From Spiribacter curvatus (GTDB lineage Bacteria; Pseudomonadota; Gammaproteobacteria; Nitrococcales; Nitrococcaceae), in NCBI RefSeq assembly GCF_000485905.1, contig NC_022664.1, forward strand, positions 1,807,001-1,871,000: a stretch of 64,000 nucleotides of DNA, read 5' to 3'. The notes beneath the pieces are model-generated. The model was not told the DNA's origin. It was given only the letters and a program-made list of their open reading frames with translations, and did no database searches. Below, in pieces: positions 1-64,000 of this stretch. Positions within the stretch are counted from its first letter, which is position 1. Each line of letters starts with the position of its first letter. Made by a program: the position numbers and the translations under genes.

Positions 1-446
1 GCCAGCTGCCAGACGCCCCACAGCGGCAGCGCCACGCCGAGGTAGAACCAGTGACTGCAGCGGTCACCGCCCTCGGTCATCACCCGCGAGATGGTCAGGG
101 CATAGGCCTGATCGGTGAGGATATAGGCCATCAGCGAGCGCCAGCCCGCCGTCAGGTGCTGGAAATGCGGCGCCAGATGGGCACTGTACATGAGCATGCG
201 CAGGTTGATGATCAGCGCCGTGATCACCACCAGAGGGGCTGCCGCGCCGGCATCGATGAGCTGGATGCTCGCGAGCTGCGAGGCACCGGCGAAGACGATC
301 ACCGACATCCCCATCGTCAGCGCCGCCCCCAGCCCCGCGTCGAGCCCCGCAACACCGGCCGTGACACCAAACGGCACAATGGCGGCGACCATGGGCGCAA
401 CGGCTCTCAGGCCATCGGCGAACGCCTGTCGACGGGGGGATGTCAT
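1..446 (-). CDS. AzlC family transporter, cut by the window edge
   Basis: Minus-strand frame open to the window edge; the start ATG is at 446 and about 148 codons are visible. The translation begins MTSPRRQAFADGLRAVAP and continues as hydrophobic segments with the AzlC-like stretches VPFGVTAG, INLRMLMYSAHLAPH and LTDQAYALT. AzlC proteins are inner-membrane subunits of branched-chain amino acid exporters and normally work with a small AzlD partner, which would lie beyond the window. The gene starts 12 bases after the upstream GST stop, so it is probably the last visible gene of the ribA-RND-GST operon. The C-terminus cannot be assessed. Confidence 0.8.
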   Translation of the reverse strand, partial: MTSPRRQAFADGLRAVAPMVAAIVPFGVTAGVAGLDAGLGAALTMGMSVIVFAGASQLASIQLIDAGAAAPLVVITALIINLRMLMYSAHLAPHFQHLTAGWRSLMAYILTDQAYALTISRVMTEGGDRCSHWFYLGVALPLWGVWQL

Positions 447-458
447 GGGCTGGCGCGG

Positions 459-1061
459 TCAGCCCTCGGGCGGTGCGGTCGCCACAAACGACGGCCGCCC
501 GAGCAGTTGATCCAGCCAGTCGCCCACCGCCGGCTGCCCATCGCGCCACGGCACCTCCGCGCCGAAGCGGAACCGCACCCAGTCAAGGGCCAGCACCGCG
601 GCCAGATCACCCAGATCCGGATCCTGCGCCGAGGCACCGGGGTCGACCGCATCGGCGACGCTCTCGGTGGCACGCTGGAGACCCTCGAAGCGCCGGCGGG
701 CGAGCGGTGTATTGGGATCGCCATAGCGGCGCTCGGTCAGCACGCCGACGCCGGCATCGATACAGCCGATGGCCTGACCCAACCGGGCATGGACCCGCTC
801 GACGGTATCCCGCGGCATCAGCCGTGGCTCCGGATAGCGCCGCTCCAGGAACAGCACGATGACACCGGCCTCGGTCAGCACCTGACCACTGGGCATGACC
901 AGCGTCGGCACCCGCGAGTGGGTGTTCACCGCGAGCAGTTCCGCCGGCGACGCCCAGGGATCGACGAAGCGGTAATCGACCCGATCCTGGAGATGCTTTT
1001 CGATCAGCGCGACCCGGACCAACCGCGCGTATGGCGATGTTGGCGATGTGAAGAGTCTCAT
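459..1061 (-). CDS. glutathione S-transferase family protein
   Basis: A 200-residue soluble protein with an N-terminal thioredoxin-like fold (MRLFTSPTSPYARLVRVAL, the VPTLVM cis-proline loop near residue 50, then LTEAGVIVLFLE) and a helical C-terminal domain. Such proteins conjugate glutathione or protect against electrophiles; the exact substrate cannot be read from sequence. The start overlaps the stop of the RND permease as ATGA, so the two are translationally coupled. Its place downstream of an efflux pump suggests a shared detoxification role, which is inference. Confidence 0.88.
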   Translation of the reverse strand: MRLFTSPTSPYARLVRVALIEKHLQDRVDYRFVDPWASPAELLAVNTHSRVPTLVMPSGQVLTEAGVIVLFLERRYPEPRLMPRDTVERVHARLGQAIGCIDAGVGVLTERRYGDPNTPLARRRFEGLQRATESVADAVDPGASAQDPDLGDLAAVLALDWVRFRFGAEVPWRDGQPAVGDWLDQLLGRPSFVATAPPEG

Positions 1062-4000
1062 GCCGGTGTCCCCCCCGTTTTTCGGCGCGCCAGCGCCTGA
1101 TGCGTATTATGCCCCAGCATCAGCAGACAGGGCGTGAGCACGAGCGTGAGCAGCGTCGCGAAAGTCAGGCCACCGGCGATGGTGGCCGATAGCTGCGCCC
1201 ACCACTGGGTGGAGGGTGCGTTGAACTCGATACTCCGGCCCAGCAGATCGACGTTCAGCTTGAGCACCATGGGCATCAGCCCCAGCACCGTCGTCACCGA
1301 GGTGAGCAGCACCGGACGCAGGCGCTGGGCGGCGGTCCGCTGGATCGCCTCGGCGACCGGCTGCCCCTGGGCGCGCAGGGCATTATAGGTATCGATCAGC
1401 ACGATGTTGTTGTTCACCACGATCCCCGCCAGCGCGATCATCCCGACACCGCCCATGACGATACCGAACGGCCGCTGGGTGATCATCAGACCAAGCAGTA
1501 CGCCGGCGGTGGACAGCACGATGGCGGAGAGCACCAGCACGGTCTGGTAGACGCTGTTGAACTGCGTCAGCAGGATGATGCACATCAGTGCGACCGCCAC
1601 CCCGAACGCCACACTCAGGAACGACTGCGCCTCGCGTTGATCCTCGTCCTCGCCCTTGAACCGCACGCTGACCCCCTCGGGCAGCGGCTCATCGGCGATC
1701 GACCCGCGCAGTGCCTGGACCCGCTCGTCCACCAGCCGCCCCGCGGCAACATCGGCGTTCACGGTCAGGACCCGCTGGCCGTTGATCCGCTCCAGCGTCC
1801 CGGTCTTGGGTGACGGCTCGAAGTCGACGAAGTGACTCACCGGCACCTGCCCATGACGGGTCGGCACCCGCAGTTGGCCAAGGCTCTCGAGGCTGCGGTC
1901 GGCCACCGGATAGCGCACCCGGATGTCGAGCTCGTCGTCGGCGTTATCCGGCCGGTAATCGGCGATCAGCACACCATTGGTCACCAGCTGGACGGCATTA
2001 CCCACCAGCTGGACGTCGGCGCCGTAGCGCGCGGCCTGCTCGCGATCCACCCGCAGCGCCCACTCAATGCCCGGCAGCGGTCGATTATCCTCGACATCGG
2101 CGAAGCCGCCCAGCTGGCTCATGCGCGTGCGCAGCGCCTCAACCCCCGTCGCCAGGCGATCCGGCTGCCCCGAGACCTGCAGCTCCACTGGTTTGGCCTG
2201 CCCCGGCCCCTGGGTCTGTTCAGCGATCTGGATGCGGATACCGGGGATATCCGCCAGCGCGGCACGGATGTCTTTGATGATCACCGCCGCTGGCCGGCGC
2301 TGCGTCCAGTCGACGAAATCGAGCTGCACCACCCCGATGGCATCCCGCGCCAGCGACTGACCACCGGTCCGGGTCGGATCGGCAAAGGTTCGGGCATAGG
2401 CGAAATCCACTTCATCAAAGCCACTGAGGCGCGATTCCACCGCCCGGACCAGCTCGTCTTTCTCGCGAATGGACAGATCACCCCGGGCCTGGACCTGGAC
2501 GCGGGCATAGTCGGGCTCGGTGGAGGGGAAGAACTCCACCCCCACGCCAAAGCGGGCGTAGGCGATATAGGTCGACACCACCACCGCCAGGATCACCACC
2601 AGCACCGTGCCGGGCATATTCAGGGCGCCGCGCAGCATCCGCAGATAGGCGCCACTGAAGCCATCGAGGGTGTTCAGATCGCCATCCTCGGCGATGCGCA
2701 CGCGGCGGTGGTGGCTGCCCTGGGTCGCCTCGCGGCGCCCGAACCGACTGCCCAGCACCGGAATGAACACCAGCGCCATGGCGAGCGATGCCGTCAGCGT
2801 GACGATCACGGTGATCGGCAGGTATTTCATGAACTGCCCGACCACACCGCCCCAGAACAGCAGCGGCACGAACACCGAGAGCGTGGTGATGGTCGCCGCG
2901 ACGATCGGCCAGCTCATGCGCCGGGCGCCGTAGCGATAGGCCTCCAGCGCCGACCAGCCCTCGGTCAGGCGGCGCTCGGCGAGCTCCACCACCACGATGG
3001 CGGCGTCGACGAGCATGCCCACCACCAGGATGAGGCTGAATAGCACGACGATATTCATCGTATAGCCCATCGCATGGATGGCGAGGGTGCCGGCCAGGAA
3101 CGACCCCGGAATGGCGAGTCCCACCAGTAGCGCCGGGCGCCAGCCCATCGCCGCCACCACCACGATCATGACCAGCACCACGGCGGTCAGCACATTGTTC
3201 TGCAGATCCCGCAGCATGGTCCGGATGTCATCGGAGCGGTCCTGGAGATAGGTCACCTCCATGGACGACGGCCATTCCGCGCGGCTGGCCTCGACGATCC
3301 GGCGGACCTGATCGTTGACCTCGATGATGTTGGCGCCGACACGCTTGGAGACCTCCAGCGTCACCGCCGCCTGGCCGTTGACGCGGGCGAACTCGTCGGC
3401 GTCCTTGAAGGTACGCCGGACGTCCGCCACATCGCCGAAGGTGACCACCCGGTCGTCGGCGACCTTCACCGGCAGACTGCGGACATCGTCCATGTCCTCG
3501 ATGACACCGGGGACCTTGACCGACAGCCGTCCCGCCCCGGTGTCCAGCGCGCCGGCGGCGATCAGGCGATTATTGCGATCGACGAGGTTGAACAGATCGG
3601 CATAGGAGACATCGTAGGTCTGCATGACCCGGTCATCGACGGTGACCTCGAGCAGCTCCTCGCGATTGCCGCCAATGTCCGCCTCGAGCACGCCGGGCAG
3701 GGACTCGACCTCGTCCTGCAGGCGCTCGGCGGCGTCGATCAGTGTGCGCTCGGGGACGGCGCCCGACAGTGCGACGGTGAGCACCGGGAAGAGCGCCACG
3801 TTGACCTCGTTGACGCGCGGCTCCTCGGCCCCCTGGGGCAACTCCGAGCGGGCGATGTCGACGCCCTCGCGGACATCATCCAGCGCCTGATCGGCATCGA
3901 ACCCGGCGTCGAACTCGAGCAGCACCGAGGCGAAGCCCTCGGTGGCCGTTCCCTTGATCTCGTCCAGCCCCTCGATGCTCGAGAGCTCACGCTCCATGGG

Positions 4001-4198
4001 TCGCACCAGCAGGCGCTCGGCATCCTCCGGGGAGATCCCCTGATAGGCCATGGACACGTAAATGACCGGGATGTTGACGTCCGGCTCCGCCTCCTTGGGG
4101 ATGGCCTGATAGGCAACCGCCCCCATGATAAGGATCAGCAGCAGGACCAGCGTGACCGAGCGGCTGCGGCTGAGGGCGGCATCAATCAGGGTGCGCAT
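1058..4198 (-). CDS. RND efflux transporter permease (AcrB/AcrD/AcrF family)
   Basis: Inner-membrane proton-driven pump of about 1046 residues, the usual RND length. The N-terminal membrane segment is followed by a periplasmic porter region, a second porter region and a C-terminal membrane block ending in the PCLLML segment. The TM4 motif reads GMLVDAAIVVVELAERR, with a single Asp rather than the paired Asp of AcrB; this occurs in a broad uncharacterised RND branch. I chose the ATG at 4198 (MRTLIDAALSRSR) because it matches family N-termini and sits 4 bases after the adaptor stop; an in-frame ATG at 4225 would add nine residues. Operon order is adaptor, pump, GST. Confidence 0.93.
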   Translation of the reverse strand: MRTLIDAALSRSRSVTLVLLLILIMGAVAYQAIPKEAEPDVNIPVIYVSMAYQGISPEDAERLLVRPMERELSSIEGLDEIKGTATEGFASVLLEFDAGFDADQALDDVREGVDIARSELPQGAEEPRVNEVNVALFPVLTVALSGAVPERTLIDAAERLQDEVESLPGVLEADIGGNREELLEVTVDDRVMQTYDVSYADLFNLVDRNNRLIAAGALDTGAGRLSVKVPGVIEDMDDVRSLPVKVADDRVVTFGDVADVRRTFKDADEFARVNGQAAVTLEVSKRVGANIIEVNDQVRRIVEASRAEWPSSMEVTYLQDRSDDIRTMLRDLQNNVLTAVVLVMIVVVAAMGWRPALLVGLAIPGSFLAGTLAIHAMGYTMNIVVLFSLILVVGMLVDAAIVVVELAERRLTEGWSALEAYRYGARRMSWPIVAATITTLSVFVPLLFWGGVVGQFMKYLPITVIVTLTASLAMALVFIPVLGSRFGRREATQGSHHRRVRIAEDGDLNTLDGFSGAYLRMLRGALNMPGTVLVVILAVVVSTYIAYARFGVGVEFFPSTEPDYARVQVQARGDLSIREKDELVRAVESRLSGFDEVDFAYARTFADPTRTGGQSLARDAIGVVQLDFVDWTQRRPAAVIIKDIRAALADIPGIRIQIAEQTQGPGQAKPVELQVSGQPDRLATGVEALRTRMSQLGGFADVEDNRPLPGIEWALRVDREQAARYGADVQLVGNAVQLVTNGVLIADYRPDNADDELDIRVRYPVADRSLESLGQLRVPTRHGQVPVSHFVDFEPSPKTGTLERINGQRVLTVNADVAAGRLVDERVQALRGSIADEPLPEGVSVRFKGEDEDQREAQSFLSVAFGVAVALMCIILLTQFNSVYQTVLVLSAIVLSTAGVLLGLMITQRPFGIVMGGVGMIALAGIVVNNNIVLIDTYNALRAQGQPVAEAIQRTAAQRLRPVLLTSVTTVLGLMPMVLKLNVDLLGRSIEFNAPSTQWWAQLSATIAGGLTFATLLTLVLTPCLLMLGHNTHQALARRKTGGTPA

Positions 4199-4202
4199 GG
4201 GA

Positions 4203-5279
4203 TCAGTCGCCGTTGGCGGGGGCATCAGCCGGGACCGGATTGACGGTATCGCCCGCCCGGACGAAGCCCTGCCCGACGGTGATCAGCCGCACCGGGTCGG
4301 TCAGCCCGGTGACCCAGACACCATCCCGCTCGGTGCGGACAATCTCCACCGGCTCGAAGACCACGCGATGATCGGCGTCCACGGTCTTGACGCCGACCTC
4401 ACCGGAGGCGGCCAGCGCCAGCCAGGCGGGGCTCAGGAAATACGCCCGGGTGGCCCCCAGGGGAATGCGGATAGTGGCGCTGACGCCCACCGGCAGGCCA
4501 TCGGGGTTGGCGGCGGCCACCTCGACGCGGAATGTCCGCGAGCCCTGCTCCGCCGCGCCACTGATATATCGAACCGTACCGCTGAGGGTGTCACCGGTGG
4601 CGAGTCGCACCCGCGCCTCGCGCCCGGTCTCGACCTCGCCGATATCCTGCTGGGCGACATGGGCGGTGGCGATGAGCGGGTCGATGTCGAGTATCCGCGC
4701 CACCCGCTCGCCGGCGGCCAGGTAATCGCCCTCATCCACCGCGCGGGTCTCCACCTGACCGGCGATGGGCGCGGTGATGGTGGTGTTGTCGATCGCCTCT
4801 TCAATCGTCGCGAGCCGCGCCCGGGCCGCTTCCAGCGCGGCGCGGGCCTCACGCACGGCGATCTCCGACTGAAAGCCATCGCCGGAGAGCCGCCGGGCGG
4901 CGCTGAAATCCGCCTCGCGCTGGCTGACCCGCGCCTCGGCCTCGGTCCGGCGCGCCTCGCGATCGCCCATGGCGATCCGCAGGATCGGATCCCCGGCCGC
5001 CACGCGGTCGCCCTCTTCGACCCGCACCGCGGCGACCTGGCCCGAGGTCTCGGCACGCAGCTCGATGTCGTGTTCGGCGCGGGTATCGCCCTGGTTGTCC
5101 AGGAACCGCTCCACCGACGCCGCCTCGAGCCGGGTGACCTCGACATCCATCACCGCCGTGCTGGCGCCGGCGCCGGGCTGCGGCGGCGGGGCGTCATCGC
5201 CGCCCAGAAGCCCGCTCAGCATCCAGGTCACGAGCACCAGCGCGACGGCCAGGGCGATGAGGTAGGATTTGCGGTTCAC
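4203..5279 (-). CDS. RND/HlyD-type periplasmic adaptor subunit
   Basis: Membrane fusion protein of 358 residues. It has an N-terminal membrane anchor (about residues 6-27), then a biotinyl-lipoyl-like half motif ([25 protein letters not shown]), a helical hairpin rich in Ala, Glu and Arg, the second lipoyl half ([19 protein letters not shown]) and beta-barrel segments. It should link the RND permease just downstream to an outer-membrane channel. The start is GTG and overlaps the ribA stop as GTGA. No outer-membrane channel gene is next to it, so a TolC-like protein encoded elsewhere is assumed. Confidence 0.93.
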
Positions 5280-5941
5280 GCCCCGTCGGTCCCGTTGTCG
5301 GGTGCATCACCCCCCGCGCCACCGACCGGCTCGAAGTGATGCCCGAATTTCGCCGCCTTGGTCTCGAGATAGACGTGGTTATGGCGGTTGCGCCCGGCCA
5401 GCAGCGGCAGGCGCTCGACGACACCCACGCCGGCGGCCTCCAGCCCCTCGACCTTGGCCGGGTTGTTGGTCATCAACCGCACCCGCGAGATGCCCAGCGA
5501 TCCGAGCATCGAGGCGGCGACACCATAGTCCCGCGCGTCGGCGGCAAACCCCAGCGCCTCGTTGGCCTCGACCGTATCCGCCCCCTCGTCGTCCTGTACG
5601 CCATAGGCGCGGATCTTATTGAGCAGGCCGATCCCCCGGCCCTCCTGGCGCAGATAGATGATCACCCCCTCGCCGGCCTCACCGACCCGCTTCATGGCCG
5701 CCTCGAGCTGGGGGCCACAGTCACAGCGCTGGCTGAACAGGGCATCCCCGGTCAGGCACTCCGAGTGCACCCGCACCAGCGATGCCTCGGCGGCGGCCGG
5801 ATCCCCCATGACCAGCGCCACGTGCTCGCCGCCGTTATCGGCCTGAAAGCCGTGGATGCGGAACGTGCCCCAGCGCGTGGGCAGGCGGGCCTGACCGGTC
5901 TCGTGGGCGATGGACGGATTGTCGAGCGGCGAATCGGACAT
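5276..5941 (-). CDS. ribA: GTP cyclohydrolase II
   Basis: Catalyses the first committed step of riboflavin synthesis, GTP to diaminohydroxyribosylamino-pyrimidinone phosphate. The 221-residue length is normal. Zinc ligands are visible as C62, C73 and C75 in [18 protein letters not shown], followed by [17 protein letters not shown], which carries the catalytic and GTP-binding residues, and LMTNNPAKV near residue 157. The C-terminal tail is acidic and variable. Coupling by a GTGA overlap to an efflux adaptor is unusual company for a riboflavin gene and suggests simple operon packing in a compact genome. Confidence 0.96.
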
Positions 5942-5958
5942 GGACTGACTCGGGTGGA

Positions 5959-6918
5959 TTAGGCCCCGCGGCCGTGGGGCGCCGTCAGATCGAGGACCGG
6001 CCCGACGGGGATCACGCCCGTGGGATTGATCATCGGGTGACTGGTGTAATAGTGGCGCTTGATGTGATCGATATTAACCGTTCCGGCAATCCCGGGCTGT
6101 TGATAGAGATCACGCAGATAGCCCCCCAGGTTGGGATAGTCGGCGATCCGGCGCCGGTTGCACTTGAAGTGCCCGACATAGACCGGATCGAAGCGCACCA
6201 GCGTCGTGAACAGCCGCCAGTCGGCCTCGGTGATGGCATCACCGGTCAGGTAGCGGTGATCGCCGAGCCGGGCCTCGAGCTCGTCGAGCGCGGTGAACAG
6301 CTCCCCCACCGCCTCCTCATAGGCGGCCTGCGCGGTGGCGAAGCCGGCCTTGTAAACACCATTATTGACGGCGTGATAGATCCGCTCGTTGAGCGCATCG
6401 ATAAGCGCCGCGCGATCGGCGGGATAGAGATCCAGCCCGGTGTCGACGCCCGGCAGGTCGTTGAAGGCCTCGTTGAAGATCCGCACCAGATCCGCCGACT
6501 CGTTGCTCACCAGCGTGCCGCGGACCTTGTCCCAGAGCGCCGGCACGGTCACCCGACCGGTGTAGTGCGGATCGGCCTTCTGGTAGACGGCGTGCAGGTA
6601 GTCGAGCCCGAACAGCTCATCCGCCGTGGCGCCGGGGTAGCTGGCATCGAAATGCCAGCCGCCGCTGCCCATGTAGGGATGCACCACCGAGACGCCGATA
6701 TGCGCCTCGAGCCCCTTGAGGCGGCGCACGATCAGGGCCCGATGCGCCCACGGACAGGCGAGCGAGACATAGAGGTGATAGCGCCCGGAGACCGGCGGGT
6801 GATCGCCATCGGGGGTGATCCAGTTGCGGAACACCGTCGCGGGGCGCTCGAAGCGCCCACCGGTGGATTCGGTGTCATACCACTGATCGTGCCAGACGCC
6901 GTCGATTAACAGTCCCAT
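5959..6918 (-). CDS. glutathionyl-hydroquinone reductase (Xi-class GST)
   Basis: A 319-residue YqjG/ECM4-type enzyme that removes glutathione from glutathionyl-hydroquinones. The catalytic Cys is C55 in the family motif ACPWAHR, followed by [16 protein letters not shown] and a C-terminal GST helical domain containing [33 protein letters not shown] (positions about 225-257). The start ATG at 6918 is preceded by an AGGAT sequence. It lies between wrbA and ribA, giving a local quinone and glutathione redox cluster. Identification is secure. Confidence 0.95.
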
Positions 6919-6929
6919 CGGATATCCTC

Positions 6930-7532
6930 CTAGTCGGCCAGTCGGGCGGCGATGCCCGCCACATGCTGACCCTGGAAACGCGCGATCTCGAGCTCGTTCG
7001 CGCTCGGCTGGCGGCTGCCATCGCCATCAGAGAGGGTGGTTGCGCCATAGGGCGTGCCGCCGGTGATCTCGTCCATGGTGGTGAGCGCCTGGCAGGAGTA
7101 GGGCACCCCCACCACGACCATGCCCTGGTGGAACAGCGTCGTGTGGAACGAGGTCAGCGTGGTCTCCTGGCCGCCATGCTGGCTGCCGGTACTGGCGAAT
7201 ACGCTCCCCACCTTGCCGATCAGCTTGCCCCCGGCCCATAGCGATCCGGTCTGGTCGAGAAAGTTGCGCATCTGCGCGGCCATGTTGCCGAACCGGGTCG
7301 GGGTGCCGAAGATGATGCCGTCGTAGTCGGCGAGCTCGTCCGGGCTCGCCACCGGCGCCGCCTGATCGAGCTTGGCGCCGGCGCTCTTCGCCACATCTTC
7401 GGGCATGAGCTCGGGCACGCGCTTGACGACCACCTCGGTGCCGTCAACGGCGCGGGCGCCCTCGGCGATGGCGCCGGCCATCGTCTCGACGTGTCCCCAG
7501 GTGCTGTAATAGAGAACCAGAATGCGGCTCAT
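6930..7532 (-). CDS. wrbA: NAD(P)H:quinone oxidoreductase, WrbA type
   Basis: Flavodoxin-fold enzyme of 200 residues that reduces quinones by two electrons with NAD(P)H and FMN, limiting redox cycling. The FMN phosphate loop is [12 protein letters not shown] at residues 8-19, and the other flavin-contact loops are [22 protein letters not shown] and [15 protein letters not shown]. The length equals that of E. coli WrbA. It sits 11 bases upstream of the glutathionyl-hydroquinone reductase gene, consistent with joint quinone detoxification. Confidence 0.96.
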
Positions 7533-7553
7533 AGGTGTTGTTCCTTGTGTCGG

Positions 7554-8852
7554 TTAGAGAAATTCGTCGGAGCCGTCATCCGGCCCCAGTGCCTTGCCCG
7601 CCGCCCGGGCCATGCCGCGGATCACCGCCCATTCGGCCTGCACCCGGCGCAGGTTACGCTGCCAGGCCTCGCGGGCGGCATCGCGGAGCGGCGCCCGGTG
7701 GCTGTCGCGCTCGGCGCAGCGCGCCGCGTAGAGCGCCAGCGCCCGATCGACACAGCTTGACAGCGAATAGGCCGTGGCGGTTTCGGCCAGCGCCTGTCGC
7801 AGCCGGTCACGGGCCGCCCCGGTCACCGTCGCCCAGTCGAGCAGCGCCCGGGCGAACGTCGTCTGATCGGCATCCTCGGGCAATAACACCCCATTATCAC
7901 CGTTCACCACCTCGCGTGCACCCGACGCGTCCAGCGCCACCACCGGCACCCCGGCGGTCATGGCCTCCGCGAGCACCAGCCCCTGGGTCTCGGTGAGCGA
8001 TGCGAAGGCGAATACATCCATGGCTGCATAGGCGTCGGCGAGGGCCGGCAGCGCCAGCGCACCGGGGCGGACCAGCCGGTCGGCGAGGTCCGCCCCGGCA
8101 AAGATGGCATCAATGCGCTCACCCGCCGGCCCGTCGCCCACCACCAGACAGACCACGGCAGGATCCTGCCGCGCCGCCGCCACCAGCGCGGCGGCGAGAT
8201 AACCCAGGTTTTTCTCCTCGGCGAGGCGGCCGACATGGCCGATCACCCGCGCCCCGGCATCAATGCCCAGTCGCTGGCGGCCGGCGGCACGGTCACCGCC
8301 ACTGAACGCGGCGCGGTCGATGCCGGTCGGCACGACATCCATCGGCGAGACCACGCCGCGCTCGTGGAGCAGCCCGGCGACGCTCTCGCTGGGGGCGAAG
8401 ACCTGGTCGGCGCTATTGGCATAGCTGGTGGAGAGCGCCACCACGAAGCGCTTGAGCGCTGTGGAATCGCCCGGCACATAGTGGGTATAGGCCTCGTAGA
8501 GGGTGTGATGGGTGAACACCAGCGGGCACTCACGACCCGCCGCCACGCGCATCGCCGTGGAGCCGATCAGGAACGGATGATGGGCGTGGATGATGTCGGG
8601 CTCGAAGGCGTCCAGCGCCTCATCGAGCTGCCCGGGCACCGGCAGCACCACCGAGAAATCACTGCCGTTGAAGTTCTGGATCGCCGGGATGCGCACCACA
8701 TCGGGCTCATCCGCGGGCATATCCGGAAAGACCGGCGCGACCACCAGCACCCGGTGACCGCGGTCACGAAAGCCCTCGGTGAAAGCGGAGACGGATCGCG
8801 CCACTCCCCCGACATGCGGGGTATAGGTATTGGTCATCATGACGATGTTCAC
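7554..8852 (-). CDS. GT4-family glycosyltransferase
   Basis: A 432-residue GT-B fold enzyme. The N-terminal domain opens MNIVMMTNTYTPHVGGVARSV, and the C-terminal nucleotide-sugar domain has the EX7E motif in ETQGLVLAE followed by AMTAGVPVVALDASGAREVV. Its nearest recognisable relatives are glycolipid or mannosyl/glucosyl transferases of the GT4 family; donor and acceptor are not evident. It starts 4 bases inside the upstream glycosidase gene, so the two are translationally coupled and may act on one glycolipid or storage-glycan pathway (inference). Confidence 0.85.
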   Translation of the reverse strand: MNIVMMTNTYTPHVGGVARSVSAFTEGFRDRGHRVLVVAPVFPDMPADEPDVVRIPAIQNFNGSDFSVVLPVPGQLDEALDAFEPDIIHAHHPFLIGSTAMRVAAGRECPLVFTHHTLYEAYTHYVPGDSTALKRFVVALSTSYANSADQVFAPSESVAGLLHERGVVSPMDVVPTGIDRAAFSGGDRAAGRQRLGIDAGARVIGHVGRLAEEKNLGYLAAALVAAARQDPAVVCLVVGDGPAGERIDAIFAGADLADRLVRPGALALPALADAYAAMDVFAFASLTETQGLVLAEAMTAGVPVVALDASGAREVVNGDNGVLLPEDADQTTFARALLDWATVTGAARDRLRQALAETATAYSLSSCVDRALALYAARCAERDSHRAPLRDAAREAWQRNLRRVQAEWAVIRGMARAAGKALGPDDGSDEFL

Positions 8853-11185
8853 ACGCCGGCCTCCGGCAGCTCGGCCTCGCCGGCCCCGGTGGCGCAGTCC
8901 ACCGCCGGATGACCCGGCACCGCCAGCCGGATCCAGGCCGGTCCCGCGCGGTCGCCGTCGATGGTCCAGCGGACCCGATGCCCGCCCGCGTCCAGCGGCT
9001 CGAAGCGCAGGCTCACCGCGCCGAAGACCGTGGGGGTGGGGCCAAAGCCAAAGCCGGTGCGTGCCGCCAGCCAGCGCGGCTGGACACCGGCACCGATCAC
9101 CAGCCCGTCATCCTCCTCGCGGCAGAAGGCGTTGCGCAGCATCGACACCCACTCGGCCGCCGCCCAGACATGCTGGCCATCCCCCATGCAGCCGCCATCG
9201 GTGCGCGGGTGGATCGCCTCGGGCCACTGGCCGGTGGGACTGGCGAGCCGCGCCACCGCATCCATCAGCGCCAGGCCATCGGCATCCCCGGCCCGGAGCA
9301 GCACCTGGGCGAGATGGAGGGTGAGATAGGCGTTGACACCGGAGTGGATCATCTCCTGGAAAAAACCGCCGTTGACTCGATGCGCGTCCAGCAGGTAGCG
9401 AACCGTGCCCAGCAGACGCTCATCGTCGCCGGCCAGGGTCTGCAGCGGGAAGCCCGCGGCGATCGAGCCGATCGCCCCGGCATCCATGCGCCGCCGTGGC
9501 GAGGCCGGCATCATGACAGCACCGAGCCGCTTGCGATCGGCGGCGTAGGCCCGCTCGAGGCTGGCACCGAGATCATCCGCCTCGGCATCGATCCATTCGG
9601 CGAGCGCCGCCGCCCCTTCGGTGCGCATCAGCGCCGCGGCGGCGCGTAGCCCACCATAGGCCCATTGATCGTCCCAGTAGTAATAGTCATTGGGCCCCAG
9701 GTGCTCGGCGCTGAACCCCGCCGGCAGCAGTCCCGCCTCGGGCCGGTCGCTGTCCGTGGGCAGGCGCTTGCGCGCCACCCACTGAACGCCGCGCCGGATG
9801 ACCCGCTGCCACTCGGCGCGATCCGCGCCGGGCGGCCACTCGCCGGTCAGCGCGTAGTGGCGGGCGATGATCCACAACGCCTGACCGTTGGAGTCCCACT
9901 CACCTTCCTGGCTGTGGAAATAGCCGGTGGCAAGCGTCTGGCGGCCGGGGAATCGCGCCAGCGCCCGACGGCCGCGCTCGATCAACCCGGCGTTGAACAG
10001 CCCATGGATGATGAACGCGGCATCGCGGAACCAGAACCGCTTGTAGGTATAGGGGCCGGGGTAGATGTCCTCCACCGAGTGCATCAGCAGCGTGCGCAGC
10101 GCCGTGTCGTAGAGGCGCTGATAGTCGCTGTCGGGCACATCCAGCCGCGCCGCCGGCGCCAGCGCCTCTGCCCATGAGGCCGGCGGCGGTGGCTCGGTCG
10201 CCGCCGGCAGCGGCACGGACAGCGTCACGGTGCGGGATTCGCCGGGGGCGAGGTCGAACTGCGCCGCGGCGGTGATCAGCCCGGTGTCGCAGTCGTTGCG
10301 ATGGGCGGTGACCGCCTCGCCCGGGGCGGACAGCTGATTGGCGACATCGCCGTGCTCGTAATCCGACTGGTCGATGCGATCGGGGCGGGTGTCGAAATCC
10401 AGCGCGGCGGGGTGGACGACATGCTGCTCGTCATACATCCGCCAGTGCCAGGCCGGCGTGCCATCGTTCCCGCCGGGCATTTGATCAAGCCGGTGGATGA
10501 AGCTGATGCCCTCGGGATTGTAGGGCCGCAGGGCCACCGCCAGCCGGCCGCCCGCCGGCGCGGTGGCGGTGTAGCGGCACTGGAGCTGATGGCCATGACC
10601 GCTGTTGACCACCCGGGCGCGGCTCGCGAGCCGCAGGCCATCCGCCTCGGCCTCGGTCACCACGCAGAGATCATCGGCCGGGTTCTCGAGGCGCTGCTCG
10701 AGCGTCGCCAGCCGCGAGGGGATCAACGAGGCTCCATCATCACCAAGCACCCAGGCATCCACCGACGCACTGTCGGTGAGCGGTGTCACCAGTCCGCGCG
10801 GATCGACGATCGGCAGCGACGCGCAGTCGGGCCGGCCCACCGCGGTCCAGTTGCGGTGGGTCAGGTTGACATGGGTGATGCTGAACGCCCGCGGCAGGAA
10901 GGCCGGGCTTTCGGGATCGAACTGCTGCTCGATCCAGTAGGGCCAGATCCAGTCGAGGTTGTGCTGGATGACGCGGGTGTTGATCAACCCCCGGGCATGG
11001 AAGATCATGCCGGCGCGTAGCAGCTCGATGGGCTCGGCCACTTCCGAGGGCTGGCCGAACCGGCGCAGTCGCGCCATGAACGCGAGCGGGTCCATAAAGC
11101 CCTGGGAGCGGGCCGCCCGGCGGACCATCCAGCGCCAGGGCAGCCAGCGCATTATTGCCATCCATCGCATCGTTAGATGCCCCAT
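8849..11185 (-). CDS. six-hairpin glycosidase-like protein
   Basis: A 778-residue protein with an N-terminal beta-rich region and a C-terminal helical barrel region of the six-hairpin glycosidase type. Recognisable stretches are YTYKRFWFRDAAFIIHGLFNAGL, GEWDSNGQALWIIARHYAL, NDYYYWDDQWAYGGLRAA and GQHVWAAAEWVSML. The RFWFRD and WDSNGQ parts resemble glucoamylase or debranching-type alpha-glycoside hydrolases. No signal peptide is clear. Several in-frame Met codons near the N-terminus (11185, 11170, 11158, 11149) leave the start uncertain. Pairing with a GT4 transferase suggests a matched synthesis and trimming couple. The substrate is unknown. Confidence 0.7.
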   Translation of the reverse strand: MGHLTMRWMAIMRWLPWRWMVRRAARSQGFMDPLAFMARLRRFGQPSEVAEPIELLRAGMIFHARGLINTRVIQHNLDWIWPYWIEQQFDPESPAFLPRAFSITHVNLTHRNWTAVGRPDCASLPIVDPRGLVTPLTDSASVDAWVLGDDGASLIPSRLATLEQRLENPADDLCVVTEAEADGLRLASRARVVNSGHGHQLQCRYTATAPAGGRLAVALRPYNPEGISFIHRLDQMPGGNDGTPAWHWRMYDEQHVVHPAALDFDTRPDRIDQSDYEHGDVANQLSAPGEAVTAHRNDCDTGLITAAAQFDLAPGESRTVTLSVPLPAATEPPPPASWAEALAPAARLDVPDSDYQRLYDTALRTLLMHSVEDIYPGPYTYKRFWFRDAAFIIHGLFNAGLIERGRRALARFPGRQTLATGYFHSQEGEWDSNGQALWIIARHYALTGEWPPGADRAEWQRVIRRGVQWVARKRLPTDSDRPEAGLLPAGFSAEHLGPNDYYYWDDQWAYGGLRAAAALMRTEGAAALAEWIDAEADDLGASLERAYAADRKRLGAVMMPASPRRRMDAGAIGSIAAGFPLQTLAGDDERLLGTVRYLLDAHRVNGGFFQEMIHSGVNAYLTLHLAQVLLRAGDADGLALMDAVARLASPTGQWPEAIHPRTDGGCMGDGQHVWAAAEWVSMLRNAFCREEDDGLVIGAGVQPRWLAARTGFGFGPTPTVFGAVSLRFEPLDAGGHRVRWTIDGDRAGPAWIRLAVPGHPAVDCATGAGEAELPEAGV

Positions 11186-11214
11186 TGGTCGAATTTCTGA
11201 AACAACTGTGTAAA
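11185..11214 (+). promoter_or_regulatory. predicted sigma70 promoter for folE
   Basis: TTGGTC at 11185-11190 and TGTAAA at 11209-11214 are separated by 18 bases in the divergent region between the glycosidase gene and folE. The surrounding sequence is more AT-rich than the coding regions. This is a pattern match only. Confidence 0.35.
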
Positions 11215-11269
11215 AGTTCTGTCCGACCTGCCGTACGCCACCCCCTATCTTTCAATCGAACGGAGATCG

Positions 11270-11836
11270 ATGATGAATCCGGATCTGGACCATCATTTCG
11301 AGCAGATCATCACGGGCCTGGGTGAAGACACCCGCCGCGGTGGCCTCGAGAAAACCCCCTATCGTGCCGCCCGGGCGATGGAATACCTCACCCAGGGCTA
11401 TCACCAGTCGCTCGACGAGCTGGTCAATGGCGCGATGTTCGAATCGGACAATGACGAAATGGTCATTGTTCGTGATGTCGAATTCTACTCGCTCTGCGAG
11501 CATCACGTCCTGCCATTCTTCGGCCATGCCCAGGTGGGCTACATCCCCGATGGCCGGGTGATCGGGCTCTCGAAGATCGCGCGCATCGTCGATATGTACG
11601 CCCGGCGCCTGCAGATCCAGGAGAACCTCGCCCGCGAAGTGGCCGAGGCGATCCAGCATGTCACTCAGGCCCGCGGCGTCGCCGTGCAGATGGATGCCCA
11701 GCATATGTGCATGATGATGCGGGGCGTGAGCAAGCAGAACGCCGAGATGAGCTCATCGGTGATGCTCGGGACCTTCCGTGAGTCGGTATCGGCCCGCAAC
11801 GAATTCCTCCAGCTCATCCGCCGGCGGCCGGCATGA
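11270..11836 (+). CDS. folE: GTP cyclohydrolase I
   Basis: Converts GTP to dihydroneopterin triphosphate, the entry to folate and pterin synthesis. The 188 residues include the zinc ligands C76, H79 and C147 in the contexts [12 protein letters not shown] and QHMCMMMRG, plus [21 protein letters not shown] and TSSVMLG-type C-terminal motifs (here [10 protein letters not shown]). A GGAG ribosome binding site lies 6 bases before the ATGATG start. The gene overlaps folX by 4 bases, so the pair forms one operon. Confidence 0.97.
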
Positions 11837-12213
11837 GTGGGGCCAGCGTGCAACGCCCGCTGTCGCGCATCCGCGTCAAGGACCTGCGCCTGCGCACCTT
11901 CGTCGGATTCAACGACGAGGAACAGCGCAAGCGCCAGGACGTGGTCGTCAACATCCACATCGACTACGACGCCCTGTCCGCCGCCCGGGGTGACGAGGTC
12001 GACGAGGCGCTGGATTACAAGACCATCACCAAGCAGGTCATCGCCCATGTCGAGGACAATCGCTTTCTGCTGCTCGAAAAGCTGGTCAACGACCTGGTCG
12101 AGCTGGTGATGGCCCACACGGCGGTGCGGCACACCGAGGTGGAGGTCGATAAACCCCACGCCCTGCGCTTTGCCGACTCGGTGTCACTCACCATGGCCGC
12201 GAGCCGCGACTAG
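11833..12213 (+). CDS. folX: dihydroneopterin triphosphate 2'-epimerase, FolX type
   Basis: A 126-residue member of the FolB/FolX fold. [43 protein letters not shown] and [18 protein letters not shown] match E. coli FolX more closely than FolB, so I call the epimerase rather than dihydroneopterin aldolase. In E. coli FolX leads with FolM to tetrahydromonapterin. Direct coupling to folE (ATGA overlap) supports a dedicated pterin branch. FolB activity cannot be excluded. Confidence 0.88.
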
Positions 12214-12237
12214 CGGCCGGGTCCGGCAGCGGCGACC

Positions 12238-12888
12238 GTGACCCTCTCCGCCTGGCTGGCCCTGGTCGCCGTCTGCGTGCTCGGTGCCATGTCGCCGGGT
12301 CCCAGTCTGGCGCTGGTGGTGCGCAGCACCATCAACCGCGGCCGCGGTGCGGGACTGATCACCGCCCTCAGTCACGGCCTGGGGGTCGGGGTCTATGCCC
12401 TGGCAACGGCGCTGGGGCTGGCCGCGGTCATTGCCACCCAGCAGCCGTTATTCACCGCGATCACGCTGGCCGGCGCCGCCTATCTGCTCTGGCTTGGTGC
12501 CAGCGCCATGCAGGCAACGCACTCAGGTGCTGCCGGGGCGTCTGAGGCGCCTGCCGGCCCGGCCGGGGCCGCCCATGGCGGCACGCCCGGCGGTCTGGCG
12601 GCGGCGCGTGACGGCCTCGCCATGGCGCTGCTCAACCCAAAGATCGCGGTGTTCTTCGTGGCGCTTTTCAGTCAGTTCGTCTCCACCGATGCCAATGGCT
12701 GGACGGTGGCGGTCCTTGCCGGCACGGCGACCACGGTGGATGCCGGCTGGTATGCGCTTGTCGCCATGGGCCTGTCGGCCAGCGGCGGCGCGGCCTGGCT
12801 GCGCCGCCACCGGGTCTGGATCGAGCGCCTCACCGGTGCGGTACTGGTGTTTCTCGCCCTCAGCACCGCCGCCACGGTGATCCGATGA
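12238..12888 (+). CDS. LysE family translocator
   Basis: A 216-residue inner-membrane protein with about six hydrophobic segments, probably exporting an amino acid or related small metabolite (LysE/RhtB superfamily). The family signature MSPGPSLALVVRSTINRGRGAGLITALSHGLG follows the first helix (residues about 17-48), and LLNPKIAVFFVALFSQF lies mid-protein. A Gly/Ala-rich linker of about 25 residues (near 98-122) is longer than usual. The start codon is GTG at 12238, 25 bases after folX, so it probably shares the folE-folX transcript. Confidence 0.88.
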   Translation: MTLSAWLALVAVCVLGAMSPGPSLALVVRSTINRGRGAGLITALSHGLGVGVYALATALGLAAVIATQQPLFTAITLAGAAYLLWLGASAMQATHSGAAGASEAPAGPAGAAHGGTPGGLAAARDGLAMALLNPKIAVFFVALFSQFVSTDANGWTVAVLAGTATTVDAGWYALVAMGLSASGGAAWLRRHRVWIERLTGAVLVFLALSTAATVIR

Positions 12889-12905
12889 GCGCGCCCGCGC
12901 GACGC

Positions 12906-13751
12906 TCAGTGCGAGAGCATGACCGGCAACGTCATCTCAGAGAGGATGCGCCGGGTCGTACCGCCCATCACCATCTCGCGAAAGCGCGAACGCCCGTAGG
13001 CGCCCATCACCAGCAGATCGGCATCGGCATCCGCCGCGGCCGAGAGCAGCGCATCCGCCACGGGGATGTCGACACTGCCCTGATGGGTCGCGGTGACGCG
13101 GATGTCGTGGCGCGCCAGATAGGCGGCGATATCCGCGCCGGGCAGATCGCCATGGCGGCCAGCGCGCCCGCTCGACTCGGTACCGATCACCGCGACCTGG
13201 ACCTCGTCGGCCCGACGCAGCAACGGCAGGGCATCCCCCACCGCCCGGGCGGACTCCCGACCACCATCCCAGGCGATGATCACGCGGTGACCGATCGCCC
13301 GGCGCTTCCACGCGTAGGGGATCGCCAGCACCGGCCGGCCGGCGAGCACCGCCGCCTGCCCGGGCAGATCCGAGGGCACCAGATCGGCGGGCCGGTCGGG
13401 GTCGATCTGCCCGACCACCAGCAGATCGGCGTAGCGGGCCTGCTGGGCGATGACATCCAGCGTGCTGCGATCGACCCGCAGATCCTCCACCGAGCGCCAT
13501 TCGGTGCTGAGGGCATAGTGCGACACCCCGTCACGGAAGACCGTCTCGAGCCCGGCGTTGCGCACCTGCCAGGCCTCGCGGTAACGATCCAGCGCCTCCG
13601 GTGGCAGGTATTCGGCGTGGGCGGCCAGCGGCTCGGCCACCGCGAGCCCGGTGAGATGGGCCTCGTGAGCGGTGGCCAGATCGGCCGCGGCGGCGACGTG
13701 ATCGGCCTCGTGACCGTCCTTGTGCAGATAAAGCAGGACTGAGCGAGCCAT
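12906..13751 (-). CDS. universal stress protein with two UspA domains
   Basis: A 281-residue cytosolic protein containing two tandem Usp folds. The N-terminal copy begins MARSVLLYLHKDGHEADHVAAAADLA, and the C-terminal copy ends with LLVMGAYGRSRFREMVMGGTTRRILSEMTLPVMLSH, which carries the G2xG9G(S/T) type nucleotide-binding pattern. Such proteins are induced by stress and often bind ATP. A strong AGAGGAGAGG ribosome binding site precedes the ATG at 13751. It converges on lysE and diverges from the RND operon. Confidence 0.9.
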   Translation of the reverse strand: MARSVLLYLHKDGHEADHVAAAADLATAHEAHLTGLAVAEPLAAHAEYLPPEALDRYREAWQVRNAGLETVFRDGVSHYALSTEWRSVEDLRVDRSTLDVIAQQARYADLLVVGQIDPDRPADLVPSDLPGQAAVLAGRPVLAIPYAWKRRAIGHRVIIAWDGGRESARAVGDALPLLRRADEVQVAVIGTESSGRAGRHGDLPGADIAAYLARHDIRVTATHQGSVDIPVADALLSAAADADADLLVMGAYGRSRFREMVMGGTTRRILSEMTLPVMLSH

Positions 13752-13820
13752 GATCCCTCTCCTCTGTGAGTGTCGCTGCTACACTAACAACTTTATCCTC
13801 AATGGACTGTCAGGCAGGTT

Positions 13821-14921
13821 ATGAGAGTATTCATTCGTTTGCTGATCGCCCTGCTCCTGCTGGGCGGCATTTTCGGTGGCATCTTCGGCTACAAGTATTT
13901 CGTGCAGATGCAGGGCGGCGGCCCGGGCGGCGGACAACGACCGGTCAATATCACCGCCACGGCGGTGGCGACCGAACAGTGGCAGGGCGAGCGCAGCAGC
14001 GTTGGCGGCCTGACCGCCGTGGATAAGGTCGCGGTCAGCACCGAGGTCGCCGGCACCATCGACACCATCGACTTCGACTCGGGCGACCCGGTCGCACAGG
14101 GTGACCGGCTGGTGCGCCTCGACACCGATGTCGACGAGGCCCAGCTCCGCGGGCTGGAGACCGAAGCGGAACTGGCGCGCATCGAGTTCAACCGCGCCGA
14201 GGATCTGCTCCCCCAGCGGGCGATCTCGCAGTCCGAGTTCGACGAGGCGCGGGCCCGGCTCGACAGCGCCAACGCCGCGGTGAACACCCAGCAGGAGCGG
14301 CTTGCGCAGAAGACCATCCGCGCGCCCTTCCAGGGCGTGCTCGGCATCCGCCGGGTGAGTGTCGGTCAGTATCTCTCGCCGGGCAGCGACATCGTCGAGC
14401 TCCAGCGCCTGGACCCGATCTACGCCGATTTCAGCCTCCCCGAGCGCTTCCTCACCGATATCGAATCCGGTCAGGCCATCGAGGTGGACACCAGCGCCTT
14501 CGAGGAGACCTTCGAGGGCACGATCACCGCCATCGACAGCGCCATCAGTGAGGCAACGCGGGCGGTATCGATCCGCGCCACGCTGGATAATCCGGACGGC
14601 CGTCTGCGCCCGGGCATGTTCGCCGAGGTGACGGTGCTTGAGCCGATGGAGCGCTCGGTGATCACCATTCCGCGCACGGCGGTGAGCTTCAACACCTACG
14701 GCGATTTCGTGCTGCGCATCAACGAGACCGACGATGGCCTGGTCTCCGAGCGGGTGCAGATCGAGACCGGTGAGGTCCGCGACGGCCGGGTCGAGGTCAC
14801 CAATGGCCTCGACGAGGGCGAGCGCGTGGTGGCCGCCGGTCTGGTGAAAGTCCGCCCCGGTCAGCCCGTCACCATCGACGAGACCATGCGCCTCGAGCCT
14901 TCTGAGGTGAGCGGGCGATGA
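13821..14921 (+). CDS. RND efflux periplasmic adaptor subunit
   Basis: A 366-residue membrane fusion protein with one N-terminal membrane segment (residues about 4-24), a Gly-rich stretch, a first lipoyl half (VAGTIDTIDFDSGDPVAQGDRLVRLD), an alpha hairpin, and a second half (IRAPFQGVLGIRRVSVGQYLSPG) with the L-x-x-L-D-P-I-Y-A-D-F turn typical of MexA/AcrA-like adaptors. The ATG overlaps nothing upstream, and the stop overlaps the permease start as ATGA. It assembles the pump with the permease and an unlinked outer-membrane channel. Confidence 0.93.
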   Translation: MRVFIRLLIALLLLGGIFGGIFGYKYFVQMQGGGPGGGQRPVNITATAVATEQWQGERSSVGGLTAVDKVAVSTEVAGTIDTIDFDSGDPVAQGDRLVRLDTDVDEAQLRGLETEAELARIEFNRAEDLLPQRAISQSEFDEARARLDSANAAVNTQQERLAQKTIRAPFQGVLGIRRVSVGQYLSPGSDIVELQRLDPIYADFSLPERFLTDIESGQAIEVDTSAFEETFEGTITAIDSAISEATRAVSIRATLDNPDGRLRPGMFAEVTVLEPMERSVITIPRTAVSFNTYGDFVLRINETDDGLVSERVQIETGEVRDGRVEVTNGLDEGERVVAAGLVKVRPGQPVTIDETMRLEPSEVSGR

Positions 14922-17900
14922 AATTCACCGACATCTTCATCCACCGGCCGGTGCTGGCGACGGTGATCAGTCTGCTGATCCTGCTCGCCGGCGTGCGCTC
15001 GCTGGATCTGCTCGAGGTCCGCCAGTATCCCTCCACCGAGAACACCGTGGTGACCGTCACCACCACCTTCCCGGGCGCGGACAGCGAGCTGGTGCAGGGC
15101 TTCATCACCCAGCCGCTGCAGCAGGCCATCGCCGAGGCCAACGGCATCGACTACATCACCTCCGAGAGCCGTCAGGGCCAGTCCACCATCGAGGTGAACA
15201 TGGCGCTCAACTATGACGCCAACGATGCCGTCTCGGAGATCCAGGCCAAGGTGGGCAGCCAGCGCAACGTGCTGCCCGACGCCGCCCAGGACCCGGTCAT
15301 CGAGTCGAGCACCGGCGATCAGACCGCGCTCATGTACCTGGCGATCTACAGCGAGTCGGTGAAGGTCCCGGAGATCACCGATTTCGTGAACCGCGTCATC
15401 CAGCCCCAGGTCCAGGCCCTGGAGGGCGTGTCCAAGGCGCGGGTGTTCGGGCGCTCGCCGGCGATGCGCATCTGGCTGGACCCAGAGCGGATGGCCGCGC
15501 TAAACGTCACCGCGAGCGAGGTCCGCGACGTCCTGCGCGCCAACAACTACCAGGCGGGCATTGGCAACACCAAGGGCCCCTACACCCGCATCAACCTGTC
15601 GGTGACCACCGACGTGAGCGACCCCGATGCCTTCCAGCGGCTGGTGATCCGCGAGCAGAACGGTACCGTGGTGCGGCTCGAGGATGTCGCCTCGACCAAC
15701 TTCGGCTCCGAGACCTACGCCTCGGCGGCCTGGTACAAGGGCCAGCCCTCGGTGTTCATCGCCGTCGAGCAGGCCCCCGGCGCCAACCCGCTGGATGTGG
15801 CCGGTGCCGTGCGCGAGCAACTGCCCAACCTGCGCGATCAGCTCCCGGACGACGTCCAGCTCGCCCTGCCCTATGACGCCAGTGAGTTCATCGAGGACTC
15901 CATCAACGAGGTCTTCAAGACCATCGCCGAGGCGGTGCTGATCGTGCTGGTGGTGATCTTCCTGACCATCGGCTCGATCCGCGCGGCCATCGTGCCCTCG
16001 CTGGCCGTGCCGCTGTCACTGGTGGGCGCGGCGACGGTCATGATCGCGCTCGGTTACTCCATCAACCTCCTCACCCTGCTCTCGATGGTGCTCGCCATCG
16101 GTCTGGTGGTCGACGACGCCATCATCGTGGTGGAGAACATCCACCGCCATATCGAGGAGGGCTATTCCAACATCGACGCCGCCCTGATGGGCGCCCGTGA
16201 GCTGGCCGTGCCCATTATCGCCATGACCACGACGCTGCTCGCGGTCTATGCCCCGATCGGGTTCATGGGCGGTCTGGTGGGGACGCTGTTCACCGAGTTC
16301 GCCTTCACCCTGGCCGGTGCGGTGCTCATCTCCGGGATCGTGGCGCTGACCTTCTCGCCCATGATCTCCGCGGCGGTGCTCAAGCCGGGCGGCAATCCGG
16401 GGCGCTTCGAGGCCTTTGTCGAGCGGGCGTTCAACGGCCTGTCGGCGGCCTATAAGCGCAGCCTCCACAGCCTGCTGGACACCAAGAGCGTGCTGATCCT
16501 GTTTGGCGTGGTCGTGCTCGGCTCGAACTACTTCATGTTCACCATGAGCCAGAACGAGCTCGCCCCCACCGAGGATCAGAGCATTCTGTTCTTCCAGGGC
16601 ACCGCGCCGCGGACGGCGACGTTCGATTATCTCTCCGAGTTCGCCGAGCGCTATCAGACCGCGGCGGAGAGCATCGATGAGTACAGCGAGTCGTTCATGA
16701 TCCTCGGCGGGCTGTCGCCGGATACCGTATTCGGCGGGTTCAAGATGGTGCCCACCGGCGAGCGCGAACGCAGCCAGACCGAGGTGCAGCAGGAGGTCAA
16801 CGCCAAGTTCACGCCCAACCCCGGGCTTGATACGGCGGTGTTCCCGCGGCCGAGTCTGCCCGGATCCGGCGGCGGCCTACCGGTGCAGTTCGTGCTCACC
16901 ACCTCGGCGAGCTATGAGGCCCTCGACAGCGTCGCGGACGATTTCATCGGCCAGGCCATGGGCAGCGGCAACTTCCTGTTCCTGAATAAATCCGTGGAGT
17001 TCGACCGCCCACTGACCACCGTCAACGTCGATCGCGACAAGGCGGCGGACATGGGCATCAGCATGGCGGACCTGGGGAGCAGTCTGTCAGGGATGCTGGG
17101 CGGCGGTTACGTCAACCGCTTCAACCTCGATGGCCGCAGCTACAAGGTCATCCCGCAGGTCGATCGCCCGTTCCGGGCCGATGCCTCGATGCTCGAGGAC
17201 TACTACATCGAGACGCCCCAGGGCGAGTCGGTGCCACTCTCGAGTCTGGTGACGCTGGAAGACTCGGTGGTGCCGAGCTCACGCAACCAGTTCCAGCAGC
17301 TCAATTCGGTGACGCTCGAGGGGATCCCGGCACCGGGTGTGCCGCTGGGGGATGCGCTGAACTATCTCGAGACCACCGCCGGTCAGATCCTGCCGGCGAG
17401 CTATAACATCGACTACACCGGTCAGTCGCGGCAGTTCGCCGGTCAGGGCGGGGCGCTGGTGCTGACCTTCTTCCTGTCGATCCTGGTGATCTATCTGGTG
17501 CTCGCCGCGCAGTTCGAGAGCTGGCGTGATCCGGCGATCATCCTGGTCTCGGTGCCACTGAGCATCGCCGGGGCGCTGGCGTTCATCACCCTCGGGTTCG
17601 CGACGGTGAACATCTACACCCAGGTAGGGCTGATCACGCTGATCGGCGTGGTGGCCAAAAACGGCATCCTGATCGTCGAGTTCGCCAATAACCTGCAGAT
17701 CAATAAGGGACTGGGCAAGCGTGACGCGGTCGAGGAGGCCGCCGCCATCCGCCTGCGGCCGATCATTATGACCTCGCTGGCGCTGATCATGGCCATGGTG
17801 CCGCTGCTCATCGCCACCGGTCCGGGCGCGGTGAGCCGCTTCCACATCGGCCTGACCGTCGCCACGGGGCTTGGCATCGGCACGGTCTTTACGCTGTTCG

Positions 17901-17971
17901 TGCTGCCCGCGTTCTATCTGCTGCTGGCGCGGGACCATAACGCCAGCCCGTCGGAGGCGGCAGCGGCCTGA
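14918..17971 (+). CDS. RND multidrug efflux permease (HAE1-like)
   Basis: A 1017-residue proton-driven exporter. It starts [25 protein letters not shown], has the TM4 paired-Asp motif [21 protein letters not shown] that relays protons, and ends with a second membrane block including [18 protein letters not shown] and [19 protein letters not shown]. The periplasmic porter domains lie between. This is the classical hydrophobic and amphiphilic drug-efflux type, unlike the RND pump at 1058-4198, which lacks the second Asp. The stop overlaps the next ATG as TGATG. Confidence 0.95.
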
Positions 17972-18985
17972 TGGCGGCGGTGACGGCCCGGGGACTGACC
18001 CGGATCTACGGCACGACGACGGTGGTGGATGGCATTGACCTGACCATCGAGGCGGGCGAGTGCTTTGCGCTGCTGGGGCCCAACGGCGCCGGCAAGACCA
18101 CCACGCTGCGCATGCTGCTGGGGCTCACACCCCCCAGCAGCGGGGGTGCCGCGGGAGCCGATCCCGCAGCGGGCCCGGGCCATGCGTGAGCGCGCCGGGA
18201 TCGTGCCGCAGTTCGACAACCTGGATCCGGACTTCAGCGTGCGCGAAAACCTCATCACCTACGGGGCCTACTACGGCGCCCGGCGCCGGGCAGTGGAGGC
18301 GCGGATGGACTCGCTGCTCGCCTTCGCCGAGCTGACCGACCGGGCCGATGACCCCATCCAGGGGCTGTCGGGGGGCATGAAGCGCCGCCTGACGCTGGCC
18401 CGGGCGCTGGTGAACGACCCGGAGCTGCTCGCCCTGGACGAGCCCAGCACCGGGCTGGACCCGCAGGCCCGCCAGCACATCTGGGAGCGCATGCACACGC
18501 TGCGCCGCCAGGGCCGCACCCTGCTGCTGACCACCCATTACATGGAAGAGGCCGAGCGGCTCTGCGACCGCGCCGCGATCATCGATCACGGCCGGATCGT
18601 CGCCTGCGACAGCCCGGCGGCGCTGATTGCCGCGCATATCGAGCCGCATGTGGTGGAGCTGCGCGGCGATCAGGCCATGCAGTGGATGGGGCGGCTGAAC
18701 AGAGCCGGTGATATCGACCCCGATGTCCGCGCGGATGTCGCGGGGCGGGTCGAGGCGCACGGCGATGGCCGCGATGGCGGTGGTGCCGTCGGCGGACGGC
18801 TGGCACCGCTGGCGGACGCCGGCTTTCGGATCGAGCCGGTGGGCGAGACGGTGCTGATCTATGGCCAGGATCGCGAGGCGTTGATCCAGCGCATCGAGGC
18901 ACTGATCGGGCCGGGGTATCTCTACCGGCCGGCAAGCCTTGAGGATGTCTTTCTGCGCCTGACCGGACGGGAGCTCCGCGACTGA
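17971..18985 (+). pseudogene. NodI/Dnr-type ABC exporter ATPase, frameshifted
   Basis: One ATPase is split over two frames. Frame one (17971 to about 18147) holds the start and Walker A ([16 protein letters not shown]). Frame two (from about 18146) carries [23 protein letters not shown], the signature LSGGMKRRLTLA, Walker B LLALDEPSTGLDPQ and the H-loop LLLTTHYMEEAERL. NodI-like proteins have about six residues between the SSG and the GEP-type turn; here about 10 of the expected 18 bases remain, which fits an 8-base loss. The break lies at the hairpin 18128-18148. Either the gene is inactive, the assembly is wrong, or the frame is bypassed. The downstream permease is intact. Confidence 0.82.
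18128..18148. repeat. inverted repeat at the ABC ATPase frameshift
   Basis: CACCCCC at 18128-18134 and GGGGGTG at 18142-18148 form a 7-base perfect stem with the loop CAGCAGC. The frame change of the ATPase falls on the right arm. Such GC hairpins provoke replication slippage and also sequencing compressions. Confidence 0.85.
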
Positions 18986-19782
18986 TGATGGCAAGCGTTG
19001 CTGACCACCTGAAAACCGCCCCGCAGCTCAGCCTGCGGTTCATCGCCGTGTGGCTGCGCAACCTGCGGGTGTGGCGCAAGCTCATGCTGCCCTCGCTGCT
19101 CGGCAACTTCGGCGAGCCGGTGCTGTATCTGCTGGCACTCGGTTATGGGCTGGGGCAGTTCGTCGGCGAGGTCGAATCCATGCCCTATATGGTGTTCCTG
19201 GCGAGCGGCATCGTCTGCTCGGCGGCGATGACCGGCGCCACCTTCGAGGCGCTCTACTCCGCCTACACCCGGCTCACCCAGCAGCAGACCTGGGCGGCGA
19301 TGCTCGCCGCCCCCATGAACGTCGATGACGTGGTGCTGGGTGAGATCGCCTGGGCGGCCACCAAGGCACTGATCAACGCGAGCGCCATCGTGCTGGTGGC
19401 GTCGGTGCTGGGCCTGGTCGCCGGGCCCGAGGCGCTGCTGGTGCTGCCGGTGATCCTGCTGGCGGGGTTCTCGTTTGCCGGTATCGCGATGATCGTCACC
19501 GCGATTTCGCCGAGCTACGATTTCTTTCTGTACTACTTCACGCTGGTGATGACGCCGATGCTGCTGCTCTCGGGCGTATTCTTTCCGCTATCGGGGCTGC
19601 CCGACGCGGTGGGCATCGGCGCGCAGTTCCTGCCGCTCGCGCATGTGGTGATGCTGGTCCGGCCGCTGATGACCGGCACGGCCGTCGACGCACCGGTACT
19701 GCATCTGGCGGTGATCCTGGGCTATGCGGTGGGCAGCTACTGGATCAGCGCGGCCCTGGCGCGGCGACGGCTGATCCGGTGA
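18985..19782 (+). CDS. ABC-2 type exporter permease (NodJ/DrrB-like)
   Basis: A 265-residue integral membrane subunit. After a short cytosolic lead, LRNLRVWRKLMLPSLLGNFGEPVLYLLALGYGLG (about 28-61) is diagnostic for NodJ-like proteins. Further helices follow, with MTPMLLLSGVFFPLSGLP and QFLPLAHVVMLVRPL as the ABC-2 signature near the C-terminus. It would export a lipid, oligosaccharide or drug with the ATPase encoded just upstream, whose gene is frameshifted. The start ATGATG overlaps the ATPase stop, so expression is coupled. Its intact state argues that the ATPase break is recent or artefactual. Confidence 0.9.
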   Translation: MMASVADHLKTAPQLSLRFIAVWLRNLRVWRKLMLPSLLGNFGEPVLYLLALGYGLGQFVGEVESMPYMVFLASGIVCSAAMTGATFEALYSAYTRLTQQQTWAAMLAAPMNVDDVVLGEIAWAATKALINASAIVLVASVLGLVAGPEALLVLPVILLAGFSFAGIAMIVTAISPSYDFFLYYFTLVMTPMLLLSGVFFPLSGLPDAVGIGAQFLPLAHVVMLVRPLMTGTAVDAPVLHLAVILGYAVGSYWISAALARRRLIR

Positions 19783-19841
19783 CCGGCTCTGTCCGCTCCG
19801 GCAGCCAGATCCAGACGTAGGCGCCCAGCGGCTGCTCGGCG

Positions 19842-20102
19842 CTAGAAATCATCATCCACTCTGGGGGAGTGGGCGTGACGTGGCAGGAGCGTCAGTCGAT
19901 CCGCGGCTTCATGGTTGGCGCGTCGCAGCTCTGCCGGGCTCGCACTGAAAAGCGGCACACCCACAATGGTGGCGGCCTCGAAATAAAGCCCGATGTCAGT
20001 GCCCGGGTCACCGTTTTCAATGCGCCGCAGCGTCACACGGGTGATGCCTGCGCGCATAAACTCTTTGCCTGGCGGCCATAGAATGGATCCCTGAATATCC
20101 AA
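19842..20102 (-). pseudogene. HipB/XRE-type antitoxin remnant
   Basis: An 86-codon frame whose middle (RAGITRVTLRRIENGDPGTDIGLYFEAATIVGVPLF) matches the second half of small XRE antitoxins. The normal first 25-35 residues of the DNA-binding domain are missing; the sequence before RAG reads unrelated residues (MDIQGSILWPPGKEF). No toxin gene adjoins it. I read it as a 5'-truncated relic, though expression of a short protein is possible. It lies between the ABC permease and apt and is the only feature of 19783-20174 apart from a 12-codon ATG frame overlapping the apt stop at 20178. Confidence 0.6.
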
Positions 20103-20174
20103 AAGTCCCGCAGGAGGACATTCAACTATCCATCTCGCTTCAATACTGGATCAGCGAGTGCACCGGCGCGTCGG

Positions 20175-20687
20175 TCATGTGTTCGCGGGCGTTGAGAAAC
20201 CCAGCTCGATGATGAAGCTGTAGCCGAGCATCTCCGCCCCCAGCCGACGCAGCAGATCACCGGTGGCCCGGGCCGTTCCCCCAGTGGCCAGCAGATCGTC
20301 GACGATCAGCGTGCGGGCGCCATGAGCCAGCGCATCGCGATGCACCTCAAGCGCGTCGGTGCCGTATTCAAGCTGATACTCGCAGGCGTAGACGTCGGAT
20401 GGCAGCTTGCCGGGCTTGCGCACGGGGATGAAGCCGGCGCCAATGCGGTAAGCGAGCGCGGCGCCAAAGATGAACCCGCGTGACTCGGTGCCGACGATGT
20501 ACTCCGGGGCCGGACCCTGCAGGTCTTCGGCCAGCAGATCCACGGCCGTTTTAAAGCCCTCGGCATCGCCGAGCAGCGGCGTGATGTCCTTGAAGATGAT
20601 CCCCGGCTTGGGGAAGTCGGGAATGTCGCGGATAAGGCCCTCGACCTGGGCAACGGCGGCGTCTCGGTCCTCGATGGTGGCGGTCAC
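20175..20687 (-). CDS. apt: adenine phosphoribosyltransferase
   Basis: Salvages adenine plus PRPP to AMP. The 170 residues include [16 protein letters not shown] at the N-terminus, [32 protein letters not shown], and the PRPP-binding loop [17 protein letters not shown] near residue 125. The length matches bacterial Apt. It follows the CWC-type gene by 12 bases on the same strand and is probably co-transcribed with the two zinc-type proteins upstream. Confidence 0.97.
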
Positions 20688-20699
20688 GGCTCCGTCTCC

Positions 20700-20945
20700 T
20701 CAATCCTTGGTCTGTCCATGATAGCGGGAAACGCGCCGCGCCTGCGAGGTGGTGGCGCGGGTCGGAGTCTCGGCCAGCTCGAGCAGGCAGGCCCGGCACA
20801 GGCAGTCGTCGTAGGTCGCGGCAATGGACTCGCGCATGTCATCACCGAGCATGATGTCGACGCACTGGCAGCGATGGATCGTCCCCAGGCGGCACTCGAA
20901 GTCGTTGCCGCAGCGGGGACAGCGCTTGGGCTCGTGCTCAGGCAT
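20700..20945 (-). CDS. cysteine-rich CWC family protein
   Basis: An 81-residue protein with Cys pairs C9/C12, C18, C26/C28 and a second cluster CLCRACL near residue 50, arranged as in the small cysteine-rich CWC family, probably zinc-binding. The function of the family is not established. I take the ATG at 20945 (MPEHEPKRCPRCG), which overlaps the upstream DUF1289 gene by 8 bases; the longer frame back to 21092 is a shadow of that gene. It lies just upstream of apt. Confidence 0.78.
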   Translation of the reverse strand: MPEHEPKRCPRCGNDFECRLGTIHRCQCVDIMLGDDMRESIAATYDDCLCRACLLELAETPTRATTSQARRVSRYHGQTKD

Positions 20946-21153
20946 CAGCCCGCCGGCCCGCACCGGCATCGAACGCATCCGCCGCCAGCCAGCCGCCGTT
21001 GGCCGCCTCCTCGTCGAGCCGGTCCATGATCGCGAGGCGCTTGTCCTCGGGATAGTCGCGCCACTCGACGATCTCGGTCTCGGTGCGTCCACAACCGATG
21101 CAGCGGCCGTCCTCGACTTCGCAGATGCTGATACAGGGTGATGATGCGCTCAT
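20938..21153 (-). CDS. DUF1289 family zinc-type protein
   Basis: A 71-residue protein with four cysteines C7, C11, C18 and C21 in SPCISICEVEDGRCIGCGRT, followed by the DUF1289 hallmark EIVEWRDYPEDKRLAIMDRL. Members are short, presumably metal-binding and of unknown role; some occur fused or adjacent to other genes. It is the first gene of the DUF1289-CWC-apt group, and the start ATG lies in a more AT-rich segment that may hold the promoter. Confidence 0.85.
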   Translation of the reverse strand: MSASSPCISICEVEDGRCIGCGRTETEIVEWRDYPEDKRLAIMDRLDEEAANGGWLAADAFDAGAGRRADA

Positions 21154-21276
21154 GCGTCCTCCACAATATGTTGGGGATACGTTCTACCAGAAACCCAAGC
21201 TGAAGGACAATGACGCGGCCTGTGGGTGCGGTCAGCAGGCGCGGTCCGTGTGCATTGCGCCGGTCGGGCGGGCGTT

Positions 21277-21648
21277 TTAAGGGCTGTGTTGGGGGCGGTA
21301 TTGGGGACGGTGTTGGGGGCGCTCGATCGCCATCCTGCGCGTGTGGCAGCGGTTGCATCGATCCCGACGGGCCTGCCGGAGATCGGCGTCCATCTGAAGA
21401 CGGAGCCAGAATTCCGGGGAAGTGTGGAAATACTCGGCAAGCAATAGGGCTGTTCGAGCGGTGATCCGGCGTTTGCCACCAAGGATGTCAGTGATCCGGT
21501 TGACCGGCACACCCAGGGCGCGGGCGAGCAATGAGGCGCTCATCATCCGCGGAACCATGAACTCGCTGCCAAGGACCTGCCCCGGCGGAATGGGTGATTC
21601 GGCGTCGTCGGTCAGGCGAGGCGCGGTTGGGGGCTGTCTTTCAATCAT
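21277..21648 (-). CDS. higA: HigA-family antitoxin with a repeat-encoded tail
   Basis: A 123-residue HTH antitoxin. The core (IPPGQVLGSEFMVPRMMSASLLARALGVPVNRITDILGGKRRITARTALLLAEYFHTSPEFWLRLQ, residues about 20-84) is the HigA/VapI form. The last 15 residues alternate PQHR and PQYR and are encoded by three 12-base repeats (21286-21321), so the tail looks like a by-product of repeat growth. The start at 21648 overlaps the toxin gene by 8 bases. Toxin-first order is normal for higBA. It should neutralise the toxin and repress the operon. Confidence 0.85.
   Translation of the reverse strand: MIERQPPTAPRLTDDAESPIPPGQVLGSEFMVPRMMSASLLARALGVPVNRITDILGGKRRITARTALLLAEYFHTSPEFWLRLQMDADLRQARRDRCNRCHTRRMAIERPQHRPQYRPQHSP
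21286..21321. repeat. 12-base tandem repeat in the 3' end of higA
   Basis: Three units: GTGTTGGGGGCG (21286-21297), GTATTGGGGACG (21298-21309) and GTGTTGGGGGCG (21310-21321). They encode the HigA C-terminal tail on the minus strand and resemble the GTGCTGGGG repeats at 22164-22207 on the other side of the module. Confidence 0.9.
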
Positions 21649-22015
21649 CGCTTGGCTCGGGGACGGCTTCAAGGTCGATGCCTTGGGCATCACCGGCGCG
21701 GAACTGGAAAATGAGCCACCAGCCGTAGCCGACGCGCAGGGTCTTCAGTTCATTGGGCGCGCCGAGAGCGGTGATCTCATCTGCTGTGTTGATGGGGATG
21801 CCGTTGGGATCGGCATCGGCATCGAAGGGCACGGACGGGTCCTCGAGCGGCTGGAGACGCTCGCCGCAGGCCTGGAGGAGGTCATTCTGGTCGATGGCGG
21901 CATGAATGATCGCGAGATCGCGTCGCACGGCGAAGGCGAGCCTCGGATGCATGCATTCCGGCTGTCGTCCGCGCCAGACGGCTAGCAGGTCCGGCGAGGC
22001 AAAGGATCGAATCAT
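21641..22015 (-). CDS. higB: HigB-like toxin, divergent
   Basis: A 124-residue RelE-superfamily protein, a likely ribosome-dependent mRNA interferase. MIRSFASPDLLAVWRGR and the end of the fold (LKTLRVGYGWWLIFQFRAGDAQGIDLEAV) match HigB. About 25 residues in the middle (near 66-92, PFDADADPNGIPINTADEIT) replace the usual short LKGDR turn, so it is longer than the typical 92-residue HigB. The start ATG at 22015 is chosen because upstream codons translate the GTCGGAT repeat. It pairs with the HigA-type gene downstream. Confidence 0.75.
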   Translation of the reverse strand: MIRSFASPDLLAVWRGRQPECMHPRLAFAVRRDLAIIHAAIDQNDLLQACGERLQPLEDPSVPFDADADPNGIPINTADEITALGAPNELKTLRVGYGWWLIFQFRAGDAQGIDLEAVPEPSDD

Positions 22016-22055
22016 CGATGGCGGCCTCTGTGCAGGTGGCTGATCGGCGTTGAGC

Positions 22056-22110
22056 GTCGGATGTCGGATGTCGGATGTCGGATGTCGGATGTCGGATGTC
22101 GGATGTCGGG
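22056..22110. repeat. heptanucleotide microsatellite (GTCGGAT)n
   Basis: Seven perfect tandem copies of GTCGGAT (22056-22104) followed by GTCGGG. It begins 41 bases upstream of the higB start codon, so copy-number change would alter promoter spacing or the leader. Confidence 0.95.
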
Positions 22111-22163
22111 GCCAGTTAATCATGGATGACGGTGGGTGAGGTGGCCGTTCGTCGGGCAACGCG

Positions 22164-22207
22164 GCGGTGCTGGGGCGGTGCTGGGGTAGTGCTGGGGTGT
22201 GGCTGGG
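22164..22207. repeat. degenerate GTGCTGGGG repeats
   Basis: Three to four adjoining imperfect units of the form GGTGCTGGGGC, GGTGCTGGGGT, AGTGCTGGGGT and GTGGCTGGG upstream of higB. They are related to the 12-base units at the end of higA. Confidence 0.75.
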
Positions 22208-22494
22208 CGCGAAGCCGATTAACGGTGGGTCGAGCGGGGCAATCATAGGAGGGAAGAGATGCATCATGTTCTCAGGGAGGGGGGTAACGCGCTTCAGACT
22301 CCGTTAAACCTCATAACGTTGTCCGTTCAACGAAGGGCATGAGAATACGACCGACCTGACGCCGCCGATCCGGTCATAGCGGCCGTTCATGCCCTTCGCT
22401 TCATGCGGGATGGCGGACGTCGAGCGGTGCGGTGCGGGACGTTCTCCGTCACGCGTGACTCGGTCGCTGGAAAACACAGACAACGCCCTTCGGC

Positions 22495-22869
22495 GTGGTA
22501 GTGTCGTTCACCATGCAAGACGACGACATGCAGGACGACGGCATCGATATCCCGCACTTCCGCGAGCGGTTGCATGCATTACGCGCCGAGATCGAGGGTC
22601 AGAACCAGGCGCGCGACGACTCACGCGCGACGGTGGAGCTCGACCAGACCCGGGTCGGGCGGCTCTCGCGCATGGACGCGCTCCAGCAGCAGGCGATGGC
22701 TCAGGCGACCAACGAGCGCGCCCAGCTCACGCTCACGCGCATCACCTCGGCGCTACAACGATGCGACGATGGGACCTACGGCGAGTGCCTGCGCTGTGGT
22801 GAGCTCATCAACCCGAAACGCCTCGAGATCGACCCGGCCGCGACGCGCTGCATCGACTGCGCGGACTAG
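22495..22869 (+). CDS. TraR/DksA family zinc finger protein
   Basis: Up to 124 residues. The N-terminal half is a charged coiled coil (RLHALRAEIEGQNQARDDSRATVELDQTRVGRLSRMDALQQQAMAQ) and the C-terminal part a C4 zinc finger, CLRCGELINPKRLEIDPAATRCIDC. Such proteins enter the RNA polymerase secondary channel and modulate rRNA-type promoters with ppGpp, but small family members of this type are mostly uncharacterised. The coiled-coil tip lacks a clear DxxDxA motif, though VELDQTRVGRLSRMDA is similar. An in-frame ATG at 22513 may be the true start. Confidence 0.85.
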   Translation: MVVSFTMQDDDMQDDGIDIPHFRERLHALRAEIEGQNQARDDSRATVELDQTRVGRLSRMDALQQQAMAQATNERAQLTLTRITSALQRCDDGTYGECLRCGELINPKRLEIDPAATRCIDCAD

Positions 22870-22948
22870 CAACCCGCTCGCGGCGAGCGGCGAGCGGCGA
22901 GCGCCACGCCCCCAGCGGTGGGCAATGCGCGGCGCGGCGTGTACTCCG

Positions 22949-24460
22949 CTAGCTCAGGAACAGCGCATACGCCGGGTTATCCGACTCGTTGCGATACGGA
23001 TACCCGAGCTTATCCAGGCTCTCCTCGAACTTCTCACGCTGATCCGGCGGCACCTGGATCCCGACCAATACCCGGCCATAGTCCGCCCCGTGGTTGCGGT
23101 AGTGGAACAGCGAGATATTCCAGCGCCGGCCCAGGCGCTTGAGAAAGTTCAGCAGCGCGCCGGGGCGCTCCGGGAAGCGCACCTGATAGAGCACCTCGTG
23201 ATCGACGTTATGGCCGCGGCCACCGACCATATGCCGTACATGCACCTTCGACATCTCATCATCGGTCAGATCCAGCACCGGGTAGCCCTTCGCCTGCAGC
23301 GCCTCAACCACCTCATCGCGCTCCGCCAGGCCATCGTTCAGGCCGATCCCCGCGAACACATGGGCCTCGTCGGCATGCGCGAACCGATAGTTGAACTCGG
23401 TAATGGCGCGATTGCCGATAGTCTCACAGAATTCCCGAAAGCTCCCCGGCCGCTCCGGGATGGTCACCGCCAGCACCGCCTCGCGATGCTCACCCAGCTC
23501 GGCGCGCTCGGCGACATGGCCCAGGCGCGAGAAATTCATATTGGCGCCGCAATTAATGCCGATCAGCGTCTCACCGGTCACGCCACGCTGTTCGACATAT
23601 TTCTTGATCCCGGCGACCGCCAGCGCACCGGCGGGCTCCATCACCGTACGGGTATCCTCGAAGATATCCTTGATGCCGGCACAGATCTCATCGGTGCTCA
23701 CCAGCATGCACTCATCCACCAGCTCGCGGGCAATCCGGAAGGTCTCCTCGCCGATCTGGCGCACCGCCACGCCGTCGGCAAAGATCCCCACCTCATCGAG
23801 CGTCACCCGCTCGCCGGCGGCCATCGCGCTCGCCAGCGTTGGCGCATCCTCGGGCTCGACCGCGATGATGCGGATATCCGGGCGGAGCTGCTTGATATAC
23901 GCGGCGATCCCGGCGATCAGGCCGCCCCCGCCCACCGGCACGAACACCGCATCGATGGGTCGTGGGTGCTGACTGAGGATCTCCATGCCCACCGTGCCCT
24001 GCCCGGCGATCACGTCCGGGTCATCATAGGGCGGGATGAACGTCAGCCCGCGCTCCTCGATGAGCTTGGCGGCATGGGCCTTGGCGGCATCGTAATTATC
24101 GCCGTGGAGCACCACCCGGCCACCGAAGTTGCGCACCGCATCCACCTTGATGCTCGGCGTGGTCCGCGGCATGACGATGGTCGCCTTGATGCCAAGCTTC
24201 TGTGCCGAGATCGCCACGCCCTGGGCGTGGTTGCCCGCGGACGAGCAGATCACGCCCTTCTGGCGCTGCGCCTCGGTGAGGCTCGCGATCTTGTTATACG
24301 CCCCGCGGATCTTGAACGAGAACACCGGCTGCATGTCCTCGCGCTTGAGCAGGATCTCGTTGCCCAGCCGACGCGAGAGGTTAGTCGCGCGGGTCAGCGG
24401 TGTCTGCTCAGCGACATCATAGACACTCGCTGTCAGAATGCGTTGTAGATAGGATTTCAT
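22949..24460 (-). CDS. ilvA: threonine ammonia-lyase, biosynthetic
   Basis: Deaminates threonine to 2-oxobutanoate, the first step to isoleucine. The 503 residues comprise a PLP catalytic domain with Lys50 in [13 protein letters not shown], the phosphate-binding loop [13 protein letters not shown] near residue 190, and a C-terminal regulatory region (about 330-503) with two ACT-like subdomains starting at [20 protein letters not shown] and [18 protein letters not shown], which give isoleucine feedback control. The start ATG at 24460 fits E. coli IlvA; the open frame further upstream is the antisense of rpiA. Confidence 0.97.
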
Positions 24461-24511
24461 GCCCAACCGGGAATCAGCCCAAAGGGCGACAGTGTACAGG
24501 AGAGACAAGCC

Positions 24512-25174
24512 ATGAGCGTCGACACCCAGAAACGCGCCGCCGCCGAGGCCGCCGTCGATAGGATCGAACCCGACAGCGTGATCGGTGTTGGCAGTGGTTC
24601 CACCGTCGATCAGTTCATCGACGCCCTCGCCGCCTCGGATATCCGCATTGAGGCCGCGGTTGCCGCCTCCGAGGTCAGCGCCGCGCGGCTGCGTCGACAC
24701 GGCATTGAGGTCCGCGACGCCAACAGCGTCGGTGAGCTGAGCGTTTATGTGGACGGCGCCGACGAGATCACCCGCCACCTGCAGATGGTCAAGGGCGGTG
24801 GCGGCGCACTCACCCGCGAGAAGATCGTCGCCGCCATCGCGCGGCAGTTCGTCTGCATTGTCGATGAGAGCAAGTGGGTGACCGCGCTCGGGGACTTCCC
24901 GCTGCCCATCGAGGTCATCCCCATGGCGCGCTCCCACGTCGGCCGTGCGCTCGTCCGGCTCGGCGGTCATCCGGCGTTACGCGAGGGGTTCACCACCGAT
25001 AATGGCAACCTCATCCTTGATGTCCGGCACCTGGATCTGTCCCAGCCCATCGCCATGGAACGCCAGCTCAACGACATCGCCGGCGTGGTCACCAATGGGC
25101 TGTTCGCCCTGCGGCCGGCGGATGAACTACTGGTGGGGACAGACACCGGGGTGCAGCGGTTCACCGCTGCCTGA
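24512..25174 (+). CDS. rpiA: ribose-5-phosphate isomerase A
   Basis: Interconverts ribose-5-phosphate and ribulose-5-phosphate in the pentose phosphate pathway. The 220 residues show [17 protein letters not shown] (phosphate loop), YVDGADEI (catalytic Asp), [16 protein letters not shown] and CIVDESKWV. An AGGAGA ribosome binding site lies 9-10 bases before ATG 24512. It is transcribed divergently from ilvA across 51 bases, the arrangement seen in many gammaproteobacteria. Confidence 0.97.
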
Positions 25175-25179
25175 GCGGC

Positions 25180-25380
25180 ATGCAGAAGGCGCTGATCACG
25201 CTTGGCATTGCGATCCTGGTCATTGGTCTACTCTGGCCGGTGATCAGCAGAATCGGCCTCGGTCGGCTGCCGGGGGATATCGTGATCCGTCGCGAGGGGT
25301 TCACCGGCTATTTCCCGATCACCACCTCAATCATTGTCAGCGTTGTGGTGTCGGTGATTATCTGGTGGCTGCGGCGTTAA
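25180..25380 (+). CDS. DUF2905 family small membrane protein
   Basis: A 66-residue protein with two hydrophobic helices (about 4-24 and 45-64) around the conserved loop RLPGDIVIRREGFTGYFPITTSI, which defines DUF2905. The function is unknown. It starts 5 bases after the rpiA stop and is therefore probably co-transcribed with it. Confidence 0.9.
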   Translation: MQKALITLGIAILVIGLLWPVISRIGLGRLPGDIVIRREGFTGYFPITTSIIVSVVVSVIIWWLRR

Positions 25381-25408
25381 ACGCGCGGCAGACGGGGGGT
25401 GACGGCGA

Positions 25409-26209
25409 TTAGCGCAGCCTGGCCCATACCCGGCCCAGATACTCATGCCAGGCCGCCTCGGTGGTGCGCAGGTCATCGGCGCTGGGGGCGAAGTCACCCG
25501 GGCGGGCGAACCGCTGTGGGATGGCCCGATAGGCGGTCGGGGCCGGTCGCGGTTCGATGCCCTCGTGCTCAAACGCGGCGACGGCCCGCGGCAGATGGCT
25601 CGCCGAGCTGACCAGCAGCGGCTGGCGCAAGCCCGCCGTGTTGTCATCGCGGGTGCTCACCCATTCGGCATAAGCCGCCGCCTCCTCGTCGGTATTCCGC
25701 GCCGCCGGCAGCATCCGGATCTGCGCCCGCGGCACGCCCAGCGCTACGGCCATATCCGCGGCAATAGCAGCCTGGGACCGGCCGCGTGGCAGGGCGCCGC
25801 TGGTCACCAGCAAAGCGTCGGGCCGCATCCGCCACAACCGAATGCCCTCGATGAGTCGCTGCAGGGATGTCGCCGAGAGCTGGGCGCTCAACGGCAGGGA
25901 CGGATCATCCACGGCGCCGCCGCCCAGCACCACGATGACTGCGACGTCCTGCGGCAGCATCTGCTCGGTGGGTTCAGCGGGTGTGCTCACTGCCAGGGGT
26001 GGGTATCCGCCTTCCAGCGGCGCCATCAGGCTGTTCGACACCGGCCACCAACTGATCAAGGCGAGCGACAGCGTTGTCACCCCCATCAGCGCCAGACCGC
26101 TGCGCCGGAAGCGCGTCAGCGCCGCCATCAAAAGCCCCACCAGCAGGGCGATGACGACCAGGCTGAGTGGCTTTAGTAGCGCGCCGGCGAGTTTGGTGAA
26201 AAAGAACAT
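25409..26209 (-). CDS. ElyC/SanA/YdcF family envelope protein (DUF218)
   Basis: A 266-residue inner-membrane protein. Two N-terminal membrane helices (about 10-30 and 37-56) precede a periplasmic-type DUF218 domain beginning VAVIVVLGGGAVDDPSLPLSA, with SLQRLIEGIRLWRMRPDALLVTSGA and LLVSSASHLPRAVAAFEHEGI. E. coli ElyC affects peptidoglycan and lipid-carrier metabolism, and the topology here is ElyC-like. The biochemical reaction is not established. It sits 9 bases downstream of the peroxidase gene on the same strand. Confidence 0.87.
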   Translation of the reverse strand: MFFFTKLAGALLKPLSLVVIALLVGLLMAALTRFRRSGLALMGVTTLSLALISWWPVSNSLMAPLEGGYPPLAVSTPAEPTEQMLPQDVAVIVVLGGGAVDDPSLPLSAQLSATSLQRLIEGIRLWRMRPDALLVTSGALPRGRSQAAIAADMAVALGVPRAQIRMLPAARNTDEEAAAYAEWVSTRDDNTAGLRQPLLVSSASHLPRAVAAFEHEGIEPRPAPTAYRAIPQRFARPGDFAPSADDLRTTEAAWHEYLGRVWARLR

Positions 26210-26218
26210 GGATCGGGG

Positions 26219-26767
26219 CTACAACAACCGCTCGATCGCGCGCTTGACCTTATCCGAGCCAGGTCGGGTCATCGCCCCGAACACCTCGACCACCTCGCCG
26301 GCGGGATTGATCAGGTACTTGTTGAAATTCCAGCGCGGGGCACGGGACTGACGCGCCAGTTCGGCGAACACCGGGTGGGCATCGCCGCCGCGGACCGGCA
26401 CGGTCGCCATCATGTCGAAGCTCACTCCGAAGTTCACAAAGCAGGTCTCCGCGGCGGCCGCCTCGTCATCGGCCTCCTGATTGAAGGAATCCGACGAGAA
26501 CCCGATCACCTTGAGCCCATGATCGGCATAGGCCTGATGCAGCGCCTCCAATCCTTCGAACTGACCGGTGAAGCCGCAGTGACTGGCGGTGTTGACCAGC
26601 AATACCGCCGGCGCCCCGTCCGCCAGCGCCTGGACATTCACCGTCTCACTCGAGTGCAGACGGCGCATGTCGTGATCGAGCCAGTCGTTGGCCTTGGCCG
26701 TGGATGTCATGAAGAGTCCTCCGGTGATCAGGGCCGTCAGCAGTGCGGCAATGCAGGCGAGTCTCAT
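26219..26767 (-). CDS. glutathione peroxidase family protein, exported
   Basis: A thiol peroxidase of about 182 residues. The N-terminus (MRLACIAALLTALITGGLFMTSTAKA) is a plausible signal peptide, so the enzyme is probably periplasmic. The peroxidatic residue is Cys64 in LVNTASHCGFTGQFEGLEALH, not selenocysteine; VIGFSSDSFNQEADD is close to the usual resolving loop, and RAPRWNFNKYLINPAGEVVE holds the conserved WNF. The ATG at 26767 is preferred because GGAGG lies 8 bases upstream; an ATG at 26782 overlaps that site. Confidence 0.9.
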   Translation of the reverse strand: MRLACIAALLTALITGGLFMTSTAKANDWLDHDMRRLHSSETVNVQALADGAPAVLLVNTASHCGFTGQFEGLEALHQAYADHGLKVIGFSSDSFNQEADDEAAAAETCFVNFGVSFDMMATVPVRGGDAHPVFAELARQSRAPRWNFNKYLINPAGEVVEVFGAMTRPGSDKVKRAIERLL

Positions 26768-26875
26768 GATCGGTCCCTCCATCGTAATAGCGGAGCTGAG
26801 CCATTATCCGCGCTCCATCAACGGTTTTGTAGACCATGCGGTGCCCGAGAGCGATCCAGTGGGCGCGATCAATAC

Positions 26876-26904
26876 TTGATTTGTACGGCATTATGCCGTA
26901 CTTT
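26876..26904 (+). promoter_or_regulatory. predicted promoter of the TacAT-type operon
   Basis: TTGATT (26876-26881), 17-base spacer, TACTTT (26899-26904). The region is AT-rich compared with its surroundings, and AAGGAG follows at 26917-26922 before the GTG start. The operator palindrome fills the spacer. Confidence 0.6.
26883..26901. promoter_or_regulatory. 19-base palindromic operator of the TacAT-type operon
   Basis: GTACGGCATTATGCCGTAC is a perfect palindrome around a central T. It overlaps the predicted -35/-10 spacer and -10 box, the expected position for autorepression by a ribbon-helix-helix antitoxin. Confidence 0.75.
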
Positions 26905-26930
26905 AATCATCCCATTAAGGAGATCGAACA

Positions 26931-27227
26931 GTGGATAGCCGTCATTCCCATGAAAAGCGTTCAGCGCGTCTGGAGTTTCGCGCACCGCCCTCGCTCAAAG
27001 CCGATATTCATCGGGCTGCCAGCCTGATGGGCATGGAGGATACGAGTTATGCACTCAGCGTCCTCCATGAACATGCGCGAGGTACTATAGAGTCCCATGA
27101 GCGAAGCCATTTGAGCGAGGCCGATAGCAAGGCATTCCTTGCCGCACTTGACACGCCGGCAGAGCCGACCGAGTCACTCCGCGGGCTTTTCGAATTGCAC
27201 CGCAGCACTCGTGGCGATGCCGACTGA
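26931..27227 (+). CDS. tacA: DUF1778 (TacA-like) antitoxin
   Basis: A 98-residue antitoxin. The N-terminal ribbon-helix-helix (RSARLEFRAPPSLKADIHRAASLMGM) binds DNA and the C-terminal part (LSEADSKAFLAALDTPAEPTESLRGLF) matches the toxin-wrapping end of DUF1778 proteins. The start is GTG at 26931, 8 bases after AAGGAG. It overlaps the acetyltransferase gene by 11 bases. The palindrome in its promoter is the likely operator. TacA/TacT is used here as a family label. Confidence 0.9.
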   Translation: MDSRHSHEKRSARLEFRAPPSLKADIHRAASLMGMEDTSYALSVLHEHARGTIESHERSHLSEADSKAFLAALDTPAEPTESLRGLFELHRSTRGDAD

Positions 27228-27777
27228 TCCTGACTATCTTCAGCGCGTTCGCATCGAGCCGCTCGACCCTGGAAGGCATGACCGCACAGCGTTCGCATCG
27301 GGTATCACGCGAGTCGACAACTTTCTCAAGCGGTCAGCCAGAAAACAGCAGGCCGATGATCACACGCGGGTTCAAGTCGCGGTATCGGCGGATGCAGTGG
27401 TCGTCGGATACTACGCCTTGAACGCTCACCGGCTCGACCTGCCCGACGTTCCCGAACTACCCCGACGTCTCTTGCGCAACGTACCACCCCATGGCGCGAT
27501 ACCGGCTGCTTACCTCTCGATGCTTGGCGTTTCGTCCCCCGTTCAGGGACGCGGATTGGGGCGGTTGCTGATAGCGGATGCGTTCCAGCGCGTGCTTAAT
27601 GCCGCCACTCAGATCGGACTCGCGGCGCTTGTTCTGGATGTGCTCGATGACGACGGCGAAGATGCCGCGCGCCGCCGACAAGCATTTTACACTGCGCTCG
27701 GTTTTCATTCTTTCCCGAGTCAACCAGGGCGCATGTTCATCACTCTGGATACATTGCGCCGCGCCGCAGCCCATTGA
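27217..27777 (+). CDS. tacT: GNAT acetyltransferase toxin (TacT-like)
   Basis: A 186-residue GNAT protein of the family whose members acetylate charged aminoacyl-tRNA. Conserved parts are FASGITRVDNFLKRSARKQQADDHTRVQVAV, IPAAYLSMLGVSSPVQGRGLGRLLIADAF (acetyl-CoA binding) and RRRQAFYTALGFHSFPSQPGRMFI with the catalytic Tyr region. The ATG at 27217 overlaps the antitoxin gene; the upstream open codons are antitoxin sequence in another frame. With its partner it forms a complete module. Confidence 0.9.
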   Translation: MPTDPDYLQRVRIEPLDPGRHDRTAFASGITRVDNFLKRSARKQQADDHTRVQVAVSADAVVVGYYALNAHRLDLPDVPELPRRLLRNVPPHGAIPAAYLSMLGVSSPVQGRGLGRLLIADAFQRVLNAATQIGLAALVLDVLDDDGEDAARRRQAFYTALGFHSFPSQPGRMFITLDTLRRAAAH

Positions 27778-27819
27778 TCAGGCGCTGTTTCCCGGCCAGG
27801 GCGTCGTCTGACAAGATCC

Positions 27820-28914
27820 TCAGGGCCTATTGCGCCTGGCGTAGTTAGCCTCGATCCACTCGCGGTAGGCACCCGACTGAACGCGGGCGACCCACTCGGG
27901 GTGGTCCAGATACCACTGCACGGTCTCGCACAGGCCCTGCTCAAAGGTGTGGGCCGGCCGCCAGCCGAGCTCGTGCTGAATGCGCCGACTGTCGATCGCA
28001 TAACGCCGGTCATGGCCGGGCCGGTCGGTGACCGAGGTGATGAGGGTGCGATAGCCACTGCCGGTCTCCGTGGGCTGGATCGTCTCGAGCGTCTCGCACA
28101 GCGCCTCGACCACCTCGCGGTTGGTGCGCTCGGCATCCCCACCAATGTTGTAGGTGCGACCGATCTTGCCGTGCTGTAGGACCGCCCACAGCGCCTCGGC
28201 GTGATCGTCCACATGCAGCCAGTCGCGGATCTGTCCCCCATCGCCGTAGACCGGCAGGGGCTTGCCGGCAAGCGCGTTCAGGATCATCAGCGGGATGAGC
28301 TTTTCCGGAAACTGGTAGGGCCCGTAGTTGTTCGAGCAGTTGGTGATCACCACCGGCAGACCATAGGTGCGGTGCCAGGCGCGGACCAGATGATCGCTCG
28401 CGGCCTTGCTGGCGGCGTAGGGCGAGCTCGGTGCGTAGGGCGTCGCCTCGGTGAACGCCGGCGCGTCGGTCGGCAGGTCGCCGAAGACCTCGTCCGTCGA
28501 TATGTGATGCAGGCGGAAGCCCTCGCGCGGGCTCGAGCCACTGGCCTCGGGGCGGTCGTCGAGCCCCTCCCAGTAAGCGCGGACGACGTCGAGCAGGTTC
28601 TGCGTGCCGACCACGTTGGTATCGACGAACACGCCGGGGCCGAGGATCGAGCGGTCCACATGGCTCTCGGCGGCAAGGTGCATCACGGCATCAGGGCGAT
28701 GCTCACGAAAGACCCGTTCGAGGGCCTCGCGATCGCGGATATCCACCCGCTCGAACCGATACCCGGGATCATGCTCGAGCCCGGGGAGGGACTCGGGGTT
28801 GCCGGCGTAGGTGAGCGCATCGACGTTGACGATTTCGGCCCGCCGGTCACTGCGAAGTTGGCGGATGAGCGCCGAGCCGATGAACCCGGCGCCACCGGTG
28901 ATGAGGATTTTCAT
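27820..28914 (-). CDS. rfbB: dTDP-glucose 4,6-dehydratase
   Basis: Makes dTDP-4-keto-6-deoxyglucose for deoxysugar synthesis. The 364 residues show the NAD loop [13 protein letters not shown] at 7-19, [11 protein letters not shown], the catalytic STDEVFGDL and the [17 protein letters not shown] region with YxxxK, and [18 protein letters not shown]. No rfbA, rfbC or rfbD is visible in the window, so the dTDP-sugar made here needs partners elsewhere. It lies at the edge of the polysaccharide locus, alone between two TA-related genes. Confidence 0.95.
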
Positions 28915-28967
28915 GGGATTGAGTCTAGCAAAAGGGGGATCGCGCGCTCACGCTGAGCTTATCGACG

Positions 28968-29222
28968 CTAGAAACGTTCACTCTCCCGCGCCCGGCGCAT
29001 GAACAAACCGGATTCCTCTCCAGCCATCGGCATCTGATCAGTCAACGTGCGCAGCCTGTCGGCATTAATGGGCTGGCGTTCGACCTCGACGGGGACAAGT
29101 CGGACAACTGGCCGTCCGTGCCGAGTGATCGTCACCGACTCACCCCGTTCGGCACGATCCGCCAGCTCATGGAGATGTGCCTTGGCCTTGGGGAGCGTTA
29201 TGGAACCGGCATCCATCGTCAT
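28968..29222 (-). CDS. orphan Phd/YefM-type antitoxin
   Basis: An 84-residue protein with the Phd/YefM pattern ITLPKAKAHLHELADRAERGESVTITRHGRPVVRLVPVE. The C-terminal helices normally bind a Doc, RelE or PIN toxin. None follows: the next minus-strand gene is rfbB, 54 bases away. I chose the ATG at 29222 (MTMDAGS) or 29216; the longer frame reaches into the promoter region of the kinase gene. It is either a lone regulator or the surviving half of a TA module. Confidence 0.82.
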   Translation of the reverse strand: MTMDAGSITLPKAKAHLHELADRAERGESVTITRHGRPVVRLVPVEVERQPINADRLRTLTDQMPMAGEESGLFMRRARESERF

Positions 29223-29353
29223 GCACCGCTTGGTGACCAGTGTTCCGTCCAAGGTAGTCGCCGTTGCCGCGCTCGGCAACGCATTGATGCGAATCGCGGT
29301 GACAGCGATGATGGTGTGCGATTCAACACCAGCGACACGTCACGGGACATGAA

Positions 29354-30238
29354 ATGAACGACGACTGCTGGGCCGGCATTGAGCAGGCCATCGCCGAGGC
29401 ATCGGGTCATGCGCCCGCGCCCATGCGGCGCACATCGGTCGGTGGTGGCGATATCAATGCCGCCTATCGGCTGGAGGGGCCGACAGAGCGCTGGTTCGTG
29501 AAGCTCAACCGCGCCGATCGGCTGTGGATGTTCGAGGCCGAGGCGGCGGGGCTGGCGGCCATGGCTGCGGCCGCCGAAGGCCCGCGCGTGCCGCGACCAT
29601 TGACTACCGGCGTCGCAGGCAATCGCAGTTATGCGGTGATGGAGTGGATCGATCTGCGTCCGCGCGGGGATACAGCGGCGTTGGGTCATGCTTTGGCGCA
29701 TCTGCACGCAGTGACGGCGGATCAGTACGGCTGGGATCGCGACAACACCATCGGCGACACCGATCAGGTCAATCCCTGGGGGCGCGACTGGGTAGCGTTC
29801 TACCGCGAGCATCGATTGCGGTTTCAGCTCGACCTCGCACGTCGCAATGGCTTTGGCGGGCGGTTGCAGGATCGCGGCGAGGCGCTGGCGGCACGGTTAG
29901 GGGCGTTTTTCAGCGATTACACCCCGGCTCCCTCACTGCTGCACGGCGATCTCTGGTCGGGGAATGTCGCGTTTGATGGGTCGGGCGCGCCGGTGCTTTA
30001 CGACCCTGCGGTGTACTTTGGCGATCGGGAGAGCGATCTGGCGATGTCCGAGCTATTCGGCCGACTGCCGGCGGCGGCGTACTCGGCCTACGAGGCAGTG
30101 TGGCCGCTGGATGCGGGATATCCCGTGCGCCGCGAGCTCTATCAGCTCTACCACATCCTCAATCACGCGAATCTGTTCGGCGGGCCGTATGCCCGAGAGG
30201 CGGAGGGGATGATCGATCGGTTGCTGGCGCAGGTGTGA
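29354..30238 (+). CDS. fructosamine/ketosamine-3-kinase family protein
   Basis: A 294-residue aminoglycoside-phosphotransferase-like kinase that phosphorylates ketoamine adducts so that glycated proteins are repaired. It shows FVKLNRADRLWMFEAEAAGLAAM (ATP Lys region), the catalytic LLHGDLWSGNVAFD with HGDxxxxN near residue 197, and LYDPAVYFGDRESDLAMSELFG carrying the DPA metal-binding Asp. The length is normal. It stands alone on the plus strand before the first ligase block. Confidence 0.93.
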   Translation: MNDDCWAGIEQAIAEASGHAPAPMRRTSVGGGDINAAYRLEGPTERWFVKLNRADRLWMFEAEAAGLAAMAAAAEGPRVPRPLTTGVAGNRSYAVMEWIDLRPRGDTAALGHALAHLHAVTADQYGWDRDNTIGDTDQVNPWGRDWVAFYREHRLRFQLDLARRNGFGGRLQDRGEALAARLGAFFSDYTPAPSLLHGDLWSGNVAFDGSGAPVLYDPAVYFGDRESDLAMSELFGRLPAAAYSAYEAVWPLDAGYPVRRELYQLYHILNHANLFGGPYAREAEGMIDRLLAQV

Positions 30239-31028
30239 TCGCCCAATCCGTCTATCGAAAGGCCATCAGACCTCCCTAGATCGCGCGATACATGATGTGC
30301 CATTTTCTGAAAACATGGCACGTCTGCACTTAGGTGCATCCTTGCAGTGCAATGTCCATTGGGTCCTCGGCGCATTCACCTCAGCCGGCCACCACGGCGT
30401 CGAGATTTATCCGACATACCGCTCGTCGATAATCTCCTCAAGCGCTTGGGCGTCGCCACCCTTGTGGCCGGACGATCATCACGCATCATCCGCTCCAGGT
30501 TTCGGCGGGTGAAGACAAGCCGCCGATGCGCAGCCGGTTCGGTAGGTGGCAGGCAAGGCGGTGAGGGTGTTATGGCAGAGGGGGGATAACGCGTGACGTT
30601 CTCCGTCAAGTATCTCAATGCCCGAAGTAAAACGGCACATGACCAGGCCGAGTGTCGAATCAGCGAGTTACGCACGCCGGAACGGCGTTCACCCGGCTGA
30701 GACCGCTCAACCGCACTAACGCATGGCATAAAACCGTTCGACGTAGAACGTCGCGCATTACCACTCCCCAAAACAAGGTACCGCAACCAAGGGCCCTTCC
30801 GGGTTAGGATAGACTACGCTCACTGCTCATTGCTTACTGCCCACTGCCCAGCGCCCAGCGCCCACCGCTCACTGATCACTGCTCAACGCTCAGCGGTCAG
30901 ACATTGCCCACCGTTCCCGACAAAGCCCAGCGCGCCGCCCCGCCCCGCGCCGCGCCGCGCGCCACGTCCGTCACCCAGCGCATATCACTCCCAGCCAACA
31001 ATGCGTCATCGCCACTGATCAAGGTATA
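30239..31028. other. long non-coding stretch upstream of the first ligase gene
   Basis: About 790 bases without a convincing gene. The first 300 bases show nothing recognisable. From 30547 the sequence is the first copy of a direct repeat found again at 36053. It includes GACGTAGAACGTC, a degenerate run of GCTCACTG-like 8-base units (about 30826-30900) and the leader of the ligase gene. It may be a long untranslated leader or mobile remnant DNA. Confidence 0.7.
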
Positions 31029-31492
31029 TTGCCCCTGCTCACGGACGATCGGACCCGCACATTGAACACCGCCAGCGCATCCAACCCGCCTACGCCCACG
31101 CCAACGCCAACGCCGCCGAGGGCGCCCCTCACCCGCAGCGAGCAGTTCATCACCGCCGCGGTATTCCTGTTCCCGGCGCTGGCGCTGACCGTCCCGGATG
31201 GCTACTCCATCGGCGCAGTGGCACTGCTCATCGCGGCGGTCAGCCACCGCATCGCCGCTCGCGACACCTGGGCGCAGCAGCCGCCCCTGCCGACCGCCGT
31301 GAAGGCGGTGATCGCGTTCATGATCGTCTACGCCCTCTACTGGATGGGGGACGCGGCGCTGCGGGGCGAAGGCCTGAGAGAGTTCGACCGACCCAGCCGC
31401 TTTCTGCTCGCGGCGTTCTGCCTGAGCGTCTTCGCCCGGGCGCGTATCCAGCAGGGCGCGCTGTGGCTGGGTCTGGCGGTGGGCGGCATCGG
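30547..31492. repeat. direct repeat, copy 1 (leader and 5' part of ligase gene)
   Basis: Begins GGCAGGCAAGGCG and ends near GGCGGCATCGG. It matches 36053-36976 in the same orientation with scattered substitutions and short indels. The strongest identity is from about 30670 to 31240, including the codons for SNPPTPTPTPTPPRAP. The two copies are 5.5 kb apart. Confidence 0.9.
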
Positions 31493-32432
31493 TGCCGGAG
31501 GGGTTGCGTTATGGCAGCGAATGATCGAGGGCATCCCGCGCCCATCGGGCTTTTCGCAGATCATTCAGTTCAGCAACGCTAGCGTTCTCATCGGTTTGAT
31601 GTGCATGGCCGGCCTTCTCTGGGCGATGCGCCTGCCCACCGACCACAACCGTCCAAACGTCCAGAGGACGCTGCTCATCGTCACCCTTATAGGCGGGGCT
31701 GGCGGCGGTCTGATCGGGGCATTGCTGCCGAGCACCCGCGGCGCCTGGCTCGCTTTCGCCCCTGCACTGCTCATCGGGCTCTGGGTCACCGGGTCACTGG
31801 GGCGCGGGCGACGCCTCATGCTGATCACCGCGACGATGATCCTGCTCACCACCGCCGCCACCTATCTCCTGTCCACCGCCAGCACCGACACCCCGCCTCC
31901 CGGCAACACGGCGGACACCACAGCCGCCGCGGCACCCGAGCATCCCCTCGCTCCCGCGGTCCGCGCCCGCAGTGTCGAGCTTCGACTGGAGATGTGGAAA
32001 GGCGCCTGGCAGCTGATCCAGGCCCGGCCGATGCTGGGCTGGGGCGAGCTTGGCTACGTAAGCAAGACCGACTCCCTGGGAGCGGCGGGCGTGATCGACC
32101 CGGTCGCCGCCGACTTCACCCATGCCCATAACGAATGGCTGAACGTGATGGCGAAAAAGGGCATTGTGGGCGCCACGATCCTGCTTGGGCTCTACCTGTC
32201 GCCCCTCATTGTCTTCAGCGGTGTGTATCGGCGAGGTGAACGCGACCGCCGTGAGGGACTCGCCGGCCGAATCGCCCTGCCCACCGCCGGGCTCATCTTC
32301 ACGCTCGGTCTGATGGCGACCGGCATGACGCAGGTGAACTTCAACCACAATATCGGCGTGATGGTCTATGCGTTTATGACGGCCGTGCTGGTCGGCGCTG
32401 TCAGCGATGCGAATGAATCCCGCGCGTCCTGA
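31029..32432 (+). CDS. O-antigen ligase/polymerase family protein, copy 1
   Basis: A 467-residue integral membrane protein with about ten or more hydrophobic segments after a Pro/Thr-rich N-terminal tail. The large periplasmic loop contains RLEMWKGAWQLIQARPMLGWGELGY and FTHAHNEWLNVMAKKGIVGATILLG, the Wzy/WaaL (PF04932-type) signature with the HNEW motif. Such proteins polymerise repeat units or attach glycans to lipid A or protein; these roles cannot be separated by sequence. The start is TTG at 31029 behind AAGG. The 3' end overlaps the opposing WbpM-type gene by 67 bases. Confidence 0.87.
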   Translation: MPLLTDDRTRTLNTASASNPPTPTPTPTPPRAPLTRSEQFITAAVFLFPALALTVPDGYSIGAVALLIAAVSHRIAARDTWAQQPPLPTAVKAVIAFMIVYALYWMGDAALRGEGLREFDRPSRFLLAAFCLSVFARARIQQGALWLGLAVGGIGAGGVALWQRMIEGIPRPSGFSQIIQFSNASVLIGLMCMAGLLWAMRLPTDHNRPNVQRTLLIVTLIGGAGGGLIGALLPSTRGAWLAFAPALLIGLWVTGSLGRGRRLMLITATMILLTTAATYLLSTASTDTPPPGNTADTTAAAAPEHPLAPAVRARSVELRLEMWKGAWQLIQARPMLGWGELGYVSKTDSLGAAGVIDPVAADFTHAHNEWLNVMAKKGIVGATILLGLYLSPLIVFSGVYRRGERDRREGLAGRIALPTAGLIFTLGLMATGMTQVNFNHNIGVMVYAFMTAVLVGAVSDANESRAS

Positions 32433-34264
32433 CGCTCAAAACCCACCACGCACTCACCGAGCATCCGCTCAGCCGCCTCCACATCCTGCTCCCGACAAGC
32501 CGTCTCCAAGCACTCCAGACACTCGACGATGCGTCCGACGGGCAGACACTCCTCCCGCGCGCGCTGGATCATCGGGTGATCGGTGTGCTCACAGTTTTCA
32601 CCGAGCAGGAGCTCCTCGAAGAGCTTCTCGCCCGGGCGCAGGCCGATATACTCGATCGGGATATCACCGTGCGGGTTCTCCCGGTCCCGAACCGTGAAGC
32701 CGCTCAACTGGATCATCCGCCGCGCCAGCTCATGGATACGGACCGGTTCGCCCATATCCAGCACGAACACCTCGCCACCCTTCGCCAGCGAGCCGGCCTG
32801 AATGACCAGGCTCGCCGCCTCGGGGATGGTCATGAAATAGCGTGTGACATCGGGATGGGTAATGGTGACCGGCCCACCCTCGCGGATCTGCTCACGAAAC
32901 AGCGGGATGACCGAGCCCGAAGAGTCAAGGACATTGCCGAACCGCACCATGCTATAGACCGTTGTCGAGGCCTCTGCGGCCAGCGCCTGAACACCGAGCT
33001 CAGCGATGCGTTTAGTCGCGCCCATGATGCTCGTCGGCCGGACGGCCTTGTCCGTGGAGATCAGGACAAACGACCGCACGCCAGCCGCCTCGGCCGCAGC
33101 CGCCGTATGCCAGGTCCCGAAGGCGTTGTTGCGGATCCCCTCGAGCGGGTTGGCCTCCACCAGCGGGACATGCTTGTAGGCGGCGGCATGATAGACGGTT
33201 TCGATGCCGTGGTTGCGCATGCACTCGGTCATGCGCCGGCGATGCACCACCGATCCAAGCAGCGGGATGATCTCGCAGTCATGGCCATGGGTCTTGGCGA
33301 GGGCGCGGAGCTCGCGGTCAATGCGATAGAGCGCCAGCTCCGAGCGCTCGAAGATCGCCAGGCGCCGGGGGCGAAGCTGGATGATCTGGCGGCAGAGCTC
33401 ACCCCCAATGGAGCCTCCCGCGCCGGTCACCATGACCGAGCGTCCGGTGATCGATCCCTCGAGCAACTGCTGATCCGGGTCGACCGGATCGCGACCGAGC
33501 AGGTCCTCGATATCCACCTCGCGCACATCCCGGAGCCGCGCGGAGCCGGTCACTAGATCGGTCATGCTGGGAATCGTGCGGACATGCACCGGATAGCGCT
33601 CGAGTGCCTTGATGATGGAGCGGCGGCGTTGGCGCGACACCGACGGTAACGCCACCAGCACCGAGTGGATGCTCAGGCGCCGGATCAGCCGATCCAGCTC
33701 GCTCGGCGGGTACACGGGCACGCCACGCACGAGCGTGCCATGGAGCTGGCGGTTGTCATCGATGAAGGCGACCGGGATATGTTCACCCGTGGCCATCAGC
33801 GAGCTCACCAACTGCAGCCCGGCCGCGCCGGCGCCATAGATGGCCACGGGCTCCTGATTGCCGCGCGAGCGCGCATAGTGCTGATGCCACGCCCGCACCA
33901 GAAAACGGCTGCCGCCGATGAACAGCAGGCCAATCAGCCAGTAGATCGTGAGGGTGGTCCGCGGAACGGCGACGAGGTCACCGAGCACCACGATCAGGAT
34001 GAACGCCAGGGTCGAGAGGGTCACCCCGCGCACCACTGACCAGACATCGGAGGGGCCCATGTGCCGCAGGACCGAGTTGTACATCCCCGAGATGTAGAAA
34101 AGCGGCAGGCTGATCGCCGGCAGGAGGAGGTGCAGGTACCAGAACTGGTAGAACTTGACCGAGAACCCCTCGCCCATGCGCAGTGCAAACGCCGCCCAGA
34201 CCACGAATGCCATCATCAGGGCATCCCCGACCAGCATGGTGGCGCGTTTTTTCGGTCGGCCCAT
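32366..34264 (-). CDS. WbpM/CapD-type nucleotide-sugar 4,6-dehydratase
   Basis: A 632-residue membrane protein. Four N-terminal helices (to about residue 130) precede a first Rossmann-like region (EPVAIYGAGAAGLQLVSSLM) and the catalytic SDR domain beginning VMVTGAGGSIGGELCRQI (about 282). The catalytic triad region LISTDKAVRPTSIMGATKRIAE has Met in place of Tyr, as in this whole family. It converts UDP-GlcNAc to the 4-keto-6-deoxy sugar, a precursor of amino-deoxysugars such as QuiNAc, FucNAc or bacillosamine. It starts 17 bases after the sugar transferase gene. Confidence 0.93.
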   Translation of the reverse strand: MGRPKKRATMLVGDALMMAFVVWAAFALRMGEGFSVKFYQFWYLHLLLPAISLPLFYISGMYNSVLRHMGPSDVWSVVRGVTLSTLAFILIVVLGDLVAVPRTTLTIYWLIGLLFIGGSRFLVRAWHQHYARSRGNQEPVAIYGAGAAGLQLVSSLMATGEHIPVAFIDDNRQLHGTLVRGVPVYPPSELDRLIRRLSIHSVLVALPSVSRQRRRSIIKALERYPVHVRTIPSMTDLVTGSARLRDVREVDIEDLLGRDPVDPDQQLLEGSITGRSVMVTGAGGSIGGELCRQIIQLRPRRLAIFERSELALYRIDRELRALAKTHGHDCEIIPLLGSVVHRRRMTECMRNHGIETVYHAAAYKHVPLVEANPLEGIRNNAFGTWHTAAAAEAAGVRSFVLISTDKAVRPTSIMGATKRIAELGVQALAAEASTTVYSMVRFGNVLDSSGSVIPLFREQIREGGPVTITHPDVTRYFMTIPEAASLVIQAGSLAKGGEVFVLDMGEPVRIHELARRMIQLSGFTVRDRENPHGDIPIEYIGLRPGEKLFEELLLGENCEHTDHPMIQRAREECLPVGRIVECLECLETACREQDVEAAERMLGECVVGFERQDARDSFASLTAPTSTAVINA

Positions 34265-34281
34265 TGTTCAATCCCTGCGTA

Positions 34282-34854
34282 TCAATCCCTTGAGTGGATC
34301 CGGTCCCCGCGTCCCGCGCCGGTCACCGTCCGCACAATGTAGCGGAAATACGCCGGCAATGAGAACGAGCGGAGCATGCGCGCGTCCCACTCGGCCAGTC
34401 GTTCAGGTTCGGCCATATCGATGCCATGGATCTGGGCAAGCCCGGTGATCCCGGGGCGATGGATGAATACGCCCTGCGCCGCGCGCGCCTCGATCAGGGC
34501 GCGCTGCTCGGGCAGACAGGGTCGCGGTCCGACCAGGCTCATGTCGCCCTTGATCACGTTCCAGAGCTGCGGCAGCTCATCGAGTTTGGTGCGGCGCAGG
34601 AAACCACCCAGCCGGGTCACGGCCGAGGTATCGGCCAGATGGGTAGCGACCGAGGGTGTATCCGGGCGCATGGTACGGAACTTCACCAGTGTGAAGGGCC
34701 GTTGATGTCGACCGACCCGCACCTGGCGGAACAGCGGCGATCCGGTTTCCGCGAAGCCAACCAGGAGCACACCGAGGAAAATCGGTGACAGGACCAGACC
34801 GCCGATCATTGACAACGTCAGATCCAACGCGCGGATGGTCCCCCGCTGGATCAT
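34282..34854 (-). CDS. small undecaprenyl-phosphate sugar-1-phosphate transferase (PglC-like)
   Basis: A 190-residue monotopic phosphoglycosyl transferase. One N-terminal re-entrant helix (LDLTLSMIGGLVLSPIFLGVLLVG) is followed by GSPLFRQVRVGRHQRPFTLVKFRTM, RRTKLDELPQLWNVIKGDMSLVGPRP with the catalytic Asp-Glu pair (LDELPQ), and HRPGITGLAQI. It loads the first sugar phosphate on the lipid carrier. It overlaps the epimerase gene upstream by 4 bases. Together with WbpM and the epimerase it forms a unit for an amino-deoxysugar-initiated glycan. Confidence 0.92.
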   Translation of the reverse strand: MIQRGTIRALDLTLSMIGGLVLSPIFLGVLLVGFAETGSPLFRQVRVGRHQRPFTLVKFRTMRPDTPSVATHLADTSAVTRLGGFLRRTKLDELPQLWNVIKGDMSLVGPRPCLPEQRALIEARAAQGVFIHRPGITGLAQIHGIDMAEPERLAEWDARMLRSFSLPAYFRYIVRTVTGAGRGDRIHSRD

Positions 34855-35771
34855 ACCGACTCGCCTTGGGCGCTGGACCGCAGGACCGCCTCGCGCAGCC
34901 CCGCCTCGACGGGGCGCGGCGGCACCCAGCCGAGCCGCTCACGTGCTCGTGCCGTGTCGACAGTCAGTGATCCGAGCAACCGCTCGGCGAGGTCGCGACG
35001 ACGAATCAGCCGGGCGCCCGCCCACAGCAGCCTCGGCGGGACATTGAAGAGCCTCGGCGAACGACCCGCGCCTGCGGCGAGCACTGTCAGTAGCTCGCGG
35101 GTCGAGACAGCCCGATCATCAGCAACATGGAAGACCCCCTCGGCGGCTTGACGGTGCATGAGCGCATGCTCGATGAAATCAACGAGGTTGTCACGGCCAA
35201 GCAGGTGACGGCGGTTGGTCGTCGCCGCGGCCAGCGGCAATGGCCGCCCAGAACAGGCCCAATGTAGGAGCCGGCCGATATTGCCCGGCGCACCGGGTCC
35301 GTAAACGAGGGGCGACCTGATGATCGTAACGAGCATGTCACTGCCCGTGGCGAGCTGGCACAACGCGGTCTCCGCCTCATGCTTGCTCTGCGCGTAAGGG
35401 CTCGCCGGCGCGGGTGGATCGGCCTCGGTGAGCGGTGTCCTGCTCGCCGAGCCAAGCACGCCGATAGAGCTCAAAAAGATAAAATGCCGGATCCCGGCGG
35501 CCTGAGACTGGCAGGCCAGATTGACGGTAGCCGCGACATTCGCCGGACGAAGCCCATCAAGCCCCGCCCCAGCCGCCTGCTCATGGGCCTTTGCGGCGAG
35601 GTGGATCACCGCACCGCCGGGCATCAGCCAATCGGTCCAGTCGGTGTCGGGTGCCGGTCGGGGCAGGCGCGTGGTGAGCGCATAACCCGCCGTGGCAAGG
35701 GCGGGCATAAGCGCGCGGCCGACGAACCCGCTGGCCCCGGTGACCAGGATCGGTGTTGACACATCCGTCAT
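34851..35771 (-). CDS. NAD-dependent sugar epimerase/reductase (WbpV-like)
   Basis: A 306-residue extended SDR. Visible are the NAD loop VTGASGFVGRALMPAL at 10-25, AVIHLAAKAHEQ, the catalytic FLSSIGVLG and the YAQSKHEAE (YxxxK) motif, plus TTNRRHLLGRDNLVDFIEHAL. Members next to WbpM and a PglC-like transferase usually reduce or epimerise the 4-keto product to UDP-QuiNAc or UDP-FucNAc; that assignment is inference from context. It overlaps the transferase gene by 4 bases. Confidence 0.88.
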   Translation of the reverse strand: MTDVSTPILVTGASGFVGRALMPALATAGYALTTRLPRPAPDTDWTDWLMPGGAVIHLAAKAHEQAAGAGLDGLRPANVAATVNLACQSQAAGIRHFIFLSSIGVLGSASRTPLTEADPPAPASPYAQSKHEAETALCQLATGSDMLVTIIRSPLVYGPGAPGNIGRLLHWACSGRPLPLAAATTNRRHLLGRDNLVDFIEHALMHRQAAEGVFHVADDRAVSTRELLTVLAAGAGRSPRLFNVPPRLLWAGARLIRRRDLAERLLGSLTVDTARARERLGWVPPRPVEAGLREAVLRSSAQGESV

Positions 35772-36513
35772 CGCATATCGCGGTCATCGCGCCCGGTCGC
35801 GGGGATCTGCAGATTGTAAACGGCAATGCGGGAGATCATGAGCCATAGTATACGGCGGCGGGTCTACTTGGGGCGGCCTCATCGATATTGGTGGTGTGTG
35901 CTCTGCTCCCGGTGATTTGCCCACCTGCATCGTAAGGCCTTATTAGGCACGCATCCGAGACCGGCCCCTCCGCGAACTCATCAGGGAAAACTGCTGGGCT
36001 AAGGATCTGATTCAGAGCGACATGATGGTTGAGGGCGCACTAACGCGCTTTGGGCAGGCAAGGCGATGAGGGTGTTATAGCGGAGGGGGCTTAGGCATGA
36101 CGTTCTTCGTACAACATCATTAGGCCAGACGTAAAACGGCCTCCTATTATGCAGATCGGAGAATCAACGAGTTACGCGCGCCGGAACGGCGTTCACCCGG
36201 CTGAGACCGCTCAACCGCACTAACGCATGGCATAAAACCGTTGGACGTAGAACGTCGCGCATTACCACTCCCCAGAAAAAGGTATCGCAACCAAGGGACC
36301 TTCCGAGTTGGGACAGGCTGCGCTCACTGCTCACTGCTTACTGCTCACTGCCCACCGCTCACTGATCACTCCTCAACGCTCAGCGGTCAGACATTGCCCA
36401 CCGTCCCCGACAAAGCCCAGCGCGCCGCCCCGCGCCGCGCCGCGCGCCACGTCCGTCACCCAGCGCATGTCACTCCCAGCCAACAATGCGTCATCGCCAC
36501 TGATCAAGGTATA
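35772..36513. other. long non-coding stretch upstream of the second ligase gene
   Basis: About 740 bases. The first 280 bases, up to 36052, hold no feature I recognise. From 36053 the region is the second copy of the direct repeat, with the GACGTAGAACGTC motif and the GCTCACTG-like 8-base run at about 36324-36390. An open frame reaching back to 36241 is an accidental extension of the ligase frame. Confidence 0.65.
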
Positions 36514-36976
36514 TTGCCCCTGCTCACGGACGATCGGACCCGCACATTGAACACCGCCAGCGCATCCAACCCGCCTACGCCCACGCCAACGCCAACGCCG
36601 CCGAGGGCGCCCCTCACCCGCAGCGAGCAGTTCATCACCGCCGCGGTATTCCTGTTCCCGGCACTGGCGCTGACCGTCCCGGATGGCTACTCCATCGGCG
36701 CAGTGGCACTGCTCATCGCGGCGGTCACCCACCTCGTCGCCAACCGTCGCACCTGGGCACAACAGCCGCCTCTGCCGACCGCCGTGAAGGCGGTGATTGC
36801 GTTCATGATCCTCTACGCCCTCTACTGGATGGGGGACGCGGCGCTGCGGGGCGAAGGCCTGAGGGAGTTCGACCGGCCCAGCCGCTTTCTGCTCGCGGCC
36901 TTCTGCCTGAGCGTCTTCGCCCAGGCGCGTATCCAACAGGGTGCGCTTTGGCTGGGTCTGGCGGTGGGCGGCATCG
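36053..36976. repeat. direct repeat, copy 2 (leader and 5' part of ligase gene)
   Basis: Same orientation as 30547-31492. Identity is highest across the leader and the first about 75 codons of the ligase gene, and becomes patchy after GGCGGCATCGG. Recombination between the copies would delete the WbpM, sugar transferase and epimerase genes. Confidence 0.9.
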
Positions 36977-37899
36977 GCACGGGTGGACTGGCCATCACCC
37001 AGAAACTCATCGAGGGCCACTCGCGCGCCAACGGCTTTGCGCAGACGATCCAGTTCGGCAATGCCAGCATGCTGATCGGATTGATGTGCTTGGCCGGCAC
37101 GATCTGGGCGGCCAGCCGACCGACAACGCGACGCGGTCGTGCGCTCACGGTTGCAATATTGATCCTCGGTGGCATCGGCGGCCTGACGGGGTCTTTCCTC
37201 TCCGGCAGTCGCGGCGCCTGGCTGGCACTTGGCCCGGCACTGCTGATCGGGCTCTGGGCCGCCGTGCGGCTTGGTCACACGCGTCGCTATCTCGTCCTCG
37301 CTCCGATGGCGCTCGCGCTACTGGTCGCTGCCGTCTATCTCCAACCGGCGACCGGCGTCGCACACCGCATAACCGGCGCCGCGCAGCAGTTAGAGCATTA
37401 CATTGACGGCACCGACCGCACCAGCAGCGTTGGCTACCGACTTGATATGTGGAAAGGCGCGTGGCGGTTGTTCAAGTCAAGGCCACTGACCGGCTGGGGT
37501 GAGCAAGGCTACATCGAGCGAACGCGCGAACTGGGTGCGTCGGGCTACATCGCGTCTGGCGCCGCGCAATTCACTCACGCCCACAACGAGTGGTTCAACA
37601 CGCTCGTCAAAAAGGGGATCATTGGTGGAGCGGTTCTCTTAGGCCTCTACCTCATGCCAGCGGTGTGCTTTCTGCGACTGAGAACCAGACCACCCGGCGA
37701 CCCGTCGCAAACGTTAAAGGCGCCCTGTCTCGCCGTAGCGACTGCCGGGCTTATTTTCATGTTTGGATTTATGGCGACCGGACTCACGCAGGTGAACTTC
37801 AATCACAACATCGGTGCAATGACGTTCGCATTCATGACTGCCGTGCTGGTGGGCTTATCGGTCGATCCGGCGCGCCGCTCCCCCGTCGACGATACGTAA
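36514..37899 (+). CDS. O-antigen ligase/polymerase family protein, copy 2
   Basis: A 461-residue polytopic protein paralogous to the gene at 31029. The N-terminal 150 residues are nearly identical, the central part has diverged, and the C-terminal loop again carries RLDMWKGAWRLFKSRPLTGWGEQGY and FTHAHNEWFNTLVKKGIIGG. I use the TTG at 36514, equivalent to copy 1 (AAGG, then 4 bases). A longer frame to 36241 translates the repeat run and lacks support. The 3' end overlaps the opposing WecA-fusion gene by 45 bases. Confidence 0.85.
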   Translation: MPLLTDDRTRTLNTASASNPPTPTPTPTPPRAPLTRSEQFITAAVFLFPALALTVPDGYSIGAVALLIAAVTHLVANRRTWAQQPPLPTAVKAVIAFMILYALYWMGDAALRGEGLREFDRPSRFLLAAFCLSVFAQARIQQGALWLGLAVGGIGTGGLAITQKLIEGHSRANGFAQTIQFGNASMLIGLMCLAGTIWAASRPTTRRGRALTVAILILGGIGGLTGSFLSGSRGAWLALGPALLIGLWAAVRLGHTRRYLVLAPMALALLVAAVYLQPATGVAHRITGAAQQLEHYIDGTDRTSSVGYRLDMWKGAWRLFKSRPLTGWGEQGYIERTRELGASGYIASGAAQFTHAHNEWFNTLVKKGIIGGAVLLGLYLMPAVCFLRLRTRPPGDPSQTLKAPCLAVATAGLIFMFGFMATGLTQVNFNHNIGAMTFAFMTAVLVGLSVDPARRSPVDDT

Positions 37900-40317
37900 T
37901 GGCACCCTAGAGGGAGAACTCGGTTCATCTCCACTCGTGGCAGGCGGTGCGCCCGCCGAGCTGGACTGATGCGAATCAAGACTGGCCGCCACGCCCAACG
38001 CCCAGACAGCGGTGATGATCACGCCACTCAATGGGTCATGAACCACGGGCGAGAGCAAGAACAAGCCGAGCACACTCCACAAAAGCCCATACGCGGTGAT
38101 GACTTGAACGAGCGGCCAGGCCTGACGGCGGCCCGCACGCGAGACCGCCCGCATCCAAACAGCGATCAATGCGACGAACAAGCCCAGCCCCGGCAGTCCG
38201 CCTGTCAGTAGCAATGATGCATAAGCTGATCGATAAGTTGGTAAAGCCCCCTGCGGGCGCTCTTCCGCCGTGAATGGCCGCCCGTCGCCCGCCAGGGGAC
38301 GCTGCGCCGATGCCTGAACAACCGACCGCCAGTCCGCCAGCCTCGAGGCGACGCCGGGATAGCGCGTCTCGGCCTGCGTCGTTGCGCCACCGAGATAGAG
38401 GAAAGCAGCCTGAACCGGCCCCCAGTACTGCTCATCCAGGGACACGCCCGGCGGCTTGAACGTATTCGCGAGCAGACTCCCCAGCAGGATGGTCACAACC
38501 GTCGCGCCCACAACGCTGACGCGAAGCGCACGCTGCTCACCCGGTCGCATGGCGGCCACCACCATGGCGACAAGCCCAACCAACCCGGCCGCGACGGCCG
38601 ATTGCAAGGACAGGCCAAGCAGCAAGAGCAGCAGCATGGTTACCCCAAGGACAGCACTCACCAGGCTCGCCCGTGCGCGCCAGCGCCGTGTATAGCTCGT
38701 GATCCCGTAGGCACCGGCACCGACCAGAACCATGAGCATCAGCACCAGGAGGAGGCCACCGGTCTGGACACTACCCCAGTGATCGGCGGTGCGGAGGTAG
38801 CCGGCTTCGAGCATCTGCCAGTCCGCTCCGAGCGCCCAAGTGCCGATGAGCGACGCCACCGCCAGCGAGAAAAGCGGTAACGCATGATGCCGGTAGCGGC
38901 CGAGCCACCAGCCGAGCGGCAGCGCGAACGCCCCGGTCATCCACATCACGGGGAGCCAGACGGCTGCCAACGGCTCGGGCCGCAGAAAAACGGCAAGCGT
39001 CATCCAGGCCGCCATCATGAGCGCAAGCCGTGTAATGGCAAGGCCGCGCAGAGCGGCGGCGATCGCCTGTCGTTGCGCGAGTGATGCCAGCCCGATCAAC
39101 GCCACTCCAGCGCCCACTATCCCACCTCGGCCTGCCGGCAGCGCCAACGCAACGGTGTAGATCCCCACAAGCGCCATGCGGTCGATGACCGGTAGCCGGT
39201 CGGCATCCGATCGCGCCAACAACCCCCGCAGCCGCCGGATCGCCTTCGTGGTCCGCCAGGCGTAGCGCACGAAAAAATAGTGAGCACTGGCGACCAGCAA
39301 AAGGGCCAATCCGAGCAGGACATCGGGGACACCGATGAGCGACCCCGCCAGGCCAATCACGGCCATGACAAGCGTGAGGCCGCTGAAGATCATCGCCGTC
39401 TGCCCGGGCGTGAACCCGGCGCGTCCAAGAATATGGTGCAAATGATTGCGATCGGCGTGAAACGGGCTCTGACCCCGCATCAATCGCCGGATCATCAGAT
39501 TGAGCGTATCGATGACCGGCAACGCGAGCACCCAGGCAATGCCCACCGGCGCAATCGGAGAGGCCGCGCGCTGCGAGACATCGATCGCCACCCAGGCGAT
39601 CGCGAACCCAAGCATCAACGTGCCTGCGTCGCCGAGGAAAACAGTCGCTCGTGGGCGCCAGGGCGTGCGCAGATTAAAGACCAGAAAACCGAGGCAGGCA
39701 CCGCATAGCGTCGCGGCAATCAGCATGGCCGAGGCGGCATCAGCCACCCATGCCGCAATGCCCAACGCAGCGAGCATGACCACTGCCGTGCTCCCGGCCA
39801 GGCCATCCACGCCGTCGATCATTTTGAAGGCATTCACAAAGCCAACGATGGCAATCACGGCGACCGGTGCGGCGAGAAAGCCCATTGCAATGAGTCCACC
39901 ACCCGGCCATATACCGATGCGCTCAAGCGCGAGTCCCGCAGCAAAGACCGCCACGAGTGCTGCCATCACTTGTACGCCGAACTTCGGAGCGCTGCCCAGA
40001 CCACGCTGATCATCGACAAGGCCGAAGAGCAGCAGACCGAGAAGCGCACCCGCAAAGGGGGCGCCCGCGCTTAGAAGGGTGCCAAAGCCTGAATCGGTCT
40101 CATGCAGTCCCAGTACGATTGGCAACGCGGCCGCCAGCGCGATGGCCATGCCCAGACCACCCACAACCGGTGTTGGCCGCTGATGTTGCTTACGCCCACC
40201 GGGCCGGTCCACCAGGCCGAAGCGCCTCGCGTGTCGGCGCAGCACCCCAATCGCGAAGACCGCGACCAACAGTGCAGCGGTGAATCCAGCAGTGCCTGCC
40301 GCGAGAAGTTGTTCCAA
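37855..40317 (-). CDS. WecA/MraY-type transferase fused to a ligase-like membrane domain
   Basis: An 820-residue polytopic protein. Residues 1-350 form a complete polyprenyl-phosphate HexNAc-1-phosphate transferase: DD at 102-103, NAFKMIDGVDG at 162-172, FLGDAG at 227-232 and the HxRxHxHH-type HADRNHLHH at 287-295. Residues about 375-800 add around ten more hydrophobic segments and a loop (SRLADWRSVVQASAQRPLAGDG, then YRSAYASLLLTGGLPGLGLF) resembling the O-antigen ligase/polymerase domain, without the HNEW signature. WecA homologues are normally about 350 residues. The start is TTG at 40317. The fusion implies initiation and a later membrane step in one chain (inference). Confidence 0.85.
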   Translation of the reverse strand: MEQLLAAGTAGFTAALLVAVFAIGVLRRHARRFGLVDRPGGRKQHQRPTPVVGGLGMAIALAAALPIVLGLHETDSGFGTLLSAGAPFAGALLGLLLFGLVDDQRGLGSAPKFGVQVMAALVAVFAAGLALERIGIWPGGGLIAMGFLAAPVAVIAIVGFVNAFKMIDGVDGLAGSTAVVMLAALGIAAWVADAASAMLIAATLCGACLGFLVFNLRTPWRPRATVFLGDAGTLMLGFAIAWVAIDVSQRAASPIAPVGIAWVLALPVIDTLNLMIRRLMRGQSPFHADRNHLHHILGRAGFTPGQTAMIFSGLTLVMAVIGLAGSLIGVPDVLLGLALLLVASAHYFFVRYAWRTTKAIRRLRGLLARSDADRLPVIDRMALVGIYTVALALPAGRGGIVGAGVALIGLASLAQRQAIAAALRGLAITRLALMMAAWMTLAVFLRPEPLAAVWLPVMWMTGAFALPLGWWLGRYRHHALPLFSLAVASLIGTWALGADWQMLEAGYLRTADHWGSVQTGGLLLVLMLMVLVGAGAYGITSYTRRWRARASLVSAVLGVTMLLLLLLGLSLQSAVAAGLVGLVAMVVAAMRPGEQRALRVSVVGATVVTILLGSLLANTFKPPGVSLDEQYWGPVQAAFLYLGGATTQAETRYPGVASRLADWRSVVQASAQRPLAGDGRPFTAEERPQGALPTYRSAYASLLLTGGLPGLGLFVALIAVWMRAVSRAGRRQAWPLVQVITAYGLLWSVLGLFLLSPVVHDPLSGVIITAVWALGVAASLDSHQSSSAGAPPATSGDEPSSPSRVPLRIVDGGAARRIDR

Positions 40318-40410
40318 ACCGACATCCTGTCTGCTTGCATTGTTAAGGCCGAAACTATCCGATCAGCGGCGATCTGGGTATCCCCCACACGGAGGGAGCG
40401 CCCGTCGGCG

Positions 40411-41723
<1,313 letters not shown>

Positions 41724-41727
<4 letters not shown>

Positions 41728-42443
41728 TCGTGGCGTCCATGCGTGGGTTGAGAGCGGGGTTGCGTCGAGGGATACCCCGGCAAGTGGGCGGCGAGCTCTG
41801 CTGGGGGCTGCGGCAGATCAGTGAAAACCCGCCAGACGAGCCCGCTGCTCGGAAACACCACTACCCATGCGGTTAGCGCGATGAGCAGAAAGTAATTGCG
41901 CAGTGTGCGATTGCGGACATACCAGCGCTCGAGCTCGCCCTTGTAGGGCATGATCAGGGTGTCGTAGACCCAGTCGGGATCTTCAAAGCCCTCGTATAGG
42001 TCTTCTTCACCGCGGAAGATTATCGAGCCGATCCCGGACAGCCCCGGCGGCACCCGCACAATGTCCGCCTGAGCCTCCTCCGGAAACGCATCGAAACAAC
42101 GCTGCGTCTGCGGACGGGGACCGATGACGCTCATCTCACCGCGCCAGATGTTGATGAGCTGCGGGAGCTCGTTCAGCTTGGTCTTGCGCAGGAAACGGCC
42201 CACTGGCAGCACGCGCGGGTCGCGCGCCACCGTAACGGTGCCCGTCCCGATATTGGGGCTATTCTTGAGCATGGTGGCGAACTTCAAAAGCCCGAACGGG
42301 CGGCCGCCCTGCCCCACGCGGTCCTGGCGGAAAAACACCTCGCCCTCGCCGGTCAGGCGCAGCACTATGGCAATTGGGATCAGCAAGGGTGCCAGCGCCA
42401 GAAGCGCCAGCGAGGAGAAAATCAGATCAAAGAATCGTTGCAT
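41724..42443 (-). CDS. undecaprenyl-phosphate sugar-1-phosphate transferase
   Basis: A 239-residue monotopic phosphoglycosyl transferase with an N-terminal helix (LIFSSLALLALAPLLIPIAIVL), EVFFRQDRVGQGGRPFGLLKFATM, RKTKLNELPQLINIWRGEMSVIGPRP and PPGLSGIGSI. The usual LDELPQ catalytic pair reads LNELPQ, so the Asp of the dyad is Asn here, as it is in some family members. A C-terminal hydrophobic segment (about 185-205) and Pro-rich tail are additional. It is the second of three lipid-linked initiation enzymes in the locus. Confidence 0.9.
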
Positions 42444-42452
42444 ACCGTCAGA

Positions 42453-43640
42453 CTACATCCGTGAGTCCAGATACCGCCCGGTCTCTTTGTGAGCAAAATC
42501 CGGGAGCATCTCAAAGAACAGCTCCACCAGATCCGATTTCTGCCAGGTCCCGGTGGCGCGAAGGCGCGCGATCTCGGCGAGGAAATGATCGAGCTTGGCT
42601 TCATCAAACTCGGCTGGATTGCGGATCACGCCCAGGCGCTCAAAGCGCTGCCAGTCGATATCCTCGCCGTCGGTGTAGAACTCCTCGAAGTCCTTCTCGC
42701 CGGTGGTGTCGCTCGCAAAGAAATAGCAGGGCCATTGGCCTTTCGCGGCAAGACGTTCAACGCTCTGACGCGCTTCGTCCTCCGTCTCGCAGGGCACCGG
42801 CTCCAGACCGCGTGCGGCCAGATAGCGCACCGCGATTTCGGAGAATGTCATCAGATGCAGCCGCTCGCTGAGCTTGGGGAAGAAAATGTCACGGCTCTCC
42901 CCCAGCAGGCAGGAGAGCAGACAGAGCTCGCCCGACTCGGTGTCGGTCACGAAATACCGCCGCACGTCGCTCGGCGCGGAAATGGGCTGACGCTTCAGCA
43001 GCCGCTGATTGAATCCGTGCAACAGACTACCGTCTGAGAACGCCACATTGGCGAAGCGCGCCATGGAAACCGGCAGGGTCTGGCTCTCGCGCATCAGGAA
43101 GAGCTCCATGATGCGCTTGCTCGCGCCCATCATGTTGACAGGTGCGGCGGCCTTGTCGGTGGAGACACAGAAATACTTCGACGCGCCTTTTTCCCGCGCC
43201 CAGCGCGCCGTGGCGAGGGTGTTCTCGATGTTGACCTCCACCATGCGCATCAAGCTGTAGGGGTCTTTCTCAGACCGCACATGTTTAAGCGCCGAGAGGT
43301 TGAGCACATAGTCATACCCGGTGGGCTCGCGCATTAAAGCCGCGAAAGCGGTCGAGCCAGCATCCAGGGCAAACGTGCGGAAGTCACCATCGATGTAGCC
43401 AATACTTGATCGCAGGTCGCGGACCAGCTCGACCAGGTTGTTCTCGCTGATGTCCACCACATCCAGCGCGGCCGGATTGCGGCGGAAGATCTCTCGAGTG
43501 ACCGCCTGACCGATCGTGCCTGCGGCACCGATGATCAGAAATCGGCTACCCGCCACTTTTTCGGTGAGCGCCGGCTCGTGCGCGGCGATATCTTCGTCAA
43601 AGAGCGGCGCGTCGCGGCCGATGAGGGAGAGCGTATTCAT
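42453..43640 (-). CDS. UDP-GlcNAc 4,6-dehydratase, LegB/PseB-like
   Basis: A 395-residue soluble SDR with the NAD loop FLIIGAAGTIGQAVTREIF at 34-52, NLSALKHVRSEKDPYSLMRMVEVN and the catalytic region CVSTDKAAAPVNMMGASKRIMELFL, again with Met at the Tyr position. SMARFANVAFSDGSLLHGFNQR follows. It would form UDP-4-keto-6-deoxy-HexNAc, the substrate of the LegC-like aminotransferase encoded 0.9 kb upstream. The remaining nonulosonate genes are absent from the window. Confidence 0.88.
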   Translation of the reverse strand: MNTLSLIGRDAPLFDEDIAAHEPALTEKVAGSRFLIIGAAGTIGQAVTREIFRRNPAALDVVDISENNLVELVRDLRSSIGYIDGDFRTFALDAGSTAFAALMREPTGYDYVLNLSALKHVRSEKDPYSLMRMVEVNIENTLATARWAREKGASKYFCVSTDKAAAPVNMMGASKRIMELFLMRESQTLPVSMARFANVAFSDGSLLHGFNQRLLKRQPISAPSDVRRYFVTDTESGELCLLSCLLGESRDIFFPKLSERLHLMTFSEIAVRYLAARGLEPVPCETEDEARQSVERLAAKGQWPCYFFASDTTGEKDFEEFYTDGEDIDWQRFERLGVIRNPAEFDEAKLDHFLAEIARLRATGTWQKSDLVELFFEMLPDFAHKETGRYLDSRM

Positions 43641-43667
43641 CGTTATTCCCGGAAATGAGACGGCTTA

Positions 43668-44186
43668 TTACCGGTTCCAGCGTTGGTGGAACATCAAGCC
43701 GAGCAGGAAAAGGCGCCGTTGCGATGCTTTTTTGTCGATGCTGCGAAGCGAGTGGAATGCTTGATCCGCTGCATCCAGCAACTCTTGGGCATCGTCACGC
43801 GCGATGCGCCGACTGAGATCGTAGTCCGCCTCATGTCGGGCCTGCTGCAATTGGACAAACGCATTTGCAACATCAACCAGCGCGGGTGAGAGCGGCCGAT
43901 CCAACAGGTCATTAGCAGGCACCGGCAGCTTTTTGCCATCGGAATTAACGATGGTCTGGCAGAAATCCTTCATGGCCCCGTGCTGACAGGATCGCGCCAC
44001 TAAGCCACGGAGCTGATACTGGCCTTGTCCAGAGACGACCTCCCGGGCCACCGCGTCGAGTAAAAGATGGAACAACGCATAATAGGCAGTGGATACCGCC
44101 CGCCGAAGGCTGGCTTGTTTGGGCCTTTTCGGCTCGTGTCTTGCGAGTTGGTGGGCCTGGCCAAGCAAATCATCTGCCAGCGCCAT
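43668..44186 (-). CDS. HEPN-like domain protein
   Basis: A 172-residue helical protein with RRAVSTAYYALFHLLLDAVARE near residue 28 and QQARHEADYDLSRRI near 115, both typical of HEPN-fold proteins. The Rx4-6H ribonuclease motif of HepT toxins is not evident. It pairs with the 92-residue gene 24 bases upstream. The two sit between the LegC- and LegB-like genes, which are normally adjacent. A TA-like or regulatory function is inference. Confidence 0.72.
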   Translation of the reverse strand: MALADDLLGQAHQLARHEPKRPKQASLRRAVSTAYYALFHLLLDAVAREVVSGQGQYQLRGLVARSCQHGAMKDFCQTIVNSDGKKLPVPANDLLDRPLSPALVDVANAFVQLQQARHEADYDLSRRIARDDAQELLDAADQAFHSLRSIDKKASQRRLFLLGLMFHQRWNR

Positions 44187-44210
44187 AGAGACCTCCTTGT
44201 CTCAGCCGCC

Positions 44211-44489
44211 TCAGTTCTCGAGTCGGAAATAAGGCCAGACGCCAGGGGCAAGCTCAAAAACCCTAACCTGTATCTGTTTCTTGTATGCCTTAATGGCAGC
44301 CATGGCCCCCGGCTGCGCTGTCACGCCTTCGGGGACACGCATCCAGACCCACACCGCCTCATCACCGGTTGCATCCTGACCCCAACTAACGCGCAGGTTT
44401 TTAACGAAGTCAGGGGCATGCATCTGATTAAGCTCGGCCTCGAGCGCTTCCGGGCTTATGCCGGCCCGAGACAACTGTTCTGCTTGCAT
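44211..44489 (-). CDS. small unknown protein paired with the HEPN gene
   Basis: A 92-residue protein of unknown function. VSWGQDATGDEAVWVWMRVPEGV near the middle and VRVFELAPGVWPYFRLEN at the end suggest a small alpha/beta fold, possibly a degenerate nucleotidyltransferase-like partner, although no GS or DxD motif is present. It is followed 24 bases later by the HEPN gene, and I recall similar short proteins accompanying HEPN genes, which suggests a two-gene module. Confidence 0.62.
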   Translation of the reverse strand: MQAEQLSRAGISPEALEAELNQMHAPDFVKNLRVSWGQDATGDEAVWVWMRVPEGVTAQPGAMAAIKAYKKQIQVRVFELAPGVWPYFRLEN

Positions 44490-44567
44490 GTGGCCTCCGC
44501 GAACTCTTCAGGTACCCTCGACTCACATCGTACAACACACCCACGGCCGAGCGAGTCCGCTCGTCGG

Positions 44568-45761
44568 TCAACCACTTTGGGTCAGCCGCCCATCAGGCAC
44601 TGACGAGGGCAGATTGACGATGCGGTCCTGCAGCCAGCGAGAGACTGCCAGGCCGTCGTGCTGGCAATGCTGGTACATGGGCAGATCGGTCATGAGCTCC
44701 CAGATGGGACGGGTCATGATGCCCTCGGCGTTGGTGGCCTGGAGCAGGGCATCGCGCTCAGTGCGATCCGCCATCAGGATGGCGTTCAGCCAGTAGTTGA
44801 CCGTGGTACCGGGACGCTCGGTGATGAAGGTCTCGGGGCGATCGGCGAAAAAGGCCTCGTAGCGGGCGGCGACCTCGCGCTTGGCGGCAATCATCTCGGG
44901 CAGACGCCCCATCTGCGCCACGCCCAGGGCGGCGTTCAGGTTGGGCATACGGTAGTTATAGCCCAGCTCATCGTGGACGAACTCATAGGTGTGCGGGCGC
45001 TTGGCGGTGGTGGTGAGGTGCTTGGCGCGGGCGGCGAGATCCGGGTCATCGGTCAGGATCATGCCACCCCCGCCAGTAGTGATGATTTTGTTGCCGTTGA
45101 AGCTGAGTGTGCCGAGTCGGCCGATGGTGCCGGCGTGACGGCGGTTGATCGCGGTGTCCAGCTCGCCCGCTGTGTCGCCCGGCGAATCTACCCAACTCCC
45201 GAGGGCCTCAGCGGCGTCCTCCACCAGCGGTAGGCGATAGCGCTCGCAGATCTCAGCGATCGCTTCGATACGGGCCGGGTGGCCAAAGGTGTGCATCGGC
45301 AGCACCGCCGCAATGCGGCGGCCCGTGTGACGATTGATGGCACCCTTTCCGGTTACCTCTGCGGCGTCTTCCAGAAACCGCTCAAGCGCCTCCGGCGACA
45401 GCCCCAACGTGTCCTCATCCACATCCACAAACACCGGCGAGGCACCCGTGTAAGCCACCGCATTCGCCGTCGCGACAAAGGTCAATGCCTGCGTAATGAC
45501 TTCGTCGCCGGGCTCAACGCCGGATAGGCGCAGCGCTACCTGAATCGCCGCTGTGCCATTGACCGTGGCTACGGCATGGCACGCGCCAGTAAACGCCGCC
45601 ACTTGGCGCTCAAACTCGCCAATCAGCTCCCCAGCCGATGAGACGAAGTTGGAGTCAATACACTCGAGCACGCGCGCCTTTTCATCGCCGGCGAAGATCG
45701 GGCGATGCAGGGGCACGGGGCCATCGCCGTAGATGGAGCGGATGTTATTGATTAGGGTCAT
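44568..45761 (-). CDS. DegT/DnrJ/EryC1/StrS aminotransferase, LegC-like
   Basis: A 397-residue PLP sugar aminotransferase. VATVNGTAAIQVALRLSGVEPGDEVITQALTFVATANAV, the cofactor Asp region LPLVEDAAEALGS and the Schiff-base Lys in SFNGNKIITTGGGGMI are visible. The opening IRSIYGDGPVPLHRPIFAGDEK and the overall form match LegC, which aminates the 4-keto sugar made by a LegB enzyme for legionaminic-type acids. It starts 48 bases after the SecB-like gene, on the same strand. Confidence 0.9.
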   Translation of the reverse strand: MTLINNIRSIYGDGPVPLHRPIFAGDEKARVLECIDSNFVSSAGELIGEFERQVAAFTGACHAVATVNGTAAIQVALRLSGVEPGDEVITQALTFVATANAVAYTGASPVFVDVDEDTLGLSPEALERFLEDAAEVTGKGAINRHTGRRIAAVLPMHTFGHPARIEAIAEICERYRLPLVEDAAEALGSWVDSPGDTAGELDTAINRRHAGTIGRLGTLSFNGNKIITTGGGGMILTDDPDLAARAKHLTTTAKRPHTYEFVHDELGYNYRMPNLNAALGVAQMGRLPEMIAAKREVAARYEAFFADRPETFITERPGTTVNYWLNAILMADRTERDALLQATNAEGIMTRPIWELMTDLPMYQHCQHDGLAVSRWLQDRIVNLPSSVPDGRLTQSG

Positions 45762-45809
45762 GAGGCTATGTGTGCCATTTGCGCTCCAACTTGCGGAGCT
45801 TAGGGAGGG

Positions 45810-46217
45810 CTATTCTGCGCTCGGCGCGAAGCTTACGGTGGGCAACATCAACGCGGGCCAGGGTCCTCTGGCTGTCACGGATAGTAGATGCTCTCGGGCA
45901 GCGCCGTAGAGAATTGATGCGCCGGTTATGCGCACGACTGTCTCACGCTCGTCCTCTGGCCAATCCGGTGATACCGAGAAGAAACCGTAAACCTCGACTT
46001 CAACGTCATAAGTGCCTGGCCCGAGCTCAGCCTCGTCCCGCATAATAGTCATCCGCAACTGATAGCGGTTTTCATCCTCGATATGCGGATAGAGTTCAAT
46101 CTCAGTGTTTACCGCAGGTGAGCGCTCGAACTGCGGGTCGTCCTCCCCATCAGGCAACTGCGCATCCACCAGCAAGCGCTTGAAGAAATAGTTCTCAAGC
46201 TGCAATGGGGGTGTCAC
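45810..46217 (-). CDS. SecB-like chaperone of a TA-chaperone (TAC) module
   Basis: A 135-residue protein resembling SecB. LENYFFKRLLVDAQLP, YDVEVEVYGFFSVSPDW and GASILYGAAREHLLSVTARGPWPALMLPTVSFAP align by eye with E. coli SecB (the FLCEVQQGGIFSI and [23 protein letters not shown] regions). I choose GTG 46217 because GGAGG lies 5 bases upstream and the protein then begins like SecB. It overlaps the antitoxin gene by 23 bases. In known TAC systems such a chaperone stabilises the antitoxin through its C-terminal tail. Confidence 0.82.
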   Translation of the reverse strand: MTPPLQLENYFFKRLLVDAQLPDGEDDPQFERSPAVNTEIELYPHIEDENRYQLRMTIMRDEAELGPGTYDVEVEVYGFFSVSPDWPEDERETVVRITGASILYGAAREHLLSVTARGPWPALMLPTVSFAPSAE

Positions 46218-46596
46218 GACGACCTCCTGCCATCGGCTTCTGTAAACCGGTTTTCGTGAAACCGCCCAACAAACGCTTTGGTTCCTTTGCCGGCTTCGGG
46301 TCGGCAGACCATTGGCGGTTATCAACCGGCTCGTTCAGCCTAACCTCCAACTCACCACCAACTGCCCGGGCAAGCTTGACCATGGTCTCGAGCGTGACGT
46401 TTCCACTGCCACGCAGGACTTTGGTGATATAGCCGCGGCTGACCCCAATCTGGCGCGCAAGGTCAGCTCGACTCATCCCCTGCCGGTCCATCCGCTCGCA
46501 AAGATCCTCGGTGAACTCGAGCGAGACTTTTTCTACCCAGTATGCGTCGCCGGTCTTCGCTTCCTCTAGCAGATCTGTAAAACTCCGCTTACTCAT
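46195..46596 (-). CDS. XRE-family antitoxin of the TAC module
   Basis: A 133-residue antitoxin. The HTH is DRQGMSRADLARQIGVSRGYITKVLRGSGNVTLETMVKLARAVGGELEVRL (about 37-87). A C-terminal extension of about 45 residues, basic and rich in Gly, Pro and Lys with a single Trp (PVDNRQWSADPKPAKEPKRL), goes beyond the usual HigA length and is the position of the chaperone-addiction segment in TAC antitoxins. It overlaps the toxin gene by 8 bases and the chaperone gene by 23. Confidence 0.85.
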   Translation of the reverse strand: MSKRSFTDLLEEAKTGDAYWVEKVSLEFTEDLCERMDRQGMSRADLARQIGVSRGYITKVLRGSGNVTLETMVKLARAVGGELEVRLNEPVDNRQWSADPKPAKEPKRLLGGFTKTGLQKPMAGGRRDTPIAA

Positions 46597-46990
46597 CGCT
46601 TACCTCCAGCGTGTTGTCACGCTTCGCGGCTTGGTACTGCGCCATATACCGCTTCGCGGTGCCGATTTCCTGGCGAGGCGTCTTTTGCCCCTTCTTAACG
46701 AAGCCATGTGTGCAGACGATCACCCGTCCACTGTCGTAATACCAGAGGACTCGGAGGGAGCCGCGTATGAACTCGTAAACTCCGTCGTCCAGACGCTTAC
46801 TGGCGTCTGTGTTGTGCCTTGGGGGACCACTTATCGCCGCTTTCTCCAACAAACTCACCATACGGTCCCGATCTTTGACCAAGTTGGCCTCCAGCTCGTC
46901 GAAAAACTCCAGCAACAGGCAGTCACCTCGATCGCGGCAGACGGCCAGCAGCTCAAACTTGCCTTTCCATGGCATTTTCAGGAGGTGCAT
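46589..46990 (-). CDS. RelE/Gp49-like toxin of the TAC module
   Basis: A 133-residue HigB/Gp49-type toxin. DRDRMVSLLEKAAISGPP, KRLDDGVYEFIRGSLRVLWYYDSGRVIVCTHGFVKKGQKTPRQEI and AKRYMAQYQ are the typical strands and C-terminal helix, with the basic residues expected of an mRNA interferase. It is the first gene of three overlapping genes (toxin, antitoxin, SecB-like). An alternative ATG at 46975 would remove five residues. Confidence 0.87.
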   Translation of the reverse strand: MHLLKMPWKGKFELLAVCRDRGDCLLLEFFDELEANLVKDRDRMVSLLEKAAISGPPRHNTDASKRLDDGVYEFIRGSLRVLWYYDSGRVIVCTHGFVKKGQKTPRQEIGTAKRYMAQYQAAKRDNTLEVSDE

Positions 46991-47039
46991 TGTTAACTCT
47001 CAGGTAAACACTCGTCAATACTCTGCGGTGATAGGCCTC

Positions 47040-48392
47040 TCATGCCTCCGGCTCCTCCTCCACTTCCCGCTTCACCTTCGGCGCCGGGGGCACCCAGGCT
47101 TTGAGGTGCTGGCCGACGTGCTCGTAGAAGGTCGGGACGAGAGCCTCCAACTGCTCGACGAACTTGCGCTTGCCGCCGAAGGCGCGGGCGTCATCGGCCT
47201 CCATCCAGATGACAAAAGATGTGGGCGGCGTGTTAGCGGTGCTGTCATCGTCGATGGCGATGGGATCATCGCGCAGCGCTGACAGCGTTTTCGCGGTCTC
47301 GGCAGAGCCGCCACGGCGCCTTGCCTGGATCCAGACCCTGGCGTCACCCCCGTCCTCGCCCACCGGAATCTGGCGAGTCAGCCAGTTCACTCGGGCCTTG
47401 GTCGATTTCCTGTCCGCTGGGGCGTCGAGGGTCATCTCGCAGGTGATCACGCGACGGTTGAGGTCCGCCACGATCTCCATCGGTGCCGCCGCGTGTGGCA
47501 CGACGATCTGCGAGGTCAGGCGTTTGTCATTGCAAAGGGCGACGCAGTCATCAGCCAGGCGCTTTTTGGGGTCGCGTTTGTGAGCCCGGGGCAGCTTGAG
47601 GTCGACACGGGCGCGCACCAGCGGCCAGAGTTTGAGGCAGAGCTCGCGCTGTTCCTGGTGCCAGCTCGAGACGGTGTTCACCACCTCGTCTGCCGTGCGA
47701 TTCAGTCGGGCATCGGATCGGCATCGCTGCACCAGATCGCCCCACTCGGCGTTCATCTCGGTAAAGCCCTTCACCCCGCTCTTGTCACTATCGAAGTAGG
47801 CGACGACCTCCCCGAGGATGTAGTGCTGGTCGGCGTCCTCGATCCCCTCGCTCTCCAGCAGCAGCTCGGCCTGGGTGAGCAGATAGGTCCACGACCAGTG
47901 ATAAAGACTCACGCTCTGGGTCAGCCGGCCATCCACGGCCACCGGGTGGTGTTCTGGCAATGCGGTGAACTGGTTGCTGATGGTGATGACCGCATCGAAG
48001 CCATGCGTCCGAGCCCGGCGCAAGTAGTCCAGGAGCTGCTGCTCATCGAGCTCGGCATTATTGACCTTGGCCTCGACCAGCGCCTTCCAGGTCTTCTTGC
48101 CCGTGTTGAGGACGATCGCGCCATCGGGCCTGCGATCGTCGTTTTTCTTGCCCCGGGACTTCTCATCCGGGAAGACGACCTCGGTCCACGCCTCGAGCCT
48201 AGCGCGCTGCCCCACCCGATGCCCGAGCGACTCAAGCATGACCTTGCGGTACTCATGCACCGCCGTCAGCGCGGAGAGGAGGATAGAGACACCCCGCCTC
48301 TCCAGTGCGTTGTCCGCAACGCTCGGGATCAGCCGGGCGGGCTCGCCTTTGAAGCCGTGCGAGGTTTGTTCGATGCGATTGGCAAGTGGCAT
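47040..48392 (-). CDS. uncharacterised protein with a PD-(D/E)XK-like core
   Basis: A 450-residue soluble protein I cannot assign to a named family. Residues 85-125 read as a PD-(D/E)XK nuclease-type core: D90 in RRPDGAIVL, E107 and K109 in WKALVEAKVNNAE, and Q118/Q119 in LDEQQLLDYL. The following 330 residues include HWSWTYLLTQAELLLESEGI and an acidic C-terminal end. The ATG at 48392 follows AAGGAG by 6 bases; the frame also opens at a TTG at 48419. It stands alone between TA modules, a typical place for a defence gene. Function is unknown. Confidence 0.7.
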   Translation of the reverse strand: MPLANRIEQTSHGFKGEPARLIPSVADNALERRGVSILLSALTAVHEYRKVMLESLGHRVGQRARLEAWTEVVFPDEKSRGKKNDDRRPDGAIVLNTGKKTWKALVEAKVNNAELDEQQLLDYLRRARTHGFDAVITISNQFTALPEHHPVAVDGRLTQSVSLYHWSWTYLLTQAELLLESEGIEDADQHYILGEVVAYFDSDKSGVKGFTEMNAEWGDLVQRCRSDARLNRTADEVVNTVSSWHQEQRELCLKLWPLVRARVDLKLPRAHKRDPKKRLADDCVALCNDKRLTSQIVVPHAAAPMEIVADLNRRVITCEMTLDAPADRKSTKARVNWLTRQIPVGEDGGDARVWIQARRRGGSAETAKTLSALRDDPIAIDDDSTANTPPTSFVIWMEADDARAFGGKRKFVEQLEALVPTFYEHVGQHLKAWVPPAPKVKREVEEEPEA

Positions 48393-48516
48393 GACTGACT
48401 CCTTGTCGCTTTGTTCCAACCCTTGGCCGGGGATTCATGCCTCAACCACCAGACACCGATTCGCACCGTCGGACTAACCGGGGACAACCTCATGAGACTG
48501 CACAGCTAGCGACTGG

Positions 48517-48738
48517 TTATGCCTTACCAGAGACAAACTGCTGCAGCACCCTATACGCTTCCCGGGTTGCTTGTTCCAGGTTCATTCCGGACTTGGAAAA
48601 CCTGGCGTCCTTTCGAAGGGCACTGCCAGACTTTCCTTTGCGGAGGGTTACAGCCCACGTCCCATCGTTATTCTTAATGCGTGACAGCTCAAGATTGCGA
48701 TTTCGGGAGACGCCATTCCAAAGCTTCCCGTTCGCCAA
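48517..48738 (-). CDS. small unknown protein, possibly frame-disrupted at its start
   Basis: 73 residues from a TTG at 48738: basic, with LWNGVSRNRNLELSRIKNNDGTWAVTLRKGKSG and a C-terminal helix (LEQATREAYRVLQQFVSG). No family is recognised. In the same frame the coding pattern continues upstream (VHIAADWDEHI) to a run of seven A (plus strand T at 48772-48778). Two ATGs just before that run are out of frame by one base; six A would give an intact frame MMKKVHIAADWDEHI joined to this protein. The true start is therefore uncertain. Confidence 0.5.
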   Translation of the reverse strand: MANGKLWNGVSRNRNLELSRIKNNDGTWAVTLRKGKSGSALRKDARFSKSGMNLEQATREAYRVLQQFVSGKA

Positions 48739-48848
48739 AATATGCTCATCCCAGTCGGCCGCTATATGAACTTTTTTTCATCATAATTTGTTGTCATTTA
48801 TTCAGAGTTTTTGCACCAAGCAAACATTCGTATACCCGAGTGTCTCTA

Positions 48849-49433
48849 TCAAATCAGCTCTGAGGCGTCACGCAGGCGATGGGCAGTCGCAGGTAAGCCA
48901 GCCCGCTCGAGATAGTCCGAGAAATCTGCTGCGCCCGTATTCGGTCGTTTCCGCCGTGCTCGCATCTGCTTAAACGCGCTTATCGCGGTGACTGGATCTA
49001 GATCCCACTGGTTAACAATAAAGGTGTCAGGATCAATTGCTTCGACGCCAAACTCAAAGAGCACGCTTTCTGGGAAGTGCTTCAGATTTGTGGTGACGAT
49101 ACAGTCAGCATGCCCAGTGATTGCCGCTGCGAGCACATGCCGGTCGTTAAGATCAGGCATAATCAAACTCTCTTCCACAGGCAACCAAGCCGATTCTTTC
49201 ACTTCCCAATCTGGTATCGCACTACGCATGCTATCCCGCCTAGTCCCAAGCCTACCCCTGAGGTCTGGTCGGTTTTTTTCAAGCGCCGCAATCCATTCAT
49301 CCTCTATCCTGGCTGTCCACTTAGCGGCATAGAAACCTGCCACTGCTAAACTCAACAGCGAATCGGCGATAGCGATAGGGTAGAGAACGCATGCATCCAA
49401 AAGTGCTGTATAGCGAAAGTAGCCCGCCATCAA
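48849..49433 (-). CDS. PIN-domain toxin
   Basis: A 194-residue PIN nuclease. The acidic residues are in TALLDACVLYP (Asp13), the mid-protein RIEDEWIAAL, and MPDLNDRHVLAAAITGHADCIVTTNLKHFP with the D-x-D-R and terminal TTN-x-x-H-F form used by one PIN subgroup. A C-terminal helical extension follows. It overlaps the Xis-type antitoxin gene by 4 bases, so the two are coupled. The probable activity is RNA cleavage when unpaired. Confidence 0.87.
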   Translation of the reverse strand: MMAGYFRYTALLDACVLYPIAIADSLLSLAVAGFYAAKWTARIEDEWIAALEKNRPDLRGRLGTRRDSMRSAIPDWEVKESAWLPVEESLIMPDLNDRHVLAAAITGHADCIVTTNLKHFPESVLFEFGVEAIDPDTFIVNQWDLDPVTAISAFKQMRARRKRPNTGAADFSDYLERAGLPATAHRLRDASELI

Positions 49434-49900
49434 TCGTCGAGACCAAGCTCTCTTTCATTTTCAGCCATGCGCTCGAGCGCTACATTTTGCCCTTCACGCA
49501 TCTGTTTCGCGTAGGCCACGAGATCGTCGAAAGCAACCCGTCGATGAGAGCCAACCTTGCGACAGGGTAACTGGCCCTTTTCGATCTCTTTAATCACAAA
49601 CGGTCTCGATACGTTGAGAAAGTTCGCTGCCTGGACCGTTGTCATTTCCTGCTGAGAAGGCATGAGGGTGACGGCACGCCCCTCACTCATTTCTCCCAGT
49701 AACTGCCCAATCACTTTTAGCGCTGCGGGTGGCAGCTCAACAGTCGGCTGCTCATCAGTATCGGTCTGCAGGGTAATGGCCGCAGCACGCGAGTGGTCAA
49801 GCGCCGCCATGATGCACCGCTGAGCTGCTAGCGCCATCTCCCTGTCACGGGGAGTAAGACCTGACAGAGAAATCTCATGATTTTTATCTACAACCCCCAT
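49430..49900 (-). CDS. Xis/MerR-type HTH antitoxin for the PIN toxin
   Basis: A 156-residue protein. The N-terminal about 90 residues are helical, and the C-terminal part is an excisionase-type winged HTH, MTTVQAANFLNVSRPFVIKEIEKGQLPCRKVGSHRRVAFDDLVAYAKQM. This is the DNA-binding form found in a known class of PIN-linked antitoxins. It precedes and overlaps the toxin gene. A promoter with repeated TTGCAC-like words lies just upstream. Confidence 0.87.
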   Translation of the reverse strand: MGVVDKNHEISLSGLTPRDREMALAAQRCIMAALDHSRAAAITLQTDTDEQPTVELPPAALKVIGQLLGEMSEGRAVTLMPSQQEMTTVQAANFLNVSRPFVIKEIEKGQLPCRKVGSHRRVAFDDLVAYAKQMREGQNVALERMAENERELGLDD

Positions 49901-49932
49901 CGAATCAACCTCAGAAGTTCCAAGACACGAAT

Positions 49933-49961
49933 ATTATGTGCAATAAGTGCAACAAACGCAA
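49933..49961 (-). promoter_or_regulatory. predicted promoter of the Xis/PIN operon with repeat words
   Basis: On the minus strand TTGCGT, a 17-base spacer and CATAAT precede the antitoxin start at 49900. The plus strand reads GTGCAATAAGTGCAACAAAC, that is, repeated GTGCAA words that could bind the antitoxin. The perfect palindrome GGTCACAGAGTGACC lies 20 bases further upstream at 49982-49996. Confidence 0.5.
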
Positions 49962-50057
49962 CACTTACCTTGCTTCCGGTCGGTCACAGAGTGACCTCTG
50001 CATACCGAGACACTTCCGACAGCCAAACCCTCTCATGACTACGGCCGGCATCACGAC

Positions 50058-50348
50058 TCATACCGGTCGTGCTTCTGCCAGTACCGCTTCCCTTGATTTA
50101 GGGGGCAGCGCTTTTGGTGTGACAACGTCTACCGGAACACCCAGTAACGTCAGCAGTTCATGCCTGATCGCCCCGATGTCAAATAAAGTGGCGTTAGGGG
50201 ACGGATCAATCAGGATATCCAAATCGCTGGCATCAGTATCCGCACCGTGTGCGACCGAACCAAAAACCCGAGCATTGTGCGCGCGATGAGACTCAACGAC
50301 CTGTCTGATCGCAGCGCGATGCAAATTCAGTGCTTCTGACGGCTTCAT
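50058..50348 (-). CDS. MNT-type nucleotidyltransferase without a HEPN partner
   Basis: A 96-residue minimal nucleotidyltransferase with ARVFGSVAHGADTDASDLDILIDPS, carrying the GS and DxD metal-binding residues. These act as antitoxins by AMPylating HEPN toxins. The next minus-strand gene is an Xis-type antitoxin, so the usual downstream hepT gene is missing. The ATG at 50348 has GAGG 11 bases upstream; an ATG at 50399 would overlap the DUF1902 gene. Confidence 0.82.
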   Translation of the reverse strand: MKPSEALNLHRAAIRQVVESHRAHNARVFGSVAHGADTDASDLDILIDPSPNATLFDIGAIRHELLTLLGVPVDVVTPKALPPKSREAVLAEARPV

Positions 50349-50379
50349 TGCAGCAACTGCCTCACTCCGTTGACGCGTC

Positions 50380-50556
50380 TTAGTCTTGGTCGAGCTCATT
50401 GACGTCGAGCAGCTCAGGGACGAGTACTTCGAGTTTTTCGTAGAGAGCGTCAAGTGACTCCGCCTCGGCAACGAGGCCGGGCACGTCATCAGAGGTCGCA
50501 ACCCAAACGCCTGCATCATCGTCCCACATGGATCGAACAATGTAGCTTGTCTCCAT
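50380..50556 (-). CDS. DUF1902 (HicB-like) protein
   Basis: A 58-residue protein: YIVRSMWDDDAGVWVATSDDVPGLVAEAESLDALYEKLEVLVPELL is a DUF1902 domain, a compact relative of the HicB antitoxin fold. A HicA-like toxin would be expected next to it but is not present; the neighbours are an MNT gene and a HEPN gene. It is probably an orphan antitoxin or regulator. Confidence 0.8.
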   Translation of the reverse strand: METSYIVRSMWDDDAGVWVATSDDVPGLVAEAESLDALYEKLEVLVPELLDVNELDQD

Positions 50557-50625
50557 CACTGCCGCCCTCGCTGATGCACTCGCTAAGGTCTGAACGCGCT
50601 GCAAACACGCCATGCGCTGACGCAA

Positions 50626-51147
50626 TCAGCTTGAACCCCTGGCGGCCAGGAATTTTTCAATCGTAGCCTTATCGCCCCACTCATGGGCGCCCAACATGCG
50701 CATCATTGCGACCGATGTTGCCTCGAGCTCGCTCGCAAAAGCATGGCCGCTTTCTAGCGCATCTGACAGAACTGAGGAGCTCTCAATATACTCATGAACC
50801 ATTTGATTGCGTAACCGCCGAACAACCATCCACTGCTCAGCCGAGCTCACCAGGCCCAGATTTTCGGCTCGATCAAGGTTATCGATCACGGCCCCCACGG
50901 ACTCACCCAGGGCGTCGAGCAGTTCAGGCAGCAGACGATTACCAAGCGTGTCTTGGAGTCGGCCGAAACGGCTTACAAAGGCGTCTACCTGTTCAGAATC
51001 TTCTATGTCATCAGTCAGACGTTGTGCGCGCTCAGGCGTCATTGGCTGACTGAATACGCGGCCATTAGTTATCAGAAGATGATCGGTCTCTTTGATGATC
51101 ACCCGACTTAAAAACGCTAACCGTGCTCGCTGGGCGGGATCAGTCAC
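50626..51147 (-). CDS. HEPN (HepT-like) toxin
   Basis: A 173-residue helical protein. The RNase motif Rx4H is present as RNQMVHEY near residue 114, the HepT form in which the following Tyr is AMPylated by the partner. The MNT gene immediately upstream overlaps it by 4 bases, so this is a complete MNT/HEPN module. Flanking segments LLPELLDALGESVGAVIDNLDRAENLG fit a HepT-like helical bundle. Confidence 0.87.
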   Translation of the reverse strand: MTDPAQRARLAFLSRVIIKETDHLLITNGRVFSQPMTPERAQRLTDDIEDSEQVDAFVSRFGRLQDTLGNRLLPELLDALGESVGAVIDNLDRAENLGLVSSAEQWMVVRRLRNQMVHEYIESSSVLSDALESGHAFASELEATSVAMMRMLGAHEWGDKATIEKFLAARGSS

Positions 51148-51446
51148 GACAGCGTAACCCCTTCTTGTGCAGCGATTTCGTGAACTGGCGTTGTTGTCAG
51201 GTTCGGGGCAGATAGCACAACATCAACCGAGCGGCCGTGCATATGGCGGCTGATCTTCGCTGATAGCTGCGCTGAGAGCATTGCGGGACGCTCAACCGGC
51301 TCGGGCAAAACGACCAACAGATCCACATCGCCGCCACGCGCATCATCATCCAGACGCGACCCAAAGAGTTGGACAGTCGCGTCATCCCCGCAAACCGCAG
51401 ACACTACCTGACGAATGGCAGCGACTTGCTGATCCGTCAGCCTCAT
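51144..51446 (-). CDS. MNT-type nucleotidyltransferase antitoxin
   Basis: A 100-residue protein with VQLFGSRLDDDARGGDVDLLVVL, giving the GSR and DxD motif of MNT domains. It should AMPylate and silence the HEPN toxin encoded downstream (overlap 51144-51147). It also overlaps the MarR-type gene upstream by 4 bases, so the TA pair is translationally tied to the regulator of the polysaccharide operon. Confidence 0.88.
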   Translation of the reverse strand: MRLTDQQVAAIRQVVSAVCGDDATVQLFGSRLDDDARGGDVDLLVVLPEPVERPAMLSAQLSAKISRHMHGRSVDVVLSAPNLTTTPVHEIAAQEGVTLS

Positions 51447-51802
51447 CGCCCCTGCGCCTGCGCATCAGGGGTCACACGCCGGCGCAATTCCGCGATCTCG
51501 GCCTGCAGTGCCTCGTACTCCGCCTCTTTCCGGCGCAGGAACTGCCAAGTCATGCGGGTTTTCTCCTCAATACCCTGGGGCGTGAGCAGATAGGCGTAGC
51601 GCATCTTGCGCGGGTTGTGCTGAAAGTTCTGAAGCTTCACAAGTCCCTTGTCCATCAGCGCGCGCAGACAATAATTCGTTTTACCGAGGCTCACACCCAG
51701 CTCGCGAGCCAAGGCGCGCTGGCTGAGATTGGGATCGGTTTCAAGAGCTTGGAGCGCGCGCAGGGCCAGCGCTTCATCAAGTGATGCGGTCGTATTAGTC
51801 AC
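51443..51802 (-). CDS. MarR-family EPS-associated transcriptional regulator
   Basis: A 119-residue winged-helix protein. ALRALQALETDPNLSQRALARELGVSLGKTNYCLRALMDKGLVKLQNF is the wHTH, and a helical tail (EEKTRMTWQFLRRKEAEYEALQAEIAELRRRV) follows. It is the form often encoded as the first gene of exopolysaccharide operons. It is the first gene after the ops element, with a 41-base gap, supporting the view that the polysaccharide transcript starts upstream of here. Confidence 0.9.
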   Translation of the reverse strand: MTNTTASLDEALALRALQALETDPNLSQRALARELGVSLGKTNYCLRALMDKGLVKLQNFQHNPRKMRYAYLLTPQGIEEKTRMTWQFLRRKEAEYEALQAEIAELRRRVTPDAQAQGR

Positions 51803-51843
51803 TGTTTTTACTGACTTTTCTGGGGTAGAGGCGGGTAGTCAGG

Positions 51844-51855
51844 CACGCTACCGCC
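51844..51855 (-). promoter_or_regulatory. ops element (RfaH recruitment site)
   Basis: The minus strand reads GGCGGTAGCGTG, a perfect match to the established 12-base ops consensus that pauses RNA polymerase and loads RfaH. It lies in the leader of the MarR-type gene, and rfaH is encoded at 55378-55875. The upstream remainder of the 39-base JUMPstart sequence is not conserved. Confidence 0.88.
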
Positions 51856-51957
51856 GTGTCGCGCCCATCGATTTTCTGAGGCAACGGTTCGAAGTGTGAA
51901 CGAAGTCACAGGCCCGGGTCAAAGGCCGACACCACCGGTGCTTGAGCGTGGTGCATG

Positions 51958-52060
51958 CTAACCGCCAACGCGCGTGAGGAACTCGCCCGGGCTGGCCGAA
52001 CAGTTTGCTGTAGCTGATCTCCTGGGCGGGGTGGTGGCAGAGGACCTCATGCGCCGCCAC
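51958..52060 (-). pseudogene. internally deleted AAA/DUF4143 ATPase relic
   Basis: The minus strand encodes HEVLCHHPAQEISYSKLFGQ (51992-52051), close to EILCHYPAQEISYTKLLGQ in the ATPase at 52746-53931, then after a frame change SPGEFLTRVGG and a stop at 51958-51960, matching the GFLERVGG end of that ATPase. About 180 residues between the two parts are missing. It lies upstream of the ops element, between it and the RHH/PIN pair. Confidence 0.72.
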
Positions 52061-52140
52061 CGTCCTCAATCTCAACTCACGAGACCTTGGTGTTTTGGTG
52101 ATAATATGCATAGTACATCAACAACGTGCGGGGCTACTCC

Positions 52141-52380
52141 ATGAGCCGACTGACCATTACTTTGGATGATGATCTTCATCGCGCACTCAAAGAAGCCTCT
52201 GCGCGCCAGGGCCGCTCGATTGGCAAGCTGATTGAGGAGAGTCTGCACCTGCGAGGCATTAAGCCGACTGAGGATGCGAGGGCGTTGGTTGAGCGAGCGC
52301 GTTCGCATGCGGGGCTTAGCGAATCAGAGGCGCTCGAGGTTGCTGACAGCGAGGTCCGCCAAGCCCGCCAGACACAATGA
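52141..52380 (+). CDS. ribbon-helix-helix (CopG-type) antitoxin
   Basis: A 79-residue antitoxin: MSRLTITLDDDLHRALKEASARQGRSIGKLIEESL is a CopG-type RHH, followed by a charged helix (ALVERARSHAGLSESEALEVADSEV). The ATG at 52141 fits RHH N-termini better than the upstream GTG at 52126. It overlaps the PIN gene as ATGA. GATAATAT-like sequence around 52101 may hold the promoter. Confidence 0.85.
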   Translation: MSRLTITLDDDLHRALKEASARQGRSIGKLIEESLHLRGIKPTEDARALVERARSHAGLSESEALEVADSEVRQARQTQ

Positions 52381-53366
52381 GACGCGTTGTCGTCGATACC
52401 AACGTTTTGGTTGCGGGACTGATAACGGCCGATAGGCAAAGCCCAACGGCACGCGTTGTGGATGCGATGCTCAACGGCCGACTGCTGTTTTTGCTCTCCC
52501 CCGCGTTGCTCTCGGAATATCGAACAGTACTTTTGCGACGAAAGCTCGCCGCGCTGCACGCACTTAATGCGGCTGAGGTTGATCAGCTTCTCACCGAATT
52601 GACGCTGAATGCGCTCTGGCGGGAGCCAGTGACAGACGGGCATGCGCCAGATCCGGGGGATCATCACTTGTGGGCGCTGCTTGATCACGAGCCGCAAGCA
52701 ATCCTTTTGACGGGAGACCGACGACTCATCGACGCAGCGTACGATTTACCCGCCAACGCGCTCAAGAAACCCCACCGGGTCTGCCGAAAACATGCCGAAA
52801 TGCTCCGGGGTGAGAATGACGGGGATGGCGTCGGGGGTTTGTTCAACAAAGGCGGTGAGGCCCTTGCGGGATTTTCGCCGCCCGGATTTGACTTCAATGG
52901 CATAGAGCGCGCCGCGGTGTGCATAGACGAAGTCCACCTCGGCCTTGCCCTCGCGCCAGTAGTACAGAGCCCCGGGCTGCTGGGCGAGCTCAGCGCCGAC
53001 GGCAAGTTCGAAGACCCGGCCGCGCTGCTCGGGATCAGCCAGTATCCGAGCGCTTTGATGCATGGTGTAGAGCGCGGGGCACGCAGGCAGCATTTTCGGG
53101 CTGGAGCTGCGGCTCCGCCACGCCTTCGCCGAGTACTTGGCCAGCGTGTGAAACATGAACGCACTCTCATAGAGGCTGATGTAGTGCTTGATGAGATCGG
53201 TATTGCCACGATCCTGGAGCTGGCCGAGCAGTTTGGTGTAGCTGATCTCCTGGGCGGGGTAGTGGCAGAGGATCTCAAAGGCCTGTCGGAAGAGCGCCGG
53301 CTTGCCGACGCGCTCGAACTGCAGAATGTCCCTGCCGATCACCGTTTCCACGATGGCGTCTTTTAG
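52377..53366 (+). CDS. PIN-domain toxin with an abnormal antisense-derived tail
   Basis: Residues 1-122 are a PIN domain of the type found in 130-150-residue putative TA toxins: VVVDTNVLVAGL (Asp7), LSPALLSEYRTVLLRRKL, HAPDPGDHHLWALL and ILLTGDRRLIDA supply the acidic residues. From about residue 124 (after 52745) the frame runs through the antisense strand of the DUF4143 ATPase gene to 53366, adding about 200 meaningless residues and losing the usual short C-terminal strand. The original stop was probably lost when the ATPase segment was joined here. Activity is doubtful. Confidence 0.72.
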   Translation: MRRVVVDTNVLVAGLITADRQSPTARVVDAMLNGRLLFLLSPALLSEYRTVLLRRKLAALHALNAAEVDQLLTELTLNALWREPVTDGHAPDPGDHHLWALLDHEPQAILLTGDRRLIDAAYDLPANALKKPHRVCRKHAEMLRGENDGDGVGGLFNKGGEALAGFSPPGFDFNGIERAAVCIDEVHLGLALAPVVQSPGLLGELSADGKFEDPAALLGISQYPSALMHGVERGARRQHFRAGAAAPPRLRRVLGQRVKHERTLIEADVVLDEIGIATILELAEQFGVADLLGGVVAEDLKGLSEERRLADALELQNVPADHRFHDGVF

Positions 53367-53931
53367 ATAGGCATACCAGCGATCGTGATCCCCCTCGAAG
53401 GCGACGGCCCCGGGGTAGCCCCCATAGGCGAGATAGCGCTCGAGGTCATACGCGAAGGCGGCCTGCAGCTCGCAAAAGCGCCAATGGCCGAGGCGCGTTA
53501 ACTCAAAGCGCCCGGCAAGGGACTCGGTCACGCCGTCCTGGATCTGCACCGCGCTTGAGCCGAGCAGCACGACCCGGAGGCGCTCCTCCGGGTCGTGCTG
53601 CTCGGCGGGCCTCGGCGTCCCAGAGCGCTTTCACCGTCTCGGGCCAGTTGGGGATTTTCTGGACCTCATCGATGGCGAGCAGCGCGTTGGGGCCAAGGAG
53701 TCGCGCGTGCTGCCACTGCTCGCGCAGCCACTGGGCATCACCTGCAAGCAGATCATCGGCACTGGCGTAGTGTGCCGGCGCCGTCTGCTGATCGATAAGC
53801 TGTTGGATACCCGTGGTTTTACCCACCTGGCGTGGGCCAACGACAACCTGGATCAGGGGAGCAGCCTCATTGAGACGATCGGTCAGCTCGGTCACAAAGC
53901 GCCTTCTGTAATGCACCGACATAGACCCCAT
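52746..53931 (-). pseudogene. AAA/DUF4143 family ATPase, frameshifted
   Basis: The first part (53931 to about 53600) has the N-terminus, Walker A VVGPRQVGKTTGIQ and Walker B LLAIDEVQKIPNWPETVKALWD. The second (from about 53590 to 52746) has LRVVLLGSSAVQIQDGVTESLAGRFE and the DUF4143 region to GFLERVGG. The frame changes by one base at the edge of a perfect 21-base inverted repeat (53559-53606). Reading GCCCGCCGA then CAGCACGACCCG, without one G, restores the family sequence. Such ATPases are often mobile and TA-like in distribution. Its 3' end cuts into the PIN gene. Confidence 0.82.
53559..53606. repeat. perfect 21-base inverted repeat in the broken ATPase
   Basis: Arms at 53559-53579 and 53586-53606 are exact reverse complements, separated by the six bases GCGCTC. 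Each arm contains GAGCAGCACGACCCGGAG or its complement. Confidence 0.95.
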
Positions 53932-53944
53932 TTCAATAGATTGG

Positions 53945-53962
53945 TCTATTAATTTTAATAGA
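53945..53962. promoter_or_regulatory. AT-rich inverted repeat upstream of the ATPase gene
   Basis: TCTATTAA (53945-53952) and TTAATAGA (53955-53962) are exact reverse complements separated by two bases. An overlapping second palindrome, AATAGA with TCTATT, lies at 53935-53950. The segment is far more AT-rich than its surroundings and probably holds the promoter/operator of the ATPase gene. Confidence 0.55.
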
Positions 53963-54035
53963 TCGGGCTAGCGAAACAACCCACTGCGACGGCGCTCACA
54001 ACATCGACGCTAGGCGCTCGCGCATGCTGGGCGAC

Positions 54036-55364
54036 ATGGCGTCATTCGTGGTCCGGCCCAACGGCATCCTGCAGTACGATATGTTCATCAACGGCAAGCG
54101 CTTTCGTGAAGGCACCGGGCTGCCCGACACGCCGGCCAACCGTCAGCGCATGCGGCGCAACGTCCGCCGCCTCAACGCCGAGCTCGAGACGGGCGCGTTC
54201 AACTACGCGAAGTGGTTCCCCGACAGCAAAAAGATCGAGGCCGCCGAGCGTCTGCTGCGTGAGAACCGCAGCGATGACCCGGGGCAGCGCTTCGGCCGCT
54301 ACGCCTGGAGCTGGTATGCGATGTGCAAAGGCGACTGGAAGCCCGCCTACCGCACCCGGGTGGCCCATAACCTGCGCGGTCATATCGTCCCCTTCCTCGG
54401 TGACTACCCGGTGGACCAGGTCGACGAGCGCGCCCTGCGCACGTTCCGCCAGAGCCTGCTGGAGCAGACCCGGCCCAACGGCCGACGGGCATTCAGCAAC
54501 AGCCGCATCACCAACCTGATGGCGCATATCTCGGCGATCATGAACCTGGCCGAGCGCGAGCTGGGGATCAACAATCCGATCAAATACCTGCCGCGGCTGC
54601 CGGACGACCGCAAGGACCCCCAGCCCCTGACCGTCGAGCAGGTCCACGCCTTTCTGCGCGCTGTCGACCCACGCATGCGGCTTTACTTTGAGGTGCGCTT
54701 CTATACCGGGCTGCGCACCGGCGAGATCAACGGCCTGCGCCTGCGCGATCTGGACCTGCCGCGCAACCGCCTGCGGATCCGGGTGGCGCTGACCGACGGC
54801 ATGCTGCAGATGCTCAAAACGCGCCGCTCACGGCGCAACATCCAGCTCGCCCCCCGACTCGGTGAGGCCCTGGCGGCCTATGTCGGCGAGCGTCACGGCG
54901 CCGGCATGCTCGCGCTGTTGCGCGGTGGCGTCCCCGAGCAGCCCGAGGGGTTCAACCCCGATGCGGTGGAAGTGCGGGACCGCGCCCGTCAGCGCCTCGA
55001 CCCCGACGACCCGGGGGACTTCGCCAACAACCCGCGACTGGTGGTCCCGGATGCCGCCAACCCGAGGTACCCACTCGATGGGCTGCTATTCACCGACTTC
55101 GAAGGCCAGCCGCTGGATCCGTCGCAGGTCTCGAAAGAGTTCTGGCTGCCGACCTTAAAGCGCCTGGGCCTGGAGCGGCGCCGCGTCTACGAAACCCGTC
55201 ACACCGCCGCCGTGCTGCATCTGGCCGCCGGCGAGAATCCTCTGTTCGTCTCACGGCTGCTCGGCCATGCCGACTCGGCCATGCTGTTCAACGTCTACGC
55301 GCCGTTCGTCCCGAACATCATGGGCCGGGATGGCGAAGCGTTCGAGGCCCTGATGACACGTTGA
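54036..55364 (+). CDS. tyrosine recombinase (phage-type integrase)
   Basis: About 442 residues. An N-terminal arm-binding region (MASFVVRPNGILQYDMFINGKRFREGTGL) is followed by a SAM-like core-binding domain (about 85-180) and a catalytic domain: Arg in FYTGLRTGEINGLRL, Arg-His in YETRHTAAVLHLA, GHADSA and the nucleophile in MLFNVY. An unusual insertion of about 70 residues (near 290-360, Pro/Asp-rich) separates the first Arg from the RHxxH part. No att repeats were found. It may have mobilised the TA-rich segment; an ATG at 54024 is also possible. Confidence 0.9.
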   Translation: MASFVVRPNGILQYDMFINGKRFREGTGLPDTPANRQRMRRNVRRLNAELETGAFNYAKWFPDSKKIEAAERLLRENRSDDPGQRFGRYAWSWYAMCKGDWKPAYRTRVAHNLRGHIVPFLGDYPVDQVDERALRTFRQSLLEQTRPNGRRAFSNSRITNLMAHISAIMNLAERELGINNPIKYLPRLPDDRKDPQPLTVEQVHAFLRAVDPRMRLYFEVRFYTGLRTGEINGLRLRDLDLPRNRLRIRVALTDGMLQMLKTRRSRRNIQLAPRLGEALAAYVGERHGAGMLALLRGGVPEQPEGFNPDAVEVRDRARQRLDPDDPGDFANNPRLVVPDAANPRYPLDGLLFTDFEGQPLDPSQVSKEFWLPTLKRLGLERRRVYETRHTAAVLHLAAGENPLFVSRLLGHADSAMLFNVYAPFVPNIMGRDGEAFEALMTR

Positions 55365-55377
55365 GCGGAATCCCCTG

Positions 55378-55875
55378 CTAGCCCCGTGCCACTGAGGCCT
55401 CGGGAAAGACCATGGTCTGCGGCTGTTTCATGATCTCAAGCAGCAGCATGACCCGGTCCTCGCCGCGCCGGCCGTAGAAAAGCCCCTCGTGACCCGCGAA
55501 CGCCCCTTCCTGGATCACCAGACGATCGCCCTTCTGATAGTCGGCCTGAGGTGTCGGGATACAGCCCACCTCATCGACGTTGCGCCGCAGGCAGTCAATG
55601 ACCGGCTCCGGGACCGGCGGGACATGATCGCCCCAGCGAACCATGCCGGCGACGCCCCGGGTCGAGCGGATCGGCGCCCAGTTCTCGGTGAGATCGTCGA
55701 GATGGACGAACAGATAGCGCGGGAACAGCGATTCGATCAGCGTCGTCATGCCCCCCGAGCGCTTGCGGCGCACACGGTGTTTAGGCCGGAACACCTCAAA
55801 CGCCTGATGGTCGAGGTGCAGCTCGGCGCGCTCATCCTCGCGCGGTTTACAGTAGATGGCATACCAGCGTTTCAA
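55378..55875 (-). CDS. rfaH: transcription antitermination factor RfaH
   Basis: A 165-residue NusG paralogue. The NGN domain ([33 protein letters not shown], then [33 protein letters not shown]) and a C-terminal KOW domain ([37 protein letters not shown]) are complete. RfaH joins polymerase at ops sites and suppresses termination and Rho in long surface-glycan operons. The start is TTG with GGGGGA upstream. An ops site at 51844-51855 supplies its likely local target. Confidence 0.93.
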
Positions 55876-56013
55876 CGTTCGTCCCCCGGACGTTCAGTCC
55901 GTGAACATTCGATGGCGGCAATATGCCGGGCGACGAGCGGTATAACAACCCCCACCCTCGGCCCGCCCGCCCCCACTGGCGAGTCACGGCACCAGCCGGT
56001 ATCGTTCGTGGCC

Positions 56014-57036
56014 ATGAAGATTCTTGTCACCGGCGCCGCGGGGTTCATCGGCTATCACACCTGCGAACAGCTCCTTGCCCGCGGCGATACCGTGGTGGGG
56101 CTCGACAACCTCAACGATTACTACGATGTCAGCCTTAAAAAAGCACGCCTGGCGCGTCTGATGGCCCACGAGGGCGACGGGCCCGGCGGTTTCCGATTTG
56201 AGCGGCTGGATCTGGCCGACGCGCCGGCCATGCGGGCGCTGTTCGAGCGCGAGGGCTTTGATCGGGTCATCAACCTGGCGGCCCAGGCGGGCGTGCGCTA
56301 CTCGCTGGACAACCCCCAGGCCTATGTCGACAGCAACGTGACCGGGTTTATGAACGTGCTCGAGGGCTGTCGGCACACCGGCGTCGGGCATCTGGTCTAT
56401 GCGTCCACCAGCTCAGTCTATGGCGCCAACACCCATATGCCGTTCACCGAGCATGAGCCCGCCGACCATCCGCTGGCCATTTACGGTGCGACCAAACGCG
56501 CCAATGAGCTGATGAGCCACAGCTACGCGCACCTCTTTGGCCTGCCCTGCACCGGGCTGCGGTTTTTTACCGTCTATGGCCCCTGGGGCCGTCCCGACAT
56601 GGCGCTGTTCCTGTTCACCCGAAAGATCCTCGCCGGCGAGCCCATCGAGGTGTTCAACCACGGCCATCACCAGCGGGATTTCACCTTTGTCGAGGACATT
56701 GCCGAGGGCGTGGTCCGCGCCTGCGACGAGCCCGCCACCGGCAACCCGGACTGGGACAGCAACGCCCCCGACCCGGCCACCAGCACCGCACCGTGGCGGT
56801 TGTTCAATATCGGCAATAACCAGCCCGTGCAGCTGCTCGACTACATCCGCGTCCTCGAGGAATGCCTCGGCCGACGCGCTGAAATGCAGATGCGCCCGCT
56901 GCAGCCCGGCGACGTGCCCGACACCTGGGCGAGCGCCGACGACCTCAAGAACGCCGTCGGCTATCAGCCCTCCACCCCGGTGGAAGAGGGCGTGCGCCGC
57001 TTCGTGGACTGGTACCGGGACTACTATCAGGTCTGA
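56014..57036 (+). CDS. UDP-glucuronate 4-epimerase-like NAD epimerase
   Basis: A 340-residue extended [43 protein letters not shown] at the N-terminus, [62 protein letters not shown] with YxxxK, and [19 protein letters not shown] are typical of UDP-GlcA 4-epimerases. The start ATG is at 56014; the longer frame overlaps the rfaH antisense. The 3' end overlaps the convergent Wzz gene by 10 bases. It supplies UDP-galacturonate to the local glycan (inference). Confidence 0.92.
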
Positions 57037-58448
57037 TCCGCGTCCGGTTGCTCGCGATACGCGCGCGCATTGGCGAGAAATTCGCGGATGAACGCGGCAA
57101 ACACGCCCAGCATCAGGCCAAGGATGGCGCCCAGGGCAAGAATAAGGCGGGTACTCGCGTTCGTAGGCTGAAGCGAGCGACTTGCTATGAAGCTGGCTTC
57201 AGTGGGTTGAATGTTTTCTAAGCGCCCCTGGACGTTGGCAATTTCTCGCTGCCTGTTGGCGATATCGTTTTCGCGCTCGGCCTCCATGCGCTGGAGTGCG
57301 GCTCGCTGTTCACTGACCGTGCGCTGCTGTTCGCGAATCTGACGGTCAAAGCGCGCCATAAGATCCTCCTGCTCCTCCCGTATCTGCGCCTTGATGTCAC
57401 GCTGTTCATCCTTCGTGCGCTCCATTTCGCTGATGCGGTTCTGGAGGTCTTTGCGACGTTCATCCAGGTCGAACCGCCGTTCGTCGATCAGCTGATCCAA
57501 ACGCTGCTGCAAAGCACTCACCTCCTGGGAGCCCATGAATAGCCCGAGTAGACCTTCATCACTCCCGCCTCGGAGTCCACGTCGCTGAGTCTCGCGCAAA
57601 TCGGCTAACAGATTCCGGGTGGTTGATATCCGTTCATCCAACACATCAGCACGTTCATCGAGCCGGTCAAGACGGGCCTGTGCTGACTCCTGCTGGTCAT
57701 TCGCTTTAGCGATTGCACGATCCGCGCTCCTTATCCGTGAGCGCAGCTCCAGCTCTCGCTCATCACGGGCCGTCTGGAGGCTCTCAATCTGATCCTCAGC
57801 AGCGGCTATCGCGCGTTCCCGCTGTCCGCGCCTTGCCCTGAGCACTCGCTCATCTCGGGTCAATTCCAACTCATCCTCGAGAGAGCTCTGCTGACGATCC
57901 AAATCGTTGCGCAGCGCCTGAATATCACGTTGTTGTATTTGCTCTAACCGATTAAGCACCAAGCTGTGGAGCTGTGAGATCTCTCCACCTCTCTCTAAAC
58001 CTCCTGAAGAGGTAAGTAGCACGATAGAGCTCTCTTCTTCACCCGCAAGAGAAACATCGGGCACTCCACCGGACTCATCGCCGAGCTCTTCTGCCAGCTC
58101 AGCGCGAGCAGTGGGCACAATAGTATTGTTCAGCCGGCTCCGTGTCTGAGCCGGTGTTTCGACAAGACGGGACTCCCCTTCATCATTCTCACCGGCAGGC
58201 AACCGCCCAATTTCGATCGCACTGGTGTATTCATACACAGGCTCCCTCGTCGTCGCATAAACAAGCGACAACGCAACCACAACCGCAGCGACCCCAAGAA
58301 TCAGATACTTTTGTCGCACCAACAGATTCCAAAGATCATAGAGACTGATTTCATCGTCCGCCGGATAGGGTCCTGCAATGGGGAAATCCGTTTCCTGCGT
58401 CCGGCGATTGGCGGGGTAGCGACCCTCCGTTCCTTGCTCGTCAGTCAT
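57027..58448 (-). CDS. Wzz/GumC-type chain-length determinant protein
   Basis: A 473-residue polysaccharide co-polymerase. The N-terminal Wzz region ([34 protein letters not shown]) has the first membrane helix at about 48-66. A very long charged coiled coil (about 160-420, rich in Arg, Glu and Gln) fills the periplasm, and a second helix [24 protein letters not shown] (about 433-456) ends it. No C-terminal kinase domain follows. It should set glycan chain length with one of the Wzy-type proteins encoded at 31-40 kb. Confidence 0.9.
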
Positions 58449-58470
58449 TACTCTTGACTCTCCCTGAGTA

Positions 58471-60273
58471 TCAGTCAGTCAGCCGATCGGCCAACGCCTT
58501 TCCGATCCGCGTCAACCGCTCCACCGCCTCGGCCCGCTCCGCTGCCAGATCCGCACTGCCCGGATCACCGAGATACTCCAGATAGATCTTGAGCTTGGGC
58601 TCGGTCCCGCTCGGGCGGATGCTGACATGGCAGTGGCCGGCAAGGTCGAACTGGATCAGGTCATTGGCGGGCAGCGGGATGGGCTCGGGGTCGCTGCCAT
58701 CCGGGGCATGGCGCTCAGCCGCGCGATAGTCATGCACGCGGTGCACGGCCAGCCCGGCGATGTCGGTGGGCGGCGCCTGCCGCAGCTCACGCAGCCCGGC
58801 CGCCATGCGGGTATGGGCATCCCCGCCCTCGAGCTTGAGGTTCACCTGCCGGTTCACCGACAGGCCATACTGTCGATACAGACCCTGCAGGCGCGCATAC
58901 AATGTCGCGCCGGCGGCGCGGGCCTCGCGGGCCATCTCGGTGACCGCGACGGCGGTGGCGATACCATCCTTGTCGCGGACCCGCGGCGTGGGACAGAAAC
59001 CGATCGAATCCTCGTAGCAGTAGAGGAACCGATCGCCCGCCGCCTCGCGCTCGAGGGCACGGTTCCAGAGCCATTTAAAGCCGGTCAGGGTCTGCTCGGC
59101 ATCGATACCGCGGGCCGTGGCGATGCGCTCAAGCAGCCGCGAACTCACCACGGTGTTCATGACAAACCACCGGCCGCTGGGCGATGGGCCGGCGGTATCG
59201 ATGGCCCGGGCCATCAGGTAGTCACCCAGCAGGACACCGGTCTGATCACCCATCAGCACCTGCCACTGGCCGCCGTCATCCGGCAGCGCCACGCCCAGGC
59301 GATCGCCATCCGGGTCGGTGGCCAGCGCGATATCCGCGTCCACGTGCTGAGCCAGTGCGATGAGCCGATCCAGCGCGCCGGGCTCTTCCGGGTTGGGGAA
59401 GCGCAGGGTGGGGAAATCCCCATCCGGGGCCGCCTGTTCGGCCACTTCATCGCACTCGATGCCGCCCTGATCCGCCAGCGCGGCCTTGACCGCATCGCCG
59501 GCGACGCCGTGCATGGCGCTATAGGCCACCCGCAGGGACGTCGACGCCGCCCCGGCCGCGGTGGCGGTCGCGGTTGCCTGGCGGTGCGCGGTGCGCAGTG
59601 CATCGCCGTGCACCCGCCAGTAGGGGCAACGCTCGCTGGCGAGCGCCTCATCGGCGCTCAGCTGCGGGATCTCGACGCCAGCGGGCAGGGCCGCCAGGGC
59701 CTGCGCGATCCGCTCGTCGGTGGGCGGGACGATCTGCACGCCGCGCGCGCCATAGACCTTATAGCCGAGGTATTCCGGCGGGTTGTGACTGGCGGTGAGC
59801 ACCAGTCCGGCGGCCGTCTGGAGCTCCAGCGCCGCGAATGCGACCAACGGCGTCGAGGCGACAGCGTCAAAGACGTGGACGCCAAAACCGGCGCCGGCGA
59901 GGGTGCGGGCCGCGGTCTCGGCCAACGCGGCAGAGCCATGGCGGGCATCATAGCCGATCACCACGCCCCGCTCCGCGGCATCGGGCACCTCGGCGCGCAA
60001 CAGATCCGCGAGCACCGCGGTCACCCGCTGGATGAGGCGATGGTTCATATGCGCGGGACCGGGGCCGTTCAGCCCGCGCAGACCGGCGGTGCCGAACCCC
60101 AGGGGCGGCTCGAAGCAGGCGCGCAGACCGGCGACGGCGTCCCCCGCCGCGCCATCACCCGCCTCGACCCGCTGGATGCGGGCATCGAGGTCGGCGCGGG
60201 TCACGGGGTCCGGATCGGCATCGCGCCAGGCCCGGGCCCGGGTCAGAAGCTCAGGCGTGGCGTCGCTATCCAT
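58471..60273 (-). CDS. phosphohexomutase (phosphoglucomutase/phosphomannomutase family)
   Basis: A 600-residue alpha-D-phosphohexomutase. The catalytic phosphoserine loop is [19 protein letters not shown], the metal loop [13 protein letters not shown], the sugar-binding loop [10 protein letters not shown] (GFEES-like, residues EDS) and the phosphate loop [17 protein letters not shown] near the C-terminus. The length and order resemble the PgmB/ManB-like long subgroup. It interconverts hexose 1- and 6-phosphates for nucleotide-sugar supply. It starts 8 bases inside gcvH. Confidence 0.93.
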
Positions 60274-60661
60274 TGGCGTCGTCGATCAGCTCGGCGTAGC
60301 CATCGGCGTCGAGCAGTTCACCCAGCGACCCGACATCCACCATGCGCATGGTGAAAAGCCAGCCCTCGCCGTAGGGATCGGTGTTGACCTGCTCGGGGTC
60401 GTCGGTCACCGCCTCGTTGACCGCGATGATCTCGCCGTCCACCGGGGCATAGATATCCGAGGCGGCCTTGACCGACTCCACCACCGCGCAGGCGGCGCCG
60501 GCCTCGACCGTGCCTTCCTCCGCTGGCAGCTGGACGAACACCAGATCGCCCAGCTCGGCCTGGGCATGATCGGTGATCCCCACGGTGACCACGCCGTCAC
60601 CCTCATCACGCAGCCATTCATGGGTCTGCGCGTAGCGCAGATCCGCCGGAATCTCACTCAT
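60266..60661 (-). CDS. gcvH: glycine cleavage system H protein
   Basis: A 131-residue lipoyl carrier that shuttles the aminomethyl group between the P and T proteins. The lipoylated Lys is K65 in [30 protein letters not shown] and [13 protein letters not shown] are conserved. gcvT and gcvP are not in the window, so gcvH is separated from the rest of the system here. The downstream phosphohexomutase gene overlaps its end by 8 bases. Confidence 0.96.
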
Positions 60662-60693
60662 TCAATCATCTCCTGTTGCGGGTCCTGCAGCGG

Positions 60694-61929
60694 CTAATCC
60701 CGGCACAGGGGCGGCAGTTCCCCCGCCGCACCGGTGCCCTGCTTGAGCAGCAACCGCCGCGCCGGTGGGCACAGATCCAGTGCCGTCAGGCCGATGTTAC
60801 GGATCGCCGCGAGCGGCGGCGAGGCGTTCGAGAAAAGCCGCACCAGCCCGTCGGTAAAGCCAAAGGTGCGTCGATAGTCGCTCTGCCGCGACTGGGCGTA
60901 GGCGGCGAGGCGCGCGTCATCGCCCGGATCACCGCCGCCGCTCAGGCCGTCCGCCAGCGCCGCGACGTCGCGCAGGGCCAGGTTGAGGCCCTGGCCACCC
61001 ACCGGGTGCAGCGCGTGAGCGGCGTTGCCAAGGATGACCGCGCGGTCGATGGCAAACGCCTCGGCGGTGACGGCCTTGAGCGGATAGACATGGCGCTCGC
61101 CCACCGCCTCGAGGCGACCCAGCCGCCAGCCGAACGCCTGCTGCAGGCGCTCGAGGAAGGCCGCATCGCTGGCGTCCTCGGCCATCGCGCGGGCATCGTC
61201 GGTGGCGAGCGGCCAGACGATCGACACGCTGCCCGCGCTCGCCGGCAGGACCGCCAGGGGCCCCTCCGGCGTAAAGCGCTCGTAGGCGACGCCGTTGTGC
61301 GCGAGCTCGGCGCGGACGTTGGCGATGATCGCGCTCTGGCCGTAATCGCGCGTCTGGGTGTGGATACCGAGCGCCTCGCGGGTCGCCGACTGCACCCCGT
61401 CCGCCACCACCAGCAGTCGTGTGGTCAGGGTCTGCTCACCGGCATCGGTCGTGATGCGCACCTTGCGGCCGATCATCCGCGCGGCCTCGTCGTCACCGTC
61501 GGCGGCGTACTGCGGGTGGCTGTCGATGATCCGGGCCGGGCAGTAGAGGCTCGCCGCCTCGGCCATGGCGGGCCGCAGGGCGGCGCCAAGGACCCGGTTG
61601 GGGGCGACATGGCCCAGCGCCGGCAGCCCCTCCGCCTCGGCGCTCAGCCGGGTGAAGCCGCCGTGGCCGCGATCGGAGACATGGATGCGCTGGATCGGTT
61701 CAACGCCCGGCTCGATGGCCGACCATAGTCCGAGGTTGGTGAAAAACCGCCGCGAAGTGGGGGCGAGCGCGGTATGCCGCTCGTCAAAGCTCGGCTGACC
61801 GTCGGACTGCGGGGGCACTGGCTCGACCACCGCCACGGCCAGGCCACTGCCGCGCAGCGCCACCGCGAGGCTCGCGCCCACGAGACCACCACCGGCGATC
61901 AGCACATCATAGGAATGATCGGATGACAT
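60694..61929 (-). CDS. ubiH: UbiH/UbiF-family ubiquinone hydroxylase
   Basis: A 411-residue FAD monooxygenase of ubiquinone synthesis. The FAD loop VLIAGGGLVGASLAVALRGSG lies at about 9-29, the middle motif LLVVADGVQSATREALGI near 155-175, and GNAAHALHPVGGQGLNLALRDVAALAD near 285. The ATG at 61929 (MSSDHSYDV) is used; a longer frame to 61992 runs into the intergenic gap. The conserved order ygfB-pepP-ubiH supports UbiH rather than another family member. Confidence 0.92.
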   Translation of the reverse strand: MSSDHSYDVLIAGGGLVGASLAVALRGSGLAVAVVEPVPPQSDGQPSFDERHTALAPTSRRFFTNLGLWSAIEPGVEPIQRIHVSDRGHGGFTRLSAEAEGLPALGHVAPNRVLGAALRPAMAEAASLYCPARIIDSHPQYAADGDDEAARMIGRKVRITTDAGEQTLTTRLLVVADGVQSATREALGIHTQTRDYGQSAIIANVRAELAHNGVAYERFTPEGPLAVLPASAGSVSIVWPLATDDARAMAEDASDAAFLERLQQAFGWRLGRLEAVGERHVYPLKAVTAEAFAIDRAVILGNAAHALHPVGGQGLNLALRDVAALADGLSGGGDPGDDARLAAYAQSRQSDYRRTFGFTDGLVRLFSNASPPLAAIRNIGLTALDLCPPARRLLLKQGTGAAGELPPLCRD

Positions 61930-62001
61930 CGGCGCGCCTCCCCGCAACCCAGCAATACCGCGATGATACGCCCCGGTGGGGCGGGCGACCACTGACCGGA
62001 A

Positions 62002-63312
62002 TCAGGCCATCGCCGCCTCGATGGCCTCGACCGACTTCGGCACCGCGGCGGTGAGGTTTTCATGACCATCGCCGGTGACCACGCAGTCATCCTCGATGCG
62101 CACGCCAATGCCCTGCCAGCGGGCGTCCACCGGACTGCCCGGCGGGATGTAGAGCCCCGGCTCCACCGTCACCACCATACCGGGCGCCAGGGTCAGCCAT
62201 TCGCCGTCGCGGCGATAGCCACCGACGTCGTGCACATCCATCCCCAGCCAGTGACCGGTGCGATGCATGAAATAGCGCCGGTAATCGCCCGACTCGATCA
62301 ACGCATCGACCTCGCCCTCCAGCAGGCCCAGATCCACCATGCCCTCGACCAGCACCCGGGTGGCGGCCTCGTGGGCGGCGTTGAAGGTCTCGCCCGGGCG
62401 GACCCGCTCGAGGGCCGCCTGCTGGGCGGCCAGCACCACCTCGTAGACCACGCGCTGCGCGTCACTGAAGCGCCCGTTCACCGGCACGGTCCGGGTGATG
62501 TCGGCGGCATAGCCATCGAGCTCGACACCGGCATCCACCAGCAGCAGATCGCCATCACGCAGGGCATCACCGTTGGCGATGTAGTGGAGCACACAGGCAT
62601 TGGCGCCGCCGCCGACAATGATCGGATAGGCCGGCTCGCCATTATGGCGGCGGAAATCGTAGAGCAGCCCCGCCTCGACCTCGTACTCCGCCATACCGGG
62701 GCGCAGGGTCTCCATCAATCGGGTATGGGCGGCGGCGGAGATCCGCGCGGCCTCGCCCATGCGCTCGATCTCGGCGGGGGATTTCACCTGGCGCAGGGCA
62801 TGGACCAGCGGATCCAGCGCCTCGTAGGCCTGTGGGGCATCGTCACCGCGCTGGGCCCGGGCCCGCTCGACCCAGCCGATCAGACGCTGATCGAAGGCCT
62901 CATCATCACCCAGTCGGCAGTAGAGCCGCCGGCGGCCTGCCATCAGCCCGGGCAGGACGGCGTCGATCTCGTCAATGGGATAGGCCGCATCGGCGCCGTA
63001 TTCCTCGACCGCAGCGGTCTGCCCGATGGTCCGTCCCTCCCAGGTCTCGCGCTGCGGATCACGCTCGCGGGAGAACAGAATGAACGATCCCGCCGTGCGA
63101 CCGGGGATCAGCACGGCGATGGCGTCGGGCTCGATGAAGCCGGTGAGATAGCGGAAGTCGCTGTCCTGCCGGAACGGGTAGTCGACGTCGCGATTGCGCG
63201 GGCGCATCGATGCGCCGGCGATCACGGCGAGCGCGTCATCCCCCATCCGCTGCATGAGGGCGTCGCGGTGACGGGCGGTTTCAGTGGCATCCATGGCGAT
63301 CGGCTCCGGCAT
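62002..63312 (-). CDS. pepP: Xaa-Pro aminopeptidase
   Basis: A 436-residue creatinase-fold metallopeptidase that removes N-terminal residues preceding proline. Metal ligands are visible in LLVDAGVELDGYAADITRTVP (two Asp), FMHRTGHWLGMDVHDVGGY (His), VVTVEPGLYIPPG (Glu) and GIGVRIEDDCVVT (Glu). The N-terminal half is the usual creatinase-like domain. It abuts ygfB as TGATG; an ATG at 63294 is a possible alternative start. Confidence 0.96.
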   Translation of the reverse strand: MPEPIAMDATETARHRDALMQRMGDDALAVIAGASMRPRNRDVDYPFRQDSDFRYLTGFIEPDAIAVLIPGRTAGSFILFSRERDPQRETWEGRTIGQTAAVEEYGADAAYPIDEIDAVLPGLMAGRRRLYCRLGDDEAFDQRLIGWVERARAQRGDDAPQAYEALDPLVHALRQVKSPAEIERMGEAARISAAAHTRLMETLRPGMAEYEVEAGLLYDFRRHNGEPAYPIIVGGGANACVLHYIANGDALRDGDLLLVDAGVELDGYAADITRTVPVNGRFSDAQRVVYEVVLAAQQAALERVRPGETFNAAHEAATRVLVEGMVDLGLLEGEVDALIESGDYRRYFMHRTGHWLGMDVHDVGGYRRDGEWLTLAPGMVVTVEPGLYIPPGSPVDARWQGIGVRIEDDCVVTGDGHENLTAAVPKSVEAIEAAMA

Positions 63313-63899
63313 CAGTGGAGCAGGTCAGGGTCGGCGCGGTCCCCCGCATCCACCGGCTGGGCCGAGGAGGGCAGTGCGGTGTGCTCGCGCACCAGCAGCG
63401 TCGCCGCGCGCAGATACTCCACCAGCTCGGTATAGGCGATCTCGGTGTCCTCATCGACCGCCGAGTCGTGGTCGATGCGCGCGATCTCGGTGAGGTCATT
63501 GATCACCTCGTTGGCCTCACGCGGCAGCTTGGCCGGGTCGTGGCTGCCCGCGACGCCGATGCCAAACAGAAACCCCTCGCACCACTGCCCGAGCGCAGCG
63601 GCGCGCAGGCTGATGGGCTCATCATCGTCGGGGAGCAGCGGCTCGAACTCGAGGCTGTCGTTCTCGAGCCGGTCGCGGGTGTCCTGATAGAGCGCGGTCA
63701 GCGCCTCGAGGACGTCCCGCGCCGGCTCACCCTTGGGCGACAGGCCATCGAGGACCTGGGCGATCCATTGCGCCGCCTCCGGGGTCTCGGGGCTGCAGAA
63801 TAACCCGCAGAGCATGCCCTGCGCCTCGGCGGCGGAGATTTCGGCGTCGACGCCCGCCAGCGCCGCCACCACTTCGGTATAGCGTTCAGATTGACTCAT
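63312..63899 (-). CDS. ygfB: UPF0149 family protein YgfB
   Basis: A protein of about 195 residues of the UPF0149 family: MSQSERYTEVVAALAGVDAEISAAEAQGMLCGLFC at the N-terminus and AAALGQWCEGFLFGIGVAG in the middle are diagnostic. In Pseudomonas YgfB modulates regulation of ampD-type genes; a general role is not established. It is the first gene of ygfB-pepP-ubiH, a conserved gammaproteobacterial order. In-frame ATGs exist at 63905 and 63899. Confidence 0.94.
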   Translation of the reverse strand: MSQSERYTEVVAALAGVDAEISAAEAQGMLCGLFCSPETPEAAQWIAQVLDGLSPKGEPARDVLEALTALYQDTRDRLENDSLEFEPLLPDDDEPISLRAAALGQWCEGFLFGIGVAGSHDPAKLPREANEVINDLTEIARIDHDSAVDEDTEIAYTELVEYLRAATLLVREHTALPSSAQPVDAGDRADPDLLH

Positions 63900-63907
63900 G
63901 GGCATCA

Positions 63908-63927
63908 GTCTAGCATTGCTGCTAGAC
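63908..63927. promoter_or_regulatory. palindrome between ygfB and the ZapB-like gene
   Basis: GTCTAGCA and TGCTAGAC are exact reverse complements around the loop TTGC. It fills much of the 41-base divergent gap and may be an operator shared by both promoters. Confidence 0.5.
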
Positions 63928-63940
63928 TCAGAGGGCGTTC

Positions 63941-64000
63941 ATGGGGGCATTGCAAGTGGTTGATTCCGTTAGCGAACAGACGGCACGGCTGGAACAGCGC
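63941..64000 (+). CDS. start of a ZapB-like/TIGR02449 protein, cut by the window edge
   Basis: From ATG 63941 (or GTG 63956) the frame reads MGALQVVDSVSEQTARLEQR and stays open to the window edge. In gammaproteobacteria a short coiled-coil gene of this family and zapA lie divergent from ygfB, and the charged heptad-like start agrees. Only 20 codons are seen, so the call rests on context. Confidence 0.5.
   Translation, partial: MGALQVVDSVSEQTARLEQR

Follow-up and report, generated by a model that had tools for sequence, protein, structure and literature searches.

Initiating transferases of the WecA type typically end near residue 350-370. The conserved pair of aspartates, the N/DG-D-G loop and the HLHH sequence are motifs of WecA and of family PF00953. 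In WaaL of E. coli, three residues (Arg, Arg and His) are important (passages of PMC3643930), and in the related PglS, replacement of His by Ala at the matching site provides the inactive control (passages of PMC12800693); the active-site roles of WaaL-type residues used below are drawn from these parts of the two papers. Neither a WecA-ligase fusion nor a dead ligase is described among the literature matches listed, as far as titles, abstract starts and passages of PMC7484181 and PMC11340318 go. Two general questions about bacterial surface glycans are how their initiation is matched to the later periplasmic steps and how a single small carrier-lipid pool is shared.

The fused frame and its WecA-type half

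In the window, i.e. the whole 64-kb stretch of DNA analysed, ORF analysis reveals a single uninterrupted frame of 820 codons plus stop on the minus strand (37855-40317). The gene starts at a TTG codon with AGGA 7 nt upstream, and the same frame on the plus strand is interrupted by stops. Its host is a salt-loving bacterium. The same combination of a WecA-type and a ligase-family domain is found in 11 further genomes, in open frames of 799-863 aa that hold both domains, and alignment of the fused homologues shows a conserved junction sequence. The observation of a first-pass annotation that the WecA motifs run unbroken into a further membrane domain is thereby extended to these genomes. Its own counter-case, a frameshift or sequencing error, was examined: since 11 other assemblies show the identical architecture, an error that joined two genes is excluded as the cause of the fusion, its chance being negligible.

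Residues 1-364 (39226..40317, minus strand) constitute a WecA/MraY-type polyprenyl-phosphate HexNAc-1-phosphate transferase domain, as judged from profiles, motifs and an MraY fold. With hmmscan, PF00953 matches residues 89-247 well over its cut-off (E 4.2e-35, 121.5 bits versus 27). The WecA model TIGR02380 covers residues 14-362 with positions 6-345 of 346, at 238 bits, below its curated cut-off of 326.05; the half is therefore called WecA-type rather than certified WecA, which leaves its sugar specificity provisional. Motif residues D102 D103, N162, D168 G169, D171 G172, D230 and H292 L293 H294 H295 are invariant in 8/8 aligned fused homologues, and the predicted model adopts an MraY-type fold (Z 31.2, rmsd 2.7 over 297 residues). 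The complete set of WecA motifs reported earlier is thus borne out by motif conservation, profile and fold alike. A phmmer search with the whole fusion chain returned MraY as the sole match. In 10/12 fusion genomes just one other PF00953 protein was found beside the fusion, a shorter frame of 361-590 aa that is presumably MraY.

The fusion resembles WecA in its near-complete match to the model, its acidic and HLHH residues and its MraY-type fold, but differs in carrying about 450 extra residues that form a second membrane domain. Another kind of extension is frequent in the class sample, where WecA frames of 536-605 aa end in a 220-residue C-terminal membrane extension. These proteins share with the fusion the addition of membrane segments to one chain, but no relation between their extension and the WaaL-type domain could be detected (hhalign gave a probability of 0.6%, against 100% for the positive control, and the best E against the C-domain profile was 0.62), and the idea that WecA proteins of 540-600 aa are remnants of the fusion was abandoned as unsupported.

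The WaaL-type domain and its ligase residues

A positively charged junction (residues about 357-375; 39193..39249, minus strand; pLDDT <50 at 358-374), predicted to be cytoplasmic by positive-inside reasoning, leads into a WaaL-fold domain of residues about 375-787 (37957..39195, minus strand), probably a pseudo-ligase. Residues 788-820 (37858..37956, minus strand; pLDDT <50 at 789-820) form a tail that is probably disordered. For the C-terminal 456 residues of the window copy, hmmscan lists no match at E <= 1 in either Pfam or NCBIfam, no polymerase profile occurs among the Pfam/NCBIfam hmmscan results for the C-domain, and a C-domain profile run against PDB sequences gave nothing at E <= 10. 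A scan of relatives matched in 6/8 rows at E <= 10 (best 5.8e-12) and points to WaaL. When the genome was searched with PF04932 (Wzy_C), the fusion frame was hit at 38173-38643 on the minus strand (E 5.6e-7, profile positions 4-149 of 149), with 29.4 bits just below the cut-off of 31.7. This cut-off is passed by 6/9 full-length fusions; those below it are the window copy, G011 (27.4 bits) and G004 (absent from the matches at E <= 1e-5), and two short forms scanned for Wzy_C gave no match.

Comparisons of profiles and of predicted structures agree. The hhalign probability between eight fused C-domains and stand-alone ligase-family proteins is 100% (E 1.7e-42). The C-domain model matches WaaL (7tpg) with Z 22.7 and rmsd 4.3 A, 355 of 403 residues being aligned; within the full-length predicted model the match to 7tpg_B reaches Z 24.1, and Foldseek retrieves WaaL at E 1.4e-5. 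FtsW is the next fold family, at Z 15.1. These models were built on 9-10 sequences, with best pLDDT values of 75.5 and 78.3 and a range of 61.5-75.5 among five full-length models. Treatment of the C-domain as a separate new family was rejected on the relatives' matches, the PF04932 genome search, hhalign and the fold comparison, which all lead to WaaL. The first-pass annotation had described about 450 further residues as membrane segments and a loop resembling an O-antigen ligase or polymerase, and had proposed structure prediction with a profile search as a check; both recover the ligase family, through the WaaL fold and the near-cut-off Wzy_C match, and the opposite outcome that it named, a domain unlike ligases and polymerases, did not materialize.

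Outside the fusion, the domain has its closest relatives in Wzy_C proteins of the same order that stand alone (L081/L043, L023 and L083-L085) and are similar over nearly the entire domain (E 3e-52 to 1e-43). Unlike the fused domain, they are separate genes with intact Arg, Arg and His. We equate the first Arg with E. coli R215 (7tpg R191), the second with R288 (R265) and the catalytic His with H338 (H313). At the first site, residue 572 (38602..38604, minus strand), the window copy has Q; Arg is present in 19/19 stand-alone rows and 0/12 fused ones. The second Arg, R659 of RLADW (38341..38343, minus strand), is retained in 12/12 fused rows. The site of the catalytic His, residue 696 (38230..38232, minus strand), is R in the window copy and His in 19/19 stand-alone rows, versus 3/12 fused rows, all from Halomonas/Billgrantia. 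Both the first Arg and the His are kept by 44/44 distinct stand-alone relatives (19 plus 25 further). The window copy is devoid of both and so keeps just one of the three that matter in E. coli WaaL. The C-domain still resembles WaaL (7tpg; PF04932) in fold, profile and second Arg, and in Y699 and G707, which like R659 and G677 are invariant in all 12 fused rows; RPxxG is mostly kept (R 9/12, P 10/12, G 12/12). It departs from WaaL in the two losses and in its position behind WecA. Other columns, R476, W546, R547, G581, L640 and A649 among them, are invariant in the 12 fused rows and not in stand-alone rows.

Some of these observations would suit a true bifunctional enzyme, whose C-domain would be an active ligase or polymerase working with different residues: the WaaL fold seen in the models, the invariant R659, G677, Y699 and G707, the His present in three rows, and a conservation pattern specific to the fused set. 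Against it stand the loss of the first Arg throughout and of the His in 9/12 rows, and the choice, in passages of PMC12800693, of His-to-Ala as the inactive control.

Three further positions were tried as markers of the fusion and discarded. Arg at 511 and 630 occurs in 16/19 stand-alone rows of the first set and 0/12 fused ones, yet in only 8 and 20, respectively, of 31 added rows, which include one cut piece of the fusion and several copies; and N697 was given up because 13/31 of these added rows have S.

Against a pseudo-ligase scaffold stand the His kept in three fused domains and the invariance of R659, G677, Y699 and G707, which a pure scaffold could do without.

Spread and selection

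Across about nine genera, 12 genomes have kept the domain at full length in an open frame. In a sample of 398 genomes from the phylum, no fusion appeared beyond the window's own genome; in this and one other genome search at most four candidates per genome were scored, so that both give weak negatives. The latter search also gave five weak matches in frames of 650-717 aa, seen by the C-terminal match alone, and in the family of G141 the fusion occurs in G141 alone (1/12). In the C-domain tree the fused rows form one clade, on one side of a branch versus 18 stand-alone rows (the partial row L050 being left out); the WecA-side tree lacks resolution at the group's base and does not separate one gain followed by losses from several gains.

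These data bear on whether the ligase half is a mere passenger of a chance gene fusion, functionless and slowly eroding. Such erosion could account for the stepwise loss of ligase residues, for a sub-clade within the host's genus in which a large internal deletion has removed the centre of the C-domain, for the occurrence of WecA-only relatives, and for the faster divergence of the C-domain than of WecA in wider pairs (30% versus 48% identity, window versus G017). However, the domain has been kept open and at full length across the genera, and columns like R476 are invariant in the fused rows but not in the stand-alone ones. Moreover, in the closest pair (window copy and G004), purifying selection on it appears as strong as on WecA, with dN/dS of 0.246 and 0.245, values that are rough because dS is near saturation (1.3-1.5). 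Overall, a passenger seems unlikely, although it deserves some weight.

The surrounding locus and a role for the C-terminal domain

Two intact ligase genes lie close to the fusion. A Wzy_C (O-antigen-ligase-family) ORF at 36241..37899 on the plus strand, with uncertain start, lies tail-to-tail with the fusion gene, the two sharing 45 bp, and, according to ORFs, profile and alignment, has intact GSRGAW, RLDMW and HAHN motifs. A paralogue, recognized by profile and alignment, lies at 31029..32432 on the plus strand, and all three key residues are present in both. Of the full-length fusion genomes searched, 9/9 encode one or more separate Wzy_C proteins scoring above the cut-off, with active-site residues examined in some of these proteins. 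These separate proteins, together with the absence of the domain centre in the sister clade, speak further against a bifunctional enzyme, which we regard as quite improbable. The earlier claim therefore holds in part: a complete WecA-type transferase is fused to an O-antigen-ligase-family domain, whereas the suggestion that the same chain also carries out a later membrane step is unsupported, given the two missing WaaL residues in the window copy, the related sub-clade lacking the domain centre and the two intact ligases nearby. More generally, a Wzy_C-like domain in such a context need not signify a second ligase in annotation.

The explanation that we favour, with reasonable rather than strong confidence, is a WecA-type initiating transferase that has retained a whole WaaL/Wzy_C domain, probably dead as a ligase, as a scaffold, sensor or carrier-binding module. 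That the C-domain is not a ligase, whether a retained pseudo-ligase or a passenger, can be held with considerably more assurance; its role as scaffold or sensor is less secure. As residues needed by the attaching enzyme are lost, the domain probably guides or regulates the glycan process instead of performing its chemistry. The WecA half would transfer HexNAc-1-phosphate onto undecaprenyl phosphate at the cytoplasmic face. Since the junction is predicted to be cytoplasmic, the old carrier-binding cavity of the ligase-derived half would face the periplasm. There, having lost glycan transfer, this half may serve as a scaffold or sensor that links initiation with the Wzy/WaaL-type enzymes acting downstream, or with the carrier lipid's state. 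Kept in about nine genera, the natural fusion joins the first enzyme covalently to what would be a disarmed version of the last, and so offers a handle on their coupling. It is also tempting to imagine, as a long shot, that the C-domain has turned into a carrier-lipid module, capturing undecaprenyl phosphate or sensing the pool of undecaprenyl-linked glycans in the periplasmic leaflet, and handing on the carrier, or a signal, to the active site of the WecA half of its own chain; carrier recycling would then be coupled directly to the initiation of a new chain.

Other genes of the glycan locus lie on the minus strand. Directly upstream of the fusion gene is a UDP-sugar dehydrogenase (40411..41727, by profile), and further upstream lie an initiating sugar transferase of the monotopic class (PF02397; 41724..42443), a nucleotide-sugar dehydratase (PF02719; 42453..43640) and a LegC-family sugar aminotransferase (44568..45761, by NCBIfam). 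Elsewhere in the locus, Pfam matches identify another nucleotide-sugar dehydratase (PF02719; 32366..34264), another monotopic initiating sugar transferase (PF02397; 34282..34854) and an NAD-dependent epimerase/reductase (PF01370; 34851..35771).

A continuous frame with a WecA-type half and a ligase-type half

The fusion gene occupies the minus strand from 40317 to 37855 as one uninterrupted reading frame of 820 codons; the genome is a single contig of 1,926,631 bases. The plus strand holds several stops in the same frame. A matching gene is carried by Spiribacter salilacus record NZ_WJPP01000005.1. Over 45 bp (37855–37899), the fusion gene of the window overlaps tail to tail with the ligase gene that faces it.

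The N-terminal half is of WecA type. PF00953 matches residues 89–247 (121.5 bits) and the WecA model TIGR02380 residues 14–362, with 238 bits, below its curated cut-off of 326. Residues D102-D103, N162, D168, D171, D230 and H292-L-H-H295 are invariant in all eight fused homologues. When the whole chain is modelled with AlphaFold2 (pLDDT 75.5, pTM 0.62), this half matches MraY (Z 31.2). Only two PF00953 proteins were found in 10 of the 12 genomes with a full-length fusion, namely the fusion and a shorter protein taken to be MraY; the other two (G011 and G023) have one more.

The first-pass annotation had likened the C-terminal half to an O-antigen ligase or polymerase, rightly as to family, because Wzy_C (PF04932) matches, profile comparison and fold all agree. 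Scanned by itself with hmmscan, the C-domain of the window copy matched nothing; in a Wzy_C search of its genome, the fusion scores 29.4 bits (cut-off 31.7), with almost all of the profile covered. Six of nine full-length fusions pass this cut-off, the exceptions being the window copy and those of G011 and G004. Six of eight aligned fusions match Wzy_C at E ≤ 10 (best 5.8e-12), but the window copy does not. A profile of eight fused C-domains aligns with stand-alone ligase-family proteins at an hhalign probability of 100%. Modelled separately (pLDDT 78.3, pTM 0.79), the C-domain has as its top match the WaaL structure 7tpg (Z 22.7, rmsd 4.3, 355 of 403 residues), followed by the FtsW family (Z 15.1). 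Foldseek also returns 7tpg (E 1.4e-5), the sole match below 0.001, and residues 375–784 of the full-chain model match it with Z 24.1.

A C-terminal tail on WecA is not unusual as such. Many PF00953 frames listed for the class sample have 536–605 aa, and 17 of 20 frames retrieved, of this size or with a longer or shorter tail, align together with three more over a different membrane extension of 220 residues (loci L103–L117, L120 and L122, and L024–L026; WecA-type frames of 536–678 aa). In the class sample, WecA-type proteins from numerous families bear this extension; hhalign detected no relationship to the WaaL domain, and three such frames scanned gave no further Pfam match over its cut-off. 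What is unusual in the fusion is that an entire disarmed ligase fold serves as the tail. No description of a WecA–ligase fusion appeared among the papers that the literature searches listed. A third kind of tail is perhaps found in a 623-aa PF00953 frame (L118:1027-2895, minus), whose C-terminal sequence (GAGTNGDLYL) is suggestive of a nucleotide-binding fold.

Loss of ligase residues in the fused domain

Three residues of E. coli WaaL, R215, R288 and H338, are described as important and are also conserved in PglL (PMC3643930, in excerpt). Arginines are suggested to direct the substrate or to keep its pyrophosphate in place, and the histidine to be the catalytic residue; a His-to-Ala variant of PglS serves as the inactive control (PMC12800693, in excerpt). 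From chain order and counting in an alignment of the neighbouring Wzy_C protein with 7tpg, we infer that these residues (R191, R265 and H313 in 7tpg) correspond to the (T/S)R, RLxxW and HxHN sites. When 12 fused C-domains are aligned with 19 stand-alone proteins (17 chosen loci and the two neighbouring Wzy_C proteins) by MAFFT, the first arginine is present in 19/19 stand-alone versus 0/12 fused rows, the histidine in 19/19 versus 3/12 (Halomonas alkalisoli, Halomonas gemina and Billgrantia aerodenitrificans), and the second arginine in all rows of both groups. The 31 remaining profile matches without a WecA domain were added; once a cut fusion piece, four duplicates of the neighbour and one of an already aligned protein were set aside, all 25 distinct proteins kept both arginines and the histidine, making 44/44 with the first 19. 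Residues 511 and 630 are arginine in 16/19 stand-alone and 0/12 fused rows, but prove little as markers of loss, since arginine stands there in just 8 and 20, respectively, of the 31 rows added.

In a C-domain tree of 30 rows, a branch supported at 100/100 separates the fused rows from the others; therefore, loss of the first arginine was probably a single event. The Fisher p of 7e-9 for residue loss ignores this common branch and is not to be taken at face value. An active enzyme working with altered residues would fit the second arginine of all 12 fused domains and the three retained histidines, yet it is an unlikely explanation given the first arginine, absent throughout. Most likely, the role of the C-domain is non-catalytic.

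WecA acts at the cytoplasmic face of the membrane. The junction of the two halves (residues about 350–375) is strongly basic and, by the positive-inside rule and the usual topology of both families, would be cytoplasmic; the C-domain would thus enter the membrane like stand-alone WaaL, with its cavity towards the periplasm. There it may act as a scaffold or sensor through which initiation is coupled to later enzymes in the periplasm or to the state of the carrier lipid.

Spread and retention of the C-domain

Long fusions occur in 8 of 54 genomes of the order. An even sample of the class, with up to four candidates scored in each genome, gave clear near-full-length matches in 3 of 369 genomes (G000, G015 and G141), beside five weak matches in frames of 650–717 aa. 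In a scan of GTDB 220, 120 candidate stretches led to 10 confirmed loci. Eight of these are long fusions, including three from Halomonas/Billgrantia; the others are a short form and a stand-alone relative. Within the genus, 14 genomes, some of them incomplete drafts, comprise three with the long form, four with a short form and seven with neither. The short form exists in five versions (open frames of 666–720 aa), which retain both ends of the domain, namely profile positions 17–22 to 193–216 (up to 127 in the weakest copy) and 321–354 to 431–435, and lack the centre. All five fall in one clade (100/100), which is joined to the genus's three full-length copies (98/97).

Such truncation, and the faster divergence of the C-domain than of the WecA half in wider pairs, would suit an eroding passenger. 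This is unlikely, and the domain does not seem merely to decay, because dN/dS between the window copy and G004 is similar in both halves (WecA half 0.245, C-domain 0.246; Nei–Gojobori, rough at dS 1.3–1.5) and Y387, R476, W546, R547, G581, L640 and A649 are invariant in 12/12 fused domains and unconserved in stand-alone rows. We read these patterns as pointing to a C-domain retained for a purpose other than the standard ligase reaction.

The surface-glycan locus

The fusion gene lies within a surface-glycan locus encoding a UDP-sugar dehydrogenase, two PF02397 sugar transferases, two dehydratases, an epimerase and a LegC-type aminotransferase. Two Wzy_C genes (36241–37899 and 31029–32432), on the opposite strand downstream of the fusion gene, have intact motifs (GSRGAW/STRGAW, RLxMW and HAHN). 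Counted by score, at least one separate Wzy_C protein passes the cut-off in 9/9 full-length fusion genomes searched and in 3/4 short-form genomes; in the fourth, the fragmented G010, the Wzy_C search gave none over the cut-off. At six other fusion loci, 10 of 20 chosen neighbours scanned are glycan genes (three Wzz, three glycosyltransferases, three UDP-sugar dehydrogenases and one Wzy_C), the others belonging to other families or matching none. Rough LPS is reported for Spiribacter salinus (PMC5923411, in excerpt); thus, the product of the locus need not be LPS O-antigen.

With the two PF02397 enzymes (34282–34854 and 41724–42443), the WecA fusion is one of three candidates for initiation in the locus, which fall into two unrelated classes. 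Five stretches of direct repeats (112–300 nt, 5.46–5.50 kb apart, at 30581–32396 and 36085–37854) are 72–98% identical, reaching 98% across 300 nt at 30929 and 36414. They span the upstream regions and genes of both ligases and flank a dehydratase, a sugar transferase and an epimerase. As the repeats cover the ligase genes and bracket these three glycan genes, the two ligase genes could be recombination borders of a glycan cassette. Adjoining the locus, consecutive genes for a Gp49/HigB-type toxin, an HTH antitoxin and a SecB-like protein (45810–46990, minus strand) look like a toxin–antitoxin–chaperone module.
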